Positions 1 through 64,000 of a DNA stretch of 64,000 nucleotides are shown here, piece after piece (position 1 is the first letter of the stretch; every line of letters starts with the position of its first letter). The notes below the pieces were generated by a model that searched no databases, had not been told where the DNA came from, and saw only the letters and a program-made list of their open reading frames with translations. The DNA is from Candidatus Litorirhabdus singularis (GTDB lineage Bacteria > Pseudomonadota > Gammaproteobacteria > Pseudomonadales > Halieaceae): contig NZ_SHNN01000001.1 in assembly GCF_026262625.1 (NCBI RefSeq), forward strand, positions 248,001 through 312,000, in the 5' to 3' direction. The translations under genes were made by a program, and so were the position numbers.

Positions 1-1
1 G

Positions 2-139
2 CTGGGTGGCAACGGCTATATCAATGACTACGCCACTGGCCGTCTACTGCGCGACGCCAAGCTGTATGAGATCGGCGCCGGCACCTCGGAAATTCGCCGT
101 ATGCTGATTGGCCGTGAATTGTTCAAGGAAACCGCGTGA
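2..139 (+). CDS. liuA: Isovaleryl-CoA dehydrogenase, C-terminal end only
   Basis: Only the last 45 codons are in the window; the gene begins upstream. The readable end contains [22 protein letters not shown] and [11 protein letters not shown], the C-terminal signature of acyl-CoA dehydrogenases, and the GYIND...[15 protein letters not shown] form is that of isovaleryl-CoA dehydrogenase. The enzyme oxidises isovaleryl-CoA to 3-methylcrotonyl-CoA with FAD, the step before the carboxylase encoded next. Eleven bases separate it from liuB, in keeping with one liu operon. The catalytic glutamate lies outside the window. Confidence 0.88.
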
Positions 140-149
140 GGCAACCGCA

Positions 150-1757
<1,608 letters not shown>

Positions 1758-1762
1758 TCGTC

Positions 1763-2560
1763 ATGACCGACAGTAGTGTAAGTATCACCACCGACGAGCG
1801 CGGCGTGGCCATCGTGCAGCTTAACCGCGCCGCCAAGCACAATGCCTTCGACGACGAGGTTATCGCCGAGCTGGACATCGCCTTTGAGGCCATTGCCGCC
1901 CAACAAGATCTGCGCGCGGTGGTACTAGCCTCCGCCGGCAAGAGTTTTTCCGCCGGCGCCGATCTCGGCTGGATGCAACGCATGGCCAACTACAGCCATG
2001 AAGAGAATCTGCAGGACGCCCGCGCCTTAGCTGAGATGTTACGCAAACTCAAGCATCTGCCTCAACCCACCCTGGCCCGGGTGCAAGGCGCCAGCTATGG
2101 CGGCGGTGTCGGGCTGGTCAGCTGCTGTGACCTGGCCATCGGCACACCCCACGCCAGCTTTTGCCTGTCAGAGGTCAAAATTGGACTGCTGCCAGCAACC
2201 ATTGCCCCCTACGTCATTGCCGCCATCGGTCAGCGCGCTACCTTGCGCTACTCAGTGACCGCTGAAGTCATGAGCGCTGCCACCGCACTGGAGCTGGGTT
2301 TGCTCAGCAGTGTAGTGGCAGCGGAGGAATTGGACGCCGCTGTAGAGGCCATGCTCGATTCTCTGCTGGCCAACGGCCCCGCCGCCATGCAGGCCGCCAA
2401 GCAACTGATGAATGAGCTCGCTGGCCGCGCCATAGACGCCGACCTGATAGAAACCACCTGTAAGGCCATCGCCGATATTCGCGTATCGGCCGAGGGGCAA
2501 GATGGTTTGCAGGCTTTTTTGAATAAACAAACACCGAACTGGAGACAGGATCGTGTTTAA
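1763..2560 (+). CDS. liuC: Methylglutaconyl-CoA hydratase (enoyl-CoA hydratase family)
   Basis: Crotonase-fold protein of 265 residues, usual length for the family. It would hydrate 3-methylglutaconyl-CoA to 3-hydroxy-3-methylglutaryl-CoA. The CoA/oxyanion-hole motif SAGADLGWM sits near residue 70 and the second glycine-rich loop GASYGGGVGLVSCCDLAI near residue 115. It starts 5 bp after liuB and its last 8 bases overlap liuD, so translational coupling is likely. Family membership is clear; the substrate is inferred from its place between the two methylcrotonyl-CoA carboxylase subunits. Confidence 0.92.
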   Translation: MTDSSVSITTDERGVAIVQLNRAAKHNAFDDEVIAELDIAFEAIAAQQDLRAVVLASAGKSFSAGADLGWMQRMANYSHEENLQDARALAEMLRKLKHLPQPTLARVQGASYGGGVGLVSCCDLAIGTPHASFCLSEVKIGLLPATIAPYVIAAIGQRATLRYSVTAEVMSAATALELGLLSSVVAAEELDAAVEAMLDSLLANGPAAMQAAKQLMNELAGRAIDADLIETTCKAIADIRVSAEGQDGLQAFLNKQTPNWRQDRV

Positions 2561-4565
2561 AAAAATACTCATCGCCAATCGCGGCGAAATCGCTTGCCGG
2601 GTCATGCGCACTGCGCACCGCCTGGGCATTGCCACCGTAGCCGTTTATTCCGATGCTGACGCCAACGCCTTGCACGTGACGATGGCCGATGAAGCAGTGC
2701 ACATTGGGCCGGCTCCAGCGCGCGAGTCCTATTTATGTGCAGACAAGGTCATCGCCGCTGCCCAGCGCACTGGCGCCGAGGCGATTCACCCCGGCTATGG
2801 CTTTTTGTCAGAGAACGCGGATTTTTGCCGTGCCTGCGCCCAGGCCAATATTGTTTTCATTGGGCCACCCACCGCCGCTATTGAGGCTATGGGTTCAAAG
2901 TCGGCCGCCAAAACTATTATGGCAAAAGCACAAGTGCCACTGGTGCCCGGCTACCACGGCGACGATCAGTCGCCAGCACTGCTCAAACAGGCCGCCGAGG
3001 ACATGGGCTACCCGGTGCTGCTCAAGGCAGTCGCCGGTGGCGGCGGCAAAGGTATGCGTCAGGTCTGGTCAGCCGATCAATTTGACGAAGAGCTAGCGGC
3101 TGCGCAGCGCGAGTCACTGAGCAGCTTCGGCAACAGCGACATGCTGGTAGAGAAGTACCTGACCCAGCCGCGACACGTGGAAATTCAAGTATTTTGCGAC
3201 AGCCACGGCGGCGGCATTTACCTGGCCGAACGTGACTGCTCGGTGCAGCGACGCCACCAGAAGGTCATTGAGGAAGCGCCGGCACCGAACCTGCCGGCAT
3301 CACTGCGCGTGGCCATGGGTGAGGCCGCCGTGCAGGCCGCCAGCGCCATCGACTACTGCGGCGCAGGTACCGTCGAGTTCTTGCTGGATACCGACGGCTC
3401 CTTTTATTTTATGGAAATGAACACCCGCCTGCAGGTGGAACACCCGGTCACTGAAATGGTTACCGGCCTGGATCTGGTGGAATGGCAACTGCGCATTGCC
3501 GCCGGTGAGCCGCTGCCACTGCAACAGGCCCAGGTGCAGGTCAACGGCCACGCCTTTGAAGCACGCATTTATGCCGAGGACCCGGCGCAGGACTTTATGC
3601 CTGCCACCGGTTTATTGGGCTTTCTGCAAACCCCGGTCGAGACCGATGTGGTGCGCGTGGACACCGGCGTGCGCCAGGGCGACGAAGTCAGTATTTACTA
3701 CGACCCCATGATCGCCAAGCTAATAGTCTGGGGTGAAAACCGTCAGCAGGCACTGCAACGCCTGGCACTGGCCTTGACCCAATACCGTATCGCCGGACTC
3801 ACGACCAATATCGATTTCTTATACAACCTGGCCACCAGCGCACCGTTTCAGGCCATAGAGCTGGATACCGGCTTTATCGAACGCCACCAGACCTTGCTGT
3901 TACAACCGCCTGCCGGTGACCCGGAAGAACAGCTGGGGCTGGCTGCGCTTTACATCCTGCTGGACCGCGAACGCGTTGCTCAGGCAAGTGCCAACCAGAG
4001 CGCCGACCCCAGTTCACCGTGGCACAGTACCGGTGGCTGGCGCATGAACGAGCCACATCTGCAGGCACTGGCACTGACTTATGCCGGTGAGACCTGGCTG
4101 ATCAGCGCCGAACAAGTGCGCAACAGCAGCGGTAGCAGCTATAACCTGAGTTTCGAAAGCGGCAATCGTCTCAACGTCAGCGGCCAACTCAACGGCGATG
4201 AGCTCAGTGCCAATAGCGACGGCTTCAAACAGAAATTGGTGGTTGCGGAGCACGACGGTCTATTTTCAGCCTACGGCAGCAGCGGCGCCTTTCAGTTTGC
4301 AACCGCACTGCCAGACACCGGCGAAGCTGATGCCGGTGGCCCAGGCGGTAACCCGCGCGCACCCATGAACGGCCGCATTGTCGCTCTGCTAGCAGAAGTG
4401 GGCAGCGCGGTGGCAGCAGATGCTCCGCTGCTGGTGATGGAAGCCATGAAAATGGAATACACCATTCGCGCCAGCAGCGCCGGCAGCGTAACCGCGTTTT
4501 ACTACCAACCCGGTGAACTGGTCGATGGCGCCGCCGAACTGCTCAACTTCGAGCCAGAGGCATAG
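2553..4565 (+). CDS. liuD: Methylcrotonyl-CoA carboxylase, biotin carboxylase/carrier (alpha) subunit
   Basis: The 670-residue protein has an N-terminal biotin carboxylase ([16 protein letters not shown], the ATP-grasp glycine loop [11 protein letters not shown], and [13 protein letters not shown] near residue 290) and a C-terminal biotin carrier domain with the EAMKMEY motif; Lys633 is the expected biotinylation site. It uses ATP and bicarbonate to carboxylate biotin, which LiuB then uses. Translation starts at a GTG 11 bases after a GGAGACAGG ribosome site and overlaps liuC by 8 bases. The linker between the two domains is the variable part seen in methylcrotonyl- and propionyl-CoA carboxylases; operon context selects methylcrotonyl-CoA. 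Confidence 0.95.
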
Positions 4566-4569
4566 GTCT

Positions 4570-5481
4570 GTGCATCACTCATTACCAGACAAGGTACGGA
4601 TTGTAGAAGTGGGCGCGCGCGATGGCCTGCAGAATGAACAAGCCACTGTTCCCGTGCCAGTGCGCATTGAACTGATCCAACAGCTGGCGGACGCCGGTTT
4701 GAGTGCCATTGAAGCCGGCAGCTTTGTTAACCCCAAGTGGATTCCGCAAATGGCGGCCAGCGAGGACGTCTTCGCCGGCCTGCAGAAACGACCGAACACA
4801 CAATACGCCGCCCTCACCCCCAATCTGCAAGGTTTTGAGCGGGCGCTGGCGGCAGGCGCTGATGAGGTCGCCGTGTTCGCTGCAGCCTCCGAGGCCTTCA
4901 GCCAAAAGAACATCAACTGCTCTATCAGTGAGAGCCTGAAAAGATTCGAACCGGTGATGATTGCCGCAGCCAAGGCCGGCATTCCGGTGCGAGGCTACAC
5001 CTCCTGCGTGCTGGGCTGTCCCTATGAGGGCGAGTCGGATCCGCAAATTGTACTGCAGGTTACCCGCGCCCTGCTCGATATGGGCTGCTACGAAGTCTCG
5101 CTGGGCGACACCATCGGCACCGGCACAGCCGGCTCCATGACTACGCTGCTGGAGGTGCTGCTAGCAGAACTACCCGCCGCCAGTTTGGCCGTGCACTGCC
5201 ACGACACCTATGGCCAGGCACTGGCCAATATTCTGGTGGCACTGCAACTGGGCATTGCGACAGTGGACGCTTCGGTCGCCGGCCTCGGTGGCTGTCCCTA
5301 TGCTAAAGGCGCGACCGGGAATGTGGCGACAGAAGACGTGGTTTACCTATTGCAGGGCCTGGGTATCGACTGTGGAGTGGACCTCGAGCGCTTGATTGCT
5401 GCCGGACAATTTATTTCTCAGCACCTGCAGCGCAGTAATCAGTCACGGGTCGCTCAAGCGCTGCTGAATCGGGCCGGATAA
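4570..5481 (+). CDS. liuE: Hydroxymethylglutaryl-CoA lyase
   Basis: Cleaves 3-hydroxy-3-methylglutaryl-CoA to acetyl-CoA and acetoacetate, the last step of the leucine route built by the preceding genes. The TIM-barrel protein of 303 residues opens with [15 protein letters not shown] (metal-binding Asp) and carries the C-terminal loop [16 protein letters not shown] with the catalytic cysteine typical of HMG-CoA lyases. I chose the GTG at 4570, four bases after the liuD stop with AGAGG upstream, over an in-frame ATG at 4513 lying inside liuD. It is the last gene of the operon; no clear hairpin terminator follows. Confidence 0.93.
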
Positions 5482-5585
5482 GACGGTAAACAAGCAAAAA
5501 TTGCGGCGCCGACAAGAATGATCAAAATGCTCCGCAGGGCCCGTAAAATGGCGGCCTCGCCCGAAAAAACCCTACCTTGACGCAA

Positions 5586-5612
5586 AGTGTGACCAAGTTC
5601 CGGTTAGTGTCA
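5586..5612 (+). promoter_or_regulatory. Possible activator (UAS) site upstream of the sigma-54 promoter
   Basis: Two copies of AGTGTNA, at 5586-5592 and 5606-5612, lie exactly 20 bp apart, about two helical turns, roughly 80-100 bp upstream of the -24 element of the PEP-CTERM gene. Sigma-54 promoters need an upstream-bound activator, so the spacing and distance are suggestive. The motif has no independent support and could be chance. Confidence 0.25.
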
Positions 5613-5687
5613 GCTATTTTTACAGAGCCCTTTAACCAGCATGGGTAAATGCTCGATCAACCGCGTCTTTGCTGGTTTCTCCATTAT

Positions 5688-5703
5688 TGGCACGCTAGTT
5701 GCT
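5688..5703 (+). promoter_or_regulatory. Sigma-54 (-24/-12) promoter of the PEP-CTERM gene
   Basis: The sequence TGGCACG-CTAG-TTGCT matches the sigma-54 consensus TGGCACG-N4-TTGCW at every defined position. The invariant GG (5689-5690) and GC (5701-5702) are separated by 10 bases as required. Transcription would start near 5713-5715, giving a leader of about 35 bases before the ATG at 5750. It sits alone upstream of a single gene, so this gene probably answers to RpoN plus an enhancer-binding activator encoded elsewhere. Confidence 0.8.
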
Positions 5704-5749
5704 ACATCTCTATCACTTAATGAAAAATAGCACTTATTGGAGCAGGACG

Positions 5750-6283
5750 ATGAAAAAATTAAAGACATTGATGGCAGGTTTGGCGATCGCCGTAAGCGCC
5801 ACCACCGCACAGGCGGGCTTGCTAATCGTAGACATTGCTGGCTGGGGGACTGGCCCCGCTGATCCCAACTCTGCTCAGTATAACCTTGGTGTTGGTACCC
5901 TGATAACCGGGGCGTCCTACGAGGGTCTCGCGTTTGAATCCAGCGATAACGCCTACAACGATGAGCTATTGCTTTCACTCAACGACAGCAGTGCTTATGT
6001 ATCATTTTGGGATGTCAATGTTGCAGGTACTGGAAACGTCCAGGGGCCGTTCGGTCAAGTAAGCGCACCCTTCGCCAACCCCGGATATTTGGGCGGGCCC
6101 TTCACCCTTACTACTGGCCTCCTGTGGGTGGAAGTGTACACAGAGGGTGATGCCAGCCTCCAGTCCATAAGTGAAGGTTTCCTCAACATCCAGTACGAGA
6201 CTGCACAGGTTCCGGTTCCCGCTACCCTGGCCCTGTTTGGTCTCGGCTTACTCGGCCTCGGCTTCTCACGCCGCAAAGCCTGA
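5750..6283 (+). CDS. PEP-CTERM sorting-domain protein, exported
   Basis: The 177-residue protein begins with a Sec signal peptide (MKKLKTLMAGLAIAVSATTAQA) and ends with a PEP-CTERM-type sorting signal: VPVPATL, a hydrophobic stretch ALFGLGLLGLGF, then SRRKA. Such tails are recognised by exosortase/EpsH and the proteins are processed and delivered to the cell surface, often with exopolysaccharide. Here the usual PEP is VPVP, a common variant. The middle is Gly/Asn/Ser/Thr-rich, predicted beta, without cysteine, and I recognise no domain. The ATG at 5750 is preferred over upstream starts because it gives the signal peptide, has GGAG before it and lies downstream of the sigma-54 promoter. No exosortase gene is in the window. 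Confidence 0.88.
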   Translation: MKKLKTLMAGLAIAVSATTAQAGLLIVDIAGWGTGPADPNSAQYNLGVGTLITGASYEGLAFESSDNAYNDELLLSLNDSSAYVSFWDVNVAGTGNVQGPFGQVSAPFANPGYLGGPFTLTTGLLWVEVYTEGDASLQSISEGFLNIQYETAQVPVPATLALFGLGLLGLGFSRRKA

Positions 6284-6302
6284 TCTTAACCGCTCTACTT
6301 CT

Positions 6303-6327
6303 AAAGCCCGCTTCGGCGGGCTTTTTT
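6303..6327 (+). terminator. Rho-independent terminator with UUCG tetraloop
   Basis: A perfect 9-bp stem (AAAGCCCGC at 6303-6311 with GCGGGCTTT at 6316-6324) closes a C(UUCG)G loop and runs into six T residues (6322-6327). It begins 20 bp after the PEP-CTERM stop codon and closes a one-gene transcription unit. Confidence 0.92.
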
Positions 6328-6373
6328 GTGGGTACCTGTTACGCCGCCAGCGCTGGCGCAAAAGCCATGACCT

Positions 6374-6766
6374 GTGTACATTCCCCTTCTTAAGTCGTTA
6401 CCCATAGAGACCCCGGTGCCAGTAGCCGCTACCCGCCGCGCACGTGACCTCGCCGCCGCCCTGATGCTCTGTGGCGGCGTACTTAATATCGCCCAGCTGT
6501 GGCTGTTCCCGCTGGGCGGCACCACCATAGTCGCATCCGTCTTTGGCCTGATGTACCTGCTGGTTTTTTTAGGACTAGCCGGACAATCGCGGTTTACGCT
6601 GTGGTTGGCGGTGCTGATTCCAGGACTCGGCGTGGTGGCGGGCGTTGCCCGCTACGTGTCACCGGCCCCTGCCGAAATCGCGCTGGTCAATGTTGCCCTG
6701 AACCTGACGGTGATCATTATTTGCGCCGGCATTTTAATACGCACGCGTCATGTGCAGATGGACTAG
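6374..6766 (+). CDS. Hypothetical four-helix membrane protein
   Basis: I do not recognise this 130-residue protein. About four hydrophobic helices can be seen, near residues 26-47, 52-71, 73-91 and 102-122, separated by short loops, with a basic C-terminus (RTRHVQMD), so it is an inner-membrane protein. The start is uncertain: GTG at 6374 gives the longest frame, but a GTG at 6416 would drop only the hydrophilic leader. It ends three bases before the glutaminyl cyclase gene, so the two are probably cotranscribed. Confidence 0.6.
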   Translation: MYIPLLKSLPIETPVPVAATRRARDLAAALMLCGGVLNIAQLWLFPLGGTTIVASVFGLMYLLVFLGLAGQSRFTLWLAVLIPGLGVVAGVARYVSPAPAEIALVNVALNLTVIIICAGILIRTRHVQMD

Positions 6767-6769
6767 GCC

Positions 6770-7585
6770 TTGAGTTTCGCCCGCTACCACGCGGCGCTGA
6801 GCGGCCTGTATCTGGCGCTACTGCTGGCATCCGGCACAGTAACCGGCGCCGACAAAGTCGTCACCTACCGCTACGACATCGTTGCCAGCTACCCTCACGA
6901 TCGCGGCGCGTTTACCCAAGGCCTGCTGTTCAGCAAGGGTAAGCTCTATGAAAGCACCGGCAAATACGGCAGTTCCAGCTTGCGCGAAGTCGAGCTGGCC
7001 AGTGGCCTGGTTTTACGCCGACAACTGCTGGCGCAGAAGGACTTTGGCGAGGGCTTGGCGCTGATAGACAAGACCCTGGTGCAACTCACCTGGACCAGCG
7101 GCCACGGCTACCTGTGGGACATAGACAGCTTCGAACCACGCGGCAAGATGCCCTTACTTTATAACAAACCGAGCCGCGGCAAAGATCCACAGCCCTGGGG
7201 ACTGTGTTTCGACGGCGAACGCCTGATTTTGAGTGATGGCAGCGAGCATTTGTTCATGCTGGACCCGCATTCCTTTCAACCACTGGGAAAAACCACAGTC
7301 ACCCTGCGTGGCCGACCCCTGCGGCGACTCAATGAGCTGGAATGCATCGATGGCAAGGTCTACGCCAATATCTGGTATAGCGATCAGATCGCCATCATCA
7401 ATCCCGATACGGGTCAGGTGGAGGGGCTGGTCGATCTCTCCACCCTCTATCCACTCCAGCGGCGGCGGTCGCGACACGATGTACTCAATGGCATCGCCTG
7501 GGACTCTGCAGAAAAACGCCTGTTTATTACTGGTAAGCATTGGCCGAAACTGTACCATATAGAATTGCGAGCACCCGCTGACTAA
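6770..7585 (+). CDS. Glutaminyl-peptide cyclotransferase, exported
   Basis: The bacterial/plant-type glutamine cyclotransferase is a beta-propeller that converts N-terminal glutamine of peptides to pyroglutamate. The 271-residue protein has a signal peptide (through about residue 27, ASGTVTGA) and the family landmarks FTQGLLF, LYESTGKYG, FGEGLAL, VQLTW, PWGLCFDG, LNELECIDGKVYANIW and the C-terminal LNGIAWD...LFITGKHWPKLY. It probably acts in the periplasm. The frame opens with TTG at 6770, the only start that keeps the signal peptide. Two bases separate its stop from the antiporter gene. The natural substrate is unknown. Confidence 0.85.
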   Translation: MSFARYHAALSGLYLALLLASGTVTGADKVVTYRYDIVASYPHDRGAFTQGLLFSKGKLYESTGKYGSSSLREVELASGLVLRRQLLAQKDFGEGLALIDKTLVQLTWTSGHGYLWDIDSFEPRGKMPLLYNKPSRGKDPQPWGLCFDGERLILSDGSEHLFMLDPHSFQPLGKTTVTLRGRPLRRLNELECIDGKVYANIWYSDQIAIINPDTGQVEGLVDLSTLYPLQRRRSRHDVLNGIAWDSAEKRLFITGKHWPKLYHIELRAPAD

Positions 7586-7587
7586 CT

Positions 7588-9219
7588 ATGCTTGATCCAG
7601 CCATTATCCTCTGCGCCCTGATTTCCGGCTTGCTGATGCGCGCACTCGGCCAACCCGCCTTACTCGGCTATCTCGCCGCCGGTTTCGTGTTGCATGAAAT
7701 GGGCATCCAGGGTGAGTCGATGTTGACGGCGATCTCCGAAATCGGCATCACCCTACTGCTGTTCAGTATTGGCCTCAAACTGAATCCGCGCGACCTGCTC
7801 CAAACACGCGTCTGGGGCACCGCGGTCATTCACATGGCCGCTCTGCAATGCCTGTTTGCCGGAATGATCTGGCTCTGCGGACAAGCCCTGCCGCAGCTGG
7901 GGTTGGACCTAACCGGCACGCTGATTCTGGCTTTTGCCCTGACCTTTTCCAGCACGGTATTTGTGATTCAGGTACTACAGGAACGCGGTGAAATGGCGTC
8001 GCGTCACGCCAAGCTTGCCATTGGCATACTGATTATTCAGGATATCGCCGCGGTGGTGTTTCTGGGTTTCTCCGCGGGCAAAGTACCGCAGCTGAGCGCG
8101 CTGTTATTGCTACTGCTATTCCCGGCTCGACCGCTGATCATTCGCCTGCTGAGCCTGGCCGGGCACGGCGAGCTGTTCACGCTGTGCGGCCTGGCCATGG
8201 CCATATTGGGCGCGCAGATGTTTGAACTGGTAGGCATCAAGGGCGACCTCGGCGCACTCGTACTCGGCACTATTCTGGCTGGCGACCAGAAAGCCAAAGA
8301 GCTGGCCAAGAATCTGCTGTATTTCAAAGATCTGTTCCTGGTGGGATTTTTCCTCAGCATCGGCCTTTCCGGCTGGCCCGATCCGACCTTACTGTGGTTG
8401 GCAATAGCGCTGGGCCTACTCGCGCTACTAAAACCGCCCCTGTATTTCCTGTTGATGACGCGCTTTCACACCCCGCCACGCACCGCAGTGCTGAGTTCTC
8501 TGGCCCTGTCCAATTACAGCGAATTCGGCCTGATCGTGGTCGCAGTCGCAGCCACAGCCGGCTGGCTAGACCCCCAATGGACCGCGGCGCTGTCCATTAC
8601 CATAGCTGTGTCCTTTGTACTCTCGACTCCCTTCAACACACACGCCCACGCGCTTTACCAGCGTTGGCGCAAATCGCTGACGAAACACCAGAGCGCAAAC
8701 CTTCGCGCCAGTATGACGCCTCTCAACAACACCCGCATTCTGGTGCTGGGGATGGGCAACATCGGCACCGGCGCCTATAACGCCATGATGGAACGCCACG
8801 GCAGCTGTGTGGTCGGCGTCGATGACAACGACCAGAAACTCCAGCAGCATCTGGCCGACGGCCGCCGCGTGGTCGCGGCTGACGCCAGTGACCCTGACTT
8901 TTGGGGCCGGATAGACAAAGCCAACCTGGAACTGGTGATGATGGCGCTGACCAACCATGCGGAAAACAAACTGGTGGGCAAGCTGCTGCGCGAACTCGGC
9001 TATACCGGCCCTATCACTGCAGTGGTGCGGTTTGCTGAAGAAACCAAGGAGTTAGAGGAACAGGGTATATCAACCTTTAACCTGTTCGCAGAAGCGGGCT
9101 CCGGCTTTGCCGGTCATGCTGACGCACAATTGCCCGACGCGGAAGCCGATCCAGCAGGTACCAGGGAAGGCACCGACCTGAGGCAGAACTTCCCACGTCC
9201 TGACGTCACAAAAAACTAG
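7588..9219 (+). CDS. Cation:proton antiporter, KefB/YbaL type, with TrkA-N domain
   Basis: Inner-membrane CPA2-family exchanger of 543 residues. The first 370 or so residues form about twelve hydrophobic helices (GYLAAGFVLHEMGI near residue 30; FALTFSSTVFVIQVLQERGE near 115), followed by a cytoplasmic RCK/TrkA-N domain with the nucleotide-binding loop ILVLGMGNIGTGAYNAM near residue 385 and a downstream acidic residue in VVGVDDND. It resembles YbaL/KefB proteins that move K+ or Na+ against protons. The last 40 residues are hydrophilic and variable. Start ATG at 7588 follows the cyclotransferase by two bases. The transported ion cannot be told from sequence. Confidence 0.88.
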   Translation: MLDPAIILCALISGLLMRALGQPALLGYLAAGFVLHEMGIQGESMLTAISEIGITLLLFSIGLKLNPRDLLQTRVWGTAVIHMAALQCLFAGMIWLCGQALPQLGLDLTGTLILAFALTFSSTVFVIQVLQERGEMASRHAKLAIGILIIQDIAAVVFLGFSAGKVPQLSALLLLLLFPARPLIIRLLSLAGHGELFTLCGLAMAILGAQMFELVGIKGDLGALVLGTILAGDQKAKELAKNLLYFKDLFLVGFFLSIGLSGWPDPTLLWLAIALGLLALLKPPLYFLLMTRFHTPPRTAVLSSLALSNYSEFGLIVVAVAATAGWLDPQWTAALSITIAVSFVLSTPFNTHAHALYQRWRKSLTKHQSANLRASMTPLNNTRILVLGMGNIGTGAYNAMMERHGSCVVGVDDNDQKLQQHLADGRRVVAADASDPDFWGRIDKANLELVMMALTNHAENKLVGKLLRELGYTGPITAVVRFAEETKELEEQGISTFNLFAEAGSGFAGHADAQLPDAEADPAGTREGTDLRQNFPRPDVTKN

Positions 9220-9246
9220 TACAACGTCCGTCCACGGAGACCCGTA

Positions 9247-9948
9247 ATGAAAAAAATTGTATTCCTGTTCGTCCTCGCCTTGCTGAGCAGCGTCGGCGTA
9301 ATCGGCTATTCCATCGCCACCGGCATGCAAAAAGCCGCCAGTGATGACCCACGGGTCTGGGAGGATGATATTGCCGCTCTGGAGTCCAGCTGGGCCGATG
9401 CGCCCACAGGCGGCATTGTCTTTGTCGGCAGCAGTTCCATTAGACTGTGGCACACACTGGAAGCCGACATGGCTCCGCTGCCGGTGATACAGCAGGGATT
9501 CGGCGGTGCCAGAGTCAATGATGTGGCGCACTACCTGGAGCGTCTGGTATTGGCCTACGAACCCGCTAGCGTGGTCATCTTTATCGGCACCAATGACATC
9601 AATGTCAGCGACAACCCCGCCAGCGCTGTGCCTATCATTAGCAGCACCGTGGAAAACATCGTCGATCGCATTCTGCTGCAGGACGCTAACACGCAGATCT
9701 ACTATATCGCTATCACCCCCACTATCATGTCCTGGGACAAATGGACTGAAGTGCAGGCGGCCAACGCCGCGGTGCGGGCAATGTGCCAAATAGGCAGCCG
9801 CTGCGAATTCATCGCCACTGCCGATTTATTCCTCGACGCAGCGGGTGAACCCAACAAGAAGCTGTATCAGTTTGATGGGCTGCACCTGAGTACAGAAGGT
9901 TACGAGCTGTGGACCAGGCGTATCAAACCCCTATTAGAGATGCGCTAG
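9247..9948 (+). CDS. SGNH/GDSL-family hydrolase, membrane-anchored or exported
   Basis: Esterase-like protein of 233 residues. It has an N-terminal hydrophobic segment (residues 4-22), then the SGNH blocks: block I with nucleophile serine FVGSSSIRLW, block II GFGGARVND (Gly), block III FIGTNDINV (Asn), and block V DGLHLSTEGY with the Asp-x-x-His pair. A GGAGACCC-type site precedes the ATG. This subgroup acts on acyl or acetyl esters outside the cytoplasm; the substrate is unknown. Its stop codon overlaps the end of the convergent Pmp3-like gene by four bases. Confidence 0.85.
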   Translation: MKKIVFLFVLALLSSVGVIGYSIATGMQKAASDDPRVWEDDIAALESSWADAPTGGIVFVGSSSIRLWHTLEADMAPLPVIQQGFGGARVNDVAHYLERLVLAYEPASVVIFIGTNDINVSDNPASAVPIISSTVENIVDRILLQDANTQIYYIAITPTIMSWDKWTEVQAANAAVRAMCQIGSRCEFIATADLFLDAAGEPNKKLYQFDGLHLSTEGYELWTRRIKPLLEMR

Positions 9949-10133
9949 TCGCGCATCGCCTCGGAAATCTTTTTGTCTGTCTTGTACTGACTGAGCGCAT
10001 AGACGGACCAGATAGCTGCCGGTATCCAACCGATCAAGGAAATCTGCAGCAGCAGACAGATGATGCCGGCAAAAGGCCGGCCGATAGTGAAAAACTGCAA
10101 CCAGGGCAGTAACAGGGCGAGTAACAGACGCAT
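9945..10133 (-). CDS. Pmp3/YqaE-like small membrane protein
   Basis: The 62-residue protein is almost entirely two hydrophobic helices (residues 2-17 and 22-46) with a charged tail (YKTDKKISEAMRD). The order MRLLLALLLPWLQFF...GIICLLLQISLIGWIPAAIWSVYAL follows the YqaE/Pmp3 plan, whose members are small stress-linked membrane proteins. Similarity is by pattern, not by catalytic residues. It lies 12 bp downstream of the DUF2959 lipoprotein gene on the same strand and is probably cotranscribed with it. Confidence 0.7.
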   Translation of the reverse strand: MRLLLALLLPWLQFFTIGRPFAGIICLLLQISLIGWIPAAIWSVYALSQYKTDKKISEAMRD

Positions 10134-10145
10134 AAATATTCCTTA

Positions 10146-10787
10146 CTAAGAGGCTTGCATACTTTCAATAAAGGCATCGGACTGGGCAATAGATTTACGC
10201 ATTTCTGCAATCAGCGCCGTGATGTCCTTGTCGATCTTACCAAATTCAACTTTCAGTGAAGCCACAGCGCTGGCATTCAGATTATGCTTCAGATATAGCA
10301 CGTTATCTTTTAGCGCAGCCAACACCGGGTCCATACGTGCCTCAGACTTCTTTAGCGATTTTAACAAACCGTTGTAACGACTCTGAGTCTCGCGCAGCTT
10401 GCGCTTGCTATCTGCCTTGAAGGTAGCGTTGGTGTACTCTTCGATTTCTTCTTCCCATTCATCAAATAGCGCCTCGGCAACATCCTCAATAGCGGCAATA
10501 CGCGAGCTGACCTCTTCTGCCGCATCGACGGAGTCTTCATATTCGTCGTTGAGATCTTCATACACGTCCTGCAAATCACCACCGTCAAAATCAATCAGCG
10601 CCAGCAGCTGCTCCTGCGCCGACTGAAACTGTTCTTCGGCATCAGCCTGCGAGTCGCGCGCATTTTCCACCCGATCGACCAGAATATCGCGCTTGTGGAC
10701 GCCGACTTTCTCAGCGGCTTCGTAGTAGGCCGACTGACAGGCCACCAGCAAAAACGCGGTAGCAATTAACAATCCCAGCTTCTTCAT
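10146..10787 (-). CDS. DUF2959 family lipoprotein
   Basis: The 213-residue protein begins with a lipoprotein signal (MKKLGLLIATAFLLVAC, lipobox Cys17) and continues as a charged, helical protein with long coiled-coil-like stretches rich in Glu and Asp (EYEDSVDAAEEVSSRIAAIE). KVGVHKRDILVDRVENARDS is the conserved opening of DUF2959 proteins, whose function is unknown. I chose the ATG at 10787, with GGAGAG upstream and the signal peptide at its start, rather than the upstream start at 10955, which would run into the ada/alkA gene. It should sit at a membrane facing the periplasm. Confidence 0.85.
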   Translation of the reverse strand: MKKLGLLIATAFLLVACQSAYYEAAEKVGVHKRDILVDRVENARDSQADAEEQFQSAQEQLLALIDFDGGDLQDVYEDLNDEYEDSVDAAEEVSSRIAAIEDVAEALFDEWEEEIEEYTNATFKADSKRKLRETQSRYNGLLKSLKKSEARMDPVLAALKDNVLYLKHNLNASAVASLKVEFGKIDKDITALIAEMRKSIAQSDAFIESMQAS

Positions 10788-10901
10788 GACACTCTCCTCA
10801 AAATAGCGCCCTATCCTAGCGCAACACCGGCCACAGACAAACCTATAGTGAGGGCCGATTTCAGCTAGGCGGCGGCTGCCGTCGGGGCTATATTGACCGC
10901 T

Positions 10902-12338
10902 ATGCCCCTTCCAGACCCGGACCAGCTTGACCCAGCCATCTGCCGCCAGGCACACCTGTCCCGTGACCCGCGCTTTGACGGTCAGTTCTTTTTGGCGGTC
11001 ACCAGCACCGGTATATACTGCCGTCCGATCTGCCCGGCGAGGACCGCCAAAGAGGACAACGTGCGCTACTTTGCCTCCGCGGCAGCGGCAGCTCAGGGTG
11101 GCTTTCGGCCCTGCCTGCGCTGTCGCCCAGAGTCAGCACCGCTAAGTCCGGCCTGGCGCGGTACCAGTACCACACTGCAAAGGGCCCTGAAGCTGATCGC
11201 CCAAGGCGCGCTCAACCAACAATCGGTCGCTGAGCTCAGCGCCAGACTTGGCATTGGCGAACGGTATTTGCGCAAACTATTTAGCCAGCAGCTGGGCGTT
11301 TCTCCCGCTGCTATTGCGCGCACCCAGCGACTGCACTTTGCACAAAAATTATTGAAGGAAACCGGTCTCAGCATCAGCGAGATTGCCTTCGCCAGTGGCT
11401 TTGGCAGCCTGCGCAGCTGTAATGCCGCATTTCGGCAACAACTGGACTGCACCCCCGGTAGCCTGCGTCGAACTGGCGAACGCGACGCTGCGGCAAGCCT
11501 AAAACTTGAACTCAGCTTTCGCCCACCTTATGACTGGGCCGGCGTACTGGCATTTTTTGGTCGCCACGCCGTCGCTGGCATTGAAACCGTAGACGACAAC
11601 AGCTACTGCAGAAAATTTGTCTCCGATGGCCGCGTCTGCAGCTTAAGGGTATCCCTGCATCCGCGCCGTAACCTGCTGCTACTTGAGCCGGGCGCTGCCG
11701 CGGCACAGGATCTGATGCCACTGGTAGCCCGCATCAGGCGCATGTTCGACCTGGATGCCAGTCCCGCTGATGTGGCCCAGACACTGGCCGCTTCACCACG
11801 TCTGTCGCAACTGGCTTGCCGCTTTCCTGGACTACGTTGCCCAGGACATTGGTCCCTGTTTGAAGCAGCGGTTCGCGGCGTGGTGGGCCAGCAGATCAGT
11901 GTCAGTGCAGCGCGCGGAGTACTGGCGAAACTGGTGCGAGCCGCGGCGCCCGATGGCGCGGCTATCTTTCCAACCCCCGCGCAAATACTCGCCTTAAGCG
12001 ATGCCCAGTTGCCAATGCCCGTGAAACGCAAAGCGACACTGCGGGCCGTCTGTACTTACTTCACTGATCGCGATCCTGATGACGACACAGATCCACGCCC
12101 CCAACTGCTGACTATCCCGGGCATCGGCCCCTGGACCGTCGGTATGTTGGGAATAAGAGGTCTGGGTGACCCGGATGTGTTTCCCGATGGCGACCTGATA
12201 CTGCGTCGCGCTTACGATCCCGCAGGCAGGCTGAATCTGCGCGAACTGCGTGCAGAGCTGGAAAGCTGCAAACCCTGGCGCTCCTATGCCGCCAATCTAC
12301 TGTGGAGGAGTCTCTCCCATGATCCGGTTTCAAACTAG
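10902..12338 (+). CDS. Ada methyl-phosphotriester sensor fused to AlkA 3-methyladenine DNA glycosylase
   Basis: A 478-residue three-part protein. Residues 1-80 are an Ada zinc domain with Cys40, Cys44, Cys71 and Cys74 (GIYCRPIC...PCLRC); Cys40 is the position that accepts methyl from DNA phosphotriesters. Residues 85-190 are an AraC-type helix-turn-helix (LSARLGIGERYLRKLF, ISEIAFASGFGSLRSCNAAF). The rest is AlkA: an N-terminal beta domain and a helix-hairpin-helix core (IPGIGPWTVGML) with catalytic Asp in FPDGDLIL. It would both repair alkylated bases and activate the response genes. The methylguanine-DNA methyltransferase domain of classic Ada is absent and is supplied by ogt, which overlaps by 20 bp. 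ATG at 10902 was chosen over TTG at 10893. Confidence 0.9.
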   Translation: MPLPDPDQLDPAICRQAHLSRDPRFDGQFFLAVTSTGIYCRPICPARTAKEDNVRYFASAAAAAQGGFRPCLRCRPESAPLSPAWRGTSTTLQRALKLIAQGALNQQSVAELSARLGIGERYLRKLFSQQLGVSPAAIARTQRLHFAQKLLKETGLSISEIAFASGFGSLRSCNAAFRQQLDCTPGSLRRTGERDAAASLKLELSFRPPYDWAGVLAFFGRHAVAGIETVDDNSYCRKFVSDGRVCSLRVSLHPRRNLLLLEPGAAAAQDLMPLVARIRRMFDLDASPADVAQTLAASPRLSQLACRFPGLRCPGHWSLFEAAVRGVVGQQISVSAARGVLAKLVRAAAPDGAAIFPTPAQILALSDAQLPMPVKRKATLRAVCTYFTDRDPDDDTDPRPQLLTIPGIGPWTVGMLGIRGLGDPDVFPDGDLILRRAYDPAGRLNLRELRAELESCKPWRSYAANLLWRSLSHDPVSN

Positions 12339-12783
12339 TCAATCACCGCTGGGTGAACTGCGTCTGGTATCCGATGGCAATGCCATCACCAGCATCGAAT
12401 TCCCAGGGCAACACGGCGAAGGCGGAGTGCCACAGGCCGACGCCATTCTGGAACGCTGTCAGCGACAGTTGCAGGAGTACTTTGAGGGCCAACGACAGGT
12501 TTTTGAACTGCCGCTGGCCCCCGCTGGAACCGAGTTTCAGCATCAGGTATGGACTATGTTGAGCCGTATTCCCTACGGCGAGTTACGTAGTTACCGCGAT
12601 ATCGCGATCGCCTGTAACAGGCCCAGGGCTATGCGCGCGGTAGGGGCCGCCAATGGCCGTAATCCAATACCCATTATTGTGCCCTGCCATCGTGTCATCG
12701 GCAGCAACGGCAAACTGACCGGCTATGCGGGGGGTCTGCCGGCAAAGCAGCTGTTACTGAAACTGGAAGGGGTTAGCGGTTAG
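12319..12783 (+). CDS. ogt: Methylated-DNA--protein-cysteine methyltransferase
   Basis: Suicide repair enzyme that removes alkyl groups from O6 of guanine. The 154-residue protein has the active-site block IIVPCHRVIGSNG with acceptor cysteine, and the DNA-binding helix region with PYGELRSYRDIA and RAVGAANGRNP. The ATG at 12319 has GGAGGAG nine bases upstream and lies inside the last codons of the Ada-AlkA gene (20-bp overlap in another frame), so the two are translationally linked. Upstream in-frame starts from 12250 were rejected because the extension is just the Ada-AlkA sequence in another frame. Confidence 0.93.
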   Translation: MIRFQTSQSPLGELRLVSDGNAITSIEFPGQHGEGGVPQADAILERCQRQLQEYFEGQRQVFELPLAPAGTEFQHQVWTMLSRIPYGELRSYRDIAIACNRPRAMRAVGAANGRNPIPIIVPCHRVIGSNGKLTGYAGGLPAKQLLLKLEGVSG

Positions 12784-13673
12784 CCCTCAGCAAGACTGGC
12801 GTGCAACGTACGTATCCAATTCTCCTGGTTGATAAAACCCTTACCCCAGTCGGCCCAGACCGCAGTCAAACCTTGCTCCAGCATTTGCTCCAGACTCAAC
12901 CCCTGCGCCGCCAGTGCCTGCACCTCAGCGCGGGTGGCACGCATCATGTCGTGATAACGCATCAGGTCTGCACGAGTTGCCGTCTTGCCGCCATGGCCCG
13001 GCACAATCACGGTTTTGTCGTCAGTGCGCGCCAATATCGCCTCGATATTGCGGATATAGCTGGTCACTGCGCCGCCGGAATCATAGTCAACAAAAGGAAA
13101 GGAGTCTTTAAAGAACAGATCGCCCATATGTACCACATTGGCTCGGGCAAAAAACACCACGCTGTCACCATCGGTATGACCGCGTGCGTAATGACGTAAT
13201 TCAACGGTGTCGGCGTTGACATGCAGCGCCATCACATTGGCGTAGGTCACCGTCGGCCACGCCTGTGGCGGTGACGGTGGCGTGTCACGACCAAAAAACT
13301 CACTGCGCTGGGTTGTCGACATTCGCAGCCTGACATTGTCCTGCGCAACCACCGTGGCTCCGGCTGCACGCCAGAAGTCATTGTTACCCGTGTGGTCACC
13401 ATGCCAGTGCGTATTAATAACATAATCCGGCGCTTCAGCCCCCAGCTTGGCCAATGCATCGCGGTAGATAGGGCCTAGTCCCGCATAGTCGTTATCAATC
13501 AACAACACGCCATCCGGGCCCACGGATGCCAGCACATTGCCGCCTTTGCCCTGCAGTAAATACAGCTGGGGCGTTAGTTGAGTAGTGACAACCGTAACGC
13601 TATCGGCAGCATACGCCGGACTAAAACCCAGCAACAAAGCCCACAGCAGCAGCCCGCGGAGAGATGATTTCAT
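12780..13673 (-). CDS. Exported metallo-beta-lactamase-fold hydrolase
   Basis: Secreted zinc hydrolase of 297 residues: signal peptide MKSSLRGLLLWALLLGFSPAYA, then the fold's metal motif THWHGDHTGNND near residue 112, a downstream histidine in HYARGHTDGDS, the aspartate in HMGDLFF and the last histidine in VPGHGG. This subgroup includes periplasmic quinoprotein-associated and beta-lactamase-like hydrolases; I cannot assign a substrate. It is convergent with ogt and overlaps its stop by four bases; the YdcH-like gene lies 16 bp upstream on the same strand. Confidence 0.85.
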   Translation of the reverse strand: MKSSLRGLLLWALLLGFSPAYAADSVTVVTTQLTPQLYLLQGKGGNVLASVGPDGVLLIDNDYAGLGPIYRDALAKLGAEAPDYVINTHWHGDHTGNNDFWRAAGATVVAQDNVRLRMSTTQRSEFFGRDTPPSPPQAWPTVTYANVMALHVNADTVELRHYARGHTDGDSVVFFARANVVHMGDLFFKDSFPFVDYDSGGAVTSYIRNIEAILARTDDKTVIVPGHGGKTATRADLMRYHDMMRATRAEVQALAAQGLSLEQMLEQGLTAVWADWGKGFINQENWIRTLHASLAEG

Positions 13674-13689
13674 AGTGGAACCTCTTTAA

Positions 13690-13926
13690 CTAGGCATCAA
13701 GGTCGGGGATAAGATCGTCCTTGAGCAATTCAATAGCATCCTTGATCAGCAGTTTCTTTTTCTTTAACCGCTGTAACTGCAACTGATCCAGGTAGGCAAA
13801 TTCGTAGAGTTCTGCGATTCTGAGATCGAGATTTCGGTGCTCATGCTGCAAGCGCAAAATTCTCGCCGCCAGCGACAATTGCGCCGGAGCCTCGTCTTCG
13901 AAGTCATTATCATCGGGGGGGAGCAT
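13690..13926 (-). CDS. YdcH-like (DUF465) small coiled-coil protein
   Basis: A 78-residue helical protein with an acidic start (MLPPDDNDFEDEAP) and the DUF465 core RLQHEHRNLDLRIAEL followed by LQLQRLKKKKLLIKDAIELL. Members are small cytoplasmic coiled-coil proteins of unknown role, common in proteobacteria. Two starts are possible: ATG at 13926 (chosen) or GTG at 13977, neither with a convincing ribosome site. It is divergent from the acyl-CoA dehydrogenase gene. Confidence 0.72.
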   Translation of the reverse strand: MLPPDDNDFEDEAPAQLSLAARILRLQHEHRNLDLRIAELYEFAYLDQLQLQRLKKKKLLIKDAIELLKDDLIPDLDA

Positions 13927-14032
13927 ATCATTCACAACGCAGGTATAGCCTAAACCGTTTAATGGGGCAACAGTCACCGACTATACTGCAGTGGGCAACT
14001 TCTTTTTGATCAACCAACAAGGATAGTAAACC

Positions 14033-15259
14033 ATGGCCATAGACTTTTCATTTAATCCTGAAGTGGAAGCGGTAAGACATCGGGTCAAGATATTCATGAA
14101 AGACGTGGTAGCTCCGCGCTGGGCCAAGGTTGAAGCGGCCGACAACGACCGCAAAGAGCTTATCAGTGCCATCCTGGAGCTGCGCCCGCAGGCTCAGGAG
14201 CAGGGCCTGTGGATGCCGCATATGCCGGAAGAATGGGGCGGCATGGGCCTGACCCCGACAGCACTGGCAGCCGTTTCAGCGGAGGCGGCAAAGGTTGGCA
14301 TTGGCCCCTATATCATGAATTGTCAGGCACCCGACGAAGGCAATATGCATACTTTGCTGCATTTTGGCACCGAGGAACAGAAGGAGAACTATCTACGACC
14401 ACTGTGCGAAGGCACCACGCGCTCCTGCTTTTCCATGACCGAACCCGAAGTCGCAGGCTCTGATCCGACCCTGCTGCAGACCCGCGCCGAGCTCGACGGT
14501 GATGAATGGGTCATCAACGGTCACAAATGGTTTACCTCCGGGGCACGCGGCGCCAGCTTCGCTATTGTCATCGCCAAGACCGACCCGGACGCCGAAATCC
14601 CGCAGGCTCGAAATACGGCGTTCATCGTTCCCACTGACAGCCCCGGGTTTGAACTGGTGCGCGATATAGAAACCATGTCTGGCGGTCACAATCACTGCGA
14701 AATCCTTTACAAGGATGTGCGGGTGCCCAAAAACGCCATTCTCGGAGAGCGCGGCGGCGGCCACAAATTGGGTCAGGTCCGCCTGGGGCCAGCGCGTCTG
14801 GCGCATTGCATGCGCTGGATAGGCCAAATAGAAACCGCCCTGGAGATGCTGGTAGAGCGCGCGCAAACCCGTTACGCCCATGGCTCCCTGCTGTCTGAAA
14901 AACAGGGTATTCAGTGGATGATGGCTGACAGCGCCCGCGAGCTGTACGCGGCCAAACTCATGGTTTTGCATTGCGCCTATAAGATTGAGAATGGCATGGA
15001 GTTCAAGCAGGAAGTCTCTATGGCCAAGCACCATGTAGCCAACACGCTGTGGCAGGTAGTTGATCGCGCCATGCAGGTGTACGGCGCCCTGGGTTACTCA
15101 ACCGATACTCCGCTGGCCGGCATGATGCAGCAAGCGCGCTGGTCAAGACTGGCTGATGGTGCCGATGAAGTGCACCAGATGCGCACCGCCGATTTACTGA
15201 TGCAGGCCTACAACGCTACCGGTTCAGTTAACACCGGGGTGGGCGCGCTGCCGATCTAA
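14033..15259 (+). CDS. Acyl-CoA dehydrogenase, ACAD10/11-like
   Basis: FAD-dependent acyl-CoA dehydrogenase of 408 residues. The family landmarks are MTEPEVAGSDPTLLQTRAELDG (FAD/substrate contact), INGHKWFTSGARGASFAIV, the QVYGALGYSTDTPLAGMM segment and the C-terminal RWSRLADGADEVHQM. The pattern PEVAGSDP and GHKWFTSGA is that of the ACAD10/ACAD11 branch, whose members handle long, branched or 4-hydroxy acyl chains. The gene has its own upstream gap and ends inside the convergent cysQ gene (36-bp overlap). A kinase-like gene of the kind fused to this dehydrogenase in animals lies 21 kb away (36856). Confidence 0.9.
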   Translation: MAIDFSFNPEVEAVRHRVKIFMKDVVAPRWAKVEAADNDRKELISAILELRPQAQEQGLWMPHMPEEWGGMGLTPTALAAVSAEAAKVGIGPYIMNCQAPDEGNMHTLLHFGTEEQKENYLRPLCEGTTRSCFSMTEPEVAGSDPTLLQTRAELDGDEWVINGHKWFTSGARGASFAIVIAKTDPDAEIPQARNTAFIVPTDSPGFELVRDIETMSGGHNHCEILYKDVRVPKNAILGERGGGHKLGQVRLGPARLAHCMRWIGQIETALEMLVERAQTRYAHGSLLSEKQGIQWMMADSARELYAAKLMVLHCAYKIENGMEFKQEVSMAKHHVANTLWQVVDRAMQVYGALGYSTDTPLAGMMQQARWSRLADGADEVHQMRTADLLMQAYNATGSVNTGVGALPI

Positions 15260-16072
15260 CAGGCTTGCCCACAACGGCTGCTGCGGGTCCGCCACCGCGA
15301 CAAAATTGGGGCTGAACAAGCTGTCACGGGCGTTATAGTCGAGGGGGCGACCATTGAGGTCCACCACCGCCCCACCGGCGGCCTCTACCAGCGCCTGACC
15401 GGCGCCGGTATCCCATTCACAACAGGGCGAAAAACGCGGGTAGCAATCGCCCTCGCCGGTGGCCAGCTGCACAAACTTCAGCGCACTGCCGGCGTAACTG
15501 CGTCGCGCCTGATAACCCTCAGACTCTATATTAGCCAAATAGTAGTCCAGCGCAGCATCGCGGTGACGGCGGCTGGTGAGCACATCCACGGGCTGCGAGG
15601 CCTGCAGTGGGCGAGTTCGTAACGGTCGCCACTGATCTTCACTCCAGCACCATGCTCCAGCTCCCGCCGCTCCAAAATAAACAGTGCCAGCAACGGGCAC
15701 AGCGACCACGCCCAGCACCGCTGTATGGGCCTCTACCAGCGCGATATTAACGGTGAATTCATCGGTACGGGACAGAAATTCTTTAGTACCGTCAAGCGGA
15801 TCCACCAACCAGTAGCGCGACCACTGGCGCCGCTGGGCCTGAATATCCTCAGCGGACTCCTCTGACAGCACCGGCAAACCGAAGTCGGCCAGCCCCTCAA
15901 GCAAAATATCGTGCGCTGCCATATCCGCCGCCGTCAGCGGTGAGGCGTCGTCCTTAACAGAATGGTCCGCGGCGCTATCAGAGTGGTAATGCTGCATAAT
16001 AGCGGCGGCGGCCAGCTGGCATAGCTGACGCAGCGGTTCCGCAAATTCATGGTCTGGAACAGGTAATGACAC
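15224..16072 (-). CDS. cysQ: 3'(2'),5'-bisphosphate nucleotidase CysQ
   Basis: Inositol-monophosphatase-fold enzyme of 282 residues that removes the 3'-phosphate from PAP, a by-product of sulfate assimilation. Metal-binding residues are in LSEESAED near residue 70, WLVDPLDGTKEFL near residue 88 and CEWDTGAGQALVEAAGG near residue 218. Translation begins at a GTG (16072), the only start that keeps the conserved N-terminus. An extended -10 element lies 33 bp upstream on the same strand. Its 3' end overlaps the convergent acyl-CoA dehydrogenase gene by 36 bp. Confidence 0.93.
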   Translation of the reverse strand: MSLPVPDHEFAEPLRQLCQLAAAAIMQHYHSDSAADHSVKDDASPLTAADMAAHDILLEGLADFGLPVLSEESAEDIQAQRRQWSRYWLVDPLDGTKEFLSRTDEFTVNIALVEAHTAVLGVVAVPVAGTVYFGAAGAGAWCWSEDQWRPLRTRPLQASQPVDVLTSRRHRDAALDYYLANIESEGYQARRSYAGSALKFVQLATGEGDCYPRFSPCCEWDTGAGQALVEAAGGAVVDLNGRPLDYNARDSLFSPNFVAVADPQQPLWASLLDRQRAHPGVN

Positions 16073-16104
16073 AGAAGCTACTCAAGCGCTGACAAAGAAC
16101 GCAT

Positions 16105-16113
16105 ACTATACCA
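16105..16113 (-). promoter_or_regulatory. Extended -10 promoter element upstream of cysQ
   Basis: On the minus strand the sequence reads TGGTATAGT: TG, one base, then a -10-like TATAGT hexamer. Transcription would begin near 16098, about 26 bases before the cysQ GTG. The same TGG-TATNNT arrangement recurs before other genes in the window. No good -35 is seen. Confidence 0.45.
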
Positions 16114-16171
16114 TCCGGCGCATAACACGGCGCTGGGCCAAGCAGGCAACGCGGCGAACAAGACAGGCTTA

Positions 16172-16828
16172 ATGATCAACTGGGACTCCATAGATACCGT
16201 CTTTCTGGATATGGACGGCACACTACTCGACCTGCAGTTCGACAACTACTTCTGGCTCCAGCATCTGCCGCGCCGCTTTGCCGAGATTCACCAACGTGAT
16301 GAAGCCGAGGCTCTTGCCCATGTGCATGAACGTATCGGCCAGGTCCACGGAACGCTGAACTGGTATTGCGTAGACTACTGGTCCGAGCAGTTACAGGTAG
16401 ATGTGGCAGCACTCAAGCGCGAGATCCAGCATATGATCGCCATCCGGCCGCATGTCGAGGAGTTTTTGCGCAGACTACACCAGAGCCCTAGGAAGGTCCT
16501 GTTGGTAACCAATGCACACCGCAAGGGTCTGGATATCAAACTCGCCTGCACCGGCATAGGGCGCTGGTTTGATGGCATTGTTGTCTCGCACGACCTGCGC
16601 GTTCCCAAAGAGGACCCCCAGTTCTGGCATTGCCTGCATGCTCGCCACCCATTCCAGTCAGGCTCGACCCTGCTCATCGACGATAATGAGACGGTACTGC
16701 AGTCGGCCCAGGACTACGGGATTGGCCATCTGATGACGCTGCTACAGCCCGATAGCAGCCTACAGAAACGAATCGATACGCATTTCCCGGGGATTCATCA
16801 CTTTGACGAAATTATGCCCGAGGCATAG
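16172..16828 (+). CDS. yrfG: GMP/IMP 5'-nucleotidase YrfG, HAD family
   Basis: HAD hydrolase of 218 residues. Motif I VFLDMDGTLLDL carries the nucleophile and acid/base aspartates, motif II is LLVTNAHRKG (Thr-Asn), motif III the lysine in RVPKEDPQFW, and motif IV LLIDDNE. The sequence DMDGTLLDLQFDN...FW and position just before hslR-hslO are those of yrfG, a nucleotidase preferring GMP and IMP. Four bases separate it from hslR. Confidence 0.87.
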   Translation: MINWDSIDTVFLDMDGTLLDLQFDNYFWLQHLPRRFAEIHQRDEAEALAHVHERIGQVHGTLNWYCVDYWSEQLQVDVAALKREIQHMIAIRPHVEEFLRRLHQSPRKVLLVTNAHRKGLDIKLACTGIGRWFDGIVVSHDLRVPKEDPQFWHCLHARHPFQSGSTLLIDDNETVLQSAQDYGIGHLMTLLQPDSSLQKRIDTHFPGIHHFDEIMPEA

Positions 16829-16831
16829 ACC

Positions 16832-17221
16832 ATGAACACCACCGACAAACTCAGGCTCGACAAATGGCTATGGGCTGCCCGCTTCTTCAAGACCCGCAGC
16901 CTGGCCAAGGCGGCGGTGGAAGGTGGCAAGGTGCAGCTGGCTGGCAATCGCGTCAAAGTCAGCAAGGAAATCAGCGTTGGCGATACGCTCAGTGTTCGTC
17001 AGGGCTGGGATCTGCGCGAGGTCACCGTACTCGGCCTCAGTCCCCAGCGACGCGGCGCTGCCGAAGCCCAACTGCTGTATGTGGAAAGCGAAGACAGCAT
17101 CGCCAAACGCGAGGCTGAAGCACAGGCGCGCAAGGCCGCCGGTGGCGCACTGAACCGCCCAGACCAGCGGCCGAACAAAAAGCAGCGCCGACACATTCAC
17201 CAATTCAAGAGAGAGCAGTAA
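16832..17221 (+). CDS. hslR: Heat shock protein 15 (S4 RNA-binding protein)
   Basis: Binds stalled 50S ribosomal subunits carrying nascent peptidyl-tRNA and helps recycle them. The 129-residue protein has an N-terminal S4 domain (LRLDKWLWAARFFKTRSLAK, then VEGGKVQLAGNRVKVS) and a basic tail rich in Arg and Lys (RPDQRPNKKQRRHIHQFKRE), as in HslR. Its stop codon shares one base with the hslO start (TAATG), so the two heat-shock genes are translationally coupled. Confidence 0.95.
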   Translation: MNTTDKLRLDKWLWAARFFKTRSLAKAAVEGGKVQLAGNRVKVSKEISVGDTLSVRQGWDLREVTVLGLSPQRRGAAEAQLLYVESEDSIAKREAEAQARKAAGGALNRPDQRPNKKQRRHIHQFKREQ

Positions 17222-18096
17222 TGTCAGTAACCGCGGATGTGGCCAGCAAGTTTGTATTTGAAGAAGCCGATATACGCGGTGAAATCATTCACCTGGATCA
17301 ATCCAGTGCGGAGATACTCGAGCTCCACCAATACCCCCCCGCAGTAGCCAGGCTATTGGGCGAGTTTCTCGCTGCCGTCGTCCTGCTCAGCACCACCATC
17401 AAGTTTGACGGCCGGATGATTCTGCAAGCCCAGGGCAGCGGTGAAATCCCACTGCTTATGGCGGAGTGCAATAGTGAGCTTGAGATTCGCGGTATCGCAC
17501 GCGGCGCGGCGGAAGCCAGCGGCCAGGATTTCGCCAGCTTGCTGCCAGGTGGCACACTCGCCATCACCATCGAGCCACGCAATGGTCAGCGTTACCAGGG
17601 CATCGTGCCGCTTGAAGGCGGCAACCTGGCAGCATGTCTGGAACACTACTTTGAAAACTCTGAACAGCTGGCTACGCGTCTCTGGCTAACCTGTGATGGC
17701 AGCAGTGCCGGCGGCCTTTTGCTGCAGCAGCTTCCCGCCCAGCTGGTCAGCGACACGACCCAGCGCAGTCAACAGTGGGAACATGTTTACATTCTTGCCG
17801 ACACGGTCATGGACCAGGAATTACTGCGCTCAGGCCAGGAACTATTACTGGCGCATTTGTTTCCCGAAGATCCGATAAAGTTGTTGCCGCAGCGCTCGGT
17901 CAAGTTCCAGTGCAGCTGCTCTGAGCAGCGCTGCCTGGACGCGCTCGCCTCACTAGGCTCTGTAGAGCTGGAAGAGCTGTTTGCAGAGCAAGAAATCATC
18001 ACCATGGATTGCGAATTCTGCAACCAGCAATATGGCTTTAAAGCCAGTGATTTAGCGGCATCCGAGGACAATGACCCGGCCCGGAGTCAGCACTGA
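17221..18096 (+). CDS. hslO: Redox-activated chaperone Hsp33
   Basis: Cytoplasmic holdase that is switched on by oxidation. The 291-residue protein has the N-terminal chaperone domain and the C-terminal zinc switch with Cys-x-Cys (KFQCSCSEQRC) and Cys-x-x-Cys (DCEFCNQQYGF) near residues 236 and 268. These four cysteines bind zinc when reduced and form disulfides under hypochlorite or heat plus peroxide. It is the third gene of the yrfG-hslR-hslO unit. Confidence 0.96.
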   Translation: MSVTADVASKFVFEEADIRGEIIHLDQSSAEILELHQYPPAVARLLGEFLAAVVLLSTTIKFDGRMILQAQGSGEIPLLMAECNSELEIRGIARGAAEASGQDFASLLPGGTLAITIEPRNGQRYQGIVPLEGGNLAACLEHYFENSEQLATRLWLTCDGSSAGGLLLQQLPAQLVSDTTQRSQQWEHVYILADTVMDQELLRSGQELLLAHLFPEDPIKLLPQRSVKFQCSCSEQRCLDALASLGSVELEELFAEQEIITMDCEFCNQQYGFKASDLAASEDNDPARSQH

Positions 18097-18099
18097 TAC

Positions 18100-18116
18100 T
18101 ATAAGTTTTACTTATA
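18100..18116. promoter_or_regulatory. Perfect inverted repeat upstream of pckA
   Basis: TATAAGT at 18100-18106 and ACTTATA at 18110-18116 form a perfect 7-bp inverted repeat around TTT. It starts 4 bp after hslO and lies about 130 bp before pckA, outside any reading frame. It has no T-run, so it is not a terminator; an operator for a dimeric regulator is possible. Confidence 0.4.
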
Positions 18117-18161
18117 ATGAAAATTTCCTCTCTTATCTTCGCTTTCCACAGCGTTTCTGAC

Positions 18162-18167
18162 ATAATG
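18162..18167 (+). promoter_or_regulatory. Possible -10 element of pckA
   Basis: CATAAT followed by GCGCGCC, a GC-rich discriminator. A matching -35 is weak (TTCGCT at 18139, 17-bp spacer). It would give a leader of about 75 bases before pckA. Confidence 0.3.
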
Positions 18168-18247
18168 CGCGCCTCTAAACCGACTGCAAATGGCTCGCGA
18201 TTACCTCCTGAAAATCGAATAGCCGCCATGACTAACAGGATCAAATA

Positions 18248-19804
18248 ATGAGCACAGTGCCTGCAAAAGCAAACGAACTGACTGACCTCAACACCGCCAA
18301 TCTGGTGGAGGAATCCCTGAGCCGGGGCGAGGGTCAGCTGACTGATACTGGCGCCTTGTTGGTTACCACTGGTAAGCGCACCGGGCGCTCTCCGGCAGAT
18401 CGCTTCATCGTTCGCGAAGCCAGCACTGCCGACAGCATTGATTGGGGCGCAGTCAACCGACCTTTTGATGGCGATAAATTCGACGCCTTGTGGGCACGCG
18501 TAGAAACTCATCTGGCCGGCCGTGACCGCTTCGTCAATCACCTGCATGTCGGCGAGCACATTGAACACTATCTGCCCGTACGCGTGGTTACTGAAACCGC
18601 TTGGCAGTCTCTGTTTGGACACAATATGTTCATCCGTCCACCGAACTACAATCCCAAAACCAAGCCCGAGTGGACGATTTACAACGCTGCCAACTTCGTC
18701 TGCGAGCCTGAGCGCGATGGCACCAACTCAGAAGGCGTAGTCATCATCAATTTCGCTCAGCGCCGGGTGCTGCTCGCCGGTATGCGCTATGCCGGTGAAA
18801 TGAAGAAGGCCATGTTCTCAGTACAGAACTTCCTGCTGCCAGAGAAGGATGTCATGTCTATGCACTGTTCTGCCAATGTTGGTGAGGACGGCGATACAAC
18901 CTTGTTTTTCGGCCTCTCTGGCACGGGTAAAACCACGCTGTCAGCTGACCCGGAACGTTATTTGATTGGTGATGATGAGCACGGCTGGTCAAAAGGAGCT
19001 GTGTTTAATATCGAGGGCGGCTGCTACGCCAAAACTATCGACCTGAGCCAAAAGAATGAGCCCATTATCTGGGACGCTATTCGCTTTGGCGCCATCGTCG
19101 AAAACGTGGTGGTTGATGAGCAAAGACATGCGGACTACTGCGATACCAGCCTCACAGAGAATGGCCGCTGCTGTTACCCACTGGAGCATGTCGAGAAACG
19201 CGTCATCGAGAATGCTGCGGGTGAACCCAAGACGGTTATTTTTCTGACCTGCGACGTCACTGGCACCCTGCCGCCAGTGTCCATCCTGTCTAAAGAAGCC
19301 GCTGCTTTTCACTTCCTCAGTGGCTATACGGCAAAGGTCGGTTCTACGGAGTTGGGGGCAGAAGCTGGTATTAACCCCACTTTCTCAACCTGCTTTGGCG
19401 CGCCTTTCATGCCCCGCCCGGCCGGTGATTATGCCGAGTTGCTGATGAAGCGTATCGAAGAGTTTGGCAGTCAAGTCTACCTGATCAACACCGGCTGGAC
19501 CGGTGGCTCCGGCGCTCCCGGCGGCACCGGCTCAAGATTTCCTATTCCGGTGACCCGCGCCGTTGTCAGCGCTGCCCAAAGTGGCCAACTGCAACAGGCA
19601 CCCAGCGCACACCTGGATGTGCTCAACCTCGACTTCCCCACCGAGATACCTGGCATTGATCCCAAATTCCTTGATCCGCGCAGCGGCTGGGAAAACGAAG
19701 CTGTGTATAACGAGCAGGCGTCGAAGCTGGCTGGTTTGTTTCAGGAAAACATCAAGAACTTTGAGGTTGGCGACGGCATCGTGGCTGCTGGCCCGAAAGC
19801 CTAA
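18248..19804 (+). CDS. pckA: Phosphoenolpyruvate carboxykinase (ATP)
   Basis: Converts oxaloacetate and ATP to phosphoenolpyruvate and CO2, the entry to gluconeogenesis from acids such as the acetyl-CoA and acetoacetate produced by the liu genes. The 518-residue protein has the ATP-PEPCK P-loop [13 protein letters not shown] and the adjoining metal and kinase-2 residues [10 protein letters not shown] near residue 240, and RKR-type contacts in [14 protein letters not shown] near residue 40. AGGAT precedes the ATG. The gene stands alone; the inverted repeat and -10-like element upstream may control it. Confidence 0.97.
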
Positions 19805-19834
19805 GCCGGCCCTGCGGCTGTCAGCGGCCGGGGC

Positions 19835-22800
19835 CTAAGCCTCGGCCTTGTGACCAGCTTCTCCCCGCAGCCGCTGCTGCACTTTTTCCCCGAACAGATA
19901 TAGTGCCGGGACTAGCACCAGCGTCACGCCGGTCGCCAACAGCACGCCAAATGCCAGCGAAATAATCATCGGCTGCAAGAATGCCGCCTGCGGACTATCT
20001 TCCAGCATCATCGGCAGCAACCCGATAAACGTAGTCAGAGACGTTAGAATAATCGGCCGAAAACGATCCTGCGCGCCCTGCAACAGCGAATCCAGCACGC
20101 TATGGCCGGTGGCACGCAACTGATTCACTCGATCGATAAGCACCAGGTTATCGTTCACTACCACCCCCGAGCAGGCCAAAACACCCAGCAGCGACATCAT
20201 GCTTACTCTTTCGTCCAGCAGCATGTGGCCTAGAATAGCCCCCATAATGCCAAACGGCACGGCAGTAAGAATCAACAACGGCTGCCAGTAGGATCGAAAA
20301 GGAATGGCCATAAGCCCGTAGATAATCAGCATCGCCATCAGCATGTATTTAAAGAAGGCCACTGAGAACTCCTGCTCCTCCTGCAATTCGCCATCGAGCT
20401 CCATAGTTAGGTCGGGGTAGAGGCTACGCCATTCAGGCAAACGTTCGCGCAAAATGGTGTCGACTATTTCGCGCGGTGCGCTCGTGCCCGGCGCCACCTC
20501 TGCACTCACCTCCATGGTGCGCTTGCGCTGCAGTCGCTCGATGGTCTGGTAGCCCGGGACGTAACGCACCTGAGCCACCACATCAAATGGCACTTCGCGA
20601 CCATCGGGTGTGCGAATCCGCATTTGCCGCAGATTTTCGGTCGCCACTCGCTCCTGCTCCGGGTAGCGCACCATGACTTTGACATCTTCTTTAGCGCGCG
20701 GAATGCGCTGAGCTTCGGCACCATGAAAAGCGCGACGAACCTGCAGCGCGAGGTCAGCCAAGGTAATGCCCAGATTCTCTGCCGCGGGCTTCAAACCCAA
20801 TTCAATTTCCTGCCGCGGCGACTGCATGGTGTTGGCGACATTGAATACGCCCGGGTAGGACTCCAGCTCAGCCTGCAGCAAGTCTCCCGCCTGCTCCAGT
20901 ACGGTCAGCTCCGACGCCGCTACCACCAGCACAATCGGCTTGCCGACCTCATTAAAGGTATAGTCCAGTTTGAAGTCCTTCACTGTCGGCAGCTCGCCGA
21001 TTTCATCGCGCCATAGCTCAGCAACAGCGGCGGCATCAACCCCCACATTATTGACCTCCAGTAGCACTCGCACCCGATTATCCTCACTGCGGGCGTTAAT
21101 GTGGCCCACAACATGGCCGGGCACTTCCGCGTCTGGGTCACTATTGAGACTCTCACGAAGGCGGATCGCGGCAGCTTCCACCTGATCCATGACGGTCAGC
21201 GTCTCCTGAAACGGGCCGCCTTCCTCCAACTCGATTTTGGCGTAAACCCAATCTGAGGTCATGCTGGGAAAAAACCCTGCCTGCATCCAACCACCGGCGT
21301 AGATCGCCAGACTTAACACCAGGCCCATAAAAAACACGGATAGCGTCAGTAAGTTGGCATTCAGACAGCGCGCCAGGAAGGGACGATAGACCTTGGCCGC
21401 AAACGCCGGCAGTGAGTCTGCACAACGCTCACGCAGAAGTTCCAGTCGCGCCAATAGCACGTTACGCGGCGGCTTTACCGGCGGCATATGTGCCAGGTGT
21501 GCGGGCAGTATTAACAGACATTCAATCAACGAAAAGGTCAGTGCCAAAATCACCACGGTGGGTATATCGCCAGCAATATTTGCCATATCACCTGGGAAAA
21601 AATACATCGGCACAAAAAAGATCATGGTCGATATCACGGCAAACATGACAGGTTTCATGACCCCGACAGCACCATTAACCGCACCGATATCACCGCCATC
21701 ACCGCGACTCTGATGGGCGTAGATGGATTCACCCACGATGATGGCGTCGTCCACCACAATCCCCAAAATCAGAATAAAGGAGAACAAAGACACCATATTC
21801 AAAGACACGCTGGCATATTGCAGCAACCACAGACATCCCAAAAAGGCTACCGAGATGCCAACACAGACCCACAGCGCCAACAGTGGACGCAGAAACACCA
21901 GCAATACCAGAAACACCAGCGCGAGCCCGCCAAGGCCATTGGTCAGCAGGGTTTCCACCCGATAACGAAACGGGTCGGTCTGATTGCGCCACATCTGCAA
22001 CTCTACGCCAGGCGGCAGACGCCGCTCGACATCCTCCAGCCACTGCCGCACAGAATGGTCGGTCTTGAGCACATTGGGACTGGAGGTGACGAAAACTTCC
22101 AGATCCAAAGACGGTTTGTCATTGAAGCGGTTGCGCAGGTCGACATCGGCAAAACCGTCTATGACGGTAGCAACATCGCTAAGGAGAATCCGCGTGCCGT
22201 CACGTTTACCGACAATCACAATATCTTCAAAGTCTGACTGCGCGTAAGCCTGACCGCGGGTTTGCACCTGAATGTCACCACCCTGGCTTTTGATAGAACC
22301 CGCCGGCAGATTCAACGAAGAGCCTCGGATCGCCTGCACCACGTCTTCAAAGCGCAGGCCGTAACGACGCAGAGTCAGCTCCGACACTTCCACCGCCACT
22401 TCGTAGGGCCGCGGTGTTAGTAGTTCCACCACGGAGACATCCGGGCGAGTTGCCAAATCATCGCGCAACTCTTCACCCAGACTCTTCAGGTTGGCTTCGC
22501 CGATATCACCGGCCAGGGTGATCGTCATCATTTCGTGACGATGCGCCAGCTGCGCCACAATAGGGCGCTCGGCCTCTGCTGGGAAGGTAGTAATCGAATC
22601 GACACGGGTTTTTATGTCAGCGGTCAGGCGACCCATATCGTATCCGGATTCGGCCTCGATCCAAACACTACCGCTGCCCTGACTGGCGCTGGAGCGAATT
22701 TCTTTGACGCCATTCAGATCATGCACGGCCTCTTCAATGCGTATACAAATCTGCTCCTCAACCTCGCGCGGCCCGGCTCCGGGATAAGGCAGGGTGACGG

Positions 22801-22939
22801 TCACAACGTCCATCTGAAAATCGGGAAAATATTGCTTATCGAGGGCGGGAACGCCGGTAAGACCGCCGATCAGTATCAGCACCATCAACAAATTGGCGGC
22901 AATCGGATTACGGACAAACCACGCAATAATACCCCGCAT
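19835..22939 (-). CDS. RND efflux transporter, inner-membrane permease
   Basis: The 1034-residue protein has the RND layout: one N-terminal helix (IIAWFVRNPIAANLLMVLIL), a large periplasmic loop, a helix bundle, a second periplasmic loop and a second bundle. The proton-relay aspartates are in helix 4 (LGIVVDDAIIVGE near residue 396), and the second half repeats with LLGVLACSGVVVNDNLVLID. The porter-domain start YPGAGPREVEEQICIRIEEAV is typical of AcrB-like pumps. Substrates cannot be predicted. Its ATG overlaps the stop of the adaptor gene (TGATG), so they are cotranslated; no outer-membrane channel gene is adjacent. Confidence 0.93.
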   Translation of the reverse strand: MRGIIAWFVRNPIAANLLMVLILIGGLTGVPALDKQYFPDFQMDVVTVTLPYPGAGPREVEEQICIRIEEAVHDLNGVKEIRSSASQGSGSVWIEAESGYDMGRLTADIKTRVDSITTFPAEAERPIVAQLAHRHEMMTITLAGDIGEANLKSLGEELRDDLATRPDVSVVELLTPRPYEVAVEVSELTLRRYGLRFEDVVQAIRGSSLNLPAGSIKSQGGDIQVQTRGQAYAQSDFEDIVIVGKRDGTRILLSDVATVIDGFADVDLRNRFNDKPSLDLEVFVTSSPNVLKTDHSVRQWLEDVERRLPPGVELQMWRNQTDPFRYRVETLLTNGLGGLALVFLVLLVFLRPLLALWVCVGISVAFLGCLWLLQYASVSLNMVSLFSFILILGIVVDDAIIVGESIYAHQSRGDGGDIGAVNGAVGVMKPVMFAVISTMIFFVPMYFFPGDMANIAGDIPTVVILALTFSLIECLLILPAHLAHMPPVKPPRNVLLARLELLRERCADSLPAFAAKVYRPFLARCLNANLLTLSVFFMGLVLSLAIYAGGWMQAGFFPSMTSDWVYAKIELEEGGPFQETLTVMDQVEAAAIRLRESLNSDPDAEVPGHVVGHINARSEDNRVRVLLEVNNVGVDAAAVAELWRDEIGELPTVKDFKLDYTFNEVGKPIVLVVAASELTVLEQAGDLLQAELESYPGVFNVANTMQSPRQEIELGLKPAAENLGITLADLALQVRRAFHGAEAQRIPRAKEDVKVMVRYPEQERVATENLRQMRIRTPDGREVPFDVVAQVRYVPGYQTIERLQRKRTMEVSAEVAPGTSAPREIVDTILRERLPEWRSLYPDLTMELDGELQEEQEFSVAFFKYMLMAMLIIYGLMAIPFRSYWQPLLILTAVPFGIMGAILGHMLLDERVSMMSLLGVLACSGVVVNDNLVLIDRVNQLRATGHSVLDSLLQGAQDRFRPIILTSLTTFIGLLPMMLEDSPQAAFLQPMIISLAFGVLLATGVTLVLVPALYLFGEKVQQRLRGEAGHKAEA

Positions 22940-24129
22940 CAGGGCTGCGCCTCCGCTACTTCCAAGGCCTTTGAGACCGTCACCGCCATGCCATCAATCG
23001 CCAACGGCAGTGGTGATACCACCACCCGCGCTCCTGCGGCCAAGCCTTGCACCCACAACTGCTGCAAATCGCTTTTCAAAACCCGTACCGGATGAGTGCG
23101 AATACGGTCTCCGCTTTCCACTAACAGCACGCTGCCATCATTACGTAACGCCTGGCGCGGCAGTACGCTGACGTCGCGTATCACACGCCCGGAGATTTCC
23201 GCGGCCACAAACAGACCGATGCCCAGTGGCGGACGCGAGCTGCCCTCGGCACGGGAAAACGGACTCTCTACTTCAACCACCGCATAAACCACTCTACTGT
23301 CGACATCAATACTGGCATCGGTGCGAACCAGGTATCCCTGCCAAAGCCATTGCTGATCGGCAAAGCGCGCCGAAAGCGCAACCGGAACCCGTTTGTCCCC
23401 AAGCATCGAGTGATCCTGATAATTTAACGGCAAATCCAGCAGACCTACTTGACGATCGGTTAGCGGCAAGCGCACCTCCACCACGTCAGTGGCGTAGACC
23501 CGGGCTACCGTGGTTCCCGGCGTAATGTATTGCCCTATGTCGACATGCTTTTCACGAATACGACCATTAAATGGCGCCGACAGAGAGGTTCTTTCCAAGT
23601 CGAGCTGGGCTTGTCCAAGCTCGGCACGCGCCGCATCCAACGCCGCTTCCAAACCGCTTAGCTGGGGTTTGCGCAAAAACAGGTCATTGGCTTCACTATT
23701 GCCCAGGTCGCGCCACTCGCGCGCCGCCTGCCGAGCCCGACCTTTCTCTACTGAAACCATTTGCGCAGCATCAGCTACTCGCGCCCGCGCCCGGCGCAAT
23801 GCAAACTCGTAGTCTGCATCCTCCACTTTAATCAGTTCGCTGTTGGCATCAAAAAAACCGCCCACAGCAAAATCATCGGCCACCGACTGCACCCGCCCTG
23901 CGACCTGGCTAACGATATTGATTTCTCGCCGCGGTTGCACAGTGCCCTGACTATTGACCGGCAGGGCAATATCACTGAGCTGGGCACTGACCACAGTAAC
24001 CAGCGGAGCTGAAACCGGCTGGGCTGCCAAGGGCGCCGGCTTTGGCTTGCCTACCAATAAGGCGTAGCTGCCAAGCAAACCGGCGACAATAACCACAGCG
24101 GGAAGAATTCGTTTTACAGGCAGTGCCAT
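22939..24129 (-). CDS. RND efflux periplasmic adaptor (membrane fusion protein)
   Basis: A 396-residue HlyD/AcrA-like adaptor. An N-terminal membrane anchor (residues 8-26) precedes a barrel-sandwich domain (VNSQGTVQPRREINIVSQVAGRV, residues 55-78), a coiled-coil hairpin (RRARARVADAAQMVSVE to DAARAELGQAQLDLERT), then SLSAPFNGRIREKHVDIGQYI and beta-barrel segments. It would bridge the permease and an outer-membrane channel encoded elsewhere. CTGGAG precedes its ATG, and it is the first gene of the two-gene operon. Confidence 0.92.
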   Translation of the reverse strand: MALPVKRILPAVVIVAGLLGSYALLVGKPKPAPLAAQPVSAPLVTVVSAQLSDIALPVNSQGTVQPRREINIVSQVAGRVQSVADDFAVGGFFDANSELIKVEDADYEFALRRARARVADAAQMVSVEKGRARQAAREWRDLGNSEANDLFLRKPQLSGLEAALDAARAELGQAQLDLERTSLSAPFNGRIREKHVDIGQYITPGTTVARVYATDVVEVRLPLTDRQVGLLDLPLNYQDHSMLGDKRVPVALSARFADQQWLWQGYLVRTDASIDVDSRVVYAVVEVESPFSRAEGSSRPPLGIGLFVAAEISGRVIRDVSVLPRQALRNDGSVLLVESGDRIRTHPVRVLKSDLQQLWVQGLAAGARVVVSPLPLAIDGMAVTVSKALEVAEAQP

Positions 24130-24383
24130 CTATACTCCAGGACGTTCAACTGGCCACCACAATAGAGCTTTTTCCGTGACAGTATGACTACTGATTCTAC
24201 TGCGCGGCTGGTGGCACGGCCAGCGTAGATTCCAAGCCGGCACCTCACAATGGCAACAGCGACTGCCAGCCGCCTCCAATACAGAGGCAGGTCGTGGCGA
24301 AGTTAGTATGCCTATTCTAATTTTTAACATCACAATAGGCTCCATGTGACATTTGACGTCCATTCCATACTAGGTCTCTAGTC

Positions 24384-24437
24384 GCGCGCAGAGTACTGCG
24401 TGCACACCATTTTCGGGGCGCTATGCGCCCTTTTTTT
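24384..24437 (+). ncRNA. Candidate small RNA 3' part: hairpin plus intrinsic terminator
   Basis: GCGCGCAG (24384-24391) pairs with CTGCGTGC (24396-24403) through eight pairs, one of them G-U, around AGTA. After a short linker (ACACCATTTTC) comes the terminator hairpin. No plus-strand gene lies upstream for more than 4 kb (pckA ends at 19804, then minus-strand genes), so a transcript ending here would start within the gap. The 5' end is not determined; TTGACG at 24353 resembles a -35 but a matching -10 would fall inside the first hairpin. Confidence 0.3.
24416..24437 (+). terminator. Orphan rho-independent terminator
   Basis: GGGCGC (24416-24421), loop TAT, GCGCCC (24425-24430), then seven T residues (24431-24437). 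It has no T-run on the other strand, so it acts only in the plus direction, yet no plus-strand gene precedes it nearby. Confidence 0.75.
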
Positions 24438-24530
24438 ATACCTGCAAGCATACCCGCAGCAAAGTGGCCGGTAGTAACAGCGCAGCACAACTGGTGTATC
24501 ATAGGCCTGCAGCCCGAGCGAGGAACACAC

Positions 24531-24971
24531 ATGTCTGACGATAAGAGCAACGTATCTGACAAGGCCAGCGAGATCGCCAAAAATATTTGGTTAGCCGGCC
24601 TGGGAGCCTACGGTAAAGCTTTTGATGAAGCCCAGGATCGACTCGACAAAGCCAGCAAAGAGCCACCCCGTTTATTTAAGGACCTGGTCAAGAAAGGCGA
24701 AGAGCTTGAGGGCGAAGTGCGTGGTTCTATCGCGACGATCCGGAAGTCACGCACCAGCTCCGTGGAAGAGCGTATCAAAAAGGTTCGCGAGAACTTCCAC
24801 CTGAATTTGGGCGGGCGCCAGGACGAACTGAAGGAGATCCACTCACGACTGGATCAGATGGACGCCAAGCTGGATGCCCTGACTGCGGCTCTGACGCCAG
24901 CCACCCCCGCTAAAAAGCCACGTCGCAAGGCAGCACCCGCGAAGAAGACACCCGTTCGCAAAAAAGGCTGA
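24531..24971 (+). CDS. Phasin family protein with histone-like tail
   Basis: Polyhydroxyalkanoate granule-associated protein of 146 residues. The N-terminal part, ASEIAKNIWLAGLGAYGKAFDEAQ, is the PhaI/PhaF-type phasin motif, followed by an amphipathic coiled-coil (LDQMDAKLDALTAAL near residue 107) and a lysine/alanine/proline tail (TPAKKPRRKAAPAKKTPVRKKG, given here as its last 22 residues; tail starts near 125). In PhaF such tails bind DNA and help partition granules at division; the tail here is short. ATG at 24531 was chosen over 24423 because it has GAGGAAC upstream and starts the conserved part. The following TetR gene is the likely regulator. Confidence 0.85.
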   Translation: MSDDKSNVSDKASEIAKNIWLAGLGAYGKAFDEAQDRLDKASKEPPRLFKDLVKKGEELEGEVRGSIATIRKSRTSSVEERIKKVRENFHLNLGGRQDELKEIHSRLDQMDAKLDALTAALTPATPAKKPRRKAAPAKKTPVRKKG

Positions 24972-25008
24972 TTCAGCTATGCCGCTTGCCAACATCGCTG
25001 CATAACGC

Positions 25009-25662
25009 ATGAAAACACGAGACCGGATACTCCACACCAGCCTCATCCTCTTTAATGAAGAGGGTGAAGCCGGGACCACCACCGTAGACATAGCCAACGA
25101 GCTGGATATCAGCCCCGGCAACCTGTACTACCACTTCAAAGGCAAGGACAGCATTTTGGCCGAACTGTTCGGTCAGTATGAGCAAAGTCTGGGAGAAATT
25201 TTGGCGGCACCGGTGGCCGGCCAACTCAGCGTAGAGGACAATTGGTACTACCTGTACGTAGTCTTCGAAGAAATGTACAACTACCGTTTTCTCTACCACA
25301 ACCTCAATAATCTTATAGAGCGCTACCCCGACTTTCAGAAACGCTTCCGCCGCATGATGCGCATGAAAGCCGATGCGGTAAAAGCGGTATGGGAGGCGCT
25401 GAGTCAGGATGCCAAGGTGAACGCCAGCAGCGCAGAGGTAGCGGCACTGGTTGATAATATGGTGTTACTGCTGACCTATTGGCTGACCTTTTCCGAGCTG
25501 CGCAACGAAAGCCGTGACCCCTCACTGATTATTCATCAGGGTGTGCACCAACTGCTGAGCATGATTGCACCGTATTTGGGGGACCAACAAAAGGCGTTCT
25601 ACCAGCAGGTGCAGCGCATGCTGCAAACTCAGACGCGCTCTATCACAAGTGCGGCTTCCTGA
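25009..25662 (+). CDS. TetR-family regulator, PhaD-like
   Basis: A 217-residue transcription regulator with an N-terminal TetR helix-turn-helix (TRDRILHTSLILFNEEGEAG, then VDIANELDISPGNLYYHFKGKDSIL within residues 26-50) and a C-terminal helical ligand domain. The NEEG, ELDISPGNLYYHFK and YYLYVVFEEMYNYRFLYHNL segments resemble PhaD, the activator of the pha cluster in pseudomonads. It lies 37 bp after the phasin gene and is probably cotranscribed. Its last 20 bp overlap the convergent methyltransferase gene. The PhaD link is inferred from similarity and neighbour. Confidence 0.8.
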   Translation: MKTRDRILHTSLILFNEEGEAGTTTVDIANELDISPGNLYYHFKGKDSILAELFGQYEQSLGEILAAPVAGQLSVEDNWYYLYVVFEEMYNYRFLYHNLNNLIERYPDFQKRFRRMMRMKADAVKAVWEALSQDAKVNASSAEVAALVDNMVLLLTYWLTFSELRNESRDPSLIIHQGVHQLLSMIAPYLGDQQKAFYQQVQRMLQTQTRSITSAAS

Positions 25663-26296
25663 ATAACACGGCATCGGCGGCCACCTGTTCCAGCTCGGCA
25701 CCGACTTTGAGTGACCACCAGCGCCAGGTTTGCTGCGAAAAAAAACAGATATGGGTGGCATCGGAAATATAGTGCCAGCGGGCAAAAGCCTGCTGATCAA
25801 CCACCAGTTTAGTCATCACACCCAACACCCCTCCGGGGCGCAGCAGGCTCCACAAACGGTCTAACTGCAAACCCGGCGCCGCCAGATGTTCAACAACTTC
25901 GGTGGCGGTTATAAAGTCATAGTCGACTGACAGCACCGCTGTATCCGGAAAATAATAGGGATCGTAAACCGACACTGTGTGTCCTGCTTCTCGCAGCATC
26001 TGCACCAGCGCGGGCCCGGGACCACAACCAAAATCCAGCCCCAGCGCCGACCTGCCGCCCAGTTGTGTCAGTAAGGGCGCAGCCAATCGCGACAGGAAAC
26101 GCCTATAGCCGGGGTCGTCAGGACTGTTTTCATGCAAGTCATAAACGGCTTTTTCGGCCGCAGCATCCAAGTGCCACACCGGAGGTACATACACCAGAGC
26201 GCAAACCGGGCAGCGCAGGTACTCGCGGCGCCTGTCGCGGTGAAAGCTGCTGCCACGACCATATCCACACAAAGGACATGGGCAAGAACTATCCAC
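25643..26296 (-). CDS. Class I SAM-dependent methyltransferase with N-terminal zinc ribbon
   Basis: A 217-residue protein. The first 40 residues hold a zinc-ribbon-like Cys set (SCPCPLCGYG and LRCPVCALVY). The rest is a Rossmann methyltransferase: motif I GLDFGCGPGPALVQML near residue 85, acidic residue in VYDPYYF, and DFITATEVVEHL near residue 130. The pattern matches methyltransferases often seen beside cell-envelope or small-molecule genes; the substrate is unknown. The start is GTG at 26296. It is convergent with the TetR gene and divergent from the peroxiredoxin gene. Confidence 0.82.
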   Translation of the reverse strand: MDSSCPCPLCGYGRGSSFHRDRRREYLRCPVCALVYVPPVWHLDAAAEKAVYDLHENSPDDPGYRRFLSRLAAPLLTQLGGRSALGLDFGCGPGPALVQMLREAGHTVSVYDPYYFPDTAVLSVDYDFITATEVVEHLAAPGLQLDRLWSLLRPGGVLGVMTKLVVDQQAFARWHYISDATHICFFSQQTWRWWSLKVGAELEQVAADAVLFRKPHL

Positions 26297-26315
26297 AACG
26301 AGTATTTATCCAGTC

Positions 26316-26321
26316 TATAAT
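26316..26321 (+). promoter_or_regulatory. Possible -10 element of the peroxiredoxin gene
   Basis: A perfect TATAAT lies 63 bp before the ATG at 26385 in the divergent gap. No good -35 is seen at the expected distance, which falls at the start codon of the methyltransferase gene. Confidence 0.35.
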
Positions 26322-26384
26322 CAGCCACCGCGGTATTAAGCCGCGCCCCCTCAAACCAAGCACTATTACTGAACGGAGATTAAC

Positions 26385-26864
26385 ATGACAATTCAAGTAG
26401 GCGACAAGGTACCCAGCTGCACCCTCAAGACCATGGGCGAAAAGGGACCCGAAGATATCTCAACGGACGCTATCTTTGGCGGTAAAAAAGTAGTGCTGTT
26501 TGCGGTCCCAGGCGCCTTCACGCCCGGCTGTTCCATGACCCACCTGCCAGGTTTTGTTGTCAACGCCGACAAAATAAAGGCCATGGGCGTCGATACCATC
26601 GTCTGCATGGCAGTGAATGATGCCTTTGTTATGGGCGCTTGGGGTGATGCTCAGAATGCCTCAGAACTCTTAATGCTGGCAGACGGCAACGGAGAATTGA
26701 CCGGCGCGCTGGGGCTGGAACTGGACGGTAGTGGCTTTGGTCTGGGTAGTCGCAGCCAACGTTTCGCTCTGGTGGCAGAGGATGGTGTCATCAGCCACCT
26801 GCATATTGAAGCCGGCGCCGGCGTGGACGTCAGCTCTGCGGAATCCATTATGGCGGTATTGTAG
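26385..26864 (+). CDS. Peroxiredoxin, Prx5 type
   Basis: Thiol peroxidase of 159 residues that reduces hydrogen peroxide and alkyl hydroperoxides. The active-site stretch PGAFTPGCSMTHLPGF has the peroxidatic cysteine at Cys49 with the preceding Pro and Thr of the family; the later SQRFALVAEDGVI and VDVSSAE segments match Prx5/AhpE-like proteins. A resolving cysteine is not obvious; Cys12 lies before the active site and one other sits at VCMAVND. CGGAG precedes the ATG. Confidence 0.92.
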   Translation: MTIQVGDKVPSCTLKTMGEKGPEDISTDAIFGGKKVVLFAVPGAFTPGCSMTHLPGFVVNADKIKAMGVDTIVCMAVNDAFVMGAWGDAQNASELLMLADGNGELTGALGLELDGSGFGLGSRSQRFALVAEDGVISHLHIEAGAGVDVSSAESIMAVL

Positions 26865-26874
26865 TCATTGCTTG

Positions 26875-26895
26875 GGCGGCCCTCAAAGGGCCGCC
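26875..26895 (+). terminator. Possible weak terminator after the peroxiredoxin gene
   Basis: GGCGGCCC (26875-26882), loop TCAAA, GGGCCGCC (26888-26895) is a perfect 8-bp stem starting 10 bp after the stop codon. Only TTCT follows, not a T-run, so termination would be weak or Rho-aided. Confidence 0.5.
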
Positions 26896-26984
26896 TTCTA
26901 CCCCCCTATGTTTCCCGAAAAAGTAGCCTACTAGCCAAGCTTAGCGCCTGAACTGAGACCTGTGTCGCATTCGACTGTCCGCAA

Positions 26985-27473
26985 ATGGGCTACCATATCG
27001 AAATGCCCCACCTCCTTACCCATAAACCAAGCCTTAGACCGCCCCAGCAAATGTTGGGCATGACCTTGGTCGAATTGCTGCTGGCAATGTTCGTTATTTC
27101 ACTGGTCTCCATGGTGGGACTGCCGGCCTATCAGGATTATCAGGTACGCAACCGCATAGCGCAGGATCTGGACGTTGCCGACAATGCCAAAGCCGGTATC
27201 GCGGAATACTTTGAGGAACATGGCACGCTGCCCAACAACGCTGCCGACGCCGGTATGGACGACCTTCAGGCCGGCAACTTCCGCCTTTACCTCGGCGGTC
27301 ATGGGGATTATAAGGCGACCTTGGCCGTGGTCTACGATACCGATCAATTACCGCAGTTAAACGGCAAGGACACACTGCTGTTCAAATCAGAAGAACGCAA
27401 CGGGAAACTGATATGGAGCTGCAAGGATGGCGGCGATCTGCCTGCCAAGTACCGCCCGGAAGCCTGCCGCTAG
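26985..27473 (+). CDS. Type IV pilin-like protein
   Basis: A 162-residue prepilin-like protein. A hydrophilic leader precedes the class III cleavage motif LG|MTLVELLLAMFVISLVS, with Glu at +5 of the mature protein; the first residue is Met rather than the usual Phe. The hydrophobic helix continues into DYQVRNRIAQ, as in PilA and minor pilins. The C-terminal pair of cysteines (WSCKDGGDLPAKYRPEACR) has the PilA disulfide-loop form. The start is uncertain: ATG at 26985 or 27003 gives a leader of about 25 or 19 residues. No pilus assembly gene is next to it; pilU is 8 kb away. Confidence 0.8.
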   Translation: MGYHIEMPHLLTHKPSLRPPQQMLGMTLVELLLAMFVISLVSMVGLPAYQDYQVRNRIAQDLDVADNAKAGIAEYFEEHGTLPNNAADAGMDDLQAGNFRLYLGGHGDYKATLAVVYDTDQLPQLNGKDTLLFKSEERNGKLIWSCKDGGDLPAKYRPEACR

Positions 27474-27477
27474 AGTT

Positions 27478-28866
27478 TCAGCCAAGTCGCCAGAAACACC
27501 AGCCGGCGATACACACCACAGCGATAAGATTCAACACAAAGCCCTCTCTGGCCATGCGCTCGATGGCGATGCGGCCGCTACCGTAAACCACACTATTAGG
27601 CGCTGTAGCTACCGGCAGCATAAACGCGCAACTGGCAGTCATTGCCGCTGGCACCATCAGCACCTCAGGTGAAATACCTGCAGCTAGCGCCGCCGCCGCC
27701 AGGATCGGCATCAGCAAAGTGGCACTGGCCGTATTACTGGTGGTCTCGGTCATGAAAGTGACGACCAGACAAATCAGGCCAATCAACAGCCACAGCGGCA
27801 AATAGGCCATTGAACCCAGCCAATCGCCTAACAACACGCTCAGTCCTGAGCTGACAAACGCCTTGGCCAGACAAATTCCACCGGCAAACAACAGCAACAC
27901 GCCCCAGGGAATTGTCACTGCGCGCTCCCAGTCCAACAGGCGACTGCCCTTACCATCGGGCACCAGGAACATAAGCACCACTGCCAACATCGCCACCGAG
28001 GCATCGTTGGCGGTAGGCAGGTTTAACCAGCCACTCCAACCGCCAAAGGGTTCACTGCGAGTGACCCAGGCCAGCGCGGTTAACCCAAAAACAATCATCA
28101 CCCGACGCTCCGCGATGTGCCACTTACCCACCTCGGGCAACTGCAAACCGCCGCCGCCGGTTAAACCGCGGGTCAGCCATAAACCAATAATCGGCAGCAG
28201 CAACACCACCACGGGGACCGCCCAGCCCATCCACTGGCTGAAGCTGATCTGCTCTCCGGTCGTCTCGGTGTAAATCTGCATAAAAACCAGATTGGGTGGC
28301 GTACCAATCGGCGTGCCAATGCCGCCCACGCTGGCCGCGTATGCAACCCCCAACAGCAGTGGCTGCGCCAATCGATTATCGTCATCACGGGTTTGCTCAA
28401 TCACTGCCATCGCCACCGGCAATAGCATCAGGGTTGTTGCGGTATTGGAGATCCACATACTCAATACAGCGGCAGCTGCCATAAAACCAAATACCAGGCG
28501 GCGGTCACTATCACCGCCAAATAGCCGCACCATACTCAGGGCAATACGCCGGTGCGCACCACTGTGCTCCATCGCCCGCGACAGGATAAAACCGCCCAGC
28601 AGCAACAGGATCAAGGGGCTCCCATAAGCCTGACCCACCTCAGCCGGGGTCAGAACCCCCAGCAGCGGCAGCAACGCCAGTGGCAGCAGCGAAGTAACCG
28701 GTATAGGCACAGGTTCGAAAACCCACCAGACAATGCACCACAGCGTCACCAGCACGGTGATCGCGATGGCCATAGAAAGGCCTTGGCCAACCAACATCCA
28801 GGCTACCAGAGCGCCCAACGCCGGCCCTATCACCAACGCCAAGTGTTTGTATGTGTCACTACTCAT
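27478..28866 (-). CDS. DASS/SLC13-family sodium-dicarboxylate symporter
   Basis: Inner-membrane transporter of 462 residues with about twelve hydrophobic segments. The family signatures are seen: WWVFEPVPIPVTSLLPLALL, the SNT motif WISNTATTLMLLPVA near residue 140 and its repeat MTETTSNTASATLLMPILA near residue 370, both lining the sodium and substrate sites. Likely substrates are C4-dicarboxylates such as succinate and malate, or sulfate-like anions in other members. Its end is four bases from the convergent pilin gene and it is divergent from moaA. Confidence 0.9.
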   Translation of the reverse strand: MSSDTYKHLALVIGPALGALVAWMLVGQGLSMAIAITVLVTLWCIVWWVFEPVPIPVTSLLPLALLPLLGVLTPAEVGQAYGSPLILLLLGGFILSRAMEHSGAHRRIALSMVRLFGGDSDRRLVFGFMAAAAVLSMWISNTATTLMLLPVAMAVIEQTRDDDNRLAQPLLLGVAYAASVGGIGTPIGTPPNLVFMQIYTETTGEQISFSQWMGWAVPVVVLLLPIIGLWLTRGLTGGGGLQLPEVGKWHIAERRVMIVFGLTALAWVTRSEPFGGWSGWLNLPTANDASVAMLAVVLMFLVPDGKGSRLLDWERAVTIPWGVLLLFAGGICLAKAFVSSGLSVLLGDWLGSMAYLPLWLLIGLICLVVTFMTETTSNTASATLLMPILAAAALAAGISPEVLMVPAAMTASCAFMLPVATAPNSVVYGSGRIAIERMAREGFVLNLIAVVCIAGWCFWRLG

Positions 28867-28957
28867 AAATACGCCGCGGAGGTCCTGCTGATGTTAACCG
28901 GATAATTAGACACCAGTTTAACTAGTGACGGGGGGTTGTTCACAGTAAAATGGCATA

Positions 28958-29959
28958 ATGAATCAAATTTCTGAAGCCCTGATTGACCAATTCGGACGTA
29001 CCGTAGATTACGTCCGTATCTCTGTCACCGACCGCTGCGATTTCCGCTGTGTCTATTGTATGGCGGAGGACATGACCTTTGTGCCCCGCGCGCAGGTCCT
29101 CAGTTTGGAAGAGATTTATCAGGTCGCACGCAGCTTTACCGAGCTCGGCGTCAAGCGCATCCGGCTCACCGGCGGCGAACCTCTGGTCAGACGCAATGTC
29201 ATCTCATTAGTGCAGCGTATCGGTAAACTCCCTGGTCTGGAGGAATTACTGCTAACCACCAACGGTTCTCAGCTGGAGAAAATGGCACCGGCACTACGCG
29301 ACGCTGGCGTGACCCGCATGAATGTCAGCGTCGATAGTCTGGACGCCGATAAGTTTCGGCGGATTACCCGTACCGGCGATCTGGACCAAGTGATTCGTGG
29401 CTTGGATGCCGCCGTAGCCGCCGGTTTTGAGCGTATTAAACTCAATGCCGTGATACTCAAGGGCCGCAACGAAGACGAAATTCTGGATTTGGTCGATTTC
29501 GCCCAACAGCGTAATTTTGATATTTCCTTTATTGAAGAAATGCCGCTGGGGCTCATTGATGAGCATAATCGCGAATTGAGCTTTTGCTCCAGTGACGAAG
29601 TGCATGAAATTGTTGCCAGCCGCTATGCACTCACAGCATCAGACGCCACCACCGGCGGCCCATCGGTTTACCACAACGTCGCCGGGAGCAGCGCTCGCGT
29701 CGGCTTCATTTCGCCCCACAGCCATAACTTCTGCCATCTATGCAATCGTGTAAGAGTCACCGTAGAGGGACGCCTGCTGCTATGTCTGGGCAATGAGCAC
29801 TCTATGGATCTACGCGAGTTACTGCGCGCGGAAGATTTCAGCGACGAAAAACTGCGGCAGGCGATTATCCAGGCGATGGACCTGAAACCGGAAAAACATC
29901 ATTTTGACCTCGGCGGTGAGCCGGAGATTTTGCGCTTTATGAATATGACTGGAGGCTAA
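28958..29959 (+). CDS. moaA: GTP 3',8-cyclase MoaA (molybdopterin synthesis)
   Basis: Radical-SAM enzyme of 333 residues that starts molybdopterin synthesis by rearranging GTP. The first iron-sulfur cluster ligands are Cys27, Cys31 and Cys34 ([12 protein letters not shown]); the second set is in [20 protein letters not shown]. The SAM-binding GGEP ([12 protein letters not shown]) and the C-terminal Gly-Gly (NMTGG) needed for activity are present. No other moa gene is nearby. TAAAAT seven bases upstream of the ATG could be a -10, but it would give an almost leaderless transcript. Confidence 0.96.
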
Positions 29960-29987
29960 CCAGCCCCCGGCACGTCGGTGAATCAGC

Positions 29988-29993
29988 TATAAT
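29988..29993 (+). promoter_or_regulatory. Possible -10 element before the MoxR gene
   Basis: TATAAT followed by GCCGCGCC, 37 bp before the GTG start. The -35 position is GC-rich and does not match consensus. Confidence 0.35.
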
Positions 29994-30029
29994 GCCGCGC
30001 CCTGCCTACCCGCTTTAAAAGGACAGCTT

Positions 30030-30956
30030 GTGAATACCCTGGATTTCCCACAACTAGACTCTATCGAGGCCATTGAACAGGGCTTCGAGAAGTTTGGCTA
30101 TATCTGTAGCCATGAAATTGCCACTGCGGTTTTCCTGGCGTTCAAGCTTCGCAAGCCGATTTTGGTGGAAGGACCTCCCGGTGTCGGTAAAACTGAACTG
30201 GCGAAAACAACCTCAATGTTACTTGATGTACCGTTGGTCAGGCTGCAATGTTATGAAGGCCTCGACGAGTCCAAGGCCTTGTATGAATGGAAGTACGGCA
30301 AGCAACTGCTCTACACCCAGGTGCTCAAGGAAAAGCTGGGTGACCTGCTGCAAGGAGCCACTGGTTTGGCCGAGTCAGTGGAGCGGCTGCATCAATTCGG
30401 CGACATTTTTTATTCCGAGGATTTTTTGGAGCCACGCCCACTGCTCAAGGCGATGTATCTTGAGGAGGGCTCAATACTGTTGATCGATGAAGTAGACAAA
30501 TCGGACTATGAGTTCGAATCACTGCTGCTGGAAATTCTATCAGACTACCAAGTCTCAATCCCTGAGATCGGCACCGTTAAGGCCAAGACAGCGCCCATGG
30601 TTTTCCTCACCAGCAACAATACACGCGATATATCAGACGCGCTGAAGCGACGCTGCCTGCACCTGTACATTCCGTTTCCGACCACCGAATTGGAAGAACG
30701 CATAGTGCGCGCCCGAGTTCCCGAAATCGAGGAAGACCTGCGTCATCAGTTGGTAGAATTTGTACATTCACTGCGCCAGATGGACCTGAAAAAGCTACCC
30801 GCCATTAGTGAGACCATCGACTGGGCGCGCAGCCTGTTGCTATTGCATACAGACCAGCTGGATGAAGAGCTTATTCGCAGTACACTGATGGTTCTGCTCA
30901 AATTTCAGGAAGATATCGAAGCGGCCACTCCAGAAATCAAGTCACTGCTGGACTAG
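30030..30956 (+). CDS. MoxR-family AAA+ ATPase
   Basis: A 308-residue ATPase with Walker A GPPGVGKTELAK near residue 49, Walker B ILLIDEVDKSD near residue 151 and sensor-1 FLTSNNTRD near residue 192. The DALKRRCLHLYIPFP segment carries the arginine fingers. MoxR ATPases act as chaperone-like partners of vWA-domain proteins, often inserting metal or cofactors; the next gene encodes such a vWA protein 27 bp away. The start is GTG at 30030 after AAAGGA. The client is unknown here. Confidence 0.92.
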   Translation: MNTLDFPQLDSIEAIEQGFEKFGYICSHEIATAVFLAFKLRKPILVEGPPGVGKTELAKTTSMLLDVPLVRLQCYEGLDESKALYEWKYGKQLLYTQVLKEKLGDLLQGATGLAESVERLHQFGDIFYSEDFLEPRPLLKAMYLEEGSILLIDEVDKSDYEFESLLLEILSDYQVSIPEIGTVKAKTAPMVFLTSNNTRDISDALKRRCLHLYIPFPTTELEERIVRARVPEIEEDLRHQLVEFVHSLRQMDLKKLPAISETIDWARSLLLLHTDQLDEELIRSTLMVLLKFQEDIEAATPEIKSLLD

Positions 30957-30983
30957 TCCAGGCGCCACAAGAAGAAGGAGCAC

Positions 30984-32420
30984 ATGAATTCCAAGCTGAT
31001 CAGTTTCATCAACGTGCTGCGAACGCATGATGTGAGAATATCTCCCGCTGAGACCCTTGATGCGATGGAGGTGATGTCCATTATTGGCTATCGCAGTCGC
31101 GGCGACCTGAGAACCGGCCTGTCGCAGGCGCTCGCCAAAACTGCCGAAGAAAAAGCAACTTTCGTGCAGTGTTTTGATCGTTTTTTTGAGTATGAGCTGC
31201 CGGACGCTGCTAATAAAGAAGACACCGCAGACGCGGACAACGACGCGGCGGAAGCAGCTCAGGGCGAAACGGATCCAGGGCAAGAGTCGGCAGAGCAGGA
31301 CGGTGCAGCTGGCAAACCGGCTCTGGATCTTGCCGGCGAGATGGCCGCTGACTCAGAACTCGCAGCGCATCTGGACACCCCGTTGATGGAGATGTTGCTC
31401 AACGACGACCGCAACGAACTCAGTCTGGCGATTGCCCAGGCGGCAGACCAGGTCGGCCTGGCACAGATCCAGATGTTCACACAGAAAGGCCAATACACGC
31501 GCAAGATTCTGGATGCCATGGGTGAGGAACAGATTCGTCACGCGGTAATTGAGCTGGAACGACAAGGCAGCCCAGCGCTGAATGAACTACAAACCTACCG
31601 CGATCGGCTGCGCGAGCTAGTGCGCGACCACGTTGAGCGCGAGTATCTGATTCAGGCTGAAGGCAAGAATAAGCAGTTCATGGACGATATTCTCGCCAAA
31701 ACCAAACTCAACAATATTGAACACCACTACCTGCACCGGGTACATGATTTGGTGCGCAAGATGGCCAAACGCCTGGCGGCGCGTCACTCCCGCAGGCGCC
31801 AGATCTACAAACGTGGCCAGCTCAATATGGCCAAGACGATTCGTCGTGGCATCGCCAATGACGGCGTTATGTTCGACGTTTACTGGAAGTCGGTCAAGAA
31901 AGACCGCCCCAAGATTCTGGCTGTCTGCGATGTCAGTGGCTCGGTGGCGGCCTACGCCAAGTTTCTCTTGATGTTCCTCTACAGTCTGTACGATATTTTG
32001 CCCGGAGTTCGCAGCTTCGCCTTCTCCAGTCATCTAGGCGAAGTCAGCGACCTGTTTGCCCAGCACCCGCTAGAGAAAGCCATAGAATTGGTAAACTGGA
32101 AGTACGGAGGCGCCACAGATTACGGTGGCAGCTTGCTGGATTTCGCCGCGTTGGCCATGAATGATATCGACAGCAACACTACCGTTATTATTCTAGGGGA
32201 CGCTCGCAACAACAACGGCGACGCCAAGCTGGAGGTCATGCAAAGCATTTATCAGCGTGCCAAAAAAGTTATCTGGCTGAACCCAGAGTCACGTAAAATG
32301 TGGGGCACTGGCGATTCAGAAATGAATCGCTATATGAGCGCGGTGCATTATGCGGCGGAGTGCAGCAGCTTACAGCACCTGGAACGAATCGTAGATGAAC
32401 TGCTGCGCAGCAATCGCTAA
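30984..32420 (+). CDS. vWA-domain (CoxE-like) protein
   Basis: A 478-residue protein. Its N-terminal region (about residues 1-65, FINVLRTHDVRISPAETLDA) precedes an acidic, Ala/Glu-rich linker (residues 72-115). The C-terminal half contains a CoxE/vWA domain with the MIDAS motif ILAVCDVSGSVAAYA (Asp-x-Ser-x-Ser) near residue 313 and metal-ligand threonine in YGGATDYGGSL near residue 376. Proteins of this family pair with MoxR ATPases. Strong AAGGAG precedes the ATG. The cluster with the MoxR ATPase, a zinc-ribbon protein, a DUF1631 protein and a PilZ protein is conserved by strand; its job is not known. Confidence 0.9.
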   Translation: MNSKLISFINVLRTHDVRISPAETLDAMEVMSIIGYRSRGDLRTGLSQALAKTAEEKATFVQCFDRFFEYELPDAANKEDTADADNDAAEAAQGETDPGQESAEQDGAAGKPALDLAGEMAADSELAAHLDTPLMEMLLNDDRNELSLAIAQAADQVGLAQIQMFTQKGQYTRKILDAMGEEQIRHAVIELERQGSPALNELQTYRDRLRELVRDHVEREYLIQAEGKNKQFMDDILAKTKLNNIEHHYLHRVHDLVRKMAKRLAARHSRRRQIYKRGQLNMAKTIRRGIANDGVMFDVYWKSVKKDRPKILAVCDVSGSVAAYAKFLLMFLYSLYDILPGVRSFAFSSHLGEVSDLFAQHPLEKAIELVNWKYGGATDYGGSLLDFAALAMNDIDSNTTVIILGDARNNNGDAKLEVMQSIYQRAKKVIWLNPESRKMWGTGDSEMNRYMSAVHYAAECSSLQHLERIVDELLRSNR

Positions 32421-32427
32421 GTAACAT

Positions 32428-32436
32428 CATGGTATT
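32428..32436 (+). promoter_or_regulatory. Extended -10 element before the zinc-ribbon protein gene
   Basis: TGGTATTAT: TG, one base, then TATTAT. It lies just after the vWA stop codon (32420) and would start transcription near 32443, about 30 bases before the ATG at 32473. It may make the last three genes partly independent of the MoxR-vWA genes. Confidence 0.4.
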
Positions 32437-32472
32437 ATCGAACCGCATTACAACCAAGGCTCAAATCTAACT

Positions 32473-32679
32473 ATGGCATACTACTGCTATGACTGCAGTT
32501 TCAGAGGCAAAAAACGCGGCAAAAATGGCCACTGCCCGGCCTGTGATTCTCCCAATTTTAGAGCCGAGAAAGCTGACAAGCAGGAAGAGAAGAACAAGAA
32601 TCCGGCCTGGCGCCTGGTTCTACTTGTTGCGCTATGGGCTTACCTGATCGGACATATTGCGTGGAAACTCAATAACTGA
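32473..32679 (+). CDS. Small zinc-ribbon membrane protein
   Basis: A 68-residue protein of unknown function. Cys5, Cys8, Cys21 and Cys24 (YYCYDCSF and HCPACDS) form a zinc-ribbon-like pair of Cys-x2-Cys knuckles; a lysine-rich linker (residues 32-43) and a single hydrophobic helix (residues 46-64, WRLVLLVALWAYLIGHIAW) follow. So the zinc knuckle would face the cytoplasm from a membrane anchor. Its TGA overlaps the ATG of the DUF1631 gene (TGATG), indicating coupling. Confidence 0.75.
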   Translation: MAYYCYDCSFRGKKRGKNGHCPACDSPNFRAEKADKQEEKNKNPAWRLVLLVALWAYLIGHIAWKLNN

Positions 32680-34643
32680 TGACACCGATACCCACCAGCC
32701 CCGGCCGTATCATGCAGCACTTGCTGCAGAAGTATCCGCGCAGCACTGAGCCCGATACCGAAACAGATACTGCAACTGTCACCGAACAGGAGTTACTGGA
32801 CGTTCTACTGACGCTCGGTACCTCAGTCGAGCCCAACGCACCGCTGCGCGCAATAGCTTCAGCTGCACTGCCTGACTCAAACGCACTGGCCGCAGACCAG
32901 AGCGCCATTCTTGACTGGCTCGATGCTACATTTGCATCGCTGTCCGCTACACCGCTACTAGACCCCGCTCTGGAATCACGCATTCAGAGCATGCGGTCAG
33001 CCTTGGCTGCGCTGGCTATCAGCGAGCGCGATTTCCTGCTCATCGGCAAGCATCCTGTTCACAAGATGCTCGATACGATTTACGAACGCGGCATCGGCTG
33101 GCATTCAGGGCTTGAACGCGCCGGCAGAGTTGTCACCGAGAAACTTGATGATATTGAAGCTGCGTTGCATAGCCAGCTCACCAAGCAACCACGCGACCTC
33201 GCCCAGCTCAATACTGAATTGAATGAATTTTTTGAGCGTGAAGCCAACGCCTTTAGCCGGATGCGTGAGCGGATCATCGCCACCGAGCAGGGCCGCCTAA
33301 AGGCCACTAGTGCACGTACTAGCGTCGCCGATGCTCTCAATGAACTGATGCTGGGCGCTCAGTTTCCAGCCGCAGTGCGCGATTTCCTGCACGGCCCCTG
33401 GTTTGATTCCATGCAACTAACCTTAATCAAGCATGGAGGCGACAGCGATCTATGGCACCGCATGTTGAAAATCACCGAAACTCTGGTGTGGACGGTACAG
33501 CCATCCGAGGCCATTTCCGACGCCCGACGTCAGCGACTCTACAAAATCATTCCACAGCTACCCCGAGAGCTGAAAGAGCTGCTGGTCAGTCTCGACAACA
33601 GTGTTGGCGAAAAAGAGCGTGTGATCGCTCAAATCGAGGAAGTGCACTTCCAGATTTTGCGTAAGCAGCCCCTGGAGCGACTGGAACCGGAGCCGATTTT
33701 GAACGGCCCGACAAAAATCAGAACAAGGGTCGCAGAGCAGTTGGTAGAGCAGGTACTGCCGCTGGAAGAGGGGCAGTGGTTCACAATAAATTCTGAACAG
33801 GGCGATCAGAGTCGCATCTGTCTGGCGCTGAAGCTCAACGAATACCAACAGATGCTGTTTGTTAATCGGGCCGGCGCCAAGGTGATGCAAAAAACCTTCG
33901 AGGAGTTCAGTTATCTTATGTCCAGCGGCGTCGCTGAGACACTACCGAAGCGCGCCGGTTTCAGCACGACATTGCATGCCTGCGCCGGTCTTGAACAGGC
34001 CATTGAGAACGAAGACGTCGCCTACAGGAAACCGCGCAAGGCTGTCATTTTCCGTCCTCATACCAAAGCTCCGTCTGCAGCCATGCCAGCGCCTGAGCCA
34101 GTGCCAGCGCCTGAGCCAGCGCCTGAGCCAGTGCCTGAAGAAATAGCAGAGCCGAGTATTGCAGCCGCTACCGAACCGGAACAGACAGAAGCTATAGGGC
34201 TCACGGCCACCAACCTCACAGAGCAGACGCCGGGACTTTCCGAACCAGCTGACCCCGGTGATACAGAGTCGACAACACTTACCGAGCCACTTGAAAAGAC
34301 GCCTGACGAACCGGCCGGTATTGAGATTGAAGTATTGGAAGAGCCCCCAGCTGCACAGGAAAAAGCAGAGGCCGTTGCCAGCAAAGACTTGCCCATCGGC
34401 AGCTGGATCAAGTTTCATGATACAGACGGTAAACCGGCCAAACTGGCGGTGCGCGTAGAGAGCCTGGACAAATTTATTTTTGTTGACGGCCGTGGTGTAA
34501 AAAAACGCGAGTTCAAGGCCGTGCAGCTGCAGCTACTACTGGATTCAGGACGGGCTGAAATTCTGAGCACAACCCCAAATTTCGCTGATACCGTCAGCAC
34601 TATTGTTAAAGACTTCCGCAGCACTGATAGTGAGGAGAGTTAG
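32679..34643 (+). CDS. DUF1631-family protein with apparent duplicated C-terminal domain
   Basis: A 654-residue cytoplasmic protein. The body (about residues 1-420) matches the DUF1631 pattern: HPVHKMLDTIYERGIGW near residue 129, SRMRERIIATEQGR near 190 and a small beta domain EGQWFTINSEQGDQ...LFVNRAGAKVMQKTFEE (residues 360-422). A Pro/Glu linker (from about 471) with PEPVPAPEP repeats leads to a second, similar beta domain (571-632: GSWIKFHDTDGK...FIFVDGRGVKKREFK). These domains resemble PilZ/small beta-barrel folds. Function is unknown. It is followed three bases later by a PilZ gene. Confidence 0.75.
   Translation: MTPIPTSPGRIMQHLLQKYPRSTEPDTETDTATVTEQELLDVLLTLGTSVEPNAPLRAIASAALPDSNALAADQSAILDWLDATFASLSATPLLDPALESRIQSMRSALAALAISERDFLLIGKHPVHKMLDTIYERGIGWHSGLERAGRVVTEKLDDIEAALHSQLTKQPRDLAQLNTELNEFFEREANAFSRMRERIIATEQGRLKATSARTSVADALNELMLGAQFPAAVRDFLHGPWFDSMQLTLIKHGGDSDLWHRMLKITETLVWTVQPSEAISDARRQRLYKIIPQLPRELKELLVSLDNSVGEKERVIAQIEEVHFQILRKQPLERLEPEPILNGPTKIRTRVAEQLVEQVLPLEEGQWFTINSEQGDQSRICLALKLNEYQQMLFVNRAGAKVMQKTFEEFSYLMSSGVAETLPKRAGFSTTLHACAGLEQAIENEDVAYRKPRKAVIFRPHTKAPSAAMPAPEPVPAPEPAPEPVPEEIAEPSIAAATEPEQTEAIGLTATNLTEQTPGLSEPADPGDTESTTLTEPLEKTPDEPAGIEIEVLEEPPAAQEKAEAVASKDLPIGSWIKFHDTDGKPAKLAVRVESLDKFIFVDGRGVKKREFKAVQLQLLLDSGRAEILSTTPNFADTVSTIVKDFRSTDSEES
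34081..34137 (+). repeat. Short direct repeats encoding a Pro/Glu linker
   Basis: GCGCCTGAGCCAGTGCC-type units repeat about three times in frame within the DUF1631 gene, encoding Pro-Glu-Pro/Ala-Pro steps. They form an extended hinge between the two halves of the protein. Confidence 0.6.
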
Positions 34644-34646
34644 ATC

Positions 34647-35003
34647 ATGAGCCTTGAAAAGCGTCAGTGGCAGCGTCTCGAAGAGCACAGCACCGTCTTT
34701 ATCGAAACCCTGTGCGCCGGCGAGCAAACGCTACAGCCGACCGAGATAGTGATTTGCTCGTCTGTGGAAGTGTCTACAACCGGGGTCAGAGTTTGCGTTG
34801 ATGACGCACTACAGACCGGCTCGATCCTGCAGCTTGGTGTGCAACTGCACGGAGCAGAGCAACCTTTATATCTGGTCGGAGAAGTGCGCTGGTGCGCTGC
34901 AGATCCACAGCGCAGCGGCAGCTACACTGTAGGCTTCGAACTAATAGAAAGCGACGGCACCGATTATCTGGCCTGGTGCAATATGGTCAGCTCAGTTCAC
35001 TAA
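34647..35003 (+). CDS. PilZ-domain protein
   Basis: A single-domain protein of 118 residues. RQWQR near residue 6 fits the RxxxR c-di-GMP motif, and VEVSTTGVRV near residue 40 fits the (D/N)xSxxG motif except that Glu replaces Asp/Asn. The beta strands GSILQLGVQL and LYLVGEVRW and the ending YTVGFELIE are typical of PilZ. It may bind c-di-GMP; the Glu substitution makes this less sure. It follows the DUF1631 gene by three bases and is convergent with pilU. Confidence 0.75.
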   Translation: MSLEKRQWQRLEEHSTVFIETLCAGEQTLQPTEIVICSSVEVSTTGVRVCVDDALQTGSILQLGVQLHGAEQPLYLVGEVRWCAADPQRSGSYTVGFELIESDGTDYLAWCNMVSSVH

Positions 35004-35007
35004 GCGG

Positions 35008-36153
35008 TTATTCCTCGATAGACTCTAGACTAAAGCCCATATCATCGTCAGCGTCTTCACCACCCATAGCACCGCCCTCTTTCTCAAACTTGATCCTGAG
35101 TCGCACATTGTTGGCTGAGTCTGCGTTCTTCAACGCCTCCTCTTCGGTAATTCGTCCTTCTTTCCAGAGCTTGAAAACCGCACTGTCAAAAGTCTGCATA
35201 CCGATATTCTCGGACTTCTCCATGATCTCCTTGATGCTTTCAAACTCACCACGGAGCACCATTTCAGAAATGGTCGGAGTACCGAGCATAATTTCGATGG
35301 CGGCACAGCGTTTGCCATCTACAGTAGGAATCAATCGCTGCGACACGAAGCAACGAATATTGCTCGACAAATCCATGAGCAACTGCGGGCGACGCTCTTC
35401 AGGGAAAAAGTTAATAATGCGGTCCAGTGCCTGGTTCGCGTTATTAGCGTGGAGCGTAGAAATCGCCAGGTGACCGGTTTCGGCGAAGGCCAAGGCGTGC
35501 TCCATCGTTTCACGGTCGCGAATCTCACCAATAAGTATCACATCGGGGGCCTGGCGCAAGGTGTTCTTCAGCGCGGCGTGCCAACTACGCGTGTCCACCC
35601 CCACTTCACGCTGATTAACGATAGATTTCTTGTGTTTGTGTACGTACTCAACCGGGTCTTCGATGGTAATAATGTGGCCGCCGCTATTACTGTTACGGTA
35701 GTCAATCAGTGCTGCGAGTGAGGTCGATTTACCGGAGCCCGTACCACCCACAAACAAGACCAGACCGCGTTTGGTCATCATCACTTCAGGCAAAATTTCG
35801 GGCAGGCGGAGATCTTTCCAGAACGGAATTTCGGTAACAATATTACGTGCCACGATGCCAACTTCATTACGTTGCACGAAAATGTTGACGCGGAAACGCC
35901 CAATGCCAGCAATCGATATCGCCAGATTCATCTCTAGCTCGCGCTCGAACTCTTCGCGCTGGGTAGGATCCATTATCTCGTAGGCGATAGCCTTGATTTC
36001 ACCCGGACCCATCATATCCGGAGCAATGGGCTTGAGTACCCCTTGAAACTTGCCGCAGGGCGGCGCTCCCGTGGATAGATACAAATCAGAACCATCCTTG
36101 CTGGACAGAATTTCCAGCCAGGGAGTAATTCGCATGTTCTTTTCTTCAGCCAT
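35008..36153 (-). CDS. pilU: Twitching motility ATPase PilU
   Basis: A 381-residue PilT/PilU ATPase that powers pilus retraction at the cytoplasmic base of type IV pili. Walker A FVGGTGSGKSTSLAALIDYRN and the Asp box IITIEDPVEYVH flank the ATP site near residues 137-170; LRQAPDVILIGEIRDRETM and the histidine box TGHLAISTLHANNANQAL follow. MTKRGLVLFV, INFFPEERR and the DSANNVRLRIKFE ending are those of PilU rather than PilT. The C-terminal tail is acidic. No pilT lies beside it, whereas in Pseudomonas pilT and pilU are adjacent. Confidence 0.92.
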   Translation of the reverse strand: MAEEKNMRITPWLEILSSKDGSDLYLSTGAPPCGKFQGVLKPIAPDMMGPGEIKAIAYEIMDPTQREEFERELEMNLAISIAGIGRFRVNIFVQRNEVGIVARNIVTEIPFWKDLRLPEILPEVMMTKRGLVLFVGGTGSGKSTSLAALIDYRNSNSGGHIITIEDPVEYVHKHKKSIVNQREVGVDTRSWHAALKNTLRQAPDVILIGEIRDRETMEHALAFAETGHLAISTLHANNANQALDRIINFFPEERRPQLLMDLSSNIRCFVSQRLIPTVDGKRCAAIEIMLGTPTISEMVLRGEFESIKEIMEKSENIGMQTFDSAVFKLWKEGRITEEEALKNADSANNVRLRIKFEKEGGAMGGEDADDDMGFSLESIEE

Positions 36154-36158
36154 CGTTA

Positions 36159-36587
36159 TTAGCGCACCGTGATTGTAATTTTCTCTGAGATAACCGGCCG
36201 CTCATGAGGAATATGCAAAAAGTTTCCCATCAGTAGCTGCAGCGTGTGTGTTCCGGGATCGAGTTCCAACAGTGTCTCAGTCTGGCCGCCACCATAGTGT
36301 CGCAGTTGATCGCTTGCAGGCATCGACGCATCCATTGGCGGCAAAGTCTCAAGGTCTATCAACAGGTGGTGATGCCCAGTGCCATTGATATTCACTCCGG
36401 CCGGTGCCACGCCCATATTGCTGAGACCAAAACGTACCCGCACCGGGCTGCTAACCACAGCACCATTGGCTGGGCTAATAAAGTAAACACTGGCATCATC
36501 AGGAGCGACCGAGCGCTGCTGCGCAAAAGCACCAGATGATCCTGCAACTGCGAACACCATCAGCAGTAAACAACTTAATAAACGCAT
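36159..36587 (-). CDS. DUF4399-domain exported protein
   Basis: A 142-residue protein with a signal peptide (MRLLSCLLLMVFAVAGSSGAFA) and the DUF4399 core: VYFISPANGAVVSSPVRVRFGL, then GTGHHHLLIDL near residue 72 and HYGGGQTETLLELDPGTHTL. The His-rich GHHH segment is characteristic. Function is unknown; a periplasmic metal- or ligand-binding role is only a guess. ATG at 36587 was chosen because it starts the signal peptide; the longer frame from 36707 has no support. Six bases separate it from pilU. Confidence 0.82.
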   Translation of the reverse strand: MRLLSCLLLMVFAVAGSSGAFAQQRSVAPDDASVYFISPANGAVVSSPVRVRFGLSNMGVAPAGVNINGTGHHHLLIDLETLPPMDASMPASDQLRHYGGGQTETLLELDPGTHTLQLLMGNFLHIPHERPVISEKITITVR

Positions 36588-36855
36588 AGCTTGAACACCG
36601 GATTTGAAGAGCCATAAAGTTAAGCCCACTTTATCAGCTTCTGATGCGGGTTCACATGCCATCTTTTGTGAGCAGCATTGCAAAATCAGGTGTTTAGGGC
36701 GCCACAATCGGTGAAAAACACCGTCAAACAGCTATTTGTTGCAGGCATTCCCGCAACGCTCGACTCTGCCAGAAACAGCAAAGCAGACTCTTTTAAAACC
36801 TGCACGACTTTTGCATACTGTCTTGCTTCCAACAAAATGCTAACAGGACCTACAC
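36588..36855. other. 268-bp divergent gap
   Basis: Between the DUF4399 and phosphotransferase genes. I see no gene or hairpin terminator. CATACT at 36814-36819 with TTTTAA at 36791-36796 (17-bp spacer) is a weak promoter candidate for the phosphotransferase. Confidence 0.4.
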
Positions 36856-37935
36856 GTGAAAGACGAACGCCCAACGCCATTGCTGGAAAACCCTCAGCTC
36901 ACACAACAGAAACTGGCGGCCTGGTTCAGCCAGCGTAAAGGTACCCAGGTTAAGGTTTCAGAATTCCATATTCCTGAGGCCACCGGCATGTCCAACGTGA
37001 CACTGCTGTTTGATATTCATTGGCAGGAGGGCGGTATCACACTAACAGAGCCCTGCGTCGGCCGACTGCAACCGGAAATAGAACGTCCTGTATTTCCAGC
37101 CTATGATCTGAGCCTGCAATACCGCGTCATGAAAACCCTGAACGAGAACACTGACATCCCAGCACCAGATATGCGCGGCCTTGAAATGGATACCTCGATA
37201 CTCGGCGTACCCTTTTACATCATGAAAAAAACCGAGGGACGTATACCCACGGATATGCCTCCTTACAACATGGACGGCTGGATGATGCATGAGACCAGCC
37301 TGCAGCAGCGCGAAAACCTATGGTTTGCAGGCATCGACACCATGGCTCGTTTTCATAAACTGGATCATGAATCGCTGGGCTTCGCCGATATGAATCAGCC
37401 CGAGTTAGGTGACACACCGTTGCAGCAACAGCTCTCCTACTGGGAAAACTACCTGGAATGGGGCATGGAGGGACGGGGTCACCCACTGGCGCAGTCCGCA
37501 CTGCAGTGGCTGCGGGACAATCAGCCCAGCAACGAAATTACCAAGCTGTGCTGGGGAGACTCACGACTCGCCAACCTCATTTTTACCGAGGACTGCTCAG
37601 CGGTAGCCGCTGTACTGGACTGGGAAATGGCGGTACTGGGTAACCCCATGCAGGATCTCGCCTGGTACTGCTATATCGACAGCTCTTTTGCAGATGGCCT
37701 GGGACTCGAGCGACTTGAAGGGCTGCCCAGCTATGCAGCAACGGTTGAGCGCTGGCATTCGGTAACCGGTTATCCCGTTGATGATTACGACTACTATCGG
37801 CTGTTCGCTGCCATGCGCTACGGCCTGATACTGTCACGTATTATGGTGGCACAAGATCAGGAGTCGGAAATTCACAGCAACTTCGCCTGCCAACTGCTGC
37901 AACGCACTCTGCAGGAAGTGGCTGCTATTGGCTGA
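36856..37935 (+). CDS. Phosphotransferase (APH-fold), ACAD10/11 kinase-domain-like
   Basis: A 359-residue protein kinase-like phosphotransferase. The catalytic loop is near residue 233 as LCWGDSRLANLIF (usual H-G-D is W-G-D here) and the metal motif is VLDWEMAVLGNPMQDLAWYCY near residue 254. MKKTEGRIPTD and the FHKLDHESLGF segment match the aminoglycoside-phosphotransferase-like domain fused to acyl-CoA dehydrogenase in ACAD10/11, which phosphorylates 4-hydroxyacyl-CoA. It starts at GTG. An ACAD11-like dehydrogenase is encoded at 14033. Aminoglycoside resistance is unlikely. Confidence 0.83.
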   Translation: MKDERPTPLLENPQLTQQKLAAWFSQRKGTQVKVSEFHIPEATGMSNVTLLFDIHWQEGGITLTEPCVGRLQPEIERPVFPAYDLSLQYRVMKTLNENTDIPAPDMRGLEMDTSILGVPFYIMKKTEGRIPTDMPPYNMDGWMMHETSLQQRENLWFAGIDTMARFHKLDHESLGFADMNQPELGDTPLQQQLSYWENYLEWGMEGRGHPLAQSALQWLRDNQPSNEITKLCWGDSRLANLIFTEDCSAVAAVLDWEMAVLGNPMQDLAWYCYIDSSFADGLGLERLEGLPSYAATVERWHSVTGYPVDDYDYYRLFAAMRYGLILSRIMVAQDQESEIHSNFACQLLQRTLQEVAAIG

Positions 37936-38046
37936 ACAGCGGCGCAACAACGGGCGGCCAAGCTGGACAGGACTGCAGTCTTGTAATCGAACTGACAATA
38001 CCCGTACACTTGCCGACCTCGCCAAACCCGCACCAGGGGACTAGCA

Positions 38047-39642
38047 TTGACAGCAACACTTGAAAGGCGTCTGGCCGAGTTGACCGACGGCGCACAGGTC
38101 TCATCTCTAACCGGCATTCAGCGCGGCCTCGAAAAAGAGAGCCTGCGCATTAACAGCGCCGGCAAATTGGCTCAGACACCGCACCCCGTCGAGCTGGGTG
38201 CAGCGCTGACCCATCCCTACATCACCACGGACTATTCGGAAGCGCTGCTAGAGTTTATTACTCCCGTCAGCACGAGCATCTCCGCTACGCTGGAGACTCT
38301 CGAGACTATTCACCGTTATACCTACGCCCATATTGACGATGAATTACTGTGGGGCGCGAGTATGCCCTGCATCCTGGAAGGCGACGCCAGCATACCGGTC
38401 GCCGACTACGGCACCTCCAACGTCGGCACCATGAAAACGGTATACCGGCTAGGACTTGGGCATCGCTACGGCCGATTGATGCAGACTATAGCCGGCATTC
38501 ACTACAACTTTTCCATGCCCGACGCTTACTGGGCCGACGCTCAGCGCGCCGATGACAACAGTGAACCACTGCAGGACTACATCAGTAATCGCTACTTGGG
38601 ACTGATACGCAACTTTCAACGCCACTCGTGGCTGCTGATCTATCTATTCGGAGCATCACCGGCGGTTTGTAAGAGTTTTCTGCGCGGTAATGCTGAGCAT
38701 AACCTGGAAGCGTTTGATGAACAGGGAAAGAGTATGCACCTGCCCTGGGCCACGTCACTGCGTATGGGCGACCTCGGCTACCAAAGCAACGCTCAGCGCG
38801 ACCTGGAAGTCTGCTACAACAACCTGCACAAATACATCGATGACCTGTGCAATGCCATCACCCGCAATCATCCAGCCTATGAAACAATAGGTGTGGGTAC
38901 CCCTGAAGCCAGAAAGCAACTCAATACTGGTTTGCTACAAATCGAAAACGAGTTCTATTCGTCGATTCGCCCGAAGCGTGTCGCCGCTTCGGGAGAAACC
39001 TCGCTGGGTGCCCTGCGGCGCGGTGGCATAGAGTATATTGAAGTACGCTGTATTGATGTAAACCCCTATTGCAGCGTCGGCATAGACGCTGCCCAAATTC
39101 GTTTTCTGGATATTTTTCTGCTCTACTGCCTACTCGAGGACAGTCCGGCCTGTGAAGCTCCCGAGCGACAACTGCAAGCAGAGAACATTCGTCGGGTGGT
39201 AAATCGCGGCCGTGAACCGGGTCTTTTGCTACAAACCAATGCCGGTGACACCAGCTTGCAAGACTTGGCCAAGCAACTGCTAACGGACATGCAGAGTATT
39301 GCCACAAGCCTGGATCAGGCGCACCAGAGCAGTGACTACAGCGCGACGCTGACAGACCAGCGGGGTAAGGTCGTAGATAGCACCAAGACACCTTCAGCCA
39401 TGTTGCTAGAGGAGATGAAGGAGCGCGAGCTGCCCTTCTTCCGCCTCGCCATGAGTTATAGCGAAAACTGGGCCAAGGCATTTCGGAGTAATCCTCTGGA
39501 GGCCGAGGCAGCTGAAGTTTTTGCTAAGGCAGCGCGAGATTCCCTCGCCCGCCAAACCGAAATCGAAGCCACTGACAGCGTCGACTTCAATACCTACGTG
39601 CAGAATTACTACGAGCAATATAAGACTCTGGCCAAGAGCTGA
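38047..39642 (+). CDS. gshA: Glutamate--cysteine ligase
   Basis: First enzyme of glutathione synthesis, joining glutamate and cysteine with ATP. The 531-residue length and motifs GIQRGLEKESLRIN (residues 23-36), DYSEALLEFITP near residue 63, GIHYNFSMPDAYW near residue 146 and IEYIEVRCIDVNPY near 331 are those of the proteobacterial GshA family. The start is TTG at 38047 with AGGGGA nine bases upstream. acpH follows after 11 bp. Confidence 0.95.
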   Translation: MTATLERRLAELTDGAQVSSLTGIQRGLEKESLRINSAGKLAQTPHPVELGAALTHPYITTDYSEALLEFITPVSTSISATLETLETIHRYTYAHIDDELLWGASMPCILEGDASIPVADYGTSNVGTMKTVYRLGLGHRYGRLMQTIAGIHYNFSMPDAYWADAQRADDNSEPLQDYISNRYLGLIRNFQRHSWLLIYLFGASPAVCKSFLRGNAEHNLEAFDEQGKSMHLPWATSLRMGDLGYQSNAQRDLEVCYNNLHKYIDDLCNAITRNHPAYETIGVGTPEARKQLNTGLLQIENEFYSSIRPKRVAASGETSLGALRRGGIEYIEVRCIDVNPYCSVGIDAAQIRFLDIFLLYCLLEDSPACEAPERQLQAENIRRVVNRGREPGLLLQTNAGDTSLQDLAKQLLTDMQSIATSLDQAHQSSDYSATLTDQRGKVVDSTKTPSAMLLEEMKERELPFFRLAMSYSENWAKAFRSNPLEAEAAEVFAKAARDSLARQTEIEATDSVDFNTYVQNYYEQYKTLAKS

Positions 39643-39653
39643 GCCGAAGGCCT

Positions 39654-40232
39654 ATGAATTACCTCGCCCATTTTCATCTCGCCTGGCCAGATGAACAACT
39701 GGTACTGGGTGGTCTGGAAGGCGATTTTTATCGGGGCCTGCTGCGCGGCGATTTACCGGAGCGTCTGGAAGCGGGCATCGCGCTGCACCGAGCCATTGAT
39801 GCTTACACTGATTCCCACCATGCTGTAGCAGAATTGAGACGGCAGTTCCCCAGCTCACTGCGACGCTTCGCCGGCATTCTCATTGATCTGAGCTTTGACC
39901 ACAGTCTCAGCCAGCATTGGGCACGCTACAGTGCACTGCCGCTGCAGGAGTTTAACCAACAGGTAGTGCAAATACTGGCTAGCAATCTCGCCCTGCTCTC
40001 TACAGATGCTGCCGCCATGGCACAACGAATCGAACAATATGACATTCTGTCACTCTACCAGCACTGGGAGACGGTACCACGCAGTGCTGCCCGCATTGGC
40101 GAACGCTTTGCGCGCGAAAACCCGTTTCTGGAAATTGATGACATTCTGCGCGAACTGCAGCCCGCCATTGACCGGACATTCCTGGCCTTTTATCCCGATT
40201 TAGTAGAGTTTAGCCGTCAGCAAAGACTCTGA
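39654..40232 (+). CDS. acpH: Acyl carrier protein phosphodiesterase
   Basis: A 192-residue AcpH-type HD-related hydrolase that removes 4'-phosphopantetheine from acyl carrier protein. The signature MNYLAHFHLAWPDEQLVLG and the metal residues in ALHRAIDAYTDSH near residue 45 and ILIDLSFDHSL near residue 83 are seen. GAAGG precedes the ATG. Its place right after gshA suggests cotranscription. Confidence 0.88.
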   Translation: MNYLAHFHLAWPDEQLVLGGLEGDFYRGLLRGDLPERLEAGIALHRAIDAYTDSHHAVAELRRQFPSSLRRFAGILIDLSFDHSLSQHWARYSALPLQEFNQQVVQILASNLALLSTDAAAMAQRIEQYDILSLYQHWETVPRSAARIGERFARENPFLEIDDILRELQPAIDRTFLAFYPDLVEFSRQQRL

Positions 40233-40268
40233 TACCATCGGCAGACGAATTCTTTCCAGTGAGGCAAT

Positions 40269-40745
40269 ATGCAAGAATCTTTCACGGACAATAAGGCGCG
40301 CTGGGGCGCAGTCGAGGTGTTGCTACAAAAGTGGCTGCGTGAGCGCCGCGAGATTCTGGTCAATTATGCGTTACTCGCTGCACGCTTCAGCGAAAATACC
40401 GCGGCCCAAGAGGAACAGCAGGACACCCTGCGTGAGCTCTGCCAATTGCTGGTGGATTATGTTTCGGTCGGACACTTCGAGGTGTTTCACGAACTGTTGT
40501 GTGAAGCTGAGGCATTCGCGGACGGCAGCAATAAGCTCGCCAGCGACATCATTCCCAGCATTGGTGACACCACTGAGGTGATTCTCGGATTTGAAGAGAA
40601 GTATGCCCTTATGGAGCCCAGTCGCGGCGGTTACACCGAGGATTTATCGCTACTGGGAGAAATACTGGAGCGCAGGTTTGAGTTGGAAGACCGCCTGATT
40701 GTCGGCCTTCACCAAACCCATGCCCGCGCTGCAAGCAACAGCTAA
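40269..40745 (+). CDS. rsd: Regulator of sigma D, Rsd/AlgQ
   Basis: A 158-residue helical protein of the Rsd/AlgQ family, which binds the housekeeping sigma factor and lowers its access to core RNA polymerase. RWGAVEVLLQKWLRERREIL near residue 11, LCQLLVDYVSVGHFEVFHEL near residue 57 and the LGEILERRFELEDRLI segment near residue 130 match the family. In Pseudomonas its homologue AlgQ acts on alginate genes, and algZ/algR are in this window. GTGAGG precedes the ATG. It is convergent with the FKBP gene. Confidence 0.9.
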   Translation: MQESFTDNKARWGAVEVLLQKWLRERREILVNYALLAARFSENTAAQEEQQDTLRELCQLLVDYVSVGHFEVFHELLCEAEAFADGSNKLASDIIPSIGDTTEVILGFEEKYALMEPSRGGYTEDLSLLGEILERRFELEDRLIVGLHQTHARAASNS

Positions 40746-40749
40746 TGAC

Positions 40750-41478
40750 TTACTCTGCTGCGGGTGCTTCAATACCGATCAGCTCGACATCAAAAATGAG
40801 TGTCGAGTTAGGACCAATAGGCCCGCCACCGGATACGCCATAGGCAAGCTCAGCCGGGATAAATAGCTGCCACTTGCTGCCTACAGACATCAGTTGCAAG
40901 GCTTCGGTCCAGCCAGGTATGACCTGAGTGACGCCAAACTTGACGGTCTGGTTACGAGAATAAGAGCTATCAAACTCGGTACCATCGAGCAGTGTCCCGC
41001 GGTAGTGCACTTCTACTGTATCGGCTGCACTGGGGCTTACACCATCACCGGCCTGCAGCTCGCGATATTGCAAGCCACTATCCAGTACTACCACACCTTC
41101 AGCCTGAGCATTGTCAGCCAAAAATGCCATGCCTTGTTCTGCATTGACCATCGCAACTTGCTGCATTTCGATTTCACGCTGCTGATTACTGGACTCCTGA
41201 TAAGTTTGCAGCTCAGTCATCATTTCTTCCTGGGTCATCAGGCCTGGTGAGCCGTTCAACGCGTCCTTGACGCCGGCTACGAAAGCGGGCACATCCACAG
41301 GAACGCCGTCACTCTTAAAGCGCTGTCCCAGGTTAAAGGCCAGACCGTAGCTCAAACGCTGCTCGACGGTCTCAAGTACCACCGGCTGCTCAACAACCTC
41401 TGCTTCCTGAGCCGGTTGGTTACAGGCAGTCAAAAGTAATGCTGCGACCGCTAGCATCGCGTAATTCAGTTTCTTCAT
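40750..41478 (-). CDS. FKBP-type peptidyl-prolyl isomerase, lipoprotein
   Basis: A 242-residue isomerase helping proteins fold in the periplasm. A lipoprotein signal (MKKLNYAMLAVAALLLTAC) is followed by an N-terminal helical dimerisation region (residues 38-125, RLSYGLAFNLGQRF) and an FKBP domain (VEVHYRGTLLDGTEFDSSY near residue 165; FIPAELAYGVSGGGPIGPNSTLIF near residues 208-231 as two parts). The layout is that of FkpA/FklB/Mip proteins. ATG at 41478 starts the signal; the longer frame from 41562 was rejected. Confidence 0.93.
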   Translation of the reverse strand: MKKLNYAMLAVAALLLTACNQPAQEAEVVEQPVVLETVEQRLSYGLAFNLGQRFKSDGVPVDVPAFVAGVKDALNGSPGLMTQEEMMTELQTYQESSNQQREIEMQQVAMVNAEQGMAFLADNAQAEGVVVLDSGLQYRELQAGDGVSPSAADTVEVHYRGTLLDGTEFDSSYSRNQTVKFGVTQVIPGWTEALQLMSVGSKWQLFIPAELAYGVSGGGPIGPNSTLIFDVELIGIEAPAAE

Positions 41479-41509
41479 AGTTAGTTCCAGATTAGTCAAT
41501 GGGATTAGG

Positions 41510-42034
41510 CTAGAGCTCGGCACCCATGCGGCGGCGATGCGCTTCCTCCAGCTGTTGCTCAAGCGCCTCGCGCGAAACAGCGCCGGGTACGTTTTGCAAG
41601 GGCACTATCTTACTATCCATAGGCGTCTGAGCACCAGACCCGTTGTCGCTACTGGCGGGCTGTATGCGGTTGGATATAACGGGCAGCGCGCGCGGCGCCA
41701 CTTGGTCGTCATCGGCTGGTGCCTGATCGGAAAAATGCCAGACCCCTTGCTGATCCTGCCACCGGTAATACGGGTCCGAGTCGGCTTCCAAGCCAGGCAA
41801 TGTTTGCCCTGCTGACACGACTCCATCTGGCTCATCCCGGAATATCTCGATATCAGGGATTTCTAAACCTGCCAAACCCAAGCTTTCCAAGGTCGGCAGG
41901 CGCCAGCCTTTGGGATCCAACCAGTCCGAGGGCTGCATCACCGGCGTGCCATCGGGCCCAGGCACTACCATCGGTAATACTAATAACAGCATTACCAATA
42001 CCAGCATCAAACGGGTGAACAGCTTCAGTCGCAC
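41510..42034 (-). CDS. DUF4124-domain membrane-anchored protein
   Basis: A 174-residue protein with an N-terminal hydrophobic segment (residues 8-24, RLMLVLVMLLLVLPMVV), then a proline-rich region and DUF4124 core SDPYYRWQDQQGVWHFSDQAP near residues 88-108. The C-terminus is helical (SREALEQQLEEAHRRR). DUF4124 domains are found in envelope proteins; function unknown. The start is GTG at 42034, overlapping the end of the TIGR02444 gene by 10 bases; a downstream ATG at 42010 is an alternative. Confidence 0.72.
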   Translation of the reverse strand: MRLKLFTRLMLVLVMLLLVLPMVVPGPDGTPVMQPSDWLDPKGWRLPTLESLGLAGLEIPDIEIFRDEPDGVVSAGQTLPGLEADSDPYYRWQDQQGVWHFSDQAPADDDQVAPRALPVISNRIQPASSDNGSGAQTPMDSKIVPLQNVPGAVSREALEQQLEEAHRRRMGAEL

Positions 42035-42519
42035 TCCAAACTAGCTCCAATATTCTCCTGCAGAACCTGCAGCATCTTCCACAAAGATTGCTCGGTAGCT
42101 GAATCAAGTGCAGCATAGCGGCAGTAGGCTCTAGCATTCGCCGCACTATGATCTTGCGACGAAACAGGCTCGCCGATCGAGCTAGCTTTGAATATAAGTG
42201 TTTGCTGAAACCGTTCGGCCTCCAGCTCCGCCGTCAGCAGGTTCTCTCGCAGAGCGGCTTGATCAGGTTCTTTAGGCAAACCCTGACGCACCATGCGTAA
42301 TGGCAGTATCACTTGTTGACGCCATGGCTCGACCAAAGTCTGCAGCTGTTCCAGGTCAGCCAAATCTATTGGCACTCCCTGCGCTGACCGCCAGCCTACC
42401 CAGAGCACCATATTGACGTCACAGTCGTGTTGCTCCTGAAGTTGCAGGCAAAACGATGCAACATCAGCCACTGTCCAGGCCAACTGGCTAAAACGCCAAA
42501 ATGGATTAGTCTCCTGCAT
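42025..42519 (-). CDS. TIGR02444-family protein
   Basis: A 164-residue protein with the family opening NPFWRFSQLAWTVADVASFC and the middle stretch VNMVLWVGWRSAQGVP, plus a basic segment WRQQVILPLRMVRQGLP. Function is unknown; members occur beside YheS-type ABC-F genes in pseudomonads. Two starts are possible, ATG at 42519 (chosen) or 42540. A perfect TATAAT on the minus strand (42542-42547) would start transcription downstream of the 42540 start, which favours 42519. Both start sites lie on CATG tetramers shared with start codons of the divergent ABC-F frame. Confidence 0.8.
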   Translation of the reverse strand: MQETNPFWRFSQLAWTVADVASFCLQLQEQHDCDVNMVLWVGWRSAQGVPIDLADLEQLQTLVEPWRQQVILPLRMVRQGLPKEPDQAALRENLLTAELEAERFQQTLIFKASSIGEPVSSQDHSAANARAYCRYAALDSATEQSLWKMLQVLQENIGASLECD

Positions 42520-42538
42520 GTGGGTAAGATTCGCGTCC

Positions 42539-44452
42539 ATGATTATATTGCGTAATATTAGTTTAAGACGCGGCAGCAAAACACTGCTAAATAACGTCGA
42601 ATTAACTATCCAGCCCGGCCAACGCATTGCGCTTACCGGCGCCAACGGCTGCGGAAAATCCAGTCTATTCGCGCTACTGCAAGGTGAACTGGGCGCGGAC
42701 ACCGGTGCTATTGAAGGGCTGGACTCAATGCGCATGGCGAGTATGGCCCAGGAAGTCAGCGCCACCAGCGAAAACGCCCGCGACTATCTGATTGGCGGCA
42801 ATACCGAAGTATTTGCGCTACGCCAGCAATTGCAGGCAGCTGAACAGGCGGAGGATTTTGCCCGGGTCGGGCAGATTCACAACGAGCTGGAAGCCTGCGA
42901 TGGTTATGACGTAGAGCGTCAGGCCGATCTGTTGCTGGCGGGCCTGGGTTTTGCAACCGACGACAGCGCGCGATCGGTGAAAGATTTTTCCGGCGGCTGG
43001 CGCATTCGTCTTAACCTGGGTAGAGCGCTGATGTGCCCGTCAGACATCTTGCTACTGGACGAACCCACCAACCACCTCGACCTCGATGCCACCGTCTGGC
43101 TACAGCAGTGGCTGGTAGCCTACCGCGGCACTCTGATCATGGTCTCGCACGACCGCGACTTTATCGACGCCACCTGTCAGCAGATTGTGCATATGGAGCA
43201 GCAGGGACTGCAGCTCTATAAAGGTAATTATTCAGCGTTTGAGCGACAACGGGCGGAACGGCTGGCCAATCAACAGGCTACCTATGCTCGTCAGCAACAA
43301 CGCGTCTCTGAAATCGACGACTTTGTCCGCCGCTTCCGCTACAAAGCCACCAAAGCCAAACAGGCGCAGAGTCGGCTCAAAGAGCTGGAGCGCATGCAGC
43401 TGATTGCTCCTGCCCATATCGACTCACCCTTTAGATTCCGTTTTCCAGAGGCCGCGCGCGCCAGCGACCCCATGTTGAAACTGGACAAAGCCAGGCTGGG
43501 TCACGGCGACACAGTGGTGCTTAGCCAGGTCGATCTGGTGCTACGACCCGGTAGCCGTATCGGCTTGTTGGGCCGCAACGGCGCTGGCAAATCGACTTTG
43601 CTCAAGTCACTAACAGGGGTTTTGCCGCTACTGGCCGGAGAGCGTTTCACCGGTCCCCACTGCAGTATTGGCTATTTCGACCAGCAACAATTGGAAGCTC
43701 TTGACCTGCAAGCCAGCGCGGCGCTGCACTTACAGCGGGCACGCCCGCAGGCGCGGGAACAGGAAGTACTAGACTTTATTGGCGGCTTCGATTTTCGTGG
43801 TGACAACGCCACCAAACCTATTGCGCCTTTTTCAGGCGGTGAAAAGGCCAGGCTAGCGCTGGCATTAATTGTGTGGCAACAGCCTAACTTACTCATACTC
43901 GATGAACCCACCAACCACCTCGATATGGAAATGCGTCATGCCCTGACCATGGCGCTGCAGGAGTACACCGGCGCCGTAGTGCTGGTCACACACGATCGTC
44001 ATCTGCTGCGTAATACCGTAGAGGAGCTACTGCTGGTGCACGACGGCGGCGTGGATGTATACGAGGATGACGTAGCCGCTTACGAAAAGTGGATCCTGCA
44101 GCAGAACCCGGATGCCCGACCCCAGCAACGTGAAATGCACGCCGCGCCGGTGACTGAAACCGCCGCCACCAGGAAGCAACAGCGCAAGGAATCCGCGGAG
44201 CAGAGGGAGAAACTCAAACCGCTGCGTAGCGCTATAGCGCGCGCGGAAACACAGATGGACAAAGCCTCGACGGCGCTGGCGGCAATCGAAGCACGTCTGT
44301 CGGAACCCAGCCTTTATGAAGAGTCGAACAAGGCGGAGCTGGCTGACCTGGTCTGGGAGCAGGGTAAACTGCGCAACGAGGCGGAACAGCTAGAGGAGAG
44401 CTGGTTAGAGTTTCACCAGGAGTTGGAAGACCTGGAGCAAAGTACGGTCTAG
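42539..44452 (+). CDS. yheS: ABC-F family ATPase, YheS-like
   Basis: A 637-residue protein with two ABC ATPase domains and no membrane segment. Domain 1: Walker A LTGANGCGKSSLF near residue 35, signature DFSGGWRIRLNLGRAL near residue 149 and Walker B LLLDEPTNHLDLD. Domain 2: LLGRNGAGKSTLLKS near residue 345, SGGEKARLALALIVW and LILDEPTNHLDMEMRH. The inter-domain linker carries FRYKATKAKQAQSRLKELERM. These ribosome-associated ABC-F proteins modulate translation; the order and RRG start match YheS. ATG at 42539 fits YheS better than the ATG at 42518. Confidence 0.9.
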   Translation: MIILRNISLRRGSKTLLNNVELTIQPGQRIALTGANGCGKSSLFALLQGELGADTGAIEGLDSMRMASMAQEVSATSENARDYLIGGNTEVFALRQQLQAAEQAEDFARVGQIHNELEACDGYDVERQADLLLAGLGFATDDSARSVKDFSGGWRIRLNLGRALMCPSDILLLDEPTNHLDLDATVWLQQWLVAYRGTLIMVSHDRDFIDATCQQIVHMEQQGLQLYKGNYSAFERQRAERLANQQATYARQQQRVSEIDDFVRRFRYKATKAKQAQSRLKELERMQLIAPAHIDSPFRFRFPEAARASDPMLKLDKARLGHGDTVVLSQVDLVLRPGSRIGLLGRNGAGKSTLLKSLTGVLPLLAGERFTGPHCSIGYFDQQQLEALDLQASAALHLQRARPQAREQEVLDFIGGFDFRGDNATKPIAPFSGGEKARLALALIVWQQPNLLILDEPTNHLDMEMRHALTMALQEYTGAVVLVTHDRHLLRNTVEELLLVHDGGVDVYEDDVAAYEKWILQQNPDARPQQREMHAAPVTETAATRKQQRKESAEQREKLKPLRSAIARAETQMDKASTALAAIEARLSEPSLYEESNKAELADLVWEQGKLRNEAEQLEESWLEFHQELEDLEQSTV

Positions 44453-44485
44453 ACGCTAGTTAAGCTGCGCTGCCTGGAGATTTCC

Positions 44486-44806
44486 TCACTCTGAAATTCC
44501 ACCGAGCACATGAATACTGGCACTGCAGTCATCGCCAGCTGCTGCCATATCCAGCTTTTGCTGCCGTGTTAATTGCTTGATCTCTGCCTCTCGACGCTGG
44601 GCGGCACTGCGGTCGCTACAGGGCTGTTGCCAAACCAACACCGATGGGCGCCGACCACGCGTGTAGCGGGCACCGCCGACCAACTCTCCGTTGTGCTGCC
44701 GAAGCCGGCGCAAGGGGTCGGTCGCTACACCCGTATAGAAACTACCGTCAGCGCAGCGCAACAGATAAACCCACCAGCCACCAGCACTGTCTGCCGAAGC
44801 CGTCAT
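44486..44806 (-). CDS. GIY-YIG nuclease-like protein
   Basis: A 106-residue single GIY-YIG domain. The motif is [21 protein letters not shown] (residues 11-30), with the VYLL/FYTG pair replacing the two halves of GIY-YIG, and the catalytic-type Arg in [19 protein letters not shown] and [10 protein letters not shown] are seen as in YhbQ-like proteins. The biological role is unknown. It lies 10 bp downstream of the flavoprotein gene end on the same strand. Confidence 0.85.
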
Positions 44807-44816
44807 TGAGCAGGCC

Positions 44817-46952
44817 TCAGCGCCTGCGCCAGGTATGAAAATGCTCTACCCACTGCAGCAAGCGCTCGGGTTTGTGGGCCTTACGCCACTCACTGGCGGC
44901 AAATTTGTTGGCCTCGGCCAATGTTGGGTAGACGTGCACAGTACCCAGTATTTTGTTCAGACCAAGACCATGCTTCATCGCCAAAACGTACTCGGCCAGC
45001 AGCTCAGCAGCGTGATAGCCCACAATAGTGACTCCCAGTATTTTGTCCTTACCGGGCGGTGTCAGCACTTTTACAAAGCCGTGACCTTCGCCATCAGCAA
45101 TGGCGCGATCCAGATCATCAATGTCGTAGCGGGTCACCTCGACCTTAATCCCCTGGGCATTGGCATCGGCTTCATTCAGGCCCACTCTGGCGACTTCGGG
45201 AGAAGTAAAGGTCGCCCAGGGCACCACCGAGTAGTCAACCTCGAAGCGCTTATAGCCTCCAAACAGGCAATTGACGGTGGCAAACCAGGCCTGATGACTG
45301 GCCATATGAGTAAATTGATAGGGACCGGCCACATCACCGGCGGCGTATACACCTGGCACCGTGGTGCAAAGATACTCGTCAACTTCCAGCGTACCGGTAT
45401 CGCTCAGCCCAACTCCCAGCTCTTCCAACCCCATACCCTCAACATTGGCGCGCCGCCCCAAAGCTACCAACACCCGATCGTAACTGACGCTGACGCGATC
45501 GCCGGCGTAGTCAAATTCGGCGCTGCAGCCACTTTCATCTTGAGCGAACTGCACGGCGCGGTGATTGACCAGCACACTGACACCACATGCCTGCAACGCC
45601 TCATGCACCAGCGCCGAGACCTCAGAGTCTTCGCGCGGTAACACCTGCGGCGCCATATCTACCAATGTCACCGCACTGCCCAAGCTGGCAAAACTCTGCG
45701 CCAATTCACAACCAATCGGTCCCGCGCCCATAACCAACAGACGCTGCGGTAGCTCAGTTAGCCCCCATATAGTGTCCGAGGTTAGATAGTCCTGCTCGGC
45801 CAACCCTGGTATCGGCGGCACCAGCGGCCGCGCACCGCTGGCGATAATGATATTGCGCGCACTGCGCACTTCATCACCAATTTTGACTTCCCAGGGTGAG
45901 ATCAAACGTGCCTCGCCAGCAATGCAGTTAACCCCCAGCGAGGTAAAACGCTCCACCGAATCATGCGGCTCTATGCGCGCAATAACCGATTTCACCCGCT
46001 GCATGACTTCGGGGAATTCTACCGCCACCTGCACAGGTGCCAGCCCAAACTCAGGGGCACGGCGCATATACTCGGCGATACGCGCACTGCGAATCAGCGC
46101 CTTGCTCGGCACACAACCGGTATTGAGGCAGTCTCCGCCCATCTTGTCCCGCTCCACCAGGGACACCTTGGCCTTCACCGTTGCCGCTATTAACGCTGCC
46201 ACCAGCCCCGCCGAACCAGCTCCGATCACCAGCACGTTGTCATCAAACACCTTGGGGCGCTTGAACTTGCCTAGAATGCGGCGACTGCGCACCCAGACCA
46301 GCACGCGCTGCGCCAGCAAGGGAAAAAGACCCAGCAGCACAAAACTGCCGATTAACCCAGGTGACAGAATCCCTTCCAGACCCTCCAACTGGCCCAGCTG
46401 GGTGCCGGCATTAACAAACACAGCAGTTGCCGGCAGCATGCCAAGTTGACTCACCCAGTAGAAGCGACGCAACGAAATTGGCAACAATCCCATCACCAGG
46501 TTAATCACGAAAAACGGGAACAGCGGCACCAGCCTCAGGCCAAACAGATACAAGGCGCCCTCACGGGCGAAACCGGCGTTGACCGACTTCAACGGCTCCT
46601 GAAACCGGCCCTGCACCCAGTCACGCAGCAGAATCCTTGCTACCAGACAGGCCAGAGTGGCGCCAATACTGCTGGCAAAGGAGACCAGCAACAATCCATA
46701 CCAAAAACCAAACAGCGCGCCACCGGCCAGCGTCATAACGGCGGCACCGGGCAGTGACAGAGCGGTCACCGCGATATACACCAGCATATAGAGCAAGCCA
46801 GCCAGCAGCGGATTGGCAGCGTAGAACTCTGCCAGACTGTCGAGTTGCTGCTGCAGGTTGTCTACCTGCAGGAATCTGCCCAGATCAAGCGCAAACCAGG
46901 CTCCGATGCCCAGTACCAATACCAAGAACGTGATTTTTTGCTTCGTGTTCAA
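44817..46952 (-). CDS. TVP38/VTT-domain fused to FAD pyridine-nucleotide-disulfide oxidoreductase
   Basis: A 711-residue fusion. Residues 1-220 are an inner-membrane VTT/TVP38 (SNARE-associated) domain with five or six helices ([20 protein letters not shown] near residue 70; [17 protein letters not shown]). From about residue 235 it is a dihydrolipoamide/mercuric-reductase-like flavoprotein: FAD loop [15 protein letters not shown], redox-active [20 protein letters not shown] loop [32 protein letters not shown] and C-terminal [14 protein letters not shown]. The electron acceptor is unknown. The gene has its own gap upstream and faces trxA across 177 bp. Confidence 0.9.
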
Positions 46953-47043
46953 TACCCATCTCCCTTGCTGTGTCGCCGCCAGATGTTATACCAATTCCAA
47001 CTAAGTTGATGACAAAAAACTCTAGCGTCAGCTCTCCTTCGCA

Positions 47044-47072
47044 CTTGTGCGTCTCCGGCACAGTGGTATTAT
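47044..47072 (+). promoter_or_regulatory. trxA promoter with extended -10
   Basis: TTGTGC (47045-47050) and TATTAT (47067-47072) are separated by 16 bp, and TG at 47064-47065 makes an extended -10 (TGGTATTAT). Transcription would begin near 47079, about 50 bases before the trxA start. Confidence 0.5.
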
Positions 47073-47129
47073 TCTGCCCTCAAACCACGCAACGCTTGCT
47101 GGCGGCATGAGCCAGTTATGGAGAACACG

Positions 47130-47456
47130 ATGAGCGAACACATCCAGCACGTTTCTGATGACAGTTTTGATAAAGACGTACTCAATGCCGATATCCCCGT
47201 ACTGGTAGATTTCTGGGCCGAGTGGTGTGGTCCCTGCAAAATGATCGCGCCCGTATTGAGCGAGATTGCCGATGAGTACGCTGGCCGACTCAAAGTCTGT
47301 AAAGTAGACGTAGATGCAAACCCAGAAATTCCGCCAAAATTTGGCATTCGCGGCATTCCTACCTTAATCCTGTTCAAGGACGGCAATGCTGAAGCAACAA
47401 AAGTTGGCGCCTTGTCGAAGACCCAACTCATGGAATTTGTCAACGAATCGATCTAG
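47130..47456 (+). CDS. trxA: Thioredoxin 1
   Basis: Small cytoplasmic disulfide reductase of 108 residues with the active site [14 protein letters not shown] (Cys-Gly-Pro-Cys), the cis-proline [10 protein letters not shown] and the conserved Asp in VLVDFW. Family length is normal. ATG at 47130 was preferred over 47118 because it gives the usual N-terminus and has TATGGAG before it. It is the next gene before rho, as in many gammaproteobacteria. Confidence 0.96.
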
Positions 47457-47768
47457 TCAAATTTGCCGGGGGCTATAGACGCCCCCCCATACCCGTGCTA
47501 CATTTCTGTTGCTGCCCTATTCTTTTGCAGCCTAAAACCCAATAACAAGCAACCAGAACCTCGCATATCATCATCGCGGGGCACTCACGGAAGCCGTTAT
47601 AAACCTGAAGCCGTTGTAAAACTTAAGTCGTTATCAGCCATCCGTCGCTCTCCATTTGCGCACTGGCCGCAAGCGGCTGAAACCCCCGGCATCAATTCCG
47701 ATTCCATATCGCGCAGTAACATTCCAAATAGCGCACCCCAACTTCTGAGATAACTTCTTATACTTCCT
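47457..47768 (+). other. 312-bp trxA-rho gap and rho leader
   Basis: No convincing gene. After the trxA stop is a short hairpin (GGGGGC at 47468-47473 with GCCCCC at 47481-47486) without a T-run. The next stretch (47487-47580) is rich in C and poor in G (roughly 30 C to 11 G in 90 bases), like a Rho-binding rut segment. Tandem repeats follow (47590-47637). A 97-codon open frame from 47463 lacks a ribosome site and any known motif, so I do not annotate it. Confidence 0.6.
47590..47637 (+). repeat. Imperfect tandem repeats in the rho leader
   Basis: Three consecutive units beginning GAAGCCGTTATAAACCT (47590-47606), GAAGCCGTTGTAAAACTT (47607-47624) and AAGTCGTTATCAG (47625-47637). The first two differ at a few positions; the third is shorter and diverged. 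They lie in untranslated RNA about 130-180 bases before rho. Confidence 0.6.
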
Positions 47769-49037
47769 ATGAATCTGACTGACCTAAAAACAAAATCAAC
47801 CCAGGAACTCATCGACATTGCCAAGGAAATTGGCATCGACAATGTCGGGCGTACTCGTAAACAAGATATCATTTTCAATATCCTGAAGCGTCACGCTAAA
47901 AGTGGTGAGGATATCTATGGCGATGGCGTGCTGGAGATACTTCAGGACGGCTTCGGCTTCCTGCGCTCCGCCGAAGGCTCATATCTGGCCGGACCGGACG
48001 ATATTTATGTTTCACCCAGTCAGATAAGACGCTTTAACTTGCGCACCGGTGACACGGTTACTGGAAAGATTCGACCCCCGAAAGACAGTGAGCGCTATTT
48101 TGCCCTGCTCAAGGTCGATGAGGTCAACTTTGATAAGCCGGAAAACTCCAAGCACAAGATTCTGTTCGAAAACCTGACACCCCTGTTTCCCAACAAGCGC
48201 CTGCAATTGGAAAAAGGTAATGGCAGTACAGAAGATCTCACGGGTCGCATCATTGATCTGGTCGCACCCATCGGCAAAGGCCAGCGCGGTCTGCTGGTAG
48301 CACCGCCGAAAGCCGGTAAAACTATCATGATGCAGAATATCGCCCAGGCGATTATCAGCAATAACCCCGAATGCGATGTAATTGTGTTGTTGATCGATGA
48401 GCGTCCGGAAGAAGTCACCGAGATGCAACGTTCGGTAGGTGCCCAGGGCGCTGAAGTGGTTGCGTCAACCTTCGATGAGCCTCCTTCGCGCCATGTTCAG
48501 GTAGCCGATATGGTCATCGAGAAGGCCAAGCGACTGGTAGAACATAAGCGCGATGTGATTATTCTGCTCGACTCTATTACCCGTCTGGCCAGAGCCTACA
48601 ACACGGTCATCCCAAGTTCTGGCAAAGTCCTTACCGGTGGCGTCGACGCCCATGCACTGGAACGTCCCAAGCGCTTTTTCGGCGCGGCAAGAAATATTGA
48701 AGAAGGCGGCAGTCTGTCGATTATTGCAACAGCCCTGGTGGATACTGGCTCCAAGATGGACGAAGTGATCTACGAGGAGTTCAAAGGCACCGGTAATATG
48801 GAGCTGCATCTGGACCGCAAGATTTCGGAGAAACGAATTTACCCCTCAATCAATATTCGTCGCTCCGGCACCCGTCGCGAAGACCTGTTGACCGGTGAAG
48901 ATGAATTGCAGCGCATGTGGATTCTGCGCAAGTTGTTACATGGTATGGAAGACACCGCAGCCGTTGAGTTCCTGCTCGACAAGTTACGTGGTTCCAAGAC
49001 CAACGAAGAATTCTTCCTCTCAATGAAACGTAAGTGA
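47769..49037 (+). CDS. rho: Transcription termination factor Rho
   Basis: Hexameric RNA-dependent ATPase of 422 residues that ends transcription. The N-terminal cold-shock-like RNA-binding domain ([12 protein letters not shown] near residue 58), the Walker A loop [14 protein letters not shown] near residue 180, [13 protein letters not shown] (catalytic Glu/Walker B region) and the Q/R loops [11 protein letters not shown] and [16 protein letters not shown] are present. The start ATG is at 47769. It overlaps ubiD by four bases. Confidence 0.98.
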
Positions 49038-50515
49038 AGTATAAAGACCTACGAGAATTCATTCAGCACCTGGAAGCACGCGGTGAGCTAAAGCGGATCA
49101 CGGTTGAGGTAGACCCTTACCTTGAAATGACCGAAATCTGTGACCGCACCCTTAAGCAGGGTGGCCCAGCGCTGCTGTTTGAAAATCCGCGCGGCTACAA
49201 CACACCGGTACTGGCCAACCTGTTCGGCACTGAACTGCGGGTAGCCTTGGGCATGGGCCAGGAAAGTCTGACCGCATTACGTGAGGTCGGCGAACTGCTG
49301 GCCTATCTGCGCCAGCCCGACCCGCCCAAGGGGTTACGTGATGCCTGGGACAAGATGCCCGTACTGAAACAAGTACTGAACATGGCGCCCAAGCTTCTCA
49401 ACAACGCTCCCTGCCAACATCATGTGAAGCAAGGCGACGACGTTGACCTGACTACCCTACCTATTCAAACCTGTTGGCCAGGTGACGCAGGCCCACTGGT
49501 CACTTGGCCTCTGGTGATTACCCGCGGACCCAACAAAGAACGCCAGAATCTTGGCATTTACCGGATGCAACTGCTGGGCAAGAACAAGCTCATCATGCGC
49601 TGGTTGTCACACCGTGGCGGCGCACTGGATTATCGGGAATGGCAGCAGACCAATCCCGGCGAGCGCTATCCGGTTGCGGTGGCACTGGGCGCCGACCCAG
49701 CGACTACCCTGGGCGCAGTTACCCCGGTCCCGGATGGCATCTCAGAATACGCCTTTGCCGGGCTACTGCGCGGCGCTAAAACAGAACTGGTACGCTGCTA
49801 CTCCCCAGCGTGTCGCGAGCATGATCTGCAAGTACCGGCAACGGCGGAATATATACTGGAAGGCTACCTGGAGCCCGGCGAAGAGGCCGAGGAAGGTCCG
49901 TTTGGTGATCACACCGGCTACTATAACGAAGTAGACAAGTTTCCCGTTTTTACAGTGGATACCATTACCCACCGTGAAAACCCCATCTATCACAGCACCT
50001 ACACCGGCCGGCCGCCGGATGAACCTTCTATTCTGGGTCTAGCACTGAACGAAGTGTTTATCCCGATCCTGCAGAAGCAGTTTCCGGAAATCGTCGATTT
50101 TTATCTGCCGCCGGAGGGCTGCTCCTATCGACTAGCAGTCATCACCATGCGTAAAGAGTACCCGGGGCATGCCAAACGCGTGATGATGGGAGCCTGGTCA
50201 TTCCTGCGCCAATTCATGTATACCAAATTCCTCATCGTGACGGATGATGACGTCAACGCCCGCAACTGGGACGATGTAATCTGGGCAATGACCACGCGCA
50301 TGGACCCACAGCGGGACTGTGTGATGATTGAAAACACACCTATCGACTATCTCGACTTTGCCTCACCCGTATCAGGGCTGGGATCCAAGATTGGCATGGA
50401 CGCGACCAATAAATGGCCCGGTGAAACCACCCGCGAGTGGGGTGAACCTATCGCGCAGGATCCTGCCGTCAAGCAACACATTGACGACATCTGGGCACAA
50501 CTTGGTATCGATTGA
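49034..50515 (+). CDS. ubiD: 3-polyprenyl-4-hydroxybenzoate carboxy-lyase
   Basis: Prenylated-FMN-dependent decarboxylase of 493 residues in ubiquinone synthesis. The GTG start sits in the sequence AAGTGAAG, overlapping the rho stop (GTGA). Motifs include the N-terminal [20 protein letters not shown], the prFMN-binding region [16 protein letters not shown] near residue 174, [20 protein letters not shown] near residues 290-310 and ending with [18 protein letters not shown]. The position right after rho is unusual among genes of this pathway but keeps the strand. Confidence 0.95.
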
Positions 50516-50576
50516 TGGTAGTCTCTAGCGCAAAACCGGTTAGAGCATTCAGCAGCACGGGACCCCAGCACCAGCC

Positions 50577-52193
50577 ATGAGAACATCCACCCGCTATAGC
50601 GTACTCTTTTTCACAGTCCTGCTGGTGATATACCTGCTGGCACTGGACGACATTGCCAAGCCGCTGTTCGAGCGCCAGGCCAGTGCCATGTATGGTGCCG
50701 AAGTCAGCATTGATCGCATGAAGATATCACCCTTCGTTGGCAAGGTGACCTTGTTTGATTTGCAGGTCGCAGATCGCACTAACCCCTGGCGCAATCTGGC
50801 AAGCGCCGAACGTACCTACTTTGATATCGACATGTTAAAGCTCGCCAAGGATGAGTTAGAACTGGATTCGTTGGTCATCGACGGCTTCGTAGTCTTCGCG
50901 CCGCGTACTACCGAGGCAGAGATTTTAAGACCGCTGCTGGCCGCCGAGAGCGACTTGGCAAGATCTACCCTGCCAGACCCGCAGACCGACAATCTCGATC
51001 AGCTGACAGCCAGATATCAGGCTGCTTTTGAGGCTGACCTGCAGCAATTGCGACAGACCTTTATTGTCGCCGAGGGAAAATGGCTGCAGGCTATCGCCAG
51101 CTTGCCTGATGGCGCCACCCTGAATGCCTACCAGAGCCAGTTGGAAGCGCTACCCCGAGCCTCGGATGGGAGCCTCACGGACCCGGCCGCAGTCATGCAG
51201 GCAAGATCCATACACGCGGAGATTGCTGCTGAACTGGCCCGAGTGGAGGAGTTGCGAGCGGATTTCATAGGCGAAGTCGAAGCACTCTCAATGTTGCTTG
51301 ATAAGGCTCCGGAGCTGGCAGCAACGCACACGCAGCGTCTGCTCAGTGATCGTGGCATGAATACAGAGCAAGTCGCCAGACTGGCCAATCAATTGCTGCG
51401 CGGTGACCTCACCGGCGTGCTCCAACAAGTGCTGGCCCCGATTGCTTTCTCCAACGCGGGCAGCATCACTGAGACCGGCGTAATGCCTATCTACATTGCC
51501 AATGCCACTATCAACGGACCGCTGCTGCCATCCGCCAAAAACTCACAGGTACAGGGCACCTTGCAAGATTTCGTGTGGCCACTGCAGTTGGCCAGCAAGC
51601 CGGCAACGCTGACCCTGTCGGGTACCGGCGCCGGCGGCGGCAGCCTGCAATTACGAGCCCAGGTAGACCACAGCGACCAGACCGACGATACCGTCAGTGT
51701 GGAAATTGTAGACCTGATGTTGAGAGACATGAGACTGGAAGGCAACCCACAGCTGGATATAGTCATGCAGCGGGCTCGAGCTTCCATCAGCGGCACACTA
51801 ACCGCGCGCGGCGAAGTGCTCAGCGGCGAAATAGTACAACGCTATACAGAGGCCGATCTGACCACCAGTCTCGCCGATGATGCGGGTGAGGCGGCGCAAC
51901 TGATTGCAGCCATTTTAGACTCTACCGATGCTTTCGCTATGCGACTGAGCTTTGCCGGTACCGTTACCTCTCCACAGATCAGGTTTACGTCAGATATGGA
52001 TACGCGCGTGGAACAGGCGATCAGCGAACGCCTGAAGAGTCAGATAAGTGAGTTCAGCGAGCAATTGGGTCAGCGCTTTCGCAGCGAAGTGGGACCTGAA
52101 ATAGATAGCGCCAGAGACCGGATAGAACAGCTGCAGAAGCTGGATGCCGCGCTGCAACTCAGCCTGCAGCGGCTTGGCGAGCTACAGGATTAA
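50577..52193 (+). CDS. TIGR03545/AsmA-like periplasmic membrane-anchored protein
   Basis: A 538-residue protein with an N-terminal membrane helix (residues 8-23) and a periplasmic region that starts with AKPLFERQASAMYGAEVSID and KVTLFDLQVADRTNPWRNL, the AsmA/TIGR03545 pattern. Long charged helices occupy the middle (residues 120-240), and beta-rich segments follow (SLQLRAQVDHSDQ near residue 358). The C-terminus is a coiled-coil with SRDRIEQLQKLDAAL-type heptads. Function unknown; AsmA-like proteins work in envelope lipid transport. No TIGR03546 partner is next to it. ATG at 50577 was chosen because it starts the helix. Confidence 0.6.
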   Translation: MRTSTRYSVLFFTVLLVIYLLALDDIAKPLFERQASAMYGAEVSIDRMKISPFVGKVTLFDLQVADRTNPWRNLASAERTYFDIDMLKLAKDELELDSLVIDGFVVFAPRTTEAEILRPLLAAESDLARSTLPDPQTDNLDQLTARYQAAFEADLQQLRQTFIVAEGKWLQAIASLPDGATLNAYQSQLEALPRASDGSLTDPAAVMQARSIHAEIAAELARVEELRADFIGEVEALSMLLDKAPELAATHTQRLLSDRGMNTEQVARLANQLLRGDLTGVLQQVLAPIAFSNAGSITETGVMPIYIANATINGPLLPSAKNSQVQGTLQDFVWPLQLASKPATLTLSGTGAGGGSLQLRAQVDHSDQTDDTVSVEIVDLMLRDMRLEGNPQLDIVMQRARASISGTLTARGEVLSGEIVQRYTEADLTTSLADDAGEAAQLIAAILDSTDAFAMRLSFAGTVTSPQIRFTSDMDTRVEQAISERLKSQISEFSEQLGQRFRSEVGPEIDSARDRIEQLQKLDAALQLSLQRLGELQD

Positions 52194-52217
52194 CGGCCCG
52201 CGGCTGCTTTACTCAGC

Positions 52218-53435
52218 CTAGGTCTGGCCAGCAGAGGGCTGCGGCAAGTCTGGCAGGGAGTAATGCCGGAGCAACCCATTTCGATACTCTTGCGCACTTT
52301 TTTCACGCATTCCCAGGCTAAATAACAAGCGCGCCAGCTCGGCATTACCTTCGGCTGTTGGGCGCGAGCCCTGCGCCTTTTCAAAATATTCTCTTGCCTG
52401 ACCCCAAAGCTTATTTGACAGCGCCAAGCGGCCCAGGCACAGCAACAGATCGGCATCATTAGGGTGCTTTTTCAACCAGCCCTCTGCTACCGCCAGTCGC
52501 TTGCCTGCATCTTTCCCGGGTAGGATAACGCCATACAGTCGCACCAGCTCAGCGTTCCACTGTTGTTTCAGGGTGCGACGCAGCAGTTTTTCAATGGACA
52601 CAGTGGCACCAGCGGTCATTGCCCTATCGCAGTAGGCCGCGACAAAGCCGGCGTCGGCACGCACCGACTCGGAACACCCGTTCCATACTTGCTCCAGTGC
52701 TGCCACATCAGAGTCAGCATCCTGCAGCAAACCGGTGCACGTGGCCAGATCCAAAACCTGCCGCTGCGGCTCATCGAACAGTTCAAACTTACGCACCTCA
52801 GCCATCAATGGTTGCAGCTTCTGCCAGTCACCCAATACGTGCAGCGCGCGCACTAACATACCTAGAATGCGAGTATCTTTGGGGTAGGCCAGACGCAAGC
52901 CCTCCAGCACCTGGGCCGCGGCAGCGGTCTGCCCGGAATCCAGTAAGAGTTCGGCGCGCGATATACCCACCGCTTTGGTGGCTTTAGCGTCAATACGTTC
53001 GGCGGCCGCCAGATAGCGCTCAGCCTTATCGTTTTCGCCATTGGCCCGGCTCGCGCGTGCTGCCAACAGGTAGTTTACCGCTGGGCTGTCAGAGTCTTCT
53101 GCCGCGCGCACCAGTTCGCGACTGGCCCGCGCCCAATTGCCTTCCATGTAGTTAATCAGCCCAAATCCGGTAAGCCGACGACCCCGGGCCAAACGTCTAT
53201 CGCCCAGCCACAAAGACAAATAGCCGCGGCTGGCCATCAGTCGCCGCAACAAACGCAGCAGGCCATACACCGCAAAATTGAGCAGCAGCAGCAGGAACAG
53301 CCCGACCCAGATACTGGTCTCCAGCGTGAAATTTTCATAGGACAGCAATACGTAGCCGGGGTCGGACTCGATCAAAGCCACCAACCCGACGCCGCCCAGC
53401 AGAGCGATAATGACCCAGAGGAACATGCGCCGCAT
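52218..53435 (-). CDS. hemY: HemY, tetratricopeptide heme-biosynthesis protein
   Basis: A 405-residue inner-membrane protein with two N-terminal helices (residues 4-22 and 40-62), then tandem TPR-like helices (GNWARASRELVRAAEDSDSP, residues 99-118; AAERIDAKATKAVGISRAELL). It is the proteobacterial HemY-N/TPR protein, not the protoporphyrinogen oxidase also called HemY; its role in heme synthesis is indirect. It follows hemX by three bases and ends the hemC-D-X-Y order. Confidence 0.9.
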   Translation of the reverse strand: MRRMFLWVIIALLGGVGLVALIESDPGYVLLSYENFTLETSIWVGLFLLLLLNFAVYGLLRLLRRLMASRGYLSLWLGDRRLARGRRLTGFGLINYMEGNWARASRELVRAAEDSDSPAVNYLLAARASRANGENDKAERYLAAAERIDAKATKAVGISRAELLLDSGQTAAAAQVLEGLRLAYPKDTRILGMLVRALHVLGDWQKLQPLMAEVRKFELFDEPQRQVLDLATCTGLLQDADSDVAALEQVWNGCSESVRADAGFVAAYCDRAMTAGATVSIEKLLRRTLKQQWNAELVRLYGVILPGKDAGKRLAVAEGWLKKHPNDADLLLCLGRLALSNKLWGQAREYFEKAQGSRPTAEGNAELARLLFSLGMREKSAQEYRNGLLRHYSLPDLPQPSAGQT

Positions 53436-53438
53436 GAC

Positions 53439-54707
53439 TCAGCTTCCCCCTGAGGCGAGATGGCGAGTATTTATCACGGTTTTGACTGCCATCATTGAAG
53501 TGCTGATATCCGGATAACTGCGGGTCACCGTCACCCCCGCCAAGGCCTCCAACTCAGTATCCAGCGCCGCTACACCGGCAGTATCCTGATTGAAAAACTC
53601 CGCCAGCCAAAAGCGACAATTGGTAAGACTCTGCTGATACAACTGCTGGTTACCAGACAACAACGCTGCCCGTGATTGCTCCAGCAACATGCGCAGATTC
53701 TGCCTGACCAGTTGCTCCCACTGCGGGCCCATCATGGGTTCGTAGGGCGTATCACGCCGGTTAATCACAATATAGCGCGAGAGTTTCGAACCCGCCGAAT
53801 CGACTCCCTGTTGCAGTCGCTGCTGCCAATCGCCGCTGGGAGCAGGCCCGGTGGTCAGCGCATCCTGCTCCGGTAGTTCGAACAAGCGCAAAGCGTCGAT
53901 CTGTCCCACCAGTGCCTGTAAACGCAGCCAGGTTCCTTCCACATCGACTGCCGGTACGGCACGCAGTGCGGCCAGATCGGCGGCGATGGCGGCGCGCACT
54001 GACAGCAGGTCTGCAGAATCCAGTTCCAGCAATATCTGGTCAGCACTCTGCAGCAAGGCTTTGGCGCTGCGTACATCTGCCGCCATTATGATGCGCTGAT
54101 TGGCTAACCGCAGCAGATACTCCGACTCGGCCAACATCCAGTCTGAACGATCCGTAGTCGCATACTCCAGCAAGCGCTCACGTTGATTGTTCTGGCCATC
54201 CTGCAATGCCGCAAAACGCTGCTCATAATCAGCTGTGCTTTGTTCCAGCTGCCGTTGCAGCCGTTGTTGCTGGGCCGAAAGGTTCTCGCCTATCTCTCGC
54301 TGCTGCACCGCCGCCGACTGCTGCAACGCCGCCAGTTGATTTTGTAACCGGTTCAAGTCAGCCGTAAGGTCGGCTGTTGGTTCCAACAGCTGCCCCTGAT
54401 AGAACATCCAGCCGCTGCCACCCGCAGCAGCAAGCGCCAGCAACAGTGCTACTACCGCAAGCAGCACTGCAGCACCTGATTTACGCGCAGGTGCGGCTTC
54501 TAGCGTAGGTACGGTCGTCGCAACAGCAGGCTCGTCCAACCGTGTGCTCGGCTCATCCGACTCTACGATGGTCGTCGCGATATCACTTTCTTCGGTGTCC
54601 GCAGCAGCGGACTGATTCGCTTCCGACAGTGCCTCATCTTCTGAAGCATCTGCAGAGTCAGCGGCATCGGTACGCTCGTTGTCAGGTTTTTTATCTGTTT
54701 CTTCCAC
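53439..54707 (-). CDS. hemX: HemX, membrane-anchored protein of the hem operon
   Basis: A 422-residue protein named uroporphyrinogen-III C-methyltransferase in databases, though it lacks the SAM-methyltransferase motifs. It has an acidic N-terminal region (residues 1-75), one membrane helix (residues 82-101), a coiled-coil (DLNRLQNQLAALQQSAAVQQ) and a large periplasmic helical part. Start GTG at 54707 has GGAGAGG upstream and overlaps hemD by 17 bp; the longer frame upstream is just hemD on another frame. The order hemC-hemD-hemX-hemY is conserved. Confidence 0.85.
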   Translation of the reverse strand: MEETDKKPDNERTDAADSADASEDEALSEANQSAAADTEESDIATTIVESDEPSTRLDEPAVATTVPTLEAAPARKSGAAVLLAVVALLLALAAAGGSGWMFYQGQLLEPTADLTADLNRLQNQLAALQQSAAVQQREIGENLSAQQQRLQRQLEQSTADYEQRFAALQDGQNNQRERLLEYATTDRSDWMLAESEYLLRLANQRIIMAADVRSAKALLQSADQILLELDSADLLSVRAAIAADLAALRAVPAVDVEGTWLRLQALVGQIDALRLFELPEQDALTTGPAPSGDWQQRLQQGVDSAGSKLSRYIVINRRDTPYEPMMGPQWEQLVRQNLRMLLEQSRAALLSGNQQLYQQSLTNCRFWLAEFFNQDTAGVAALDTELEALAGVTVTRSYPDISTSMMAVKTVINTRHLASGGS

Positions 54708-55476
54708 TTTTAACCTCTCCGGCCAGCCGTTGCGCCAGCGCCTCCAGCATCGCTCCGTCGGTAGCGTTCCCGGCCACCTCAATATTGGTAAACCCCAGTT
54801 CACCAGCCAACCCGGCAACTCGCTGCCCAGGCACCACCAACAGACTGTCCAGTCCGCCCTGTGCAGCGCCTCTGTTCAGCAATGACACCATATTGTGCAA
54901 AGATTCGCCACTATTGACCAACATCGCCAGCGGGCGCGGCTCCCCCAAGAGTTGCTGCAGCTCAACATCGGTATACCAAAAGGGCAAGCGCCGATACACC
55001 GGCAGTGTAGTTACCGCCGCCCCGCGCGCCTGCAATTGCTGCTGCAAATGCTCACGCCCACCTTCGCCCTTCACAATGAGCACGCGCTCCCCGTGACTGT
55101 TCGCCAAACCAGGCAGCGCCAATAGGCCTTCACTGGTCATGGCCTCAAGCGGATACGCCGCGGTCACTCCGTAGCTCTGCAATAAACCCGCTGATGCTGC
55201 CCCGACACAGTAACAGCTCAGCTCTGCCGGCAGCTCAGACCAACGCTGATTGATACGGTCCATACCCACCCGCACGGCATTCGCGCTAACAAAGATGAGG
55301 TGACTAAAACTAGCCAGTTGTTCCAGCGCTTGCTGCGCCTCGTAGGATAGGGTTTGCAACGCCTCTATAACCAGCAGCGGCATTTCCCTTGGCTCCAGAC
55401 CTAGTGCTTTGACTCCCGCGCAAAGAGCTTCATTTTGCCCCTGCGGGCGAGTCACTAAAACCGTAGGGAAACTCAC
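54691..55476 (-). CDS. hemD: Uroporphyrinogen-III synthase
   Basis: Closes the linear tetrapyrrole from HemC into uroporphyrinogen III, inverting ring D. The 261-residue protein shows [20 protein letters not shown] at its start, [16 protein letters not shown] near residue 79 and the [20 protein letters not shown] stretch near residue 120. GTG at 55476 overlaps the hemC stop (GTGA), and the end overlaps hemX. The family is divergent; context adds certainty. Confidence 0.92.
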
Positions 55477-56399
55477 ACGTCACGCAGGATGTCTGCGGCA
55501 CCCTGTTCAAGCAATTGCTCAGCCACTTGCAGGCCCAACTGCTCAGCATCTGCAGCTGTCGCATAACCTTCCGCCCGCAAAATTTCGCTTCCATCACTGC
55601 GACCCACCAGTGCTCGCAGCCAGATTTGATCACTCTCGCCGGCAACATACTGCGCAAAACTGGCAATAGGAACCGAGCAGCCGCCCTGCAGGCGGGTATT
55701 CACCGCCCGCTCAGCAATCACACAATGGGCACTGGCGTGGTGATGCAAGGGCGCCAGCAGTGCAGCGGTGGCGGTATCTGCGCTGCGCAATTCAATGCCC
55801 ACGGCGCCCTGGCCACCAGCAGGTAGCGAAAAGTCCAACGGCAGGCGCTGACGGATACGTTCAGCCATCTGCAGTCGCAACAGGCCAGCCGATGCCAAAA
55901 TAATGGCATCATATTCATTTTCATCCAGCTTGCGCAGCCGGGTATTGACGTTGCCGCGCAAAAACTTCACCTGCAGATCAGCGCGACTGGCGCGCAGCTG
56001 GCACTCCCGGCGCAGGCTTGATGTACCCACCACGGAGCCCGCGGGCAGTTCATCGATACTGGCGTAACGGTTACTGACGAAAGCGTCTGAGGGATCTTCA
56101 CGTTCACAAATGACAGCCAACTCGAGCCCGGCAGGGAACTCCATCGGTACGTCTTTCATTGAATGCACCGCAATATCGGCACGACCTTCAAGCAAAGCTG
56201 TTTCCAGCTCCTTGACGAACAGACCCTTACCGCCGACCTTCGCCAACGGCAAATCCAGTATTTGGTCCCCGCGTGAAGTCATGCCCAATAGCTTCACCTG
56301 CAATCCCGGGTGCGCCGCCTCCAATCGGGCTTTAACATACTCGGCCTGCCACAGCGCCAACTGACTCTCACGGGTAGCTATTATCACGGTGTTAGACAT
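55473..56399 (-). CDS. hemC: Hydroxymethylbilane synthase
   Basis: Condenses four porphobilinogen units into hydroxymethylbilane. The 308-residue protein has [20 protein letters not shown], the substrate loop SMKDVPMEF (residues 82-90), TSSLRREC near residue 129 and the dipyrromethane-cofactor cysteine in LQGGCSVPI near residue 240. ATG at 56399 was chosen over 56441 because it gives the standard N-terminus. It starts the hemC-D-X-Y run, 84 bp after algR. Confidence 0.97.
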
Positions 56400-56483
56400 T
56401 CTTCTTTGAGGTAACCTGAGCTGCGGGGAAACAGCCGTCATTCTACGGCAGCAGACCCTGAATGTCGCATCCCTGTGATGACC

Positions 56484-57209
56484 TTAACGCGTCCGCAAAC
56501 GTTCCTTAACGCTAGCCAGGTGACGCCGGCTAACCTGCGGTGCGATAGCGCTATCCGCCAGTTGCACGTGCCAGCCCTGATTGGAGTCACGGCGCAGACC
56601 CAACACATGCTCAACCGCCACCAGTGCATTGCGATGCACCCGCAGCAATCGCTCACCAAACTCCTGTTCCAGCTCCTTCAGCGAATCTGGTATCAGCAGC
56701 TCCCCCCCGGTGTGATGCACCGTCACGTACTTGTCTCCGGCTATAAGGCAACGCACATCCTCTAACGGCACCATGTCTACACCACGATAAGAGGCAGCAC
56801 TGATATGAGTTCGCCGCCCTTCGGCATTGGCCAGGGCATTCAACTGCAGACGATTAATACGGCTCGCACTTTCAATGGCTTCCGCCAGCTGTTCTTCCCG
56901 CACCGGTTTCAGTAAATAGGCTACGGCATGCTGCTGCAGAGCATCCAGTGCATAGCGGTCATAGGCGGTGCAAAAAATAATCGCGGGAGGCTGCTCTAAC
57001 GCCTGCACTCGCCGGGCCACCTCTATGCCGTCAAGTCCCGGCATCCGAATGTCCAGTAGCAGCAGATCGGGTGTCTCGGAGCCAACGCACTCCAGCGCCT
57101 CAGTGCCGGTTGCAGCTTCGCTGAGAGTGGCCTCCGGTACCAGTTTGCGCAATAGCCTGAGCAAACGCTCGCGCGCCAGCAATTCATCATCCACCACCAG
57201 TATTTTCAT
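56484..57209 (-). CDS. algR: LytTR response regulator AlgR
   Basis: A 241-residue regulator with an N-terminal receiver (ILVVDDELLARERL; phospho-acceptor Asp in LLLLDIRMPGLDG near residue 54; signal residue Lys in YLLKPV) and a C-terminal LytTR DNA-binding domain (VEDVRCLIAGDKYVTVH-like stretch; RLLRVHRNALVAVEHV). The order algZ-algR-hemC and the length are those of Pseudomonas AlgR, which controls alginate, type IV pilus and virulence genes. Its ATG overlaps the algZ stop (ATGA). Confidence 0.92.
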   Translation of the reverse strand: MKILVVDDELLARERLLRLLRKLVPEATLSEAATGTEALECVGSETPDLLLLDIRMPGLDGIEVARRVQALEQPPAIIFCTAYDRYALDALQQHAVAYLLKPVREEQLAEAIESASRINRLQLNALANAEGRRTHISAASYRGVDMVPLEDVRCLIAGDKYVTVHHTGGELLIPDSLKELEQEFGERLLRVHRNALVAVEHVLGLRRDSNQGWHVQLADSAIAPQVSRRHLASVKERLRTR

Positions 57210-58264
57210 GACCCGCCCCGCGCCGGCCACGCCAGTGTCACCTTGTGAAAAGAGGTCGAACGCTCAATATCGACGCTGGCATTATTTCCATACAGGACCG
57301 CCAGGCGCTGTCGTATATTGTCCAGCGCCATACTGTGGCCTGTTTGATGACCAGCACCTTGGTCAGCACCCGCAGGCGGAAGTGGGTTGCACACTACCAC
57401 CCGTAACTGATCGCCACTGCGTCCCAGGGCTATTTCCACACAGCCTCCCTCGGGCAGGCGCGCTACACCATGGTAGACCGCATTTTCCACCAATGGCTGC
57501 AGAATAAGCGTTGGCATAAGCTGGGAGAGCAGCCCCTCGTCCACCTGCCAGTCGACGCGCAAACGATCACCCAGCCGAAGCTGTTCTATATCCAGATACA
57601 AGCGGCACAGGCGCAGCTCATCGGCGACACTGGTATCTTCGTTATCTTCCATCAAGCTAGCGCGAAACAGCTCTGAAAGATTCTCAACCGCTTTTTCAGC
57701 CTGCTGCGGACGCGATTCAATGAGGCTGGCAATACTGTTCATGCTATTGAACAGAAAATGGGGTCTGATGCGCGCTCGCAGAGCCTCTAGCCGAGCACCC
57801 AGTTCCGCCTGCTCCTGCAAGCGTACTTCCTGCTGCAAAAAGAAGTAGCGCAGCGTCACGCCGCCAATCACCAACGCCATCAGTTGATTGCGCACCACCC
57901 ACCAACCATCCAGCATCGAGTAATCAATCGCCATCAGAAGATTGCGCGCAACCAGGCTGCACAGCACAGTAACGCATTGAATGATCGCCATACTGACCAA
58001 CACCCCTGTCAGTAATTGCAGACGACCCAGGCTTTTGCGTGCTGCACACAACACAGCTGCGCACAACAGCACGATCCACTGCACAAACAGCGACGCAAGC
58101 GCCAACCCGGTCCAATCAAAGCTGGGTAGCTGGCTATCTCCCAGCACATACACCACCACCAGCAACTGTGCCAGGATGACCATAACAATGACCGACTCGG
58201 CACTGCACAGGTTGGGAATGTAGAAGTCGCGAGGTGATTCAACCCGCGTTTGCCCTGCGACCAT
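57206..58264 (-). CDS. algZ: LytS-type sensor histidine kinase AlgZ/FimS
   Basis: A 352-residue membrane kinase. Four or so hydrophobic helices occupy residues 24-135, then the His-kinase core LRARIRPHFLFNSMNSIASLIES (phospho-acceptor His in PHFLFN near residue 191) and a HATPase region with LILQPLVENAVYHGVARLPEGG near residues 260-280. The GHQTGHSMALDNIRQRL segment carries the G box. ATG at 58264 (MVAGQTRVESPRDFYIPNLCS) fits AlgZ and has AAGGGG upstream; the frame extends to 58360 but that part has no ribosome site. Partner AlgR is next. Confidence 0.88.
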   Translation of the reverse strand: MVAGQTRVESPRDFYIPNLCSAESVIVMVILAQLLVVVYVLGDSQLPSFDWTGLALASLFVQWIVLLCAAVLCAARKSLGRLQLLTGVLVSMAIIQCVTVLCSLVARNLLMAIDYSMLDGWWVVRNQLMALVIGGVTLRYFFLQQEVRLQEQAELGARLEALRARIRPHFLFNSMNSIASLIESRPQQAEKAVENLSELFRASLMEDNEDTSVADELRLCRLYLDIEQLRLGDRLRVDWQVDEGLLSQLMPTLILQPLVENAVYHGVARLPEGGCVEIALGRSGDQLRVVVCNPLPPAGADQGAGHQTGHSMALDNIRQRLAVLYGNNASVDIERSTSFHKVTLAWPARGGS

Positions 58265-58306
58265 GGGAAAAAGCCCCTTATTAGCGTCTCTGCTCAAATA
58301 CTTAGC

Positions 58307-58315
58307 TGGTATACT
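58307..58315 (+). promoter_or_regulatory. Extended -10 element of the argH promoter
   Basis: TGGTATACT: TG, one base, TATACT. Transcription would begin near 58322, about 38 bases before the argH ATG. No clear -35 is seen, as usual for extended -10 promoters. It lies in the 95-bp divergent gap with algZ. Confidence 0.5.
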
Positions 58316-58359
58316 TGCACTCTTAACCCTACTCAGCAAGCTCGGAGAGCCATACGTCA

Positions 58360-59763
58360 ATGAGTAACAAGGATCAAACCAGTAAGCTCTGGGGTGGTCG
58401 CTTCAGTGAAGCCACCGACCAGTTTGTGCAGCGTTTTACCGCCTCGGTCAACTTTGACCAGCGTATGGCGCCTCAGGATATCCAGGGCTCACTGGCGCAC
58501 GCCGCCATGCTGCATGGCATCGGTGTACTCAACGATCAGGAGCTGCAGGACATCGAGTCTGGCCTCGCCACTATTTTGGACGAAGTGAACGCGGGAACCT
58601 TCGCCTGGTCCGTGGCGCTGGAAGACGTACACATGAACATTGAAGCGCGACTGACTGAACTGATTGGAGTTGCAGGCAAAAAACTACATACCGGCCGCTC
58701 ACGTAACGATCAGGTGGCTACCGATATCAGGCTGTACCTGCGCGCCGCGATCGACACCATCAGTCTGGAAATTGATCGGCTGCAGCAGGGCATCATTGAT
58801 CTTGCCGAAACTCAGGCCGATACACTGATGCCCGGTTTTACGCACCTGCAAACCGCACAGCCGGTTGTCTTTGGCCATCACCTACTGGCCTGGAACGAGA
58901 TGCTGCAGCGCGACTATGGACGCTTGCAGGACTGCCGTAGCCGACTTAATCAGTCGCCGCTGGGCGCAGCCGCTCTGGCAGGCACCACCTACCCTATAGA
59001 CCGCGAGCAAACTGCGGCTGCGCTGGGATTCGACAAACCCACAGAGAACTCTTTGGACTCGGTATCGGACCGGGATTTCGCTATCGAATTCTGCAGTTTC
59101 GCCGCCCTGTTGCTAACCCACATGTCACGTATTTCCGAGGAATTGGTGCTGTGGACTTCGGCACAGTTTAACTTTATTGAGCTGCCAGACCGGTTTTGTA
59201 CCGGCTCTTCTATCATGCCTCAGAAGAAAAACCCGGACGTTCCCGAGTTGGTCCGCGGCAAAGTCGGCCGCGTCAACGGTCACCTGGTCTCTTTGTTAAC
59301 GCTGATGAAAAGCCAACCACTGGCCTACAACAAGGACAATCAGGAGGACAAAGAGCCCCTGTTCGACACAATCGATACGGTACTGGACTGCGTGCGCGCT
59401 TTCGCCGATATGATTCCGGCTATCATTCCGCAGAAAGATGTCATGCGCGAGGCCGCGCTGCGTGGATTTTCCACTGCGACCGATCTGGCAGATTACCTGG
59501 TCCGCGGCGGGCTGCCGTTTCGGGACGCACACGAGGTGGTGGGCATGGCAGTGGGACACGGGGTGGACACAGGCCTTGATCTGGCAGAGATGACTCTGGA
59601 GACACTACAGGGCTTCTGCCCCGATATTAGGGAAGACGTTTTTGAGGTTCTGACGCTGGAAGGCTCGGTAGCGGCTCGAGACCACCTTGGCGGCACCGCA
59701 CCAGCGCAAGTCAGGGCGGCAGCAGAACGCGCGCGGGAAAAAGTGGCCTCACGCAGCCGCTAA
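58360..59763 (+). CDS. argH: Argininosuccinate lyase
   Basis: Last step of arginine synthesis: argininosuccinate to arginine and fumarate. The 467-residue fumarase-superfamily protein has [38 protein letters not shown] near residue 109, the [11 protein letters not shown] block near residue 159 and the signature [12 protein letters not shown] near residue 280. Start ATG at 58360 with CGGAGAG upstream. It is divergent from algZ and convergent with cyaY. Confidence 0.98.
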
Positions 59764-59816
59764 CGGCGGCTGTTACCCCTAACTGTTAACTACCGCTATT
59801 CATTCTTAGGTGGCGG

Positions 59817-60134
59817 TTAAAAACTGAATTCAACCCCAGCCTGCTCACGCATCTGCGTTGTCACAAACTCGCTGAACAAATCGCCGCTGCGGGTGCAGCG
59901 CCAGTCGCCGGCCGCCTCATCGTAGCTAAAGTGGTAACCGCCGCTGCGCGCCGCCACCCACAATTGGTGATTACCCAATTGTCGGCTAAACACCATGCTG
60001 GTGTCATTTTCAAAGGTTACCGTCAGCACACCACCGCTGGTTTCATAGTCGAGCTCGTCCGCCATTACGTCCAGAGCAAGCTCCAGCGTTTCCAGAGTCG
60101 ACTCTACGCGACTGTTGAACTCAGATTCCTGCAT
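59817..60134 (-). CDS. cyaY: Iron-sulfur cluster assembly protein CyaY (frataxin)
   Basis: A 105-residue bacterial frataxin that binds iron and modulates cluster assembly on IscS/IscU. The acidic first helix (ESEFNSRVESTLETLELALD, residues 3-22) followed by GGVLTVTFENDTSMVFSRQ and GNHQLWVAARSGGYHFSY, then DWRCTRSGDLFSEF, match CyaY. It is divergent from lptM, as in other gammaproteobacteria, and 54 bp from the argH end. Confidence 0.94.
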   Translation of the reverse strand: MQESEFNSRVESTLETLELALDVMADELDYETSGGVLTVTFENDTSMVFSRQLGNHQLWVAARSGGYHFSYDEAAGDWRCTRSGDLFSEFVTTQMREQAGVEFSF

Positions 60135-60200
60135 GGGATTAACCGTCTGACCAAAAGACCGTCATCATAATGCCGCCTCGCGCGCGATACCACACAAAGG

Positions 60201-60206
60201 TATAAT
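60201..60206 (+). promoter_or_regulatory. Possible -10 element of the lptM-lysA operon
   Basis: A perfect TATAAT followed by GCCCGCC, 24 bases before the lptM ATG. The -35 position (60178-60183) does not match consensus. A similar CATAATGCCGCC lies at 60166. Confidence 0.4.
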
Positions 60207-60230
60207 GCCCGCCGAATTCGGGGACCCACA

Positions 60231-60383
60231 ATGCGCCTGCTACTAATTACTATCATACTGTGTATCGGACTAGCCGCTTGCGGCCAGATGGGCCCCCTAT
60301 ACATCCCGCAGGACGAAACGATGGCGCCAACGGCATCAGAGCCAGAGCCCACCGCAGACCCTGCCGCCCCCTCCACTGAATAG
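60231..60383 (+). CDS. lptM: LptM lipoprotein (LPS-assembly-associated)
   Basis: A 50-residue lipoprotein too short for most gene finders. The signal MRLLLITIILCIGLAAC ends at lipobox Cys17, followed at once by GQMGPLYIP, the LptM/LppL hallmark (Cys-Gly-x-x-Gly-Pro-Leu). In E. coli LptM assists disulfide maturation of LptD, the outer-membrane LPS translocon. The tail is rich in Pro, Ala, Glu and Thr. It ends 12 bp before lysA; the lptM-lysA order is conserved. Confidence 0.92.
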   Translation: MRLLLITIILCIGLAACGQMGPLYIPQDETMAPTASEPEPTADPAAPSTE

Positions 60384-60395
60384 CGCAGCCTGCTG

Positions 60396-61652
60396 ATGAA
60401 TGACTTTACTTACCGCGACGGTGCACTGCACGCCGAAAATATTGCCCTCACCAAAATAGCTGAGGAGTTCGGCACGCCCGCCTATATTTACTCGCGAGCC
60501 TGCCTGGAACGCAATTTCCTCGCCTACCAACAGGCGTTAGACGGCGCCGACCACCTAATCTGCTATGCAGTGAAGGCAAACAGTAATCTGGCCGTTCTGG
60601 ACACACTGGCGCGACTCGGCGCGGGCTTCGATATTGTCTCTATTGGCGAGTTGCAGCGAGTGCTGCAAGCCGGCGGAGATCCTGACAAAATCGTCTATTC
60701 AGGAGTCGCCAAAACCGCAACCGACATGCGCCAGGCACTGGCTGCCGGCATTCACTGTTTTAACGTAGAGTCGACGCCAGAACTAGAGATGCTCAATGAA
60801 GTGGCGGGGGAAATGCAGCGCAAGGCGCCGGTTTCCCTGCGTATTAATCCGGATGTAGATGCCCGCACCCACCCCTATATTTCCACCGGCTTGCGTGAAA
60901 ACAAATTCGGCATTGCCATGGAGGAGGCCTTCGAGATCTATCAGCGTGCGGCGCAACTGCCACACCTGGAAGTGTTGGGCGTCGACTGCCACATAGGTTC
61001 GCAGCTAACCGAGATCAGCCCGTTTATCGACGCGCTGCAGCGCTTACTGACGCTAATTGACCAACTAGCGGAAGCAGGGGTGACTATTCGCCACCTCGAC
61101 TTGGGTGGCGGGCTGGGCGTGCGCTATCGCGATGAACAGCCACCGGAAATTTCCGACTACATAGCAGCGCTGCGCTCCGAAGTGGGTGACCGCCCACTGC
61201 AACTACTATTTGAACCCGGTCGCTCGATAACCGCCAATGCCGGCGTCTTACTGACCACAGTCAACATCATCAAGCACAACAGCGTCAATAACTTCGCTAT
61301 AGTCGATGCTGCTATGAACGACATGATTCGGCCGGCGCTCTATCAGGCATGGCTCGATATCGTCCCAATCAGTGAGGCGGGTAGCGGCGAGACAGCGCAA
61401 TATGACGTGGTCGGACCCGTCTGTGAGACGGGTGATTTTCTCGGCAAAGAACGACATTTGGCCATTGCTGCTGGCGATCTGCTGGCGATCAAAGGCGCCG
61501 GCGCCTATGGTTTCACCATGAGCTCCAACTACAACAGCCGCACACGCGCCCCAGAAATAATGGTCGACGGTGATCAGTGCTATCTGGTGCGGGAGCGCGA
61601 AACCCTTGCCGACCTGTGGCGCGGTGAACACTTACTACCGGCGCCGAAATAA
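60396..61652 (+). CDS. lysA: Diaminopimelate decarboxylase
   Basis: PLP enzyme of 418 residues that makes lysine from meso-diaminopimelate. The PLP lysine is in HLICYAVKANSNLAVL near residue 57, with DCHIGSQLTEISPF near residue 200, DLGGGLGVRYRDEQPP near residue 234, EPGRSITANAGVLL near residue 278, and the C-terminal GPVCETGDFLGKER (Cys from the second subunit) near residue 344. Start ATG at 60396. It follows lptM by 12 bp and precedes dapF by 246 bp. Confidence 0.97.
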   Translation: MNDFTYRDGALHAENIALTKIAEEFGTPAYIYSRACLERNFLAYQQALDGADHLICYAVKANSNLAVLDTLARLGAGFDIVSIGELQRVLQAGGDPDKIVYSGVAKTATDMRQALAAGIHCFNVESTPELEMLNEVAGEMQRKAPVSLRINPDVDARTHPYISTGLRENKFGIAMEEAFEIYQRAAQLPHLEVLGVDCHIGSQLTEISPFIDALQRLLTLIDQLAEAGVTIRHLDLGGGLGVRYRDEQPPEISDYIAALRSEVGDRPLQLLFEPGRSITANAGVLLTTVNIIKHNSVNNFAIVDAAMNDMIRPALYQAWLDIVPISEAGSGETAQYDVVGPVCETGDFLGKERHLAIAAGDLLAIKGAGAYGFTMSSNYNSRTRAPEIMVDGDQCYLVRERETLADLWRGEHLLPAPK

Positions 61653-61739
61653 CCTGACCAGACGGCTCTCTGTAGCGATCCAGCAAGCCTCCGCCCTGCT
61701 CCACTGGTACTTTGTCGCGCGAGAATATCGCCGAAACGG

Positions 61740-61748
61740 TGATACAAT
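61740..61748 (+). promoter_or_regulatory. Extended -10 element before dapF
   Basis: TGATACAAT: TG, one base, TACAAT, in the 246-bp gap between lysA and dapF. It may give dapF, the DUF484 gene and xerC their own promoter. I see no other gene or terminator in the gap. Confidence 0.4.
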
Positions 61749-61898
61749 CGTCGCCAGAAACCGCCTCAGTTATCCGCCACCACAACCTGACGCGCATTTA
61801 AATCGACATAACGACCCATTAGCGCGGTAAAACCAAACTATAGCGGTCACGGAGGGGTTGGGTTTTGGCTAAGCCATACCCACACACAAAGAGCAGTC

Positions 61899-62729
61899 AT
61901 GATTCTCAATTTCACCAAAATGCATGGCCTTGGCAATGACTTCGTTGTACTTGATCTGGTAACCCAGCATTTCAATCTGCGACCGCGCCATATTCGCAAG
62001 CTGGCCGACCGCCGCTTTGGTATTGGCTGTGATCAAGTACTAGTCGTAGAGCCACCGCAAGATCCGGACGTCGATTTTCGCTATCGCATTTACAACGCCG
62101 ATGGCGATGAAGTAGAGCAGTGCGGCAACGGCGCCCGCTGCTTTGCCAGATTCGTGCGCGCCCGACGCCTCACCAACAAGCACAGCATCTCGGTAGAGAC
62201 ATCCGCCGGGATCATTCACTTGCGGGTTATTTCAGACAATCAGATTGAAGTCGACATGGGGCAGCCGGTATTAACGCCACAGGACATTCCTTTTCGCGCC
62301 GAGCAGCAGGCTCCCAGCTATGAGCTGCTGGTGGACGGTCAAAGTCTGTCTATTGGAGCCGTCTCTATGGGCAACCCCCATGCCGTCACTCGAGTCGATA
62401 ATACCGACACTGCGGCGGTTGCACAGCTGGGTCCCCTGATTGAGCAACACCCTGATTTTCCGCGTAAGGTTAATGCCGGCTTTATGCAAGTTGTGTCACG
62501 CGGAGAGATCAATCTGCGTGTTTATGAGCGCGGAGTTGGCGAAACTCTCGCCTGCGGCACCGGCGCCTGCGCGGCCGTTGTGGCCGGCAATGTGCAAGGA
62601 CTGCTCGACAACCACGTGAAGGTCAACCTACCCGGCGGTAGCCTAGAAATTGAATGGGCAGGCGCGGGTCATCCGGTTATTATGACCGGGCCAGCCACCA
62701 CAGTATTTGAAGGAAGTGTGCGTCTATGA
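61899..62729 (+). CDS. dapF: Diaminopimelate epimerase
   Basis: Converts LL- to meso-diaminopimelate, needed for peptidoglycan and for lysA. The 276-residue protein has both catalytic thiols: Cys in [13 protein letters not shown] near residue 74 and in [12 protein letters not shown] near residue 221, and the start [15 protein letters not shown]. It overlaps the DUF484 gene by four bases (ATGA). Confidence 0.98.
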
Positions 62730-63424
62730 GTAATACTCAACCACAACCCCAGAGCGACGAGCTCGATGATGAAAGCGTGCGCGAATATCTGAAACAGCAT
62801 GAAGACTTTTTCGAGCGCCACCCGGACATGCTCGACTATCTGCACATAAGCCACGGCTCCGGCTCGGCCGTATCACTGGTGGAGAAACAGGTCAGTGTAC
62901 TGCGGGAGCGCAATATTGAAATGCGCAAACGAAACAATAATCTCACCAACCATGCCCGCACCAACGATAGTTTGTTCGCGAATACCCGCACGCTGGTGGT
63001 TGCCTTGTTGGAAGCAAAATCCAGAGCAGAACTGGCCGCTGCCTTCAATCACGCGATGAAAAACGATTTTGAGGTTGAGTACACCAGCTTTATCTTGTTT
63101 GGCGATCCCGCCGACAGCAGCGAGGGGTGCCGCATAGAATCAAGCGACAGCGCCAACATCGAAATCGGCTCAATGCTGAAAAACGGCAAAGCGACCTGCG
63201 GTACGCTTCGTAGAGAGGAGCTGAGCTACTTGTTTCCTGCAGCCGACAGTATCGGTTCGGCCGCAGTAATGCCTCTGGTGGCACAGACTGAACTTGGCGT
63301 TATTGCCGTCGGCAACAGTAATCCCAGCTACTACACCTCTAACATGGGCACTATGTTCCTCAATCACGTCGCCGAGGTGTTGGTCCGACTGCTACCCAAA
63401 CTGGAAAGTAGTATCAGTGGCTGA
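62726..63424 (+). CDS. DUF484-family protein
   Basis: A 232-residue protein of unknown function always found between dapF and xerC in this order. The N-terminal helix [20 protein letters not shown] is the DUF484 hallmark, followed by a coiled-coil ([20 protein letters not shown]) and a GAF-like domain (residues 90-220, [38 protein letters not shown]). It overlaps dapF by four bases and xerC by eight. Confidence 0.9.
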
Positions 63425-64000
63425 GCCACTGGCGCAGCAGATCGCGGAGTTTTTATCCTATCTTCGCGATGCCCGCCAGTTGTCCAAGCACACTCTGAGT
63501 AACTACGGCCGCGACTTGCGCCGGCTGACAGGTTTTTGCGAAGAGCAACAACTCCAGAGCGCCATCAACATAGACAGTGCTGCCGTGCGCCGCTACTCCA
63601 GCGATCTACACCGTCGCGGCCTGGCCAGCGCTTCCATAGCGCGCAACCTGTCTGCCGTTCGCAGCCTGTTCAGCTATCTGGGGCGCGCGCATGGACTGGA
63701 GCACAATCCCGCCATAGGCGTGCAGGCACCGAAACGACCACGGCGCCTGCCCAAAACTTTGGACGCCGACCAAGTCACGCAACTACTGGCGGAGAATGGC
63801 GACGACCCCACCGCGCTGCGCGATCAGGCCATGGCGGAACTATTCTATTCTTCCGGCTTGCGTCTGGCCGAGTTAGCCGCGCTGGACATTAACGACATCG
63901 ATCTTAACGAGGGTATGGTAACCGTCACCGGCAAGGGCAATAAAACCCGTAAGCTGCCTGTGGGGGGGCCGGCTCTGGCAGCTATCCGACGCTGGCTGGA
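63417..64000 (+). CDS. xerC: Tyrosine recombinase XerC, N-terminal part (cut by window end)
   Basis: Resolves chromosome dimers at dif with XerD. The visible 194 residues hold the N-terminal SAM-like core-binding domain (FLSYLRDARQLSKHTLSNYGR; NLSAVRSLFSYLGRAH) and the start of the catalytic domain, with the first active-site arginine in YSSGLRLAELAAL near residue 148 and the lysine region VTGKGNKTRKLPV. The remaining Lys-His-Arg-His/Trp-Tyr residues lie beyond the window. The start is GTG at 63417, overlapping the DUF484 stop by eight bases. Confidence 0.95.
   Translation, partial: MAEPLAQQIAEFLSYLRDARQLSKHTLSNYGRDLRRLTGFCEEQQLQSAINIDSAAVRRYSSDLHRRGLASASIARNLSAVRSLFSYLGRAHGLEHNPAIGVQAPKRPRRLPKTLDADQVTQLLAENGDDPTALRDQAMAELFYSSGLRLAELAALDINDIDLNEGMVTVTGKGNKTRKLPVGGPALAAIRRWL

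Follow-up and report, generated by a model that had tools for sequence, protein, structure and literature searches.

A predicted PrsR-activated sigma-54 promoter of a PEP-CTERM gene in Candidatus Litorirhabdus singularis and whole-turn spacing in related promoters

The stretch of DNA analyzed here (64,000 nt, hereafter the window) carries a small PEP-CTERM gene behind a sequence resembling a sigma-54 promoter, which raises the question of whether the gene belongs to a regulon switched by PrsK-PrsR and RpoN and, if so, by which arrangement of sites (Table 1). The first-pass annotation had described the promoter as a perfect -24/-12 consensus, and all 11 defined positions of TGGCACN5TTGCW were indeed found to be matched. 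With the geometry that we take to apply to sigma-54 promoters, the start of transcription is predicted at 5714, inside the interval of 5713–5715 that had been expected. At 5699 and 5720 there are in-frame start codons, which lie before and just after this start, respectively, and are without a clear ribosome site. No sigma-70-like site was found on the plus strand between 5400 and 6450, both sites detected there being on the minus strand. The element is separated from the ATG by 46 nt, which lies within the range of 23–221 nt for the promoter class of Haft et al. (2006).

Absent from the first-pass annotation was a perfect copy of the PrsR box, located 63 nt upstream of the -24 element. In Haft et al. 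(2006; PMC1569441), a 17-nt motif that ends in TTTACA is followed by a spacer and a sigma-54 motif before proteobacterial PEP-CTERM genes; the spacer measures 62.8 ± 10.6 nt (range 32–92), the layout occurs at 99 of 167 PEP-CTERM genes and PrsR is predicted as the binder of the first motif. The window site shares with this class the 17-nt motif (judged by the description in that text), the spacer length (63 nt against the mean of 62.8 nt), a -24(GG)/-12(GC) element, a single-gene unit, a long upstream region and a genome in which prsK and prsR stand in tandem. On account of this layout of box, 63-nt spacer and -24/-12 element, and of the presence of PrsR and PrsK, the site is assigned to the known class of PEP-CTERM-box promoters. 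The -24/-12 element is very probably the docking element of RNA polymerase at a PrsR-activated, sigma-54-dependent promoter of this class. The earlier proposal that the gene is a likely PrsK-PrsR/RpoN target is thus supported, both by the perfect box and by the regulators encoded in the genome.

Table 1. Features of the PEP-CTERM gene and its upstream region (positions in the window).
Feature	Position	Strand	Basis
PrsR box (Haft motif 1) TGTCAGCTATTTTTACA, predicted binding site of PrsR (NtrC-type activator)	5608..5624	+	TGTCAGN5TTTACA, 0 mismatches
63-nt spacer	5625..5687	.	commonest spacing, 36 of 221 sites
Weakly IHF-like site (WATCAANNNNTTR with 2 mismatches) at offset 21 counted from the box	5646..5658	-	no better than chance
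Sigma-54 -24/-12 element TGGCACGCTAGTTGCT	5688..5703	+	sequence and pattern scan
Predicted transcription start (+1)	5714	+	counted from -12 = 5702 with the presumed sigma-54 geometry
Shine-Dalgarno-like GGAG	5739..5742	+	sequence; seven bases before the ATG at 5750
Gene for 177-aa PEP-CTERM protein, end VPVPATLALFGLGLLGLGFSRRKA	5750..6283	+	TIGR02595 and PF07589
PEP-CTERM sorting signal, residues 153–175	6206..6274	+	PF07589
Terminator-like hairpin, then T-run	6303..6324	+	folding

The description of the gene as a single-gene unit with its own terminator was borne out, as the upstream gene stops at 5481 and the hairpin and T-run follow the coding sequence, with the 46-nt stretch that contains the hairpin folding at -21.4 kcal/mol (z -5.0). 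The hairpin is not an entry of the consensus terminator scan, perhaps because its stem uses up three of the six Ts. The 177-aa product scored 31 bits against PF07589 (cut-off 20.7) and 22.2 bits against TIGR02595 (cut-off 16); the triad of its sorting signal is PVP, not PEP, and its N-terminus resembles a signal peptide by eye. Its status as an orphan holds insofar as no gene but itself was matched over the full length among 140 genomes of the family, but a distant relative in G018 is possible on sequence similarity. That genome gave the longest (residues 33–177, 35% identity, 29 bits) of the weak matches seen in 18 other genomes of the 140, and those matches that were listed all include the C-terminal signal. 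A search for related loci returned 71 pattern stretches, of which none was confirmed, and, with no usable orthologues, the comparison set for the window promoter consisted entirely of promoters from other genes. An AlphaFold2 model of the protein, built without an alignment, had a mean pLDDT of 35 and was set aside.

A PEP-CTERM gene with a -24/-12 element, an upstream activator element and its own putative terminator is also found in Aquincola tertiaricarbonis RN12, where the -24/-12 of pepA has been mapped, the upstream element is termed a “previously predicted enhancer” and transcription needs RpoN1 (PMC9850573). The two cases differ in that RpoN dependence is known for pepA and only predicted for the window gene. 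They also differ in the protein, since the window product reaches 37.7 bits against the PepA flocculation model NF033554 (cut-off 80) and was rejected as a PepA. The dependence of PEP-CTERM genes on PrsK-PrsR and RpoN, cited in the first-pass annotation as reported, stands in print for RpoN at one such gene, but the part of PrsK-PrsR is only called probable in that study, in which a prsK mutant was not restored by a plasmid with prsK or with prsK-prsR (PMC9850573).

The -24/-12 sequence of the window gene is the sole perfect match in the 64 kb. With one mismatch allowed, four matches were seen against 4.18 expected from shuffles, and such near-matches are accordingly regarded as noise. The whole genome holds 22 perfect matches, compared with four for the reversed pattern, so that about one fifth of them could be due to chance and the hexamers alone are no proof of function; it is the context, i.e., the perfect PrsR box 63 nt upstream, that indicates function for the window element. 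It had been suggested that perfect sites be sought before PEP-CTERM genes and used to find the rest of the regulon. Enrichment was confirmed, with three of the 22 lying before PEP-CTERM genes (0.016 expected in 24 × 300 bp), but as a regulon finder the element proved poor: a box within one mismatch accompanies only four of the 22, which belong to the window gene, a giant RTX gene and two further PEP-CTERM genes. Conversely, only four of 38 box promoters have a perfect -24/-12, and perfect sites also precede other genes, among them a glutamine-synthetase-like gene (named by eye), which makes the element a weak probe. Long reading frames enclose some of the 22 sites (L008, L014, L017, and L021).

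The PrsR box is the better probe. With no more than one mismatch allowed, the pattern TGTCAGN5TTTACA has 64 occurrences in the genome (36 copies being perfect) against eight for the reversed control, and 38 of the 64 are followed within 25–110 nt by a -24/-12 element with a score of at least 15.5 (of 18). Genes with sorting-signal-like tails stand behind 30 of these 38 promoters; by tail pattern, 18 are of the VPLPA/VPIPA kind and eight of the VPxPAT or PEP kind to which the window protein belongs, and four were assigned by eye. Among the other eight are an acyltransferase of the exosortase system (TIGR03694, 170 bits, cut-off 112), a filamentous adhesin (NF012204, 141 bits, cut-off 60; 26 bits against the Pfam TPS model, under its cut-off of 33.5), the RTX giant, a protein of 91 aa that matches no family, a site at C11:603965 lacking a clear gene and a probable chance match at C1:432359. 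One activator thus appears to serve the substrates of two exosortases, with XrtA-like and VPLPA (XrtD)-like tails, the latter being putatively assigned to XrtD by the name of the model. The literature covered, mostly outside subscription journals, yielded no paper combining exosortase, XrtD and VPLPA-CTERM pairwise. When the genome was approached from the genes, PF07589 gave 26 matches, of which two (L045 and L048) were judged by eye to be chance and dropped. Twenty-one of the 24 that look real have their own box (at most two mismatches) and -24/-12-like pair (at most three), all in register; one of the remaining genes is probably the second in a tandem and two have no box pair within 110 nt.

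The genes for rpoN, prsK, prsR and an exosortase were all found in the genome, so that the proposal is not refuted by the lack of an exosortase and of an RpoN activator that had been put forward as grounds for abandoning it. PrsR scored 715 bits against TIGR02915 (cut-off 502.6) and PrsK 720 bits (cut-off 300), their genes adjoining on C11 at ~449.9–453.3 kb. There is one RpoN and there are three exosortases, namely XrtA (356 bits, cut-off 208), a VPLPA-type XrtD (555 bits) and one more. Both ihfA and ihfB are present, and PrsR, PrsK, XrtA, IhfA, and IhfB all exceed their curated cut-offs. A 746-aa protein (L060:9345-11582, C15:279345-281582) combines a fatty-acid-hydroxylase domain (residues 86–222, 106 bits) with an exosortase domain (residues 297–544, 115 bits); as it falls below the XrtA cut-off, it is perhaps an exosortase of an unnamed type.

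The arrangement was followed beyond this genome with the box combined with TGG-N9-TGC at 38–99 nt. Among the 140 genomes of the family, 155 sites were found in 44, including the 23 sites of the genome studied here, and the reversed control gave none. Among 397 genomes drawn evenly from the phylum, sites were present in 27, this genome included, with one match for the reversed control. All 66 sites of the 26 further genomes form the phylum set used for spacing, in which the sites of our own genome were left out.

Judging from the behavior of NtrC-type activators and of IHF, these elements may be expected to act as follows. PrsR, phosphorylated by PrsK, would assemble at the box, and the 63 bp between box and promoter would be bent, probably by IHF in many members of the class. 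The bend would bring the AAA+ ring of PrsR to the RpoN-polymerase waiting at the -24/-12 element, and the promoter would be opened through ATP hydrolysis. A short monocistronic mRNA from ~5714 would then give a small secreted protein, whose C-terminal signal would be handled by an exosortase, XrtA being likely for the tail of the window protein. As such a loop and bend would be short and stiff, PrsR would be confined to a fixed face of the helix, and spacings would be expected to differ by whole turns.

The part of IHF was assessed in 100 distinct spacers (38 from this genome, 32 from the family, and 30 from the phylum). An IHF-consensus match with no more than one mismatch was present in 55 of them, where dinucleotide shuffling (200 rounds) gave 11.5 ± 3.2 (maximum 21), and 17 perfect matches were found compared with 0.66 (maximum 4) in 200 shuffle rounds. 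The excess was seen in each group, with 21 of 38 in this genome (4.0 in shuffles), 11 of 32 in the family (1.9), and 23 of 30 in the phylum (6.4). In the commoner, reverse orientation, 41 of 48 matches lie 20–22, 30–32, 41–43 or 52–54 nt after the box, where ~17% would be expected; these offsets were named after inspection of the data, and the shuffle tests are independent of them. Measured from the other side, the matches lie mostly ~22, 32 or 43 nt before the -24. It is possible, if somewhat doubtful, that this A/T-rich element in register is an intrinsic bend or the site of another factor: 45 of the 100 spacers have no match at one mismatch or fewer, the columns of the consensus are generally A/T-rich and the window copy is poor. 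Against this stand the excess of perfect matches over shuffles, the register of the reverse-orientation matches and the presence of ihfA and ihfB. A part for IHF in the class of PrsR promoters is therefore considered likely. For the window gene itself, help from IHF is a guess, since its own best match has two mismatches, as shuffled spacers usually give; better copies at such offsets are found in other members. A general role for IHF between the activator site and the sigma-54 promoter is stated in PMC7962754. Many of the present promoters share with IHF-assisted ones the order of activator site, IHF-consensus site and -24/-12, and they differ in that the distances are short and change in one-turn steps throughout a regulon, that the match in the window copy is weak and that the IHF site is a prediction. 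No paper linking PEP-CTERM with IHF was found in the literature searched, again mostly without subscription journals.

The identity of the activator was considered next to the distribution of PrsR. In the 140 genomes, box and PrsR occur together in 36, box alone in eight, PrsR alone in four and neither in 92 (Fisher p 3e-21). The eight of 44 box-positive genomes without a PrsR match (G042, G045, G049, G052, G077, G119, G121, and G123) have a completeness of 74–100, and four of the 40 genomes with PrsR have no perfect box pair. If the promoter instead answered to some other activator of the NtrC type and a protein other than PrsR occupied the box, this would be compatible with the 34 candidate regions that the TIGR02915 search gave in this genome (11 of which were scored), as these make other NtrC-type activators likely, and with at least one perfect -24/-12 lying before a gene of another kind, the glutamine-synthetase-like one. 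We nevertheless hold this to be very improbable in view of the co-occurrence of the box with PrsR proper, and of PMC1569441, where the box profile in other species singled out PrsR, PrsK, and PrsT.

Activation by PrsR through a short DNA loop would leave its mark in the spacing, and the 221 spacings of the two surveys were found to fall into 41–43 (3 sites), 49–55 (50), 58 (1), 59–66 (101), 72–77 (47), 83–87 (13), and 92–97 (6), with peaks near 53, 63, 74 and 85 and with 44–48, 56–57, 67–71, 78–82 and 88–91 empty. The pattern ranges (38–68 and 69–99) had been set after inspecting the spacings of our own genome, and within a range no spacing is favored. The phase concentration at 10.5 bp, R(10.5), was 0.80 for the 155 family sites and 0.73 for the 66 phylum sites, and reached at most 0.23 when each spacing was jittered by up to 5 (2000 rounds); the Rayleigh values count related sites as independent. 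The best-fitting period is 10.9–11.2, slightly above 10.5. Within the genome studied here, phasing is slight among the 26 box matches that have no good -24/-12 (R 0.31, compared with 0.81 for the other 38), and several of these 26 appear to be second, farther copies, or chance. The lone family site at a spacing of 58 belongs to G077, one of the genomes without a PrsR match. The mean spacing of 64.8 (SD 10.7) compares with 62.8 (SD 10.6) in Haft et al. (2006), whose spread may also be made of whole-turn steps; a term search of the text of PMC1569441 found neither helical quantisation of the spacer nor an IHF-like site.

Peaks of this kind might also arise by duplication of a few ancestral promoters and not by selection for helical phase. 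PEP-CTERM genes do multiply within genomes, sites of related genomes are not independent and, among the 17 spacers of 53 nt, one pair shares 83% of its bases. Recent duplication fails to account for the peaks, since spacers of the same length are only about one-third identical (mean pairwise identity 0.32, maximum 0.51, for 19 spacers of 63 nt; 0.35 for the 17 of 53 nt) and the peaks stay when spacers more than 60% alike are dropped, which removes two of 100. They are also seen again in other families and, beyond the class, in four genomes (G479, G358, G184, and G280), where eight of eight sites fall within them, and insertions and deletions always equal to one turn would themselves require selection; we regard duplication as a very improbable source of the pattern. 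The least credible reading is that the -24/-12 resemblance is accidental and that a different promoter drives the gene. Even with about four of the 22 perfect genome matches expected by the reversed-pattern control, the window element has a perfect box in register 63 nt upstream, the plus strand in 5400–6450 shows no sigma-70-like site and the same arrangement stands at 20 other PEP-CTERM genes of the genome.

Taken jointly, these data make it rather probable that PrsR box, IHF site and sigma-54 promoter are held on fixed faces of the helix across classes of Pseudomonadota, with the segments between them evolving by whole turns only (box to IHF site ~21, 31 or 41 nt; IHF site to promoter ~22, 32 or 43 nt). 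In the same reading, a single PrsR regulon would here join XrtA-like and VPLPA/XrtD-like substrates, surface proteins without a PEP-CTERM match (the filamentous adhesin and the RTX giant) and the exosortase-system acyltransferase. The dependence of sigma-54 activators on the face of the helix is known, mainly from engineered promoters and insertions. The principle is hence not new, and what is added is a naturally quantised regulon; no paper joining RpoN, helical phasing and an enhancer-binding protein was found in the same kind of literature search.

With the activator, its site and the promoter of this regulon all readable from the sequence, a list of candidate genes for matrix and adhesins can be drawn up with the box as sole guide, even for relatives in which genetics is lacking. 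Such a search is made more precise by the whole-turn rule, as matches out of register become doubtful. The ~200 natural promoters also form a series for how a sigma-54 activator reaches the polymerase over 50–90 bp, and the membership of IHF in the PEP-CTERM switch is made testable.

Several sites deserve separate mention. The spacer of the window gene contains a perfect 8-bp inverted repeat (AACCAGCA/TGCTGGTT, 5634–5641 and 5670–5677), which is possibly the site of a further regulator, or chance. The RTX giant (L062:2-9862, minus strand) comprises at least 3287 aa with an LEPR-like start and runs off its contig; a perfect -24/-12 with an in-register, one-mismatch PrsR box lies ~390 nt before it (C1:10304-10320, minus strand), the gap representing, it would seem, an extended leader or a small gene that was overlooked. 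At C11:603965-603981 (plus strand, L145), a one-mismatch box, a spacer of 64 nt and TGGCATGATGCTTGCT follow one another without a clear gene downstream, and this site perhaps belongs to a small RNA under PrsR control or to a gene that is broken. The PEP-CTERM gene L035 (C1:1739841-1740158) has two box copies, with the best -24/-12 lying 137 nt after the nearer one; it is possibly a long-range member, 137 nt being about seven turns beyond the usual 63. Farther second copies of the box upstream of the promoter-proximal one were observed at C1:694661/694820, C16:6418/6655, C16:7985/8221 and C16:71766/71906, and a passage of PMC1569441 likewise describes motif 1 as repeated in another species.
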